A model generated the notes under the pieces. It ran no database searches. It worked only from the letters and a program-made list of their open reading frames with translations, and was not told where the DNA came from. A DNA stretch of 26,940 nt from a virus, in IMG/VR virus record IMGVR_UViG_3300021961_000522, positions 1-26,940 of that record; one strand, given 5' to 3'. Of this stretch, positions 1-26,940 are shown in pieces. Numbering within the stretch: position 1 is the stretch's first letter; the number at the start of each line of letters is the position of its first letter. The translations under genes were made by a program, and so were the position numbers.

Positions 1-1
1 G

Positions 2-31
2 ATTGTTGCAATTGTAATTGTTGTTAATTAA
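2..31 (+). CDS. possible 3' end of an upstream gene (partial)
   Basis: The first bases read, in frame 2, as a short hydrophobic tail (IVAIVIVVN) ending at TAA 29-31. That would suit the C-terminal membrane segment of a gene lying upstream of the window. A second frame (ending at 27) is also open and gives a Cys-rich tail, so the frame is not certain. The AAGGAGAG ribosome site for the next gene begins immediately after the stop, as expected in this compact genome. Confidence 0.3.
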   Translation: MVAIVIVVN

Positions 32-43
32 GGAGAGAATAAA

Positions 44-445
44 ATGGCGAAACAAGTAGACGCAGAGCAGTTAGTAGATAATTTACAAAACGCAAAGTTC
101 GGACTATCAATTCAGAACATCGTTGCTATCGTAACGGTATTATCATCACTCATCGCAGGTTGGTATACTTTTACAGGTAGAATAGATTCATTAGAAGAAG
201 TAGTTCAGGGATTTGCAGAAACATCAGACATAGAATTAGTTGGACAAAAGTTAGACGCATTTGAAAAACAAATCGACTACCTTACAGAAAAGATTGATTC
301 ATATGAGGGTGTAGACTTATCAGATATCAAAGGTGATATCGCAGGTCTAAAAGGTGAAGTGAAATCATTTAATAGTGCTATCAAAACACTTGATAACAAG
401 ATTGAAGAATTCCACGGAGACCCATTAGCTAAATTTAAAAAATAA
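44..445 (+). CDS. membrane-anchored coiled-coil protein, function unknown
   Basis: The 133-residue product has a single hydrophobic segment at about residues 23-43 (QNIVAIVTVLSSLIAGWYTF). It is followed by a long acidic/lysine heptad-rich region (about 45-125) predicted to form a coiled coil, and a basic tail (LAKFKK). The start is well supported by AAGGAGAG seven to thirteen bases upstream. It opens the envelope block and lies 14 bases before the first CsgG-like gene. The design of one anchor plus a rod recalls spanin-like or spacer proteins, but no specific family is recognised. A minus-strand ORF opposite its 3' end is a shadow. Confidence 0.75.
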   Translation: MAKQVDAEQLVDNLQNAKFGLSIQNIVAIVTVLSSLIAGWYTFTGRIDSLEEVVQGFAETSDIELVGQKLDAFEKQIDYLTEKIDSYEGVDLSDIKGDIAGLKGEVKSFNSAIKTLDNKIEEFHGDPLAKFKK

Positions 446-459
446 ACAGGAGTAGAAAT

Positions 460-1161
460 ATGAAACATTTATTCAACATATTTGTGTTGATGTTTTTATT
501 AGTTTGTGCAACATCTAATATTGAAGCACAATCAGCAAAAACAAAAGTACAATCTAAAATAGCATCATACGAGGCAGAAAAAACCTTAGATGATATTAAA
601 TGGTATGACGGAGAACCAGAAGGAATACAATTAATTCAGATTTCTATTCCACAAAACATTATCAATCAATATCCAGAACTTAGAGATAAAAGAGTGGGGT
701 TTGGTATAACCAATCGAATTATCGAAGTCTTAGAAGAGGCAGGTCGTTTTTATTTCGTAGAAGAAAAAGACGAAGTAATAAATAAAATCGTACAAGAGTG
801 GGAAAGAAGTGTTGATGGATTATTGGAAGAAGAACTAAATGTCGGTAAGTTCGCAACAACCAAATGGTTTGCTTATGCAGAAGTTTATGACTTTGCAGTA
901 TCCAATCAAGAAGAAATCAAAAGAAGAAAAGCAAAAATAACCAACACAACTATGGTTGGTATCCAAGTTCGTTTAGTAAATGTAGAAACAGGTAGATACA
1001 TTACAGGTAGTGGATTAGGAACAAGTGCAAAAGAAGGTGAAGGTGTATTGAAAAATCTTGATATGTCTTTTGACCAATCAACCGTATCTTTCGCAACAAC
1101 AGGTGCAGTAATTACAGCAGTAGCAAATGTATTGAGAAGATTGGAAAAAAGAGGTTGGTAA
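460..1161 (+). CDS. secreted CsgG-like protein
   Basis: The 233-residue product begins with a signal peptide (about residues 1-24, cut after IEAQ). The C in LLVC is not in a good lipobox, so a soluble periplasmic product is likelier than a lipoprotein. The mature part resembles the CsgG family (curli secretion pore). It has a segment of the type RVGFGITNRIIEVLEEAGRF near residues 78-97, then a helix, then beta strands (VGIQVRLVNVETGRYI, about 165-181) and a C-terminal amphipathic helix (VANVLRRLEKRG). CsgG forms an outer-membrane nonameric export channel for curlin in bacteria. Related genes have, to my knowledge, been noted in some marine T4-like phages, with unknown role. No CsgA/CsgB substrate is present in the window. 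A strong AGGAG precedes the ATG, and the stop overlaps the next start (TAATG). Confidence 0.7.
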   Translation: MKHLFNIFVLMFLLVCATSNIEAQSAKTKVQSKIASYEAEKTLDDIKWYDGEPEGIQLIQISIPQNIINQYPELRDKRVGFGITNRIIEVLEEAGRFYFVEEKDEVINKIVQEWERSVDGLLEEELNVGKFATTKWFAYAEVYDFAVSNQEEIKRRKAKITNTTMVGIQVRLVNVETGRYITGSGLGTSAKEGEGVLKNLDMSFDQSTVSFATTGAVITAVANVLRRLEKRGW

Positions 1162-1286
1162 TGTCTGATTGTTGTTCAAGAGAAAGAAAGAAAAAAGATT
1201 ACTTAGAAATTCCAAAAGCAATACTATTCACATTAACATTTTTTGCAACCCTTTTGTTTATTGAAATACAATTATTTGGATTGTAA
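1161..1286 (+). CDS. small membrane protein (41 aa)
   Basis: This short ORF starts inside the stop of the CsgG-like gene (TAATG) and ends at TAA 1284-1286, sixteen bases before the beta-barrel gene. The product starts MSDCCSRERKKKDY, giving a Cys-pair and basic head. It ends in one hydrophobic helix (about residues 20-41, AILFTLTFFATLLFIEIQLFGL). The stop/start coupling and the membrane segment fit a real gene better than chance. No family is recognised; a regulator or partner of the neighbouring envelope proteins is conceivable. Confidence 0.6.
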   Translation: MSDCCSRERKKKDYLEIPKAILFTLTFFATLLFIEIQLFGL

Positions 1287-1302
1287 TTGGAAGTAGAAAT
1301 GA

Positions 1303-2289
1303 ATGAAATGGTTACTCACATTATTAATATTCAGTAGTCTTTACGGACAAGGTTTCGGTTATAATTATATAGACCCTTGTAATCAACAAGCGGTTAATTT
1401 AAATTATACAACCGAAACAACTGAGAATGGATTTTGGGTTACTTATTATAACCAACGAAGATTCTTTACTTGGTTAGAAGTAGCAGACGGAACTCTACAA
1501 AATTGGACACAACAAGTTTATAGAGATTTTGAAAAACTATTTCCTTGTGCGGTTAATGTAGCAGAAGAAGCATTAGCATCAGCAGTCGCTACAAACTTAT
1601 CGGACGAGTTGGAACGAGAAGACGAAGAAGATATCGGTGCGGGAGAACCAAGTTTTATCGGTGGAGATATCGTTAATACTTTTTACGATTGGGGTTCAGT
1701 AGCAACATTTAACTCGGTATACACAAGAGAAAATTTTGATTTAACACAAGAGTATAATTATACTTTAAACATTACTTTAGATTTAAAAAAGGTATTGGGA
1801 TTATACGGAAATACCAGAAAGGATAAGGATAAAAACCAGAATGCTTTTTGGAATGCAGGAGCATTATATTATAGAACATTTGAAGGTAGTGATTGGTTAA
1901 TCACAGGTAATTACGGAAAAGTAATTCGTAATGATATTAGACAAGTTGGATTGATAAGTTCATCAATAGGTAGAATATCACGAGAAAACTTTTTAAATCT
2001 AAACTTAATGTATGGATATAGATTTCCAATAAAATTTAGAGATAATACGATTAATTTACAAACATTTGTAAGTTATACATTATTTAGATATTTTGAGGGT
2101 TTAAAAACAGAAAACAAATATTTATTACTGGAAAGTCCTATATTGATTTATCCAGGTGCAAACATTGATATAAACTTTACCGAAACCTTTAAAATGAATT
2201 TTGGTTTCAATGTAGGATACAATACCTTAGTCAATGATTTAGGTGAAAGAAACATAAGTTATTCCATTGTATTTGGAACAAACTTTTAA
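1303..2289 (+). CDS. putative outer-membrane beta-barrel protein
   Basis: The 328-residue product has a signal peptide (MKWLLTLLIFSSLYGQ, cut after GQ). A mixed region with two conserved-looking Cys (DPCNQQ, LFPCAV) follows, about residues 20-105. Then comes an acidic linker (ELEREDEEDIG) and a C-terminal half of alternating aromatic/polar strands (for example YNYTLNITLDL, NLNLMYGYRFP, TFKMNFGFNVGYN). It ends in SIVFGTNF, and a terminal phenylalanine is the usual outer-membrane barrel sorting signal. It sits between two CsgG-like genes, which suggests a shared role at the outer membrane. The exact function is not recognised. An alternative ATG at 1299 is out of frame. Confidence 0.65.
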   Translation: MKWLLTLLIFSSLYGQGFGYNYIDPCNQQAVNLNYTTETTENGFWVTYYNQRRFFTWLEVADGTLQNWTQQVYRDFEKLFPCAVNVAEEALASAVATNLSDELEREDEEDIGAGEPSFIGGDIVNTFYDWGSVATFNSVYTRENFDLTQEYNYTLNITLDLKKVLGLYGNTRKDKDKNQNAFWNAGALYYRTFEGSDWLITGNYGKVIRNDIRQVGLISSSIGRISRENFLNLNLMYGYRFPIKFRDNTINLQTFVSYTLFRYFEGLKTENKYLLLESPILIYPGANIDINFTETFKMNFGFNVGYNTLVNDLGERNISYSIVFGTNF

Positions 2290-2298
2290 GGAGTAAAA

Positions 2299-2598
2299 AT
2301 GAAACAACTATTGATATTATTATTTATGGTTCCTTTAATGGCACAATCCATAAACGATACTGATGAAGCTAAACAAGAACATAGACAATCAGTTATAGAA
2401 CAAGAACAAATGCGTCAAGAAAAGTTTAACAAACAAAAACAATTACGCAGAGAACAACAAGTTAATGAGATGATGTTGAGAATGAAGAAACAAGATAAGA
2501 AAAGAAAACACATCATCAAGAAAAAAATTAGAAAACAAAGAATTAGAACATTTATTCTCGGATTGGGAATAGGATATGCAATAGGAGACAACAAATGA
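2299..2598 (+). CDS. secreted basic protein with glycine-rich hydrophobic tail
   Basis: The 99-residue product has a signal peptide (MKQLLILLFMVPLMAQ). The middle is highly charged and Gln/Lys/Arg-rich (about residues 18-80), low in complexity and helical. The C-terminal hydrophobic stretch (TFILGLGIGYAIGD) has a glycine-zipper pattern often seen in membrane-inserting peptides. AAGGAG lies at the expected distance from the ATG, and the TGA overlaps the next ATG (ATGA). This combination (export, polycationic helix, Gly zipper) would suit a membrane-active or pore-associated factor, but that is inference only. Confidence 0.7.
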   Translation: MKQLLILLFMVPLMAQSINDTDEAKQEHRQSVIEQEQMRQEKFNKQKQLRREQQVNEMMLRMKKQDKKRKHIIKKKIRKQRIRTFILGLGIGYAIGDNK

Positions 2599-3110
2599 AG
2601 AAACTATGGTCAATCGCAATATTACTTAGTGTAGTGTTTGCACAATTACCACAACCAACAATGGTTGGACAAGATGATTTAAAAGTTCCAACTTTGTCAA
2701 TTAACAATTTCGTTAATCAAGCAGAGATTGAAGGACTTGAAGACTCAAGAGTTTTCTTAGGTATAACGAATATATTGACAGAAAACGTTATGGACTCAAG
2801 ATATGACTTGGTAGAACAAGACTCAGATTTTGAAATGACAGCAAGAGTTGTTTATCTTGGAAAACCAAGAACCAGTACAACAATACTTGGATTATTTAGA
2901 AGAGAAACAACTACAACAGAAGTTCGTGTAGTGGTGGAAATCAAGAATAAGAAAACAGGTAAAGTAGTAAGTGGTAATGGAACAGGAACTATCGATAGAG
3001 AAATTAGTTCCACAGGTTTTCAGATAAATGAAGAACTACCTTTCGATAGAAGTGAACTCGGTGGAGCACTTAAAGAGGCGATAGGTAATGCGATTCAAGA
3101 AATATTATAA
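2595..3110 (+). CDS. second secreted CsgG-like protein
   Basis: The 171-residue product has a clear signal peptide (MKKLWSIAILLSVVFAQ). The mature part repeats the CsgG-type layout in a shorter form: a short N-terminal region, then SRVFLGITNILTENVMDSRYDLVEQ (about residues 51-75), strands (VRVVVEIKNKKTGKVVSGNG) and a C-terminal helix (GGALKEAIGNAIQEIL). It therefore appears to be a diverged paralogue of the 460-1161 product. It overlaps the upstream gene by four bases and the downstream gene by 23, so the set is probably co-translated. No lipobox Cys is present, unlike bacterial CsgG. Two pore-type paralogues with a beta-barrel gene between them is unusual. Confidence 0.6.
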   Translation: MKKLWSIAILLSVVFAQLPQPTMVGQDDLKVPTLSINNFVNQAEIEGLEDSRVFLGITNILTENVMDSRYDLVEQDSDFEMTARVVYLGKPRTSTTILGLFRRETTTTEVRVVVEIKNKKTGKVVSGNGTGTIDREISSTGFQINEELPFDRSELGGALKEAIGNAIQEIL

Positions 3111-3810
3111 AGATATACTTTCATTAGTAGGAGCAGTCTTGTTGTTAGGAACTACAATCTTTATCAACAAGTATGATGTCAAACAATTATATCGTGAGTT
3201 CGCTACATTATCTTTAAAAGTAAATGCTCAAGAAAAAGAAATCAAGAGTTTAGAAGATAAAGTCAGTACATTAATTGTTCAGAATCAAAGGTTGTTAAAA
3301 GATTTAGAACAACATAACGAAACTCGTGGTAGTGAAAATACTTTACTATTGGAAAGATTATACGACTTAGAACAAAAAGTAGAAATACTTTCGTCTAAAC
3401 CATTAGTATCAATGACCAAAGGTAAAGTCTTTAATGATAGATTTGAGTTTGAAGATAAACAAGTCAATCGTATTGGACAATATGAAACCAAAGGTCAAGT
3501 ATTGGTTGCGTGGAGAGATGATTATCTCACTACTAAAAAGGTAAATGTCAATACCATAGGTGAAATTAATTTATCACCAAAGATAGAAAAGCTTGACAAA
3601 GACAAATTTGTTTCGTATATTGATGAGAGTTATTTAGGTGGAATCACTATACGAGGACGAGGAGATGTCCAAAAAATAGAACCACCAAGAAACCAATTTA
3701 GTGTTGGGCCTTTTATAGGTGTGGCATACAACAACACCACCGGTATGACCGAACCAGTAATTGGTATTGGTGTTACATATAATTTATTTAAAATATGGGA
3801 TTGGAGATAA
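3088..3810 (+). CDS. membrane-anchored coiled-coil protein with beta-rich tail
   Basis: The 240-residue product has a short basic head, one membrane helix (about residues 9-27, ILSLVGAVLLLGTTIFI), and a long coiled coil (about 32-105). A linker follows, then a C-terminal part with strand-like repeats ending PVIGIGVTYNLFKIWDWR. The N-in, rod-out layout with a terminal domain that could contact the outer membrane resembles unimolecular or inner-membrane spanins in general form, but no motif proves this. The start ATG lies inside the previous gene, and an ATG/TAA overlap (TAATG) links it to the next small ORF. Confidence 0.65.
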   Translation: MRFKKYYKDILSLVGAVLLLGTTIFINKYDVKQLYREFATLSLKVNAQEKEIKSLEDKVSTLIVQNQRLLKDLEQHNETRGSENTLLLERLYDLEQKVEILSSKPLVSMTKGKVFNDRFEFEDKQVNRIGQYETKGQVLVAWRDDYLTTKKVNVNTIGEINLSPKIEKLDKDKFVSYIDESYLGGITIRGRGDVQKIEPPRNQFSVGPFIGVAYNNTTGMTEPVIGIGVTYNLFKIWDWR

Positions 3811-3896
3811 TGGAATATATAATAGCAATAATTTGTGTAGTAATGGTAGTGTCTTATGTTCAGATTACTATGTGGAAAGATGAAGGTAAACTATGA
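3810..3896 (+). CDS. tiny single-pass membrane peptide (28 aa)
   Basis: The ORF starts in the stop of the preceding gene (TAATG) and stops in the start of the Nudix gene (ATGA), so it exactly fills the gap. The product is nearly all one hydrophobic helix (YIIAIICVVMVVSYVQI) with a short charged tail (MWKDEGKL). Double overlap and membrane character support it as a real phage micro-gene. The function is unknown; such peptides sometimes help lysis or membrane proteins. Confidence 0.55.
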   Translation: MEYIIAIICVVMVVSYVQITMWKDEGKL

Positions 3897-4288
3897 TTAA
3901 ATTAGAAACATTATTAGAAAAACATCCAGATGATATAGATTCAACTTCTGGTGTAATTATAGAATCTAATAACAAAATATTAATTATGACCAAAACAGAA
4001 GGTGGATACACAATACCAAAGGGTCATATAAGAGTCGGTGAAACACCAAGAAAAGCAATGCACCGAGAACTCAAAGAAGAAACTCAAATCACATTACCAA
4101 CAGAACCAAAATTCTTATACAAAGTAGAAAGACCTATTGAAAAGGGTGGTAATTTTATGTATGTATTTCATTACAAAAGTGATAAAGAACTACAACCAAC
4201 TCTTGACCACGAACACACAGACTATTCATACATACCGATTTCCGAAGTTCCAGATATTTATTATTTAGATAGGTTTATCAATAATTAG
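3893..4288 (+). CDS. Nudix hydrolase
   Basis: The 131-residue product contains a clear Nudix box: Gly44, five residues, Glu50, seven residues, Arg58-Glu59-Leu60, one residue, Glu62-Glu63, then Thr64 in place of the usual Gly and Ile66. The glutamates bind the metal that drives hydrolysis of a nucleoside diphosphate linked to another moiety X. The short fold (TSGVIIESNN lead-in strand; GGYTIPKGH before the box) suits a small housecleaning or Ap4A/(d)NTP-type hydrolase. The substrate cannot be told. The start overlaps the upstream peptide by ATGA. Confidence 0.9.
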   Translation: MIKLETLLEKHPDDIDSTSGVIIESNNKILIMTKTEGGYTIPKGHIRVGETPRKAMHRELKEETQITLPTEPKFLYKVERPIEKGGNFMYVFHYKSDKELQPTLDHEHTDYSYIPISEVPDIYYLDRFINN

Positions 4289-4295
4289 GAAAACA

Positions 4296-5063
4296 ATGAT
4301 TTATAAAGGATTCAGTTTAGGAGAAAAGATTGATACGGTTTTTAAATTCGGTAGAAATCGTGAAATCCAAACCACAACAGACCCAGAAGATATTTGGTCA
4401 GTTGGTGGTGTTTATCCTTTTTTAACATCAAGTATTAATATTTATGTAGCATCAACAAGTGGTTCAGATACTGCTGCAGGTAATGGTGCTAAACAAATAA
4501 AAGTTGAAGGTTTAGATGAGAATTACTTTGTACAAGAAGAAACATTTGTTCTAAATGGACAAACACCAATAACTGGTAGTAAAACATTTTCAAGAGTTCA
4601 TAGAGCATCCATTACTCACGCTGGTTCAAATGAAGTAAATGACGGAGATATCAATATTGGTTATGGAACTTGGTCAAGTGGAGTTCCGAACAATTATATA
4701 GCACAAATACCTGCTAATGAAGGTCAAACTCAAATGGCAGTCTATACCGTTCCAAAAAACAAAAGAGCATATTTGTTAAAATGGTCATCAAGTATATTGA
4801 CTGGTGCTTCAGGTAAAGCAGCAAATGTACAATTAATATATCGTGAAAACAACGGAACAAATCAAACCGTTAGAAAAGTAAAAGACCAAGTAGGTTTAGG
4901 AACAAACTCAATGAACACCTTTCAAAGAAGGTATGAATTTCCAGATTTTATACCACCAAAAACAGATGTGTTTTTACGAGTAGAACAAGTAACTGCCACT
5001 TCCGATATCACGGGTGAGTTTTCATTGGTATTGGTAGATTCAACAAACACCTATAATTACTAA
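4296..5063 (+). CDS. probable virion structural protein
   Basis: The 255-residue product is rich in Ser, Thr, Asn and Gly with a beta-strand pattern throughout (for example INIYVASTSGSDTAAG, TQMAVYTVPKNKRAYLLKW, DVFLRVEQVTATSDITGEFSLVLVD). It has no signal peptide or membrane helix. Composition and style match capsid-decorating or tail-surface proteins of marine T4-like phages, but no specific family was identified. An AGGA site precedes the ATG, and its stop overlaps the next gene (TAATG). It stands apart from the main late operon at 18799 onward, which is a little unexpected for a virion gene. Confidence 0.55.
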   Translation: MIYKGFSLGEKIDTVFKFGRNREIQTTTDPEDIWSVGGVYPFLTSSINIYVASTSGSDTAAGNGAKQIKVEGLDENYFVQEETFVLNGQTPITGSKTFSRVHRASITHAGSNEVNDGDINIGYGTWSSGVPNNYIAQIPANEGQTQMAVYTVPKNKRAYLLKWSSSILTGASGKAANVQLIYRENNGTNQTVRKVKDQVGLGTNSMNTFQRRYEFPDFIPPKTDVFLRVEQVTATSDITGEFSLVLVDSTNTYNY

Positions 5064-5473
5064 TGAAAAAACTATTAACAGAACTACATTTACTAATGGA
5101 AAGAACAGACTTACTATATGTAGCGAATGAATTAGTAAAGAATTATAATTTAAAATCTAAAGTAAAGTTTGGTAATTATTCTAAACAAAAAGGTCATAAA
5201 GATAAAGGTGGTTATAATTGGGACACCGATACGATTAAATTAAACAAATATTATGATAATGTAGATGACTTTATCATTACGGTTCTACACGAAATACACC
5301 ACGCAATCCAAGTCGATAAGTATGGAAGAAAGAAGTTCTTAAAGAAATATGCTCAAGCAGGTAATATGGCTGAGTTAGATGGTAAGGATAGATATCTTGC
5401 AAATAAGTGGGAAAAGAAAGCTGAGAACTGGGCCCAACAAGAGTATCGTAAAAAGTGGAAAGGTAATTTCTGA
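5063..5473 (+). CDS. HExxH zinc metallopeptidase-like protein
   Basis: The 136-residue product carries the zinc-peptidase signature HEIHH at residues 76-80 (His76 and His80 as ligands, Glu77 catalytic). A later Glu-rich helix (KKAENWAQQEY, about 118-128) could give the third ligand. The N-terminal half holds a strand with GGYNWDTDTIKLN, a pattern seen in SprT-like and related minimal metallopeptidases. There is no signal peptide, so it acts in the cytoplasm. The target is unknown; host-protein cleavage or repair-linked proteolysis are possible. It is translationally coupled to the gene upstream by TAATG. Confidence 0.7.
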   Translation: MKKLLTELHLLMERTDLLYVANELVKNYNLKSKVKFGNYSKQKGHKDKGGYNWDTDTIKLNKYYDNVDDFIITVLHEIHHAIQVDKYGRKKFLKKYAQAGNMAELDGKDRYLANKWEKKAENWAQQEYRKKWKGNF

Positions 5474-5531
5474 TTACCTATATTGTATATTGAATTTTGC
5501 CCTTTGGGTAGCTAGTAGTTAATAATATATA

Positions 5532-5560
5532 TTGACTAATCACAAAAAAATCACATTTAT
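5532..5560 (+). promoter_or_regulatory. possible sigma70-type promoter
   Basis: In the 144-base gap before the nuclease gene there is TTGACT (5532-5537), a 17-base spacer containing CAAAAAAAT, and ATTTAT (5555-5560). The -35 box is good and the -10 box is poor. The same TTGACT plus CAAAAAAAT arrangement with 17-base spacing recurs at 11718-11746, which raises its credibility. A second weak -10-like TATACT lies at 5603-5608. Confidence 0.35.
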
Positions 5561-5617
5561 TTTTCTCAAAATAAAAAAAAATACATTTTAGAAGTTTTAT
5601 CTTATACTTATTAATGT

Positions 5618-5968
5618 ATGAAAACTCGTTCAGCCAAGAATAAAGGTAAAAGGTTACAAAACGACGTTCGTGATTTAATCTTAGAAACATTCAAAGAATT
5701 AGAACCAGATGATGTTCGCTCAACAACAATGGGTGATTCTGGTGAAGATGTTCTATTATCACCAGCAGCTCGTAAATTATTTCCATTTTCGGTGGAATGT
5801 AAAAACCAAGAAAAACTTAATATATGGAGTTCCCTTCAACAAGCAGAAGATAATGCCGGTGAACACATACCTTTGGTAGTGTTTAAGAGAAATCGTAGTA
5901 AAACCTATGTGGCATTTGAGCTGGACAAATTAATGGAGATACTCAATGAAAAAGATAGTAAGTTATAA
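5618..5968 (+). CDS. PD-(D/E)XK-type nuclease (resolvase-like)
   Basis: The 116-residue product has a basic N-terminal helix (RSAKNKGKRLQNDVRDLIL). The catalytic pattern Gly-Glu-Asp44 in SGEDVLLSP is followed by Glu60-Cys-Lys62 in FSVECKNQ, which fits the D...ExK core of small phage endonucleases and Holliday-junction resolvase-like proteins. A later segment, QQAEDNAGEHIPLVVFKRN, matches the helix and strand that follow the core in this superfamily. It would cleave phage DNA intermediates or assist recombination. There is no clear ribosome site, and an ATG at 5614 is out of frame. Its end overlaps the next small ORF. Confidence 0.7.
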   Translation: MKTRSAKNKGKRLQNDVRDLILETFKELEPDDVRSTTMGDSGEDVLLSPAARKLFPFSVECKNQEKLNIWSSLQQAEDNAGEHIPLVVFKRNRSKTYVAFELDKLMEILNEKDSKL

Positions 5969-6074
5969 ATGTAATGCGGGTGAATACATAACAGATAGTT
6001 ATTTGAAGTTAGGTTGGATGATATTTAGTCATAGATGTTGGCATTTATACAACCACGGCAAATGGATAGATTAA
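5946..6074 (+). CDS. small hypothetical protein (42 aa)
   Basis: The ORF starts at ATG 5946 inside the nuclease gene and ends at TAA 6072-6074, which overlaps the next ATG by one base. The product (starting MKKIVSYKCNAGEY) is Trp/Tyr/His-rich toward the end (SHRCWHLYNHGKWID), with two Cys and several His that could bind metal. The exact chaining of starts and stops favours a real gene. Function unknown. Confidence 0.5.
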   Translation: MKKIVSYKCNAGEYITDSYLKLGWMIFSHRCWHLYNHGKWID

Positions 6075-6229
6075 TGACAAAGAAAAATAAATCAATATAT
6101 GATTCTGGAACCATAAAAGGTAGTGCACCAAGAACATCAAACAAAAAAAAGTATGATGATAATTGGGAAAAAATATTTGGAAACAAAAAGGACAAAAAGA
6201 AAAATGAAAAAAAAGACAGCAATAGTTAG
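6074..6229 (+). CDS. small basic hypothetical protein (51 aa)
   Basis: The preferred start is ATG 6074, which overlaps the preceding stop (TAATG); an upstream in-frame start at 6035 lies inside the previous ORF. The product starts MTKKNKSIYDSGTIKG, is Lys-rich, has a DNWEKIFG core and a charged tail (DKKKNEKKDSNS), and is probably disordered. Its 3' end overlaps the following nucleotidyltransferase gene by 26 bases. Function unknown. Confidence 0.5.
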   Translation: MTKKNKSIYDSGTIKGSAPRTSNKKKYDDNWEKIFGNKKDKKKNEKKDSNS

Positions 6230-6653
6230 TGGATACTTTGACCCACTACATATAGGACACTTAGAATACTTTAAAATGGCTAAGGACTTAGCAGACGAAT
6301 TAATCGTTATCGTTAATAATCGTGAACAATGTATGAAGAAAAAAGGTGATGAGTTTATGATTGAAAAAGATAGATTAGAAATCGTATTTCATTTAGATAT
6401 GGTTGATGAAGCAATCTTAGCAGTTGATAAAGATAAGACCGTGTGTAAATCATTAGAAATGGTAGCACAATTTAAACCACACAATGACTTAGTATTTTGT
6501 AATGGTGGTGATAAAGATGCTAGTAATTCACCAGAGGTTAAAGTATGTAGTGAATTAGGAATTGAATTCCAACAAGGATTGGGTAAGAAAATTCGCTCAT
6601 CATCAGAGTTTACTGGATTAATTGAATACGATACACCAGCAAAAGATAGATAG
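6204..6653 (+). CDS. HIGH-motif nucleotidyltransferase (cytidylyltransferase-like)
   Basis: With the start at ATG 6204 the product is 149 residues and begins MKKKTAIVSGYFDPLHIGH. The GxFDPxHxGH motif (His16, His19) is the nucleotide-binding signature of the cytidylyltransferase/TagD/RfaE superfamily, and RSSSEF near the C-terminus corresponds to the conserved second nucleotide-binding motif. Such enzymes transfer CMP or AMP to a phosphorylated substrate (glycerol-3-phosphate, heptose phosphate, pantetheine phosphate or NMN). The substrate here is not resolved. The longer reading from 6123 adds a Lys-rich, unfamily-like extension, so the later start is preferred. It may supply activated sugars or cofactors to the modification cassette downstream. 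Confidence 0.85.
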   Translation: MKKKTAIVSGYFDPLHIGHLEYFKMAKDLADELIVIVNNREQCMKKKGDEFMIEKDRLEIVFHLDMVDEAILAVDKDKTVCKSLEMVAQFKPHNDLVFCNGGDKDASNSPEVKVCSELGIEFQQGLGKKIRSSSEFTGLIEYDTPAKDR

Positions 6654-6661
6654 TAATTTAG

Positions 6662-6784
6662 ATGATTAAAAAAATAAAATACATTTTGAAGAATTTCAAC
6701 ACTATATATTTTATGTGGTTATATAAAAGACATTTAAAAATGAGAATTGAAAAAAATAACTTTGGGAGAAATGAAGAATGGTAA
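6662..6784 (+). CDS. possible small basic protein (40 aa)
   Basis: An open frame from ATG 6662 to TAA 6782-6784 fills the gap between the nucleotidyltransferase and uvsE and overlaps the uvsE start by seven bases. The product is basic and aromatic (MIKKIKYILKNFNTIYFMWL...). There is no convincing ribosome site. The stretch also holds an AAATACATTTT string shared with the region upstream of 5618, so it may instead be an untranslated promoter region. Confidence 0.35.
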   Translation: MIKKIKYILKNFNTIYFMWLYKRHLKMRIEKNNFGRNEEW

Positions 6785-7722
6785 ATAACAAAATTGGTTA
6801 TGCATGTATCAATATGGCATTGAGTTATCCTACTAAGTATGGTAATAAACCAAAAGGTACAAAACCAATCACAACAAATCGTAGTATGATTCGTAGAACC
6901 TTTGATGAGAAAGGTGTGAATTATGCATCAGAATTATGTTTACAAAATGTAAAAGATTTGAATCAAATTATTTCATGGAATGTATTGAATGGTTATGATT
7001 TCTATCGTTTGAGTTCTGGTTTAGCACCGTGGAAAACTGAGTACGAGTGGATTGATTTGAAAGATATAGATGAGATTAAAAAATGGTTTCATTCAGCTGG
7101 TACAATGGCTACTACTCATGGAATGAGATTAACCGCTCATCCTGGCCCTTTCAATGTATTGGTATCACCGAATGAGAATGTAGTTCAGAACACTATCAAA
7201 GACTTAACTATACATGGTGAAGAGTTCGATATGATGGGGTTATCTCGTACACCTTACAACAAACTAAACATACATTGTAATGGTGTGTATGGTGATAAGA
7301 TATCAGCTATGGATAGGTTCTGTAAGAACTTTGAACGATTACCTGAATCAGTACAAACAAGATTGACTGTTGAGAATGACGATAAAGCAAGTATGTACTC
7401 AGTAAAAGATTTGATGTACATTCACGAAAGAATTGGAATACCAATTGTATTTGATTATCACCATCATAGATTTAATACTGGTGATTTATCAGAACAAGAA
7501 GCACTTGAGTTAGCAATATCCACTTGGGGTGATATCAAACCAGTGGTTCATTATTCTGAATCTCGTAGTGTAGAACAATTGGATGAAAGTATTAAACCAC
7601 AAGCACATTCAGATTATGTTGTGGATTACATTGATACCTACGGCCACAATGTAGATATTATGGTTGAAGCAAAACACAAAGAACTGGCTGTAGATAAGTA
7701 CAAGGAGTTATATTTTGGATAA
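6778..7722 (+). CDS. uvsE: UV-damage endonuclease, UvsE/UvdE family
   Basis: The 314-residue product has the length and order of UV-damage endonucleases (TIM-barrel fold). It has IGYACINMAL at the N-terminus, HGMRLTAHPG near residues 115-125, and the metal-site strand TVENDDK (Glu199-Asn-Asp-Asp202). FDYHHHRF (Asp226, His228-230) and DIMVEAKHKE near the C-terminus complete the metal ligands. The enzyme nicks DNA 5' of UV photoproducts and starts an alternative excision repair. That is a sensible cargo for a phage of sunlit water, although light exposure is inferred. A GGGAG ribosome site lies upstream of the ATG. Confidence 0.9.
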   Translation: MVNNKIGYACINMALSYPTKYGNKPKGTKPITTNRSMIRRTFDEKGVNYASELCLQNVKDLNQIISWNVLNGYDFYRLSSGLAPWKTEYEWIDLKDIDEIKKWFHSAGTMATTHGMRLTAHPGPFNVLVSPNENVVQNTIKDLTIHGEEFDMMGLSRTPYNKLNIHCNGVYGDKISAMDRFCKNFERLPESVQTRLTVENDDKASMYSVKDLMYIHERIGIPIVFDYHHHRFNTGDLSEQEALELAISTWGDIKPVVHYSESRSVEQLDESIKPQAHSDYVVDYIDTYGHNVDIMVEAKHKELAVDKYKELYFG

Positions 7723-7909
7723 ACAAATGACAAAAAAAGAATGGTTAAACGAATCGGTATTTAGAGATACCTTTGGTAGACCATATAATTTATCTGATGT
7801 TCCTATGACAATGATGACTCGTAAAGAATCATTTGAAAAACAAGGAGCAACAAGAGAATCTATTAATGAGTATTGGAATGAAAACAAACATATGTATACA
7901 AAGGAGTAA
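7715..7909 (+). CDS. small hypothetical protein with probable TTG start
   Basis: The product is 64 residues from TTG 7715 or 60 residues from ATG 7727. The TTG start is favoured because AGGAG at 7703-7707 sits 7 bases from it but 19 bases from the ATG; it then overlaps the uvsE stop. The sequence (EWLNESVFRDTFGRPYNLSDVP, charged tail) has no signal or membrane helix and no recognised family. Confidence 0.55.
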   Translation: MDKQMTKKEWLNESVFRDTFGRPYNLSDVPMTMMTRKESFEKQGATRESINEYWNENKHMYTKE

Positions 7910-7911
7910 AT

Positions 7912-8115
7912 ATGTATTATGAAGCACAAGTAGTATTCGTAGAAGAGATACCAACAAAAAATGGAGTTCGTGAAAAAAGAACTCGTAGAAGTTTTTTAGT
8001 TGAGTGTGATTCTGTGAGTGTTGCAGAAGCAAAAGTAAATGAGGTACTAAAAGATTCACCTTACGCTTTTGAAGTTAAAGTAGTTAAAGAATCTAAAATA
8101 GTAGAGGTGATATAA
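7912..8115 (+). CDS. small protein, possibly DUF4494-like
   Basis: The 67-residue product (starting MYYEAQVVFVEE) has an alternating-strand start, a basic turn (REKRTRRSF), then LVECDSVSVAEAKVNEVL and a final strand. The layout (aromatic first strand, V(E/D)xxSxxEAEA-type helix) is reminiscent of DUF4494 proteins found in Bacteroidota and their phages. The match is by eye and weak. AAAGGAG precedes the start, and the stop overlaps the next gene (TAATG). Confidence 0.6.
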   Translation: MYYEAQVVFVEEIPTKNGVREKRTRRSFLVECDSVSVAEAKVNEVLKDSPYAFEVKVVKESKIVEVI

Positions 8116-8255
8116 TGACATTTAAAGAAGTATGTGATTATCTTACAGAGATAATTGTTGGTAAGAAAAAGCCAATATCAAGAAAAAAGAAAACAGTTAA
8201 ACCTGTATTGAATAGTAAGAGTAAAAGAAAATACACAAGGAAGAAAAAGAAATGA
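8115..8255 (+). CDS. small highly basic protein (46 aa)
   Basis: The ORF starts in the previous stop (TAATG) and ends overlapping the next start (ATGA). The product begins MTFKEVCDYLTEIIVG and then becomes almost entirely Lys/Arg (KKKPISRKKKTV ... KRKYTRKKKK). Such a tail suggests nucleic-acid or membrane-phosphate binding. Seamless overlaps on both sides support it. Function unknown. Confidence 0.55.
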   Translation: MTFKEVCDYLTEIIVGKKKPISRKKKTVKPVLNSKSKRKYTRKKKK

Positions 8256-8836
8256 TTTTACAATCATTACTTAGTGGATTAGTATTGTTTACTTCATTTA
8301 GTGCAAGAACACCTAATGATGAATCTATTCTTAAAGATGATTATGAAATTGCACTTGGGTTTAAATCCGAGAACATATATTTCAAAAGAGATTGGGAACG
8401 AGAGTTAGGACAATCTTATATCGATGATGAGATATGGTTTGAGTATGAACCTAAGAACTTTTATTTTAAACCACAATATGTTAATAAAACATCTCGTGAT
8501 TTACAATATGGTAAGGCAGATATTCGTTATCGTAATGGTGATTACTCAATTGGATATACTGGATTATATTCAGATAAACAATTTGAAAATGGTATATCTA
8601 TAGGTGTTCAGAGAAAAAAAGAAATCAATGACAAATTCTCAATGGAAGTTAAGTGGGATGGTTATTATTTCAGAGATGAATTAACTGGTGAGAATCGTTT
8701 TGATATGGAAGATTATGCTCAATTAAATTGGAAAATTTCTGATAGATTGATACTTACTAATATCTTTGATTACAATGATATCAAGGGTAGACAATACTAT
8801 AAATTTAGTGTAGGAGTAGAATATGAACTTAAATGA
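8252..8836 (+). CDS. putative small outer-membrane beta-barrel protein
   Basis: The 194-residue product has a short hydrophobic leader (MILQSLLSGLVLFTSFSA) likely to act as a signal peptide. The rest consists of amphipathic strands with aromatic girdles (NIYFKRDWE, EIWFEYEPKNFYFKPQYV, KADIRYRNGDYSIGYTGLY, MEVKWDGYYF, YKFSVGVEYELK). About eight to ten strands fit a small barrel. The end is ELK rather than Phe, so the sorting signal is not classical. Possible roles are a superinfection-blocking receptor mask or porin-like factor, both inferred. It is coupled to genes on both sides. Confidence 0.5.
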   Translation: MILQSLLSGLVLFTSFSARTPNDESILKDDYEIALGFKSENIYFKRDWERELGQSYIDDEIWFEYEPKNFYFKPQYVNKTSRDLQYGKADIRYRNGDYSIGYTGLYSDKQFENGISIGVQRKKEINDKFSMEVKWDGYYFRDELTGENRFDMEDYAQLNWKISDRLILTNIFDYNDIKGRQYYKFSVGVEYELK

Positions 8837-8972
8837 AATTAAGAGAAAATTAGAAGAGGCATATCAAGAAGAAGACTGGAACTTGATTGAGGATTTAATT
8901 GATGTATTAGATACATTAATTACACTCGGTGAAGGTGATATGGAGTGGAGTTCGGATTTAGATGATGAGTAA
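8823..8972 (+). CDS. small acidic protein (49 aa)
   Basis: The ORF from ATG 8823 to TAA 8970-8972 overlaps the beta-barrel gene by 14 bases and ends eight bases before tRNA-Thr. The product (MNLNEIKRKLEEAYQEEDWN...) is a strongly acidic two-helix protein ending SSDLDDE. No family is recognised. Phages often use such acidic peptides as inhibitors or DNA mimics, but nothing here shows that. Confidence 0.5.
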   Translation: MNLNEIKRKLEEAYQEEDWNLIEDLIDVLDTLITLGEGDMEWSSDLDDE

Positions 8973-8979
8973 TTTATTT

Positions 8980-9052
8980 GCTAGTGTAGCTCAGTTGGTA
9001 GAGCAGAGCTCTTGTAAAGCTCAGGTCGTTGGTTCGAATCCAATCACTAGCT
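8980..9052 (+). tRNA. trnT: tRNA-Thr (anticodon UGU)
   Basis: A full cloverleaf can be drawn: acceptor GCTAGTG pairs with CACTAGC, the D arm is GCTC...GAGC, the anticodon stem is GAGCT/AGCTC with loop CTTGTAA, and the T arm is GTTGG-TTCGAAT-CCAAT. The anticodon TGT reads ACA and other Thr codons. The discriminator is T and no CCA is encoded, so the host CCA-adding enzyme is needed. It ends one base before the tmRNA. Confidence 0.95.
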
Positions 9053-9053
9053 C

Positions 9054-9397
9054 GGGGCCGAAATGGTATCGATTGGCATTTGTTTGATATCTAAGTGCAA
9101 CGAGGTTTGAGCAAGACCTACTAAAAAAGGTTCATTTTGTGAATTGGCACATATTCCAATGTTGCTTACGCTTGAGTAAGATGCATCTTACTTATGACTC
9201 CGATAGTAAGATAAGATGTCGATATCGGAACCAAGCTCACTTAAGGTTTAGAGTTTAAATGAAACCTCAGTTAAACCATTCTGTGTAAAATGGGATATGG
9301 TGGGTTGTAGATGACTACCGATTTGGAATCTAACTAAGTTGTGAATGACTTGGTATTAAGGGTGAACAAGACGGCGGTTCGAATCCGCCCGGCTCCA
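9054..9397 (+). ncRNA. ssrA: tmRNA (ssrA), one-piece, phage-encoded
   Basis: The 5' end GGGGCCG (9054-9060) pairs with CGGCTCC (9390-9396). The 3' part has a canonical T arm GGCGG-TTCGAAT-CCGCC, and the 5' part has the reduced D-arm region of tmRNAs. The length of about 344 bases is typical. Inside there is a likely tag frame followed by a strong hairpin GTAAGAT-GC-ATCTTAC (about 9176-9191) in the position of helix P5, then pseudoknot-like repeats. The best tag reading is GTYSNVAYA ending at TGA 9173-9175; an alternative frame gives AHIPMLLTLE ending at TAA 9177-9179. tmRNA rescues stalled ribosomes and tags the product for proteolysis. No CCA is encoded. Confidence 0.9.
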
Positions 9398-9401
9398 CAA
9401 T

Positions 9402-9486
9402 GGTAAGTTGGCTGAGTGGTTAAAAGCATCAGACTGTAAATCTGACTCTCGTATGAGATACGGTGGTTCAAATCCATCACTTACCA
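9402..9486 (+). tRNA. trnY: tRNA-Tyr (anticodon GUA), long variable arm
   Basis: Acceptor GGTAAGT pairs with ACTTACC. The anticodon stem TCAGA/TCTGA encloses CTGTAAA with anticodon GTA. An extended variable arm (CTCTCGTATGAGATAC) marks a type II bacterial tRNA-Tyr, and the T arm is GGTGG-TTCAAAT-CCATC. The discriminator is A, with no encoded CCA. It begins four bases after the tmRNA, so the three RNAs are probably cut from one transcript. Confidence 0.95.
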
Positions 9487-9544
9487 CTAACAAAAAATAA
9501 TTGCAAAAACATTAAGTTTTAGTGATGAAAGGTTATATTTATAT

Positions 9545-10090
9545 ATGAGTGTATATGAAGAACTTTATGATAATAATATTATGAAGAACAAATTAATTTA
9601 TATTTTGGCTATGATAATTATTGGTTTCAATGGTTATGTATGGACAAATATCTTTGATAATTACAAGGAGTTCCACAAGGACTCAGTTCGAACAATGAAG
9701 GCCGAAAACGAAAGATTACGTTCTATCGTTGAGGAATTCAAACTTGAGGGAATGGAAGTGACAGTAACAATGTATCATCCTGTTTCGTCTCAAACTGATT
9801 CTACACCGAACATTCTCGCGGATGGAACGCGTATTAGAGTACACAAAGCTAGTGAGTACCGATTTATAGCGGTTAGTAGAAATCTTTTGAAACGACATGG
9901 TGGTTTCTTGGATTATGGTGATTTCATAGTGTTGAGTGGAACTGGTCATAAAGATGGTGTCTATCAAGTTAAAGATACAATGAATAAGAGGTTCGTAAAC
10001 CGAGTTGATATATTAGAATCACCTGGTACAAAACCTTATAAGATTGACACTGCAAAAATAATGAAAACAGATTTAGTATTGACAAATTAA
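9545..10090 (+). CDS. membrane-anchored 3D-domain protein (double-psi beta-barrel, cell-wall linked)
   Basis: The 181-residue product has an N-terminal membrane helix (KLIYILAMIIIGFNGYVW), a short helical spacer (about 35-70), and a C-terminal barrel. The barrel contains VTVTMYHP, DGTRI, FIAVSRNLL, LDYGDFIVLSG and VKDTMNKRFVNRVDIL, which fits the 3D domain seen in MltA/RpfB/YabB-type murein proteins, with conserved Asp residues. It may act on or bind peptidoglycan during lysis or entry. The start may be ATG 9545 or ATG 9581; the second places the membrane helix directly at the N-terminus. Confidence 0.7.
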   Translation: MSVYEELYDNNIMKNKLIYILAMIIIGFNGYVWTNIFDNYKEFHKDSVRTMKAENERLRSIVEEFKLEGMEVTVTMYHPVSSQTDSTPNILADGTRIRVHKASEYRFIAVSRNLLKRHGGFLDYGDFIVLSGTGHKDGVYQVKDTMNKRFVNRVDILESPGTKPYKIDTAKIMKTDLVLTN

Positions 10091-10105
10091 AAATTGAGGA
10101 TATAA

Positions 10106-11716
10106 TTGAAAAAATGGTTTTATGAAAAAAGTAAGTTTGATACTTTCAAATCAAACACTACTTATCACGACTTATTGTCCAAAACAGATTCAGAGTTTAT
10201 TGAGTGGGCTCGTCTATTAAGAAAAGAAGTAACTACACAATGGGATGAATATGGAACACCACCTGTCATTGGTAAAGATGAAGATGGTATTATCAAATCA
10301 CTTTCTAAATTAAGAAAGAATCCATGTGAGTTTTTAGAACAAGATAAAACAGGTGATAAAGAATCTCTTGGTATTATACAGAACTTCAATAAAGATGCTA
10401 GTGCTGTAAATCAATTCTTTCCAACAATGTTAAAAACAAAAATCTCTGGTGGTAAAAGTGCAGAGGGTGGTTTATCTATTTATGACCATTTTGCACAACC
10501 TGATATGGAAGAGAAGTTTGTAAAGATTATGAGAAGAGCTGTTAAGAAAGACTCCATGTATAGTTGGAGTAGAAGTGTTGTAAACAAAAGAGATGAGAAT
10601 CCATTTTGGAATGGACAAAATGGTAAAGATTTTATTCGTGATGTACACGAGGGTAAAGTGTTTGTTGATAAATACAAAGATTGTGATATTGTTTTAGCTA
10701 AAGTAAAATCCACAACAATGGATAACTATGGAACCATCAATGACCAGTTTGTTGGATTTGAGAATTTATATTTAACAGCAGATGATGTTAATGAGTGTGT
10801 TGATAGTGGTTGGTTAAACAATACACAAATAAGTAATCTTGGTGATATAGTTTCAGAGGAAACAAGTAAGAGTGGTAAAGTAACAAAGTTCTTTTATTTG
10901 ATTCGTTGGTATAATAAGAGTGATGGAATCTTTCCAAAGATATTACAAGTGTTTAGATTAAGTTGTGGACAACCAGCTGTAAACTTTCCAGCACTAACTG
11001 CAAAATATTTGTATGAAACTTATACATCTCATGTAGATGAACCAATCACAATCTATGATTCATCAAGTGGTTGGGGTGGTAGAATCATTGGTTCTATGAG
11101 TATGAGAAAGAAAGCACATTATGTTGGTACAGACCCTAATCCAGATACAAGTGGTAGATATCAAGCGGTTGCTGATTTCTATAATGATAATTGTATTGAT
11201 AATTTTAGTGATACATTTCAAAAGTTTTTTGAAGTAGAAAAACAAAGTAATACTTATGAAGTATTTACAGATGGTAGTGAATTAATTGGGAACAATCCTG
11301 AGTTTCAGAAGTATAAAGGTAAGTTGGATATAGTGTTCACTTCACCACCTTACTTTAATCGTGAACAATATTCACAAGATGAGAATCAAAGTTTTAAAGC
11401 ATATGCAGAATATGATGATTGGAGAGATAATTTCTTAAAACCTACATTAACTACAGCATACGAGTACTTAAAAAATGATAGATATATTTTATGGAACATT
11501 GCTGATATTAAGATTGGTGAATCATTATATTATCCATTAGAACAAGATAGTATTGATATCTTGGAAGAGTTAGGTTGTGAGTATAAGGGTAAATTAAAAA
11601 TGTTAATGACAAGAATGGTTGGATTAGACCCTACAAAAAGTGGAATCAAAAACGCTGTAAAACACAATGGTAAGGCATACAAGTTCGAACCAATCTTTGT
11701 TTTTTATAAAAAATAG
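10106..11716 (+). CDS. DNA methyltransferase (TSPPY motif), TTG start
   Basis: The C-terminal half of this 536-residue protein is an SAM-dependent amino-methyltransferase. The AdoMet motif is Asp318-x3-Gly-Trp-Gly-Gly-Arg326, followed by GTDPNPDT, and the catalytic motif IV is Thr412-Ser-Pro-Pro-Tyr416, typical of enzymes that methylate exocyclic N4 of cytosine or N6 of adenine. The first 270 residues do not match a family I recognise and may give target recognition. The start is TTG, with GAGGA five bases upstream; the first in-frame ATG is about 100 codons later. It opens the cassette that continues with the PLP enzyme and glycosyltransferase-like proteins. Confidence 0.85.
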   Translation: MKKWFYEKSKFDTFKSNTTYHDLLSKTDSEFIEWARLLRKEVTTQWDEYGTPPVIGKDEDGIIKSLSKLRKNPCEFLEQDKTGDKESLGIIQNFNKDASAVNQFFPTMLKTKISGGKSAEGGLSIYDHFAQPDMEEKFVKIMRRAVKKDSMYSWSRSVVNKRDENPFWNGQNGKDFIRDVHEGKVFVDKYKDCDIVLAKVKSTTMDNYGTINDQFVGFENLYLTADDVNECVDSGWLNNTQISNLGDIVSEETSKSGKVTKFFYLIRWYNKSDGIFPKILQVFRLSCGQPAVNFPALTAKYLYETYTSHVDEPITIYDSSSGWGGRIIGSMSMRKKAHYVGTDPNPDTSGRYQAVADFYNDNCIDNFSDTFQKFFEVEKQSNTYEVFTDGSELIGNNPEFQKYKGKLDIVFTSPPYFNREQYSQDENQSFKAYAEYDDWRDNFLKPTLTTAYEYLKNDRYILWNIADIKIGESLYYPLEQDSIDILEELGCEYKGKLKMLMTRMVGLDPTKSGIKNAVKHNGKAYKFEPIFVFYKK

Positions 11717-11717
11717 C

Positions 11718-11746
11718 TTGACTTATATACAAAAAAATTGTTATAT
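11718..11746 (+). promoter_or_regulatory. sigma70-type promoter
   Basis: TTGACT (11718-11723), a 17-base spacer and TTATAT (11741-11746) form a near-consensus host vegetative promoter in the 60-base gap before the 647-residue gene. It starts one base after the methyltransferase stop codon (11714-11716), so it could give independent transcription of the downstream cassette. Confidence 0.6.
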
Positions 11747-11776
11747 TCAGATAAATTAATAAGAGGAAAATAGTAA

Positions 11777-13720
11777 ATGGCATTTAGTACAACACCAAGA
11801 AACCCAATGATGTATTTTTGGGGTGATGATTTAGGATTGACTGGAACATCAAACCAAAGAGATAACGACCACGATGGTGAACAGGCAGAGATTCATGTTG
11901 ATGAGATAGATAATCATTTGACTCATAAAAATTTAATTACACCAGATTATTCAATTGATAATGGTGTAAAGATTAATTTTGGTGGTGAGATTACAATGAT
12001 TCTTCTTGATAAAGAAAATGGGATATGGGGTACTTCAGATGGATTAACTCGTAACACTAAAATGTTTTTATTGGGATTATCATTCAGAAATTTTGCAGAA
12101 GATAAATCAATCTTTGATAAATATGTTTTTAGGGGTGATGGTAAAACTATTAGATTCCAATTCATTACAGAGGTTGGTGAATTTGTAGATGATAATTACA
12201 AACACACTAATGATATTGTTTTTGAAATTGTTAAAAGAAATCAAAATATTCAAAATGTTATTGATGATTATTATAAAAAAACTTTATTCAATCAGAACTT
12301 TTTTGTATTGGAACAATTAGAACAATATAGAGATTGGGTTAAAAATCATCAGTTCAAATCCGATACAGATTTATTAAATGCTTTTGAAAATATTCTTAAC
12401 TTATATCAAGTTAGTTGGGCTCCATCAGAAAATACAATCGATGATTTTAGTATTAACTCTGGTGAACGAGGAGTTGCAACAAATGGTATTAGTTCTGTAT
12501 CTAATAAAGTGTTAGCAAAATTTCAAAATAAATATTTAAAAGGACAACCAGAAAATCATGAATTAAATTTGGTTATCAATGAAAAGATAAAATCTATATT
12601 TTCACCTATTAGAAAAAGGTTTAAACCTACTCAAGATAATTGTACCAAAATGTTTAGTTGGGTTTTACAATCTTATTATACCACAAAGGGTGGATACACA
12701 AAAGGTAGTGGTAGAGGTAGTGTATTAGATGTTGTATCTAATGAAATTATGAAAGTGTTAGATAATGAAATGGAAGATTACGCTCCAAGAAATAATGATG
12801 GTGAGATTGATTACAAATATAATGATACATCAATGTTAGAACATTTTAAATCTTCTTTAACATTGTGGGGTTGGTATAAAGACTTACAAAGAATAAATAA
12901 GTATTTTGATAATGGATATATTAATGAAGATGGTACAAGATGGATTCCTATTTTATTAAAGTATGAAAGAGTAACAAAACAAGAACTTACTTTAAAGGAA
13001 CAAAGAGTTATTCAGAACATTCACATTAATGGTAAGTTTGTTTCTTATTCAAGTTTTGATAAGTTAGTTGGTGCTTCTATAAATGAAATAGATAGAGATA
13101 CTGATATATCAAAACTCTTAGTTAAATATTTTGTAAACGATAATTCTGTAGAAACAATTAATTATAAGAATCAGTTTATAGAAGCTTTATTAACTAACAA
13201 AGTAAAAGATAGAACAAGCCATTTCCTAAGAAAGTATAATTACATTGATAATGTATTAGGACATTGTTCTTTAAAAAGTACTACAAAAAATTGGGTTAAT
13301 ATAAATCCAAACGAATCAGGTACAGAAGAATGTGAACATTATCTTTCTGTTAAAGGTAGTAATAAATCAGAAATAAGATATCATGGTATTAACTTTTATA
13401 ATTTAAATAAAACCACAAATGGTTTAATATCTAATGATTCTATTTCAGATAAAAAAGAAGTTGTTAAAAACTTAGATGGAACTCTTGGACAATTACATAA
13501 TCCAAATGATAAATTAGAAAACAATGTAAAGCAATTACTCAATGGTTCAGAATATGATATCTTTAGAGAAGATTCTTTTGGTGATGATGATTGGGTTAAC
13601 GTATGTTCAGTAGGAGTTATTGGAGATAATGTTTCAAGTGAATTAACAAATAACTTACTCTACAAATATAGAAGTGTTCAAATTGATAACTACTTAGAAA
13701 AGGTATTCGGTGATAAGTAA
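11777..13720 (+). CDS. large protein of unknown function (647 aa)
   Basis: The product is 647 residues, with no signal peptide or membrane helix and rich in Asn, Asp and Lys. N-terminal landmarks are MYFWGDDLGLTG, an acidic HDGEQAEIHVDEID stretch, and the strand VKINFGGEITMILLDKENG. The middle is helical (FSPIRKRFKPTQDNCTKMFSWVL; SSLTLWGWYKDLQRINKYF), and the C-terminus ends RSVQIDNYLEKVFGDK. I do not recognise a family. AGAGGA gives a good ribosome site, and it has its own promoter candidate. Its position between a DNA methyltransferase and a PLP enzyme suggests DNA modification, restriction-like or nucleoprotein work, which is inference from neighbours only. Confidence 0.85.
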   Translation: MAFSTTPRNPMMYFWGDDLGLTGTSNQRDNDHDGEQAEIHVDEIDNHLTHKNLITPDYSIDNGVKINFGGEITMILLDKENGIWGTSDGLTRNTKMFLLGLSFRNFAEDKSIFDKYVFRGDGKTIRFQFITEVGEFVDDNYKHTNDIVFEIVKRNQNIQNVIDDYYKKTLFNQNFFVLEQLEQYRDWVKNHQFKSDTDLLNAFENILNLYQVSWAPSENTIDDFSINSGERGVATNGISSVSNKVLAKFQNKYLKGQPENHELNLVINEKIKSIFSPIRKRFKPTQDNCTKMFSWVLQSYYTTKGGYTKGSGRGSVLDVVSNEIMKVLDNEMEDYAPRNNDGEIDYKYNDTSMLEHFKSSLTLWGWYKDLQRINKYFDNGYINEDGTRWIPILLKYERVTKQELTLKEQRVIQNIHINGKFVSYSSFDKLVGASINEIDRDTDISKLLVKYFVNDNSVETINYKNQFIEALLTNKVKDRTSHFLRKYNYIDNVLGHCSLKSTTKNWVNINPNESGTEECEHYLSVKGSNKSEIRYHGINFYNLNKTTNGLISNDSISDKKEVVKNLDGTLGQLHNPNDKLENNVKQLLNGSEYDIFREDSFGDDDWVNVCSVGVIGDNVSSELTNNLLYKYRSVQIDNYLEKVFGDK

Positions 13721-14480
13721 ATTTCTTGATTATGGTTATGATGATATCAAATGTGATGTCAAATTACCACTTCCTATCGTAGAAGAGTTTGATGATATCA
13801 GAGTTGTTCGTGATGATTTACTTGATGGTGGAACTAAACGAAGAGCGTTTACTCAATATGTTGCATCACTTCCTGATATAGAAGAGTTTGTATATGCATC
13901 GCCTCGTCAAGGATATGCACAATTATCATTAGCATATGCATGTAAAGATTTAGATAGAAAATGTACCGTGACTGTTCCAAAGGGTAAACGATATTGGTTA
14001 ACTGATGAGGCAGAAGAGTTGGGTGCTAATATCATAGAGGTTCCAATGGGATACTTAACAAATATACAACATAAGGCTAGAGTATATTGTGAAGAGAATG
14101 GAGCTCACTTGATTCCGTTTGGTGGAGACCATCCAATCATCATTGAGGCAATGTGTAGAGCGGCTATGAGTTTGGATTCAATTAAACGATTCGAACATCC
14201 AACAGAAGTTTGGACTGTTATGAGTAGTGGTGTATTAAGTAGAGGTTTACAAAGAGCATGGCCTAATGCAAAATTTTATGGTGTACAAATAGGACACAAC
14301 ACAACAGAAGACGAGATGGGTAGAGCAGAAACATTTCGTTCTAAATATAAATTTCAACAAGAGTGTAAGAAAGATGAATTACCACCATTTCCGAGTTCAC
14401 TAACTTATGATAGTAAGGCTTGGACATTCATCAAAGAACACGCAACTAAAGGAGCATTATTTTGGAATGTGGGAAAGTAG
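13710..14480 (+). CDS. PLP-dependent enzyme, fold type II (ACC deaminase/D-cysteine desulfhydrase-like), GTG start
   Basis: The 256-residue product resembles the tryptophan-synthase-beta superfamily. Asp-Asp-Leu-Leu-Asp-Gly-Gly-Thr-Lys43-Arg-Arg corresponds to the DD...GGNKxR motif whose Lys forms the Schiff base with PLP. ASPRQGYAQ matches the substrate-binding loop (normally SxGN), and MSSGVLSRGL occupies the place of the phosphate-binding glycine loop. It is shorter than bacterial relatives of about 330 residues. The loops differ from consensus, so substrate and reaction (desulfhydration, deamination or beta-replacement) are open. The start is GTG, overlapping the previous gene by 11 bases; its end overlaps the next by 19. 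Confidence 0.75.
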   Translation: MISKFLDYGYDDIKCDVKLPLPIVEEFDDIRVVRDDLLDGGTKRRAFTQYVASLPDIEEFVYASPRQGYAQLSLAYACKDLDRKCTVTVPKGKRYWLTDEAEELGANIIEVPMGYLTNIQHKARVYCEENGAHLIPFGGDHPIIIEAMCRAAMSLDSIKRFEHPTEVWTVMSSGVLSRGLQRAWPNAKFYGVQIGHNTTEDEMGRAETFRSKYKFQQECKKDELPPFPSSLTYDSKAWTFIKEHATKGALFWNVGK

Positions 14481-15619
14481 TAGTTACTCGATTACGAAGT
14501 ACAGAATATTATAAGGGTGAACCACTAAATCATATTGTTGATTCACATTATCATTTGTTAAATAACTTCATAGAAAAATATGATACGTGGCCACATAATT
14601 TTGATACATACAATTGTTCTTTACCATCACGAGAAAAGAAAAGAACTAATGTTAGAGATTTAAATATACTTAAAGAATCTGATGTGTTGATAATACCAAG
14701 TGAAGCTGAATTTGCTTATAACATATATGGTAGGATTCAAAATCTATTGATGGGTAGAAGTTGGGGGATGGTAGAATATATGAGAGAAATTTTAAAAGAT
14801 AATCCTAAACCAAGAAAAGTTATTTTGTTCACGAGTGATAAAGCAGATACAATAGAATTATATAGAGATAAGGTTTTTAAAGATATTCCTAATTTAACAT
14901 TTTATCAAATAGATGAGAGTGAGTTTCCAGGTGGATTACATCATTTAAAATATATAAACATAAAAAAACAAAATCTTAATACAACAAAAAATAAAGATTT
15001 TGGTTATTGGGGAACTTCTAAAAGATTTAAAATAGATTCTACATCAGAGATGAGAGATTATCATGTAAAGGATTATTATAAAGATGGTAAGATTGTAAAG
15101 TATGGTACTGCTGGATGTGAACTAAAAACAAGATTTATAGAACCATTATATGTTGGTAAAGAATCAAAAGATGAACGACACTTGATATTAAAAGAAATTT
15201 ATAAAGATGAATCAATTAGTAATAATTTAATTGGATACTTTGATGGATTTCAATACACACATAAGTTCGATAAGAATATGACTAATATTTTACCACACTT
15301 ATCAGAATGTAAATTTACACTTTGTTTTAATTGGCCAGGACAAGAAGAACATTTAACTTCAAGATACAATGAGGCATTAGGTTGTGATATTATTCCATTA
15401 GTATGGCAAAATTATGATAGTAATAATCAGTTAGTATTGGATGATAGACAAAGAATGTTTTCTTTCGAAGATATAAAAAAGTGCTTGACTTCTACATCAG
15501 AAAGTGTTAGATTACAATGGTTAAATTCTATTCAAGAAAAGTATTTAAGTGTAACTAAACCAATAGAATATTATGAGGAATCATTTAACCAAAAATTAAT
15601 GGAGATACTAAATGATTGA
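14462..15619 (+). CDS. glycosyltransferase-like protein (GT-B type candidate), TTG start
   Basis: The 385-residue product starts at TTG 14462 inside the PLP gene. It has an N-terminal region with a Rossmann-like strand (ESDVLIIPSEAEFAYNIYG) and PRKVILFTSDKAD. The C-terminal portion (ECKFTLCFNWPGQEEHLTSRYNEALGCDIIPLVW) resembles the nucleotide-sugar-binding end of GT-B and exostosin-type transferases, where a conserved R/E-containing helix precedes a G(C/A)xIPL strand. It may transfer sugar to phage DNA or to a surface component. Exact donor and acceptor cannot be read from sequence. Confidence 0.55.
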   Translation: MECGKVVVTRLRSTEYYKGEPLNHIVDSHYHLLNNFIEKYDTWPHNFDTYNCSLPSREKKRTNVRDLNILKESDVLIIPSEAEFAYNIYGRIQNLLMGRSWGMVEYMREILKDNPKPRKVILFTSDKADTIELYRDKVFKDIPNLTFYQIDESEFPGGLHHLKYINIKKQNLNTTKNKDFGYWGTSKRFKIDSTSEMRDYHVKDYYKDGKIVKYGTAGCELKTRFIEPLYVGKESKDERHLILKEIYKDESISNNLIGYFDGFQYTHKFDKNMTNILPHLSECKFTLCFNWPGQEEHLTSRYNEALGCDIIPLVWQNYDSNNQLVLDDRQRMFSFEDIKKCLTSTSESVRLQWLNSIQEKYLSVTKPIEYYEESFNQKLMEILND

Positions 15620-16487
15620 TAAGATTTATATACCTACACTTGGCAGACCTAATGAACAAGTAACTTGGGATAATCTACCAAAACAATTACAAGAAAAAGT
15701 TTGTTTTGTTATTCATGAAAGAGAAAAAGATTTATATGATTATGATGCAGAGTATTTAGTATTATCTGATAAACTAAACACTATTGCAAAAGTTAGGAAA
15801 GAAATTATATATAACGCTGATGAACAACGATTTTGTATGTGGGATGATGATGTTATTTTCTATAGAAGAAATAGAAAGTATTATGGTGATTTAAGAATTG
15901 ATGGAGTTTATATTCCAGATGTATTAAAGGAAGATGGGAAACCATTATCAAAATGGAAAATGGAATATAGAGATTTTGTAGAGATGTTTGCTCAATTTAA
16001 TGAGTGGTTTGATAATGAAAAAACTTTAGTTCATATTGGACATAGAAGAACTAACTTACCACCATTAGGTTCAACACATGATAATATATTTTTTAATTCT
16101 ATGCATTGTATTGATGGTAAAAAATGTAAGAAGTTTAGAGAGTATGTTGATTGGGATTTATGTCAAGTTGGTGAAGATGCTAACTTTATGTTAGAGTATT
16201 TAACACGAGGTTACACAAACCGAAGAACAGATTTATATTCAGCACATTGGGGTTCATATCAAGAGGGTGGATGTTCGGAGTATCGAGATGCGGAGTTCCA
16301 CAATAAAGAACATGAGAAGTTGATGAACAAGTGGCCAGAGTATGTAAGTGTTAGAAAAGAAATGATGGCTCAAGGTAAAGATGGAAAAAACATTGGTATG
16401 ATAAAAGAGTTTAAATATAATATGAAAAAAGCACATCAAGATTCTACAAACAAGTATTTAAAAAATCTTAAAAAATTTGATAACTAA
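15612..16487 (+). CDS. glycosyltransferase-like protein (GT-A type, DDD motif)
   Basis: The 291-residue product starts IYIPTLGRPNEQVTWDNLP, the usual first strand and loop of GT-A transferases. It has CMWDDDVIFYRR with Asp78-Asp79-Asp80 where the metal-binding DxD lies. Further on, DWDLCQVGEDANFMLEYLTRG resembles the conserved acidic catalytic helix. The fold and length fit a small sugar transferase. It overlaps the previous GT-like gene by eight bases (with GGAG at the correct distance), so both are probably made together. DNA-base, capsular or virion glycosylation are possible. Confidence 0.7.
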   Translation: MIDKIYIPTLGRPNEQVTWDNLPKQLQEKVCFVIHEREKDLYDYDAEYLVLSDKLNTIAKVRKEIIYNADEQRFCMWDDDVIFYRRNRKYYGDLRIDGVYIPDVLKEDGKPLSKWKMEYRDFVEMFAQFNEWFDNEKTLVHIGHRRTNLPPLGSTHDNIFFNSMHCIDGKKCKKFREYVDWDLCQVGEDANFMLEYLTRGYTNRRTDLYSAHWGSYQEGGCSEYRDAEFHNKEHEKLMNKWPEYVSVRKEMMAQGKDGKNIGMIKEFKYNMKKAHQDSTNKYLKNLKKFDN

Positions 16488-16504
16488 AAATGGAGAAATA
16501 ATAA

Positions 16505-17281
16505 ATGACACAATTAACACAAGACCAATTGGTAGGAAACTATCAGAAACTTCGTAGGTTGGTTAATGATACATTTTCAGGTGAAAGACTTGAACGATTA
16601 AATGAAATGTATGATACCTTAGAAGATAGAATGATAGTTGCTCCAGCAAGTGGTAAGGAACATTATCATAACGCCTTTGTAGGTGGTTATGTAGAGCATG
16701 TTCTTCATGTAGCTAGTTTAGCTCTAAAGATAAACAAGTTATGGAAAGACAATGGAGCTCATATAAATTATACAAATGAAGAATTAGTATTTGCAGCTCT
16801 TCATCACGACTTAGGTAAAGTTGGTGATTTAGAGGGTGAGTATTATTCACCAAACGATTCAGATTGGCATCGTAAGAATCAAGGATTGATTTTCAAACAC
16901 AATGATGAGATTCAATACATGACTGTTACTGATAGAGCAATCTTTTTATTGAATCACTTTGGTGTAAAGATGTCCAAGTGGGAATACATTGGATTAAAAT
17001 TAACTGATGGGATGTATGAAGAGGCTAACAAAAGTTACTACACAGGTTATATTCACGCAACTCGTCTTCGTAGTAATATTGCTTATGTTCTACACCAAGC
17101 TGATATGATGGCTACTCATCTTGAATATGATAAATGGGAACAAGGTGAAGAACAATCTAAACAAGAAGTTAGTAAGAAAGTTTCTAATATTAAACAAGCA
17201 GTAAATACAGAAGTAGAAACTAAACTCACAGGTGATTCACCAAAGGATTTATTTGAAGAGTTGTTTGGAGAGAAAAAATGA
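16505..17281 (+). CDS. HD-domain hydrolase
   Basis: The 258-residue product has an HD-superfamily metal site: His53/His55 in KEHYHNAFVGGY, His65 in VEHVLHV, His101-Asp102 in ALHHDLGK, and a later Asp in LHQADMMATHL. These enzymes remove phosphates from nucleotides or cleave phosphodiesters (for example dNTPs, ppGpp, cyclic nucleotides). A long charged helix (KQEVSKKVSNIKQAV) and an acidic-basic tail (DLFEELFGEKK) follow. AATGGAG precedes the ATG. Possible use in nucleotide-pool control or against host signalling is inferred. Confidence 0.85.
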   Translation: MTQLTQDQLVGNYQKLRRLVNDTFSGERLERLNEMYDTLEDRMIVAPASGKEHYHNAFVGGYVEHVLHVASLALKINKLWKDNGAHINYTNEELVFAALHHDLGKVGDLEGEYYSPNDSDWHRKNQGLIFKHNDEIQYMTVTDRAIFLLNHFGVKMSKWEYIGLKLTDGMYEEANKSYYTGYIHATRLRSNIAYVLHQADMMATHLEYDKWEQGEEQSKQEVSKKVSNIKQAVNTEVETKLTGDSPKDLFEELFGEKK

Positions 17282-17529
17282 TAGTAGAAATAATACTTGG
17301 TTGTTTAGCAGTTACATTTGGATACACAACATTTAACCTTACGAAAAAAGTAGAGAGGTTAGAGGGTTGGATTGAAGAATATGCTGCAAAAATAATCATA
17401 ACAAAAAACGTACTCGATGAATTAGATTCAGAGGGTAAGTTTGAAGCCGATGATGAAATCGGTGTAGTGTTTAAAGGAATACAAGACACAATTACTGAAT
17501 TAGAAACTATAACAGATAAGGAGATATAA
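17278..17529 (+). CDS. membrane-anchored small protein
   Basis: The 83-residue product starts with one hydrophobic helix (MIVEIILGCLAVTFGYTTF). A heptad-like stretch (NLTKKVERLEGWIEEY) and an acidic tail (LDELDSEGKFEADDEIGVVFKGIQDTITELE) follow. It overlaps the HD gene (ATGA) and the sigma gene (TAATG). No family was named, although the tail pattern is of a type common in T4-like phages next to replication and transcription genes. Confidence 0.7.
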   Translation: MIVEIILGCLAVTFGYTTFNLTKKVERLEGWIEEYAAKIIITKNVLDELDSEGKFEADDEIGVVFKGIQDTITELETITDKEI

Positions 17530-18251
17530 TGCCAAGAAAAGCAGCAAAGGGTTCACCAAGATATTACTTCCATCAAGGAACAGAAGATGCAATCATCAGA
17601 CACAATAAAGAAACTCGTCCACATATGAGAGAACGAATTTACAATGAACATATCAGAACACCTTTTGAGAAGTTGGCTGAAAATATCATTCATACGTTTA
17701 AGTTTTATTACTTTGATGTTCCAAGTTCAGATGTAATGCACGAAGTAGTAAGTTTCTTGTATATGAATATGCATAAATTCACAGAGGGTAAGGGTAAAGC
17801 ATTCTCTTACTTTAGTATTGTTGCTAAGAACTATTTGATTCTACATAACAACAATAACTACAAACGATTGAAACAACATGATAGTGAGGAAGTTACGGAT
17901 TACAAGAGAGACCCGGTAACTGAAATGAGAGGTAAGGAAAATAAAGAAATAAAGATTGAGTACTTACAACAAATGGTTGAGTATTGGCAAAATAATCTAA
18001 CAACTGTTTTCAAACGAAAGAAAGATTTAGATGTAGCTAATGCTGTAGTTCAGTTAATTGAGATGAAAGATAGTATTGATAACTTCAATAAGAAAGCTCT
18101 ATACATCTTGATTCGTGAGATGACTGGTTCAAACACACAACACATCACTCGTGTAATTAACGTGATGAAGAAACATCATGAACAATTACATAAAACCTAT
18201 ATTGCTACAGGTTCTATCGAAACTCGATACACAGGTAGTTGGAACTTATAA
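17529..18251 (+). CDS. 55: T4 gp55-like late-transcription sigma factor
   Basis: The 240-residue product contains a central sigma region-2-like segment, HEVVSFLYMNMHKFTEGKGK followed by AFSYFSIVAKNYLILHNNNNYKR (about residues 74-117). This is the hallmark of gp55 proteins that direct host RNA polymerase to TATAAATA late promoters. A C-terminal basic helix-rich part (YILIREMTGSNTQHITRVINVMKKHHEQ) follows. T4 gp55 is 185 residues, so this version is longer. The start overlaps the previous stop. A TATAAATA site lies about 480 bases downstream in front of the baseplate genes, consistent with its role. Confidence 0.8.
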   Translation: MPRKAAKGSPRYYFHQGTEDAIIRHNKETRPHMRERIYNEHIRTPFEKLAENIIHTFKFYYFDVPSSDVMHEVVSFLYMNMHKFTEGKGKAFSYFSIVAKNYLILHNNNNYKRLKQHDSEEVTDYKRDPVTEMRGKENKEIKIEYLQQMVEYWQNNLTTVFKRKKDLDVANAVVQLIEMKDSIDNFNKKALYILIREMTGSNTQHITRVINVMKKHHEQLHKTYIATGSIETRYTGSWNL

Positions 18252-18278
18252 GAATTTGTTAATAAACAGATGAGGTAA

Positions 18279-18365
18279 ATGATGGAATTTACAAGTTACT
18301 TAGTGATTGCAGGATTTGCAGTTGCTGGATACTTCTTAGTGAAATACTTTCAACGAGGAGTATAA
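18279..18365 (+). CDS. tiny membrane protein (28 aa)
   Basis: After GAGG (18272-18275) an ATG at 18279 (or 18282) opens a frame to TAA 18363-18365. The product, MMEFTSYLVIAGFAVAGYFLVKYFQRGV, would be one membrane helix with a basic end. It fills the gap between the sigma gene and the terminator hairpin, which begins seven bases after its stop. Confidence 0.55.
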   Translation: MMEFTSYLVIAGFAVAGYFLVKYFQRGV

Positions 18366-18372
18366 AATAAAA

Positions 18373-18402
18373 AAGGGGAAGCCTCGGAAAAGACTTCCCC
18401 TT
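18373..18402. terminator. bidirectional hairpin terminator
   Basis: AAGGGGAAG (18373-18381) and CTTCCCCTT (18394-18402) form a nine-pair stem with a 12-base loop. It separates converging transcripts: + strand genes end at 18365 and the minus-strand gene ends at 18423. Read on the minus strand it is followed by TTTTTTATTTT, a good Rho-independent tail; the + strand tail (TTATTATCT) is weaker. Confidence 0.85.
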
Positions 18403-18422
18403 ATTATCTATCCGATATAGTA

Positions 18423-18644
18423 CTACTTACGGAATAAACCGACTAACACCAACAAAGCGACTAATCCAGCAAATCCAGATTCGCCGAATGTGTTGATTAT
18501 AGATGTTAGATTTCCAATAACATTGACACCAAAGATACCACTTCCGAAAATTACTTCAGAAATCGCCCCAATGGCTACAAACGATAACATTAAATCCGCT
18601 AAGTCATTAATGTATCCTTTGACGAGTGTTATGATTTCCTTCAT
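18423..18644 (-). CDS. small hydrophobic two-helix protein (holin candidate), only minus-strand gene
   Basis: The 73-residue product starts MKEIITLVKGYINDLADLML. It has one strongly hydrophobic/Gly-rich region (FVAIGAISEVIFGSGIFGVNVIG, about 21-44) and a second (SGFAGLVALLVLVGLF, about 56-71), ending RK. Two membrane segments with a short basic tail resemble small class II holins, or a short membrane-bound coat-like protein. No family proof is seen. On its strand a very strong GGGAG site precedes the ATG, and the shared terminator closes it. Being the sole gene against the direction of the window, with its own signals, it is probably separately timed. Confidence 0.75.
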   Translation of the reverse strand: MKEIITLVKGYINDLADLMLSFVAIGAISEVIFGSGIFGVNVIGNLTSIINTFGESGFAGLVALLVLVGLFRK

Positions 18645-18798
18645 ATGGTCTTTCTCCCGTTAGTTATCAATTAAGTCGGATTTCCACCGACACAATAATA
18701 ACTATTGTATATATTTAGAAAAATAAAATGGTATATAAATATATACACCGATTTTTTGATAGTTTTATATTTATTATTGATAACTTACAGGTGAAAAT
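18645..18798. promoter_or_regulatory. divergent regulatory region with inverted repeat
   Basis: This 154-base space separates the minus-strand small gene from the baseplate operon. A perfect 10-base inverted repeat, AGTTATCAAT at 18662-18671 and ATTGATAACT at 18776-18785, places the same leader (ATTGATAACT followed by (T/A)AC and a G-rich ribosome site) just upstream of both starts. A hairpin GTCGG-ATTTCCA-CCGAC (about 18675-18691) lies in the leader of the minus-strand gene. GTATATA-AA-TATATAC at 18731-18746 is nearly palindromic. Confidence 0.6.
18734..18741 (+). promoter_or_regulatory. T4-type late promoter core TATAAATA
   Basis: TATAAATA is the exact -10 box recognised by gp55 sigma in T4-like phages. 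This copy is intergenic, on the coding strand of the baseplate operon, about 58 bases before the first ATG (18799). The only other copy I saw on the + strand (19699-19706) is inside a gene. Confidence 0.7.
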
Positions 18799-19176
18799 AT
18801 GGCAATAGATTTCGAAATATTCGAGGGTAAAACCCTTTCAGATGTGTTCAAAGACATCTATGATAACTCAGCAAACAATAAAAAACAATTAGAAGTACTA
18901 ATGAAAGAGATTGTTGGGTTTATTAAAGATGGGGATACCGCTGTGCAAATAGTTCCTATGTTAAAGGAATACTTAGAAATCAATGTTAAGAACGATGAAC
19001 AACTTGTTAAGTTAGCAACCATTGTACAAAGGTTAGCACAAGCGGGTAGTAAACAAGATTCAGATAGTGAATTTGGTTTAACGGATGCAGAAAAAGACCA
19101 ATTAATGAAAAACATAACCGATACGGTTCATGAGTTACAAGACCATACAGATAATATCACAGCAAAGGTAAATTAA
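18799..19176 (+). CDS. baseplate-operon protein, function unknown
   Basis: The 125-residue, acidic, mostly helical product begins MAIDFEIFEGKTLSDVFKDIY and ends HELQDHTDNITAKVN. Helices around 22-45 and 50-85 are separated by short turns, and there is no membrane segment. As first gene after the late promoter and just before a probable hub/spike gene, it is probably a virion or assembly component. ACAGGTGA upstream serves as ribosome site. Confidence 0.65.
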   Translation: MAIDFEIFEGKTLSDVFKDIYDNSANNKKQLEVLMKEIVGFIKDGDTAVQIVPMLKEYLEINVKNDEQLVKLATIVQRLAQAGSKQDSDSEFGLTDAEKDQLMKNITDTVHELQDHTDNITAKVN

Positions 19177-19183
19177 AAAACAT

Positions 19184-20362
19184 ATGAGTGGTGGATTTAA
19201 CATAAAAAAAGATTCACGAACAACACCAGTAATTCAAGGTGGGATACAAACTTTCAATACTTTAAAAAAGTATCTGAAGATTGCCCAACAAGATAATAGA
19301 TTTTATGAACTTGAACCAATTGAAGTTTTAGAGGTGTTGTTGGATAGTAGATTGCCATCGTTTCCAAAAAAACAAGATGGTACACCTGATTATCAATATC
19401 TTGGTGCAGTAATTGGTAGAGGTATTATTACTGAACAAGGATTGAATATAGATAAATGTAAAATTTTTAAACCATTAAATCCTAATGTTCATACGATTCC
19501 TGTTGTTGGTGAAGTATTAGTTTCTGGTGAATATCTTGGTGATAATTATTACTTTTCACAAATAAATATTTTTGGTAATCCAAGTATAAATACACAACAT
19601 GGAATTAGTAAAATAAAATCAGAAAATACTTTAAGTTCTAATATAGGTAGAATAACAGCAAATAAAGGTGATGAGAATGGTACTGAAATTGGATACTATA
19701 TAAATAAAGAAACTGATGCTCGTAGATTATTACCTAAAGAGGGTGATGTAATTATTGATGGTAGGTTTGGAAATGCAATTCGTTTAGGTAGTGATGAAAG
19801 AAATCAAAATCCAAATTCACCAAATATCATTTTAACTGCAGGAACAACAAAAGAAGGAAATAAAAAAGAACCTGTAAGAGAAAACATTGATAAAGATGGT
19901 TCAAGTATTCATCTTGTTACAAACCAAGAATTAGATTATTCACCTGCTAAAAAAACTATTTTTGAAAATAAAAAAGGTAAAAATATTTTACTAAGTTCAG
20001 ATAACATTATATTTAATACTAAGAACAAAGGTGATGTTGGAATGTTTAGTTCCAATCTTATTTCAATAGGTGCAGTTAAACAAGTTGTTGTGGAGACACC
20101 CGATACACTTGTGGATTCAGATAAAGTTGTTTTTAAATCACCAGTAGTGAAAATAGGAAGTGATAGTGCATCACAACCACAAGTATTAGGAAGAACATTA
20201 AATACATTGTTAAACCAATTATCATCAGCATTAATTACCTTTGGAACAGGATTAACATCAACGAATGTATCGAACAAAGGAGCTGGATTAGTTGGACAAG
20301 TATCTTCGATTCAAGCACAATTGGATAGATTTTTAAGTAGTAAACATAGAATTGATAAATAA
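19184..20362 (+). CDS. probable baseplate hub/spike-type structural protein (gp5-like candidate)
   Basis: The 392-residue product lacks membrane helices. Its first third is alpha/beta; around residues 110-125 NPNVHTIPVVGEVLVSGEYLG resembles the OB-fold found in gp5-type hub proteins. GDVIIDGRFGNAIRLGSD (about 187-204) is a motif repeated in marine T4-like virion proteins. The later part has repeated strands, and a C-terminal helical end (SSIQAQLDRFLSSKHRIDK). No lysozyme domain was seen, unlike T4 gp5. Its place directly before gp25 supports a baseplate role. Confidence 0.6.
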   Translation: MSGGFNIKKDSRTTPVIQGGIQTFNTLKKYLKIAQQDNRFYELEPIEVLEVLLDSRLPSFPKKQDGTPDYQYLGAVIGRGIITEQGLNIDKCKIFKPLNPNVHTIPVVGEVLVSGEYLGDNYYFSQINIFGNPSINTQHGISKIKSENTLSSNIGRITANKGDENGTEIGYYINKETDARRLLPKEGDVIIDGRFGNAIRLGSDERNQNPNSPNIILTAGTTKEGNKKEPVRENIDKDGSSIHLVTNQELDYSPAKKTIFENKKGKNILLSSDNIIFNTKNKGDVGMFSSNLISIGAVKQVVVETPDTLVDSDKVVFKSPVVKIGSDSASQPQVLGRTLNTLLNQLSSALITFGTGLTSTNVSNKGAGLVGQVSSIQAQLDRFLSSKHRIDK

Positions 20363-20377
20363 ACACAGGAGTTAGAA

Positions 20378-20845
20378 ATGACTAAAAAAGCACTTGTAAA
20401 AATAATACAAGAAGTTGTAAGGCGAGAAGTACAAAAAGAGGTAAAGAAACTATTTATTAATGAGAATAAATCGTCTCTAAAATCTCTTGCACCTAAACAA
20501 GTTGTAAAATCAGTACAGAGAAAAGAATCTGTACAATACACAGAAAATAAAGCATTAAATGATGTACTAAATGAAACAGTTGCTTTAAGTAAAGGTGATG
20601 AAATGGATGAGTATCCAACAATGGGTGGTGGAGCATTTGATTCATCAAGAGCTACCGAACTATTGGGATATGGAGATAGTATTGGAGCAGGTAGTGATAA
20701 AGAAACACAACGAAACATGATAGCTGCACAAACATTAAGAGAAAAGAATTTAAGTGCAAATGATGTACCTGAAAGTGTACTAAATGCTTTAACAAGAGAT
20801 TATTCAGATTTAATGAAACACGATAAGTTTAAGAGTAAAAAATAA
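20378..20845 (+). CDS. baseplate-operon protein, function unknown
   Basis: The 155-residue product begins with an amphipathic basic helix (KIIQEVVRREVQKEVKKLF). A disordered Lys/Ser/Gln part follows, then a Gly-rich motif (PTMGGGAFDSSRATELLGYGD) and a C-terminal helix pair. CAGGAG lies before the ATG, and the end overlaps the gp25-like start (TAATG). Probably a virion or assembly component by location; not recognised by family. Confidence 0.6.
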   Translation: MTKKALVKIIQEVVRREVQKEVKKLFINENKSSLKSLAPKQVVKSVQRKESVQYTENKALNDVLNETVALSKGDEMDEYPTMGGGAFDSSRATELLGYGDSIGAGSDKETQRNMIAAQTLREKNLSANDVPESVLNALTRDYSDLMKHDKFKSKK

Positions 20846-21273
20846 TGGCAACAAAAAATGTAGTAAGAGTAATTAATGAAGACCCAGATTCATATTTTGG
20901 TTTAACATTTCCTTTAAAGGAAGGAGTTGATAATAACTTTATTAGGTCAAGTACTTTAAGAGAACAGGCTTCATCTAATATAAAAAACTTACTACTAACT
21001 ATAAAAGGTGAACGAGTAGGACAACCTAATTTCGGTAGTAGATTATCAGAAATATTATTTGAACCAATTAATGAAGAGATTGGTGATAGAATACAATCTG
21101 CTATAGAAGAGGCTTTAGAAGAATGGTTACCTTACGTAGTAGCTGAAAATGTTACTACTTTTGTTGATGAAAAAAATCCAAACTTAATTACTGTTTCTTT
21201 AGAATTTAGAGTTACTATTGATGACCCGGATGCAATAGAAACTATTACATTTAATTTTAATACTGGAGTTTAA
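20845..21273 (+). CDS. 25: gp25-like baseplate wedge protein
   Basis: The 142-residue product matches the gp25/GPW lysozyme-like wedge family in length (T4 gp25 is 132). Key features are LLLTIKGERVGQPNFGSRL followed by SEILFEP (about 49-74), the conserved GER...PxFG...LFE core, and the closing strand pair (LITVSLEFRVTI ... ETITFNFN). It joins gp6 in the wedge that starts sheath assembly. It lies directly before the gp6-like gene, as in T4. Confidence 0.9.
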   Translation: MATKNVVRVINEDPDSYFGLTFPLKEGVDNNFIRSSTLREQASSNIKNLLLTIKGERVGQPNFGSRLSEILFEPINEEIGDRIQSAIEEALEEWLPYVVAENVTTFVDEKNPNLITVSLEFRVTIDDPDAIETITFNFNTGV

Positions 21274-21274
21274 G

Positions 21275-23248
21275 ATGCCAACACAGAATCCTGATTATAA
21301 CACAAGTAAGAAAACGATAAAAAAAGATATATCATATCTTGGTAGAGAGTTTAGTTCTATCAGAAATAACTTGATTGACTTTGCTAAATCTTACTTCCCA
21401 AAAACATACAATGATTTTAATGAATCAGACCCTGGTATGATGTTTATTGAAATGGCTGCTTATGTTGGTGATATGTTAAACTTCTATGTTGATAATCAAT
21501 ATCGTGAAACTCTATTACATGCAGCAGAAGAAAAGAAAAACATTTTTAAGATTGCACAATCATTTGGATACAAACCAAAACTATCAACACCAGCTACAGC
21601 AATTGGTAGATTTACCGTTCAAGTTCCATCAGTTCAAGTTGGTGATTCATATCAACCTGATTTAACTTATGCACCTATATTAGATGCAGATAGTGGATTC
21701 TCTTCAAGAAACGGAACCACATTTAGATTAATGGATGATATTAATTTTAAAGCATCAAGTTCTTTAGATAGTATGGAAATTCAAGTTGCACAAACAAGTG
21801 GTACAACACCAACATATTTTTCTTTAACTAAAAGTGGTATATTAAAATCGGGTGAAGTAACAACACAAGAATTTAGTTTTGGTGGAGCAACAAAATTTGA
21901 TAAAATTATTTTAAATAATTCTAATGTAATTGATATTATAAGTTGTACCGATAGTGATGGAGATACTTGGTATGAAGTTCCATTTCTTGCACAAGATACG
22001 GTATTTAAATCAATAGAAAATTCAGAAAAGAATAGTCCTGATTTATCAACATATAAAAAAGAATCACCATTTCTTTTACAATTAATTAAAACACCAAAAC
22101 GATTTGTAAAATATATTCGTAGTGATGGTAAAGTAGAACTAAGATTTGGTGCAGGTATTAGTGATAATGCGGATGAAGAAATAATTCCAAATCCAGATAA
22201 TGTTGGTAGTTCACTTGGTACAGGTTTATCTAAACTTGATGAATCATTTGACCCAAGTAATTTCTTGAAAACAAGAACTTATGGATTAGCACCAAAAAAC
22301 ACAACATTAACAATTAAGTATTCTCATGGTGGAAGTATTCAAGATAATGCAGCAAGTAACACAATCACGAGAACTGATTCACCAACATTTACAATTGATG
22401 AAGATAATTTAAATTCTACTGAAGTGAACACGATGAAACAAAGTTTATCAATAACAAATCCTGTTCCAGCAACAGGTGGTTCTAACGGAGAAACTATAGA
22501 AGATACTCGACAAAATGCATTAGCTTATTTTGCATCACAAAACAGAGCAGTTACAAAAGAAGATTACGCAGTTAGAACATATTCGTTACCACAAAAATAT
22601 GGTAACATTGCAAAAACTTATATTATACAAGATGAACAATTAGAACAACATACAAAACTTATTATGAAAGAGGGCGAGATTGTTCAGAATGTTGGAACTC
22701 AACCAATAGCAAATCCATTGGCACTAAATATGTATGTTTTAGGATTTGATTCTAAAAAGAAATTAACTACTTTAAATAGAGCAGTAAAACAAAATTTAAA
22801 AACTTATTTATCTCAATATAGATTAATGACAGATGCAATTAATATCAAGGATGCATATATTGTAAATATTAGTGTAAGATTTAGCATCATCACACAAAGA
22901 GGATACAATAAAAACGAAGTATTATTAAAATGTATTGATGAAGTTAAAAAACATTTTAATATTGATAGATATCAAATTGGACAACCAATTATATTGAGTG
23001 ATATTGCATACAAGATTTCATTAGTGGATGGTGTGGCAAGTGTTGTTCCACCAACAGAAGATAATCCACAAAAACAAATGGTTGTGATAGAAAACAATTA
23101 TCAAACAGAAAGTGGATATAGTGGTCATGTTTATGATATACCATCAGCAACAAAAGATGGTGTAGTTTATCCATCATTAGACCCTTGTTGTTTTGAAATT
23201 AAATATCCAAATTCTGATATAACAGGTAGAGTAGTAGGAGACATTTAA
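21275..23248 (+). CDS. 6: gp6-like baseplate wedge protein
   Basis: The 657-residue product is almost the same length as T4 gp6 (660). The N-terminus has the conserved SIRNNLIDFAKSYFPKTYNDF, DPGMMFIEMAAYVGDMLNFY and QSFGYKPK. The C-terminal half includes EDTRQNALAYFASQNRAVTKEDY (about 409-431), the baseplate-J-type signature, then NIAKTYIIQD. gp6 dimers link the wedges into the iris ring around the hub. It follows gp25 by one base and runs into the next gene with overlap (TAATG). Confidence 0.9.
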   Translation: MPTQNPDYNTSKKTIKKDISYLGREFSSIRNNLIDFAKSYFPKTYNDFNESDPGMMFIEMAAYVGDMLNFYVDNQYRETLLHAAEEKKNIFKIAQSFGYKPKLSTPATAIGRFTVQVPSVQVGDSYQPDLTYAPILDADSGFSSRNGTTFRLMDDINFKASSSLDSMEIQVAQTSGTTPTYFSLTKSGILKSGEVTTQEFSFGGATKFDKIILNNSNVIDIISCTDSDGDTWYEVPFLAQDTVFKSIENSEKNSPDLSTYKKESPFLLQLIKTPKRFVKYIRSDGKVELRFGAGISDNADEEIIPNPDNVGSSLGTGLSKLDESFDPSNFLKTRTYGLAPKNTTLTIKYSHGGSIQDNAASNTITRTDSPTFTIDEDNLNSTEVNTMKQSLSITNPVPATGGSNGETIEDTRQNALAYFASQNRAVTKEDYAVRTYSLPQKYGNIAKTYIIQDEQLEQHTKLIMKEGEIVQNVGTQPIANPLALNMYVLGFDSKKKLTTLNRAVKQNLKTYLSQYRLMTDAINIKDAYIVNISVRFSIITQRGYNKNEVLLKCIDEVKKHFNIDRYQIGQPIILSDIAYKISLVDGVASVVPPTEDNPQKQMVVIENNYQTESGYSGHVYDIPSATKDGVVYPSLDPCCFEIKYPNSDITGRVVGDI

Positions 23249-24426
23249 TGTATTATTTTGAATACCCGATAACCGATACAACCATTTATGAGGGAAATGT
23301 AACTTCATCTTATAACACTGGTATCGACCAAATATTAGAAATTAGAAAAAATGTAAACTCAACAGGTACGACAGTAGATGTTTCTCGTATCTTAATAAAG
23401 TTTGATTATGGTTATATTTCATCATCAATACAAAGTGGAATTATCCCAAGTGATGCAAAATATTATTTAAATTTATATGATGCAAGTTCTGAGGAATTAG
23501 CAGTAGAACAAAGTATTTTTGCATATATCATTAGTGGTAGTTGGAATGGTGGAACAGGATATATGGATAGAGACCCTGTCTTAAGTGATGGAGCAAGTTG
23601 GAAGTATCGTGATAATGATACACAAAAAACTACATGGATGGGTGGAGATAATTTAACTCAAGGTGGTAGTTGGTTTACAAGTTCTGTATCTCAATACAAT
23701 GTTAGTGCTTCATATGATTTAGTTTATGAAACAAAAGATTTAAGAATGGATGTTACTGATTTGGTGAAGAATCATATTTACTCATCATCAGTTTATCCAA
23801 ATTATGGTTTTATAGTTAAGAGACAAAACTTACATACATCACAAAGTAGATTTAGTATCTTTGACCCAACAACCGCTACTGGTTCTGCAGAACATGATAC
23901 ATCTCAATTGGGACAATTAAAGTTTTTCTCAAGAGAAACCAATACAGTCTTTCCACCGAAATTAGAAATAGAGTGGGATGATTCAAGTTGGAGTACAGGT
24001 AGTTTATCTGAATTGAGTTCAACTAATTTAGAAAACTTAACAATTTATTTTAAAGGATTAAGAGAAGAATACAAACAAAATTCAAAAGTAAAATTTAGAT
24101 TAGTTGGTAGAGAATTGTATCCAACAAGAGGTTTTGATACAACACCAGCTGCACTTACCGTTAAAACTTTACCAAGTGGTAGTAGAGGTTTAACACAAGG
24201 AACTTATTACTCAGTTGTGGATAGTTTAACTGAAGATGTAATCGTACCATTTGGTACAGGTTCAATTGTGAGTTGTGATTCTACAGGTAATTACTTTAAT
24301 CTATGGATGAATGGATTTATGCCAGAACGATATTACAAATTTCAAATTAAAGTAGTGAGTGGTAGTGGAGCAGATGAAACTTCACAAGTGTATGATGATG
24401 ATTTTGAATTTAAAGTGGTGAGATAA
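23248..24426 (+). CDS. baseplate/virion structural protein
   Basis: The 392-residue product is beta-rich. The N-terminal two thirds (for example TDTTIYEG, VDVSRILIKFDYG, LRMDVTDLVKNHIYSSSVYPNYGFIVK, PPKLEIEWDD) resembles the DNRLRE-type jelly-roll domains of surface-binding proteins. The last third is Ig-like (LENLTIYFKGLREEY ... YYKFQIKVVSGSG). It occupies the place of gp7/gp8 in the T4 order, but no direct similarity to them is claimed. A peripheral wedge or adhesin role is plausible. Confidence 0.65.
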   Translation: MYYFEYPITDTTIYEGNVTSSYNTGIDQILEIRKNVNSTGTTVDVSRILIKFDYGYISSSIQSGIIPSDAKYYLNLYDASSEELAVEQSIFAYIISGSWNGGTGYMDRDPVLSDGASWKYRDNDTQKTTWMGGDNLTQGGSWFTSSVSQYNVSASYDLVYETKDLRMDVTDLVKNHIYSSSVYPNYGFIVKRQNLHTSQSRFSIFDPTTATGSAEHDTSQLGQLKFFSRETNTVFPPKLEIEWDDSSWSTGSLSELSSTNLENLTIYFKGLREEYKQNSKVKFRLVGRELYPTRGFDTTPAALTVKTLPSGSRGLTQGTYYSVVDSLTEDVIVPFGTGSIVSCDSTGNYFNLWMNGFMPERYYKFQIKVVSGSGADETSQVYDDDFEFKVVR

Positions 24427-24427
24427 A

Positions 24428-25051
24428 ATGCCCTATACAATAACACAAGCTAGAAAATCTGATTATTATACAAACATACAAGATGCAGATGAACAAAAGT
24501 TTCTTAAAGAAATTGAAACTAATAAACAAGAGTATGCAATTTCTGGTTCTGCTATTGATGCAGTTCAACAAGTTAGAGATGAAGATGGATTTTTATTATC
24601 ATATGAAGACCCAAAGAATCCTGGAGTTTCTATAGAGGAACCATATCAATATGTAAGATTACAAGTTACTCAAAGGTCTGCTGATAGATATAGGTTCCAA
24701 GAATTTTTCGGTAATGATGGTAGTGAGAAATCAGTATTTAAACAATTGATTAATGAAACAGATGATGAAACAGGAATTAATCCTGCAACTTCAAACAAAG
24801 TTATTCAAGATATTATAGATACAACAGACGAAATAGAAGAAGAAATAGTTATAGAAGCATTACCATCAGCAGAAGATTTTGAAATTGATTTATCTGATTT
24901 TGAAATAGATTTACCTCCAGTTCTTCCAGAATTAGAACTTGCACCACAAATAGATTTATCTCAATTATCAAGGTTTGGTGGTATGTTTGGTGGTATTGGA
25001 AACAATTTAGCAGATAGATTAAAAAACTTAATGGGCGGATATAGAGATTAA
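24428..25051 (+). CDS. baseplate/virion structural protein
   Basis: The 207-residue product has a globular N-terminal half (QARKSDYYTNIQDADEQKFL, GVSIEEPYQYVRLQVTQRS). A long acidic linker (TTDEIEEEIVIEALPSAEDFEIDLSD) contains the near-repeat FEIDLSDFEIDL, then PPVLPELELAPQIDL. The Gly/Met/Phe tail (RFGGMFGGIGNNLADRL) could pack in an assembly interface. No family recognised; location and style point to the baseplate. Confidence 0.6.
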   Translation: MPYTITQARKSDYYTNIQDADEQKFLKEIETNKQEYAISGSAIDAVQQVRDEDGFLLSYEDPKNPGVSIEEPYQYVRLQVTQRSADRYRFQEFFGNDGSEKSVFKQLINETDDETGINPATSNKVIQDIIDTTDEIEEEIVIEALPSAEDFEIDLSDFEIDLPPVLPELELAPQIDLSQLSRFGGMFGGIGNNLADRLKNLMGGYRD

Positions 25052-25053
25052 TA

Positions 25054-26940
25054 ATGATTAATTACGGATTAACACCTAAAGATAGAGAACAATTAGAATC
25101 CAAAAAGAATTTATATTCTGGTTTTGGAAGAGATAGTCGTGATTATATTCATTTGTATGTTTATAATAAACAAGGTACTCTTGTAGAAGATGAAATATTT
25201 TCAACAAATGTAGTTGATTTTACTGATGAAAAAACAATTAATTTAGATATTGGAACTCACTTAAGAGAACTTGGATATTCACAAGGAGAGTTTTCAGTTC
25301 AATATTTATTCCTTAGAAAAATAGCAGGTAAAGATGATACGGTTTTTATAAATGATTATGGTGATATTCATAGAGGTAAAATACAAACTAAAGTAGTAAA
25401 TGGAGTAACAAAATATTTCTCTACTAAAAAATTTGGTAATAGAAATTCACAAGCAGAATTAACTGAAATATTTCCAAAGGAAATGAAATATGTTTTCAAA
25501 AAAATATCTCAAGATAGAACCGAAGTAGAAATTAATTATCAAGATATTAAGAATGGAATCTATAGAAAAAATTTAAAAGAAATAAATAGAATTATAAATT
25601 ATACACCTACTAAACTTCCTGATAATGATGCGGGAACAATTAGATTTGATTTAACAGACCCTTATGTATTAGTTGGAAACTTTGATGAAAAAGATAGAGG
25701 ATTTACTGATGCGATGGTTGGGGGTGAAATATCAATTCAAGGTATTTATGAAATCAATGGTCGTATTATTCAAGAGGAAGAAATTATATATCCTGACCCA
25801 CCACCGCCAGACCCAATTGATATATTGGATGTGGATTATGTAAAAAAACAAGTTAAAGATAAAGTACCAACACCTTTTGTAGATATTGTTGAGGATTTCA
25901 GAGAAGAGTTACCAGAAGAAGATATAGTTTATGGTTGGGATGAATCAAGTAGCATATGTTTTGTAGGTGATACAAAAATAAAATTAAGTAACAATCGTAC
26001 CATACCAATCAAGATGATGAAACCAGGTATGAAAGTTAAAACTCAACAAGGGTATGCAAAAGTATTAAAGGTAACAAAAGAAAACTTACCTTATGGAGAT
26101 AGGTTTGTAAAATTTGGTAAACTCATTACAACAAATAGTCATCCAATCTTTTATAAAGGTGGTTGGTATCTTGCAAGTGAACTTGGTAAAGAATTTCATG
26201 GAGAACCTACTGATGTTTGGAATTTACAATTAGATAAACATCACACTATATATGCAGATAATGTGGTAAGTGCTACATTAAACAAATGGAAATCTGATAA
26301 TAATAAATCTTGGAAAGAAAGATTTTTTGAATCAAGAAATAGATTTAAAATGTTAAGACCTGCAGGACCAATACCTGGTGGTGGTAATTATAGTAGTATG
26401 GATGGGGAAGTTGGATTTACCGATGAAGGTGGTCTTACTTATGACGCTATACCTGAGGTAGGTGGATATTCCACTCCAAAGAGTACACCTTTTGTTAGTG
26501 ATAATGAAGTTGTTATGGATAGAGTTGTTCCAACATTAACAACAAAAGAAATTGTAAAACAAATAAAGGTTTCTCGAAACACACCTCTACCAATTGTAAT
26601 ACCAGAGATTCGTGAAGTAGTATCTGTTGATTATAAAGCAAAAATTATTGAGGTGTTAGACCATAATAGAGTTCGTGTTAATAAATCTTGGGAAGATATG
26701 TCATTAGAGAATAAAAATATTGGTGAAGATACATCAAAAGATATTTACCAAGATTTTATGGTTCAGTATATTAAACACCAAGTTGAAAGATTAAATACAT
26801 ATTTAGTTGCAGAAGGAACTTATAATTTAATTACAAATATGATTCCTAATCCAGATAATCCTGAATCAAGATTTGTAAAATTATATCAACCATTACCACC
26901 ACAAATTGAAACTATGGATTTATGTTATTTTGTGGAAGAA
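25054..26940 (+). CDS. large structural protein with embedded Hint domain (partial, runs off window)
   Basis: From ATG 25054, two bases after the previous stop, the frame stays open for 629 codons to the window end. Residues 1-245 look like a tail/baseplate beta protein. A proline hinge (YPDPPPPDPID) follows. Residues about 300-408 form a Hint-type domain: Cys302 in SSICFVGDTKI (block A), KPGMKVKT, then Thr360-Asn-Ser-His363-Pro (block B TxxH), and VWNLQLDKHHTIYADNVVS (block F). The terminal His-Asn and +1 Cys/Ser/Thr of inteins are not seen, so N-terminal cleavage as in hedgehog, rather than full splicing, is possible. A Gly/Pro linker and another structural part follow. Confidence 0.85.
   Translation, partial: MINYGLTPKDREQLESKKNLYSGFGRDSRDYIHLYVYNKQGTLVEDEIFSTNVVDFTDEKTINLDIGTHLRELGYSQGEFSVQYLFLRKIAGKDDTVFINDYGDIHRGKIQTKVVNGVTKYFSTKKFGNRNSQAELTEIFPKEMKYVFKKISQDRTEVEINYQDIKNGIYRKNLKEINRIINYTPTKLPDNDAGTIRFDLTDPYVLVGNFDEKDRGFTDAMVGGEISIQGIYEINGRIIQEEEIIYPDPPPPDPIDILDVDYVKKQVKDKVPTPFVDIVEDFREELPEEDIVYGWDESSSICFVGDTKIKLSNNRTIPIKMMKPGMKVKTQQGYAKVLKVTKENLPYGDRFVKFGKLITTNSHPIFYKGGWYLASELGKEFHGEPTDVWNLQLDKHHTIYADNVVSATLNKWKSDNNKSWKERFFESRNRFKMLRPAGPIPGGGNYSSMDGEVGFTDEGGLTYDAIPEVGGYSTPKSTPFVSDNEVVMDRVVPTLTTKEIVKQIKVSRNTPLPIVIPEIREVVSVDYKAKIIEVLDHNRVRVNKSWEDMSLENKNIGEDTSKDIYQDFMVQYIKHQVERLNTYLVAEGTYNLITNMIPNPDNPESRFVKLYQPLPPQIETMDLCYFVEE

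Follow-up and report, generated by a model that had tools for sequence, protein, structure and literature searches.

A conserved phage gene set encoding two CsgG-like proteins, a candidate outer-membrane barrel and a secreted cohesin protein in aquatic Bacteroidota phages

Introduction

The holdfast anchor HfaB/HfaA/HfaD includes a CsgG-family protein that exports surface adhesin proteins. Among phages, CsgG and CsgF together with curlins have been described in pelagiphages and in methylophage Melnitz, where the proposed roles of these genes are uptake, sibling capture or lysis (PMC7029224, PMC9004378, PMC9599517). A second architecture is found in PelBC, in which the lipoprotein PelC forms a ring that sits on a barrel of its own gene, PelB (PMC12141448). 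Phages can also encode cargo for the type IX secretion system (T9SS), as described for cryophage proteins with type A sorting domains (PMC7468147). Here we describe a locus that combines elements of these systems, found in a viral record of 26,940 bases (the window). Its core is a set of four genes, for which a literature search of open-licence papers revealed no earlier description.

Results

A tightly packed run of envelope genes

The original prediction placed five open reading frames (ORFs) in one coupled run, and all five were found at that position, on the + strand and tightly packed. The start of the gene for the second CsgG-like protein (CsgG-B) overlaps the stop of the preceding glycine-zipper gene as ATGA, and a sixth gene at 3088–3810 overlaps CsgG-B by 23 bp, which makes it part of the same run. 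The features of the locus, with their basis, are as follows.

44–445, + strand: one-helix membrane protein with a coiled coil, upstream of CsgG-A (synteny)
460–1161, + strand: CsgG-A, predicted exported CsgG-fold protein, 233 aa (AF2 model, PDB matches, alignments of relatives)
1161–1286, + strand: 41-aa one-helix membrane peptide, overlapping the CsgG-A stop (ORF)
1303–2289, + strand: candidate outer-membrane barrel protein, 328 aa (alignments, low-confidence AF2 model, Foldseek)
2299–2598, + strand: secreted basic protein with a glycine-zipper end (ORF, synteny)
2595–3110, + strand: CsgG-B, shorter putative CsgG-fold paralogue, 171 aa (hhalign against the CsgG-A profile, alignment)
3088–3810, + strand: inner-membrane anchor, coiled coil and DUF6808-like C-terminal strands (DUF6808, phrog_739, synteny)

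Farther downstream, the window contains a Nudix gene, UvdE, and genes of metabolic and DNA-modification-like type, followed by baseplate genes. Outside the module, a 194-aa exported beta-rich protein (8252–8836) is possibly a second outer-membrane barrel, and tRNA-Thr(TGT) and tRNA-Tyr(GTA) lie at 8980–9053 and 9402–9487, respectively. A row of genes at 13710–16487, specifying a PLP-dependent enzyme (PF00291), an unknown ORF and a TET-associated glycosyltransferase (PF20691), is preceded by a 647-aa unknown ORF and resembles a cluster for DNA base hypermodification. At 25054–26940, a Hint/intein-like stretch (CFVGDTKIKLSNNRTIPIKMMKPG...SHPIF) is present inside a long structural ORF of the baseplate/tail region.

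The predicted structure of CsgG-A has the topology of CsgG

Searches with CsgG-A as a single sequence (Pfam, PHROGs, PDB, and its own record against PF03783) detected no CsgG similarity. Single-sequence searches of Pfam, PHROGs, NCBIfam and the PDB likewise yielded no usable match for any of CsgG-A, CsgG-B and the barrel protein, and profile searches of the PDB also failed. The CsgG-A of the window does not match PF03783 at the curated cut-off; two of 21 CsgG-A homologues match this family at an E-value of about 1e-3, below the cut-off. When compared with the CsgG family profile using hhalign, CsgG-A scored 26.0 (column-shuffled decoys, at most 21.9) and CsgG-B scored 20.4 (decoys, 18.2). Because these scores barely exceed those of the shuffled decoys, the relation to CsgG rests on structure and not on sequence.

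We built an AF2 model of CsgG-A from an alignment of 21 relatives (pLDDT 73, pTM 0.67), and its order of strands and helices matches what we take to be the order of the CsgG core. The best PDB match of the model by Foldseek is CsgG (E 1.2e-7, prob 1.00), and the top 29 chains comprise 25 of CsgG and 4 of PelC; further matches are PelC (4e-6), GNA1162 (6e-5) and TraT (8e-4). In the comparison with viral models, a phage protein bearing the annotation CsgG matched best (E 1.8e-8). The TM-score against CsgG is moderate (about 0.45) and the rmsd over the full length is large (above 10 Å), so we claim the CsgG fold for the CsgG-A model as topology and not in fine detail. The CsgG likeness put forward in the original prediction is therefore upheld by fold and by weak profile matches, and fails in single-sequence searches, where the empty outcome is the one named in advance as speaking against it.

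Marine relatives of CsgG-A carry a lipobox-like cysteine (LLGC, LSAC or MTAC), and the protein of the window has an atypical LLVC. Most freshwater homologues have no lipobox-like cysteine, and an AQ signal-peptidase site is found in CsgG-A outside the marine clade.

CsgG-A and CsgG-B are, by profile comparison, diverged paralogues (hhalign probability 98 %, E 5e-14), as anticipated from the pairing of two CsgG-like copies in the sequence. The middle helix region of CsgG-A is absent from CsgG-B.

The phage proteins lack CsgG-type membrane hairpins and accompany a candidate barrel

Each CsgG subunit contributes two amphipathic pore-forming membrane hairpins, a feature that the phage proteins do not share. 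The tip of hairpin 1 is on average 35 % charged in the phage CsgG-like proteins versus 14 % in Flavobacteriaceae CsgG, the hairpin-2 stretch comprises about 21 residues versus 38 in CsgG, and the CsgG motifs GGxGARYFG and SKTILSQ are missing. A CsgG-type pore made by these proteins themselves, as had been envisaged, is unsupported and was set aside as unlikely because both hairpins are short, charged or missing.

The protein encoded between CsgG-A and CsgG-B consists of an N-terminal domain, in which C26 and C82 are conserved or nearly so, an acidic linker, and a C-terminal 8-stranded barrel ending in Phe. Its AF2 model is poor overall (pLDDT 56.5) and shows eight consecutive strands at residues 181–327; the PDB neighbors of this model identified by Foldseek are nearly all outer-membrane beta-barrels, none of them below an E-value of 1e-3. 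The low-confidence model thus points to an outer-membrane-type protein with an 8-stranded C-terminal barrel, in agreement with the barrel candidate originally proposed. In most relatives the barrel gene is located directly or closely downstream of CsgG-A.

The module is found in marine and freshwater phages

A profile scan identified 232 viral loci with CsgG-A relatives. The gene order 44–445 homologue, CsgG-A, barrel, CsgG-B, 3088–3810 homologue is constant, where sequence exists, in about a dozen close marine relatives, and the last of these genes adjoins CsgG-B throughout the marine clade. Freshwater relatives encode a different one-helix protein at a position similar to that of the 44–445 gene. 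The membrane peptide and the glycine-zipper gene come and go among the marine relatives: the peptide is optional and present in one relative, and the glycine-zipper gene adjoins CsgG-B in two and is elsewhere or absent in others. Most relatives lack both, which argues against counting either as a member of the system, as had been supposed, and the glycine-zipper protein was rejected as an obligate part.

In the cultured Flavobacterium phage immuto, CsgG-A (gp17, 32–38 % identity), the barrel (gp18) and CsgG-B (gp19) follow one another as they do in the window, with the cohesin protein as gp15, and among 50,697 phage records the family was found in immuto only. CsgG-A is absent from Microcystis phage Mel-JY01 (L122), which provides the closest baseplate match; the baseplate wedge protein of the window (21275–23248) is 40–48 % identical to those of immuto and Mel-JY01. 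The phage with the closest baseplate match (48 %) is annotated as infecting a cyanobacterium, and the next matches infect Flavobacterium. Two matches in genomes, L025 (Flavobacterium sp. Ww15) and L026 (Bacteroidetes bin-0726, 254 kb), have phage-like neighbors; each is probably a phage contig that was binned into a MAG. A search for a host origin was unsuccessful, with no CsgG-A homologue in 299 other Flavobacteriaceae genomes.

Relatives encode a secreted cohesin protein and T9SS components

In the marine relatives, a secreted protein of 760–990 aa is encoded just upstream, beyond the position of the 5' edge of the window. This protein shows a similarity to cohesin that stays under the Pfam cut-off, and it carries a T9SS type A sorting domain (TIGR04183, 29.9 bits; cut-off 23). 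A PorV/PorQ-family protein (NF033709, 90.1; cut-off 90) is encoded upstream as well. One such phage PorV/PorQ-family gene, at L028:6194-7048, lies directly upstream of the module, a possible case of phage use of the T9SS. The freshwater equivalent is a cohesin protein of roughly 590–700 aa (Pfam cohesin up to 33–37 bits; cut-off 24.1); those of immuto, L026 and L053 bear a T9SS tag and the others do not. Over the cohesin domain, the marine proteins can be aligned with the freshwater ones (hhalign E 5e-4, probability 31 %). Phages of the immuto type additionally encode secreted C-type lectin and LamG-like proteins. We infer from these relatives that the phage of the window also has cohesin and PorV/PorQ-family genes upstream, where the record ends.

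No CsgA/CsgB curlin, CsgE or CsgF was recognized by Pfam among the genes of the window and the scanned neighbors, nor among recurrent neighbor families, although highly diverged curlins could have escaped recognition. The statement that the locus has no curlin substrate is accordingly true of the window, but the cohesin protein encoded just upstream in relatives is a candidate secreted partner. Pfam detected no classical dockerin domain; as single dockerin-like motifs are all that is visible, polymerization through cohesin-dockerin contacts is speculative.

Surface proteins of this kind would also suit superinfection or surface exclusion, in which an outer-membrane ring or plug blocks further phage, with the cohesin protein as a coat, much as TraT acts against mating. 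The TraT decamer is indeed among the PDB matches of CsgG-A. That match is weaker than those to CsgG and PelC, however, and the module comprises a larger number of genes than is usual for an exclusion system. We regard an exclusion apparatus of this kind as unlikely; exclusion is compatible with both an assembly or export role and a lysis role.

Four genes are retained together

To define distinct loci, we required CsgG-A proteins less than 95 % identical to one another and a sufficiently long neighborhood (n=25). CsgG-A, the barrel, CsgG-B and the cohesin protein were present together in 24 of these 25, and in the exception, L073, CsgG-B is present by a weaker profile match. Relative to CsgG-A, the position of CsgG-B varies between -7.7 and +4.5 kb and that of the barrel between -2.4 and +2.1 kb, and these shifting distances indicate that co-retention is not merely a frozen order. 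All four genes were likewise found in 39/39 loci seeded on cohesin and 37/37 seeded on CsgG-B, counting loci whose flanks each reach at least 7.9 kb; these two sets share contigs with each other and with the earlier set, and all belong to the freshwater-type clade. The multi-part system that had been predicted is thus seen, as this quartet, in every sufficiently long neighborhood tested, and the comparison of related phage genomes reveals strong conservation of the set among highly divergent phage contigs and despite changes in gene order.

Such co-retention, together with the presence of the same set in a cultured phage, bears on whether the genes are non-functional or unrelated neighbors, the CsgG-like gene being a diverged remnant that a single phage lineage has inherited. 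The marginal direct sequence signal for CsgG would fit a remnant, but CsgG-A relatives have open frames and conserved residues at 32–42 % identity, and we consider this explanation very improbable.

The surroundings of the quartet make lysis the main rival reading, on account of the holin and endolysin genes near freshwater loci and of the spanin-like gene at 3088–3810. The CsgG-like proteins, the barrel and the spanin-like protein would then breach the outer membrane as infection ends, and a lysis role has been proposed for CsgG of methylophage Melnitz (PMC9004378). CsgG-B overlaps the spanin-like gene, whose product matches DUF6808 (E 4e-4, below the cut-off) and the Rz-like spanin family phrog_739 (E 2e-5) and has a spanin-like layout; no partner lipoprotein was identified for it. 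Holin-like genes occur in 20 of 33 distinct loci and a GH19 plus peptidoglycan-binding endolysin in 14 of 33, which makes them much less constant neighbors than the quartet members are of one another, and neither endolysin nor holin was recognized beside the genes in the window. Lysis would moreover have no need of a large secreted cohesin protein. We judge lysis unlikely, and since the invariant fourth member of the set is that secreted protein, surface assembly or export is favored over it.

Discussion

A putative assembly and export station

The conserved envelope gene set probably serves to assemble a structure on the infected cell surface. Our preferred reading, to which we give a probability of about 0.5, is that Bacteroidota phages encode an outer-membrane assembly or export station for their own cohesin surface protein. 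CsgG-A and CsgG-B would, after export, reside at the periplasmic face of the outer membrane and, as their fold and paralogy suggest, may form CsgG/PelC-like rings. Since they lack the membrane hairpins of CsgG, the separate barrel protein would supply the channel or membrane anchor, as PelB does for the PelC ring, or in the manner of the barrel-like C-terminal domain that Flavobacteriaceae CsgG has fused to it. The client would be the secreted cohesin (dockerin-like) protein, displayed or polymerized on the infected cell, and the host type IX system is probably on its route because of the T9SS tag in several lineages and the marine PorV/PorQ-family protein. The likely purpose would be remodeling of the infected-cell surface late in infection, either to block superinfection or to stick cells and particles together.

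Several points count against an export station. A cohesin protein with a T9SS tag could get to the cell surface with no help from CsgG-like proteins, a barrel of eight strands is usually not wide enough for a protein channel, the barrel model is poor, and the location of the freshwater genes amid holin-like and GH19 endolysin genes fits lysis equally. A bolder version, which we find possible but doubtful, is a four-component, phage-specific surface-assembly system unlike any described secretion system, in which a paralogue ring on a barrel would build a cohesin-dockerin fiber or coat with the host T9SS and the phage PorV/PorQ-family protein en route.

With 232 viral CsgG-A loci in one scan, this envelope system is widespread in aquatic Bacteroidota phages and, as far as we searched, undescribed, and obligate co-occurrence ties its genes together. 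It links the open questions of phage CsgG-like genes, of how Bacteroidota phages handle the outer membrane, and of T9SS exploitation by phages. Because the set is carried by cultured phage immuto (host Flavobacterium sp. LMO8), it is directly testable.

Comparison with known systems

Like the cryophage cargo, the proteins described here include phage-encoded T9SS type A sorting domains; the cryophage cargo consists of enzymes and a PA14 protein, in an account that mentions neither CsgG nor cohesin (PMC7468147). With the curli module of pelagimyophages and Melnitz (CsgG, CsgF, later CsgA/B, FecR), the locus shares a CsgG-fold protein in a co-located envelope operon of marine myoviruses. Those phages encode recognizable CsgG family members of alphaproteobacterial type with CsgF or curlin, whereas here CsgE/F and curlin were not found in the set, which instead has two hairpin-less paralogues, a separate barrel, a cohesin protein and T9SS parts.

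Flavobacteriaceae CsgG (L107-L121; 457–512 aa) has a C-terminal extension, absent from E. coli CsgG, that appears barrel-like as judged from sequence. It resembles the phage module in coupling a CsgG domain to a barrel-like domain, but is one fused protein with intact CsgG hairpins where the phages have separate genes without them, and the phage barrel has no convincing profile match to the extension (10 %).

Relative to PelC-PelB, the differences are that PelB is a 16-strand barrel with a TPR scaffold that exports polysaccharide, whereas the phage barrel is predicted to have 8 strands, and that the phages have two putative ring-type proteins in a module without polysaccharide genes. PelC is nonetheless the second-best fold match of CsgG-A, and the likeness is one of architecture: a CsgG-like protein without membrane strands of its own, which by analogy may form a ring, encoded beside a separate barrel.

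Follow-up and report, generated by a model that had tools for sequence, protein, structure and literature searches.

A complete one-piece tmRNA on a tailed-phage contig, with a tag ending in AYA and long two-module tags among its relatives

tmRNA is an RNA that releases ribosomes stalled in translation and adds a peptide tag to the incomplete proteins on them. A gene for it on a virus contig raises the question of whether a phage brings a ribosome-rescue RNA of its own into the host, which tag this RNA would append, and what would become of the proteins so tagged. The window, meaning the whole stretch of DNA that was analysed, is the 26,940-base linear IMG/VR virus record IMGVR_UViG_3300021961_000522, a contig of a T4-like tailed phage that encodes gp25-like and gp6-like baseplate proteins and whose closest isolates stand at 40-48% identity. 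A sequence-only reading had proposed a complete one-piece tmRNA gene at 9054-9397 (+), and this was confirmed with the Rfam covariance model RF00023, which matched window positions 9054-9400 (+) over its full length (model 1-374 of 374) at 64.9 bits and E 2e-23, the gathering score being 47 bits. ARAGORN run on the window reported the two flanking tRNAs only and not the tmRNA. The reading favoured here, with a probability of roughly 0.78, is that of a working phage tmRNA which supplements host rescue and carries a YAYA(A) ending kept throughout its clade; sequence and comparison support the gene, its structure and its tag frame, and from these we infer its activity. The locus is laid out as follows.

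8823-8972, plus strand: 49-aa acidic ORF upstream of the tmRNA (sequence read by eye); relatives that lack the tmRNA have a similar ORF close to the anchor ORF
8980-9053, plus strand: tRNA-Thr (TGT), abutting the tmRNA directly with 0 bases between (ARAGORN, Rfam)
9054-9397, plus strand: tmRNA gene (ssrA) as the mature RNA less its CCA, with 9397 as the discriminator A (RF00023, 64.9 bits)
9402-9487, plus strand: tRNA-Tyr (GTA), starting 4 bases past the tmRNA (ARAGORN, Rfam)
9545-10090, plus strand: 181-aa phage ORF downstream of the tmRNA, used as synteny anchor; its partial relatives occur in phages infecting Bacteroidota or unknown hosts

The structure was compared over a set of 17 short-tag homologues, in which pairing was counted in cells (pairs times sequences).

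9054-9060 with 9390-9396, plus strand: acceptor stem, GGGGCCG paired with CGGCTCC, including the G3-U of alanine identity; 119/119 cells paired
9103-9134, plus strand: pseudoknot 1, stems 9103-9107/9115-9119 and 9108-9112/9130-9134, both with compensatory changes
9143-9160, plus strand: small hairpin ATTGG/CCAAT around the resume codon; 83/85 cells paired over the 17 homologues, pairs mostly invariant
9165-9180, plus strand: P5 hairpin CTTAC/GTAAG, containing the end of the tag frame; 82/85 cells paired, little variation
9184-9229, plus strand: pseudoknot 2, stems 9184-9190/9212-9218 and 9199-9205/9223-9229, with compensatory change in 5 and 2 pairs
9244-9276, plus strand: pseudoknot 3, stems 9244-9249/9262-9267 and 9253-9258/9271-9276, clear in the window, with about two thirds of cells paired over the set
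9299-9332, plus strand: pseudoknot 4, stems 9299-9303/9315-9319 and 9308-9312/9328-9332, the second with compensatory changes
9373-9389, plus strand: T arm, GGCGG TTCGAAT CCGCC; 85/85 cells paired, compensatory change in 4/5 pairs

Covariation across the homologues thus extends over the acceptor stem, the T arm and pseudoknots 1, 2 and 4, and the G-U at the third acceptor pair is invariant (17/17). On this comparative evidence, the window tmRNA is a maintained gene and no remnant. It shares with bacterial one-piece tmRNA (RF00023) the G3-U acceptor, T arm, first pseudoknot, A at -4, resume codon, tag, P5 and three further pseudoknots, whereas it differs in being phage-encoded between two tRNAs, in a CCA that is not encoded in the window, and in a tag that ends in AYA.

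The tag frame rests on comparison with relatives.

9142, plus strand: A at position -4 relative to the resume codon, corresponding to A86 of E. coli and kept in all distinct contexts compared (26/26)
9146-9148, plus strand: resume codon GGC, from comparison with relatives
9146-9172, plus strand: tag reading frame GTYSNVAYA, conserved in homologues, with the same frame given by ARAGORN for the close homologue L181 and the homologue L088
9173-9175, plus strand: stop codon of the tag, TGA here, with TAA or TAG used by relatives

By this comparison the tag is GTYSNVAYA, resumed at GGC 9146, as the sequence-only reading had thought likely. Short-tag relatives have their stop at the same alignment position and follow the pattern G(T/N)xxN(F/V/Y)AYA, and ARAGORN reports GNYANVAYA* (L181) and GTQFNYAYA* (L088) in the GGC frame. 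The resume codon is GRC in 26/26 distinct contexts and the base at -5 is T in 19/26, which, with the invariant A at -4, is as expected from the E. coli U85-A86 rule on the role of A86 upstream of the resume codon (PMC2481249). Differences among short tags by codon position (0.22, 0.25 and 0.35) are weak evidence for the frame on their own, because the frame overlaps RNA stems.

The partial relatives of the anchor ORF that have known hosts belong to phages of Cellulophaga and Tenacibaculum. Bacteroidota tags have a Gly resume codon and the form GxxxYALAA, for example GENNYALAA; the Gly resume codon agrees with this consensus (GGC in the window, GRC in the contexts compared), and together with the anchor-ORF relatives it suggests a Bacteroidota host. 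A search of IMG/VR for host-like GExxYA(L)AA tags returned zero, and one genome scan for Bacteroidota host tags yielded no more than two bins, one of Gammaproteobacteria and one small and uncultured, whose tmRNAs were unrelated. No SmpB or Lon was found in 34 and 30 phage records, respectively, which are contig fragments of genomes that may have such genes elsewhere, so host factors are presumably needed; ClpP occurred in 2/18 records, was not general, and is perhaps a capsid protease there. In the proposed mechanism, the tmRNA would probably be co-transcribed and processed with its two flanking tRNAs; the host alanyl-tRNA synthetase would recognise its G3-U pair and load it with alanine, and SmpB and EF-Tu of the host would deliver it to ribosomes that have stalled. 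Resumption at GGC 9146 would then append A+GTYSNVAYA to the stalled protein, and the phage tmRNA would top up or replace host ribosome rescue during infection.

Many relatives carry an in-frame insertion that gives tags of 34-42 aa (one reads 49), where a review gives a known range of 8-35 aa (PMC8012679). Fifty distinct long tags are built alike, from G(D/E)xSLxGLxIDWHLA followed, after a linker that varies, by QP(T/S)YAYA(A). The motif GLxIDWHL, expected by chance about once on a rough estimate, was found in at least 120 IMG/VR stretches; 54 of the 80 such loci fetched parse as full tmRNAs, and among other loci tested 12/15 pass RF00023, the remaining three lying near contig ends. By a sequence measure, the long tags are under coding selection: in the unbiased set collected by neighbouring gene, 16 tags gave a pN/pS of 0.48 in the tag frame, which had no stops, whereas the other two frames gave 1.09 with 37 stops and 1.03 with 58. 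Each alanine of YAYA(A) in the long tags is encoded by three or more codons, so the peptide is kept, not the RNA alone. In 47/50 long tags, ACGA/TCGT variants included, the resume codon is enclosed by a hairpin of 4 bp, GCGA/TCGC. The alternation of Thr and Ser before YAYA follows P5 pairing (ACT...AGTT or TCT...AGAT), hence not every conserved residue is peptide-driven. A late start reported by ARAGORN for long tags (GNDQPTYAYAA) was rejected, since that start is not conserved, whereas the GGC after pseudoknot 1 and the whole frame are; the program likewise shortens the tags of L176, L090 and L117. Searches of 3.2 Mb of loci, of INPHARED and of PDB gave no convincing protein homologue of the long tag, and in the sequence searched here the SLxGLxIDWHLA module occurred only in tmRNAs.

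The AYA ending that the sequence-only reading had singled out as unusual holds across the clade: of about 60 distinct tags, short and long, not one has a final LAA, AYAA and YAYA being the commonest endings, and GTYSNVAYA falls outside the ClpXP-type class with a C-terminal LAA or ALAA. The ending is altered relative to the textbook LAA; if the host's own tag also ended in AYA, nothing would be altered. Among the short tags there is little variation in the codons GCT TAC GCT, which overlap the P5 stem, so that RNA pairing could explain the AYA in the window alone. The nearest known likeness is the Mesoplasma florum ssrA tag AANKNEENTNEVPTFMLNAGQANYAFA, which shares a C-terminal NYA(F/Y)A without LAA and, as in the long-tag relatives, has an upstream module; the C-terminus of GNTANYAYA resembles the ...GQANYAFA of this Lon-read tag (PMC9097571, PMC9382460). 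Set against the mollicute NYAFA, the endings NVAYA of the window and NYAYA and NFAYA of relatives are similar, not identical. Mollicutes lack ClpXP and their tag is read by Lon (PMC9382460, PMC8138137), but their upstream modules are unrelated in sequence to those found here, where the host is probably one of the Bacteroidota. For Mesoplasma-type tags, recognition by the Lon of other bacteria is poor (PMC8138137) and residual degradation by E. coli proteases occurs (PMC9097571), so Lon targeting cannot be assumed and stands here as an analogy. Host AAA+ proteases probably continue to degrade proteins that bear the phage tag. That these proteins would be handled differently from host-tagged ones, with weaker use of ClpXP and more of a Lon-type protease, is a tentative suggestion, doubted somewhat more than it is believed. 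A stronger proposal regards the clade tmRNA as a retargeting device and the window tag as a short form lacking the N-terminal module; YAYA(A) would steer stalled proteins away from ClpXP to another protease, and the module of about 17 residues, SLxGLxIDWHLA, would recruit a specific host or phage partner. This we consider unlikely.

The alternative that survives best, held at a little under even odds, is that the ending is proteolytically neutral: host ClpXP would read YAYA(A) and LAA with similar efficiency, and the only gain to the phage would be extra rescue capacity. Tags do differ between species, several proteases degrade tagged proteins, and it is ribosome release rather than degradation that keeps cells alive (PMC8012679). 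However, the complete lack of LAA in the clade, and alanine codons that vary while their residues are kept, suggest that the exact ending matters. A decoy RNA, by which the phage would mainly tie up SmpB or the host rescue pathway, as suggested for RNAs consisting of the tRNA-like domain alone such as that of mycobacteriophage DS6A, is improbable: an RNA of that kind inhibits tmRNA (PMC4131195), and one huge phage has a short form beside a full tmRNA, but the window gene and its homologues retain, besides the pseudoknots, the whole mRNA-like domain with a tag frame that is open and conserved, and a decoy needs no tag. The second frame that the sequence-only reading had left open, AHIPMLLTLE read in +1 from GCA 9147, does exist in the window, where it stays open for 10 codons and starts with the usual E. 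coli resume codon; it was rejected as very improbable, because only the GGC frame keeps the conserved A at -4 (26/26, as against 23/26 for GCA) and the common stop, while in relatives the GCA frame encodes peptides of 4-13 residues that are unrelated to one another and stop at varying positions, and ARAGORN takes the GGC frame in both homologues named above. As for a host tmRNA fragment, a prophage attachment-site copy or an assembly chimera, ssrA is a frequent integration site of prophages, but the gene is complete, has phage genes on both flanks and keeps its synteny in many independent, sequence-diverged phage contigs, by which this reading is already refuted. The two outcomes that the sequence-only reading had named as counting against itself, no match to tmRNA models and an alignment giving an ALAA tag, were both looked for, and neither occurred.

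Relatives were collected as 80 viral loci via the downstream ORF (9545-10090) and 80 more via the baseplate wedge; RF00023 exceeded its cut-off in 35/50 and 8/50 records checked (43/100), and dozens of marine phage contigs carry a homologous tmRNA, mostly at the same place. The view of phage tmRNAs as rare therefore holds only in part, given these records and the genes known in other phages. Presence of the tmRNA and type of tag cluster on the downstream-ORF tree, on which L159 is labelled 'none' though its contig carries a 34-aa tag (L187). A sister clade has no tmRNA at the locus; its members have either the upstream acidic ORF close to the anchor ORF or other genes in the gap. In L116, a relative without tmRNA at the locus, a peptide-deformylase-like gene lies near the site, upstream of 5001 (read by eye). 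Second RF00023 matches of 76 nt in relatives proved to be plain tRNA-Ala in the five looked at.

Phage tmRNAs listed by 2014 came from mycobacteriophages and Bacillus phage G (PMC4131195). These and the Streptomyces phage tmRNAs are alike in being complete tmRNA genes on phages, but the annotated Streptomyces phage tags end in ALAA (ANSKFAFALAA, DNSNVAFALAA). In INPHARED no homologue of the window tmRNA was found beyond tRNA-like ends, and no paper on these tags was found among the open-licence papers searched; the window tmRNA belongs to a large and apparently undescribed group of phage tmRNAs, in which the RNA type is already known and the tag family is new relative to the searchable literature. 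Standard annotation misses the window gene or shortens tags, so such tags have probably been overlooked so far. The group represents a large set of marine phages with their own ribosome-rescue RNA and a clade-specific tag, many tags exceeding the reviewed length range (PMC8012679), and makes two questions testable: whether a phage changes the fate of rescued proteins, and which partner, if any, the conserved IDWHLA module binds.

Long tags were also read by eye after pseudoknot 1 in the tmRNAs of Cellulophaga phages Calle_1 and phi14:2, both from Bacteroidota hosts, and of the huge phage LR756508, but these share no module with the clade and end in VAVGV, LAMVA and PAAV. Long tags may thus be wider in Bacteroidota phages. 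Counted from the first Gly codon after pseudoknot 1, the Calle_1 tag (L374 1501-1862) has about 30 aa, GNNTNAVNAQIEANMEAVNAILNLEVAVGV, and that of phi14:2 (L375 1501-1972), whose tmRNA lies 1 bit under the Rfam cut-off, about 38 aa; ARAGORN reports later starts for both. LR756508.1, a 484-kb uncultured phage, has a full tmRNA (L222 1501-1947) with a 37-aa tag, GVNNADYESAGFTAEDFAQMDGESLYHGSERKPAAV, and a 112-nt tmRNA-like RNA with little beyond the tRNA-like domain (L224 1501-1612, 58.2 bits), possibly a decoy alongside its own rescue RNA. Three other phage contigs outside the clade (L166-L168) carry the tag AESNLAIAA near tRNA genes.

Elsewhere in the window, 13710-16484 and 10106-11716 encode a PLP-dependent enzyme, a TET-associated glycosyltransferase (TAGT) and an N6/N4 DNA methylase, possibly a DNA hypermodification set. 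A Hint/Vint domain (PF14623, 59 bits) lies within a baseplate-region ORF at 25054-26940 that runs off the contig, and an intein or Hint autoprocessing is possible there. A UvdE UV-damage endonuclease (PF03851, E 9e-59) at 6778-7722 is a repair gene carried by the phage.
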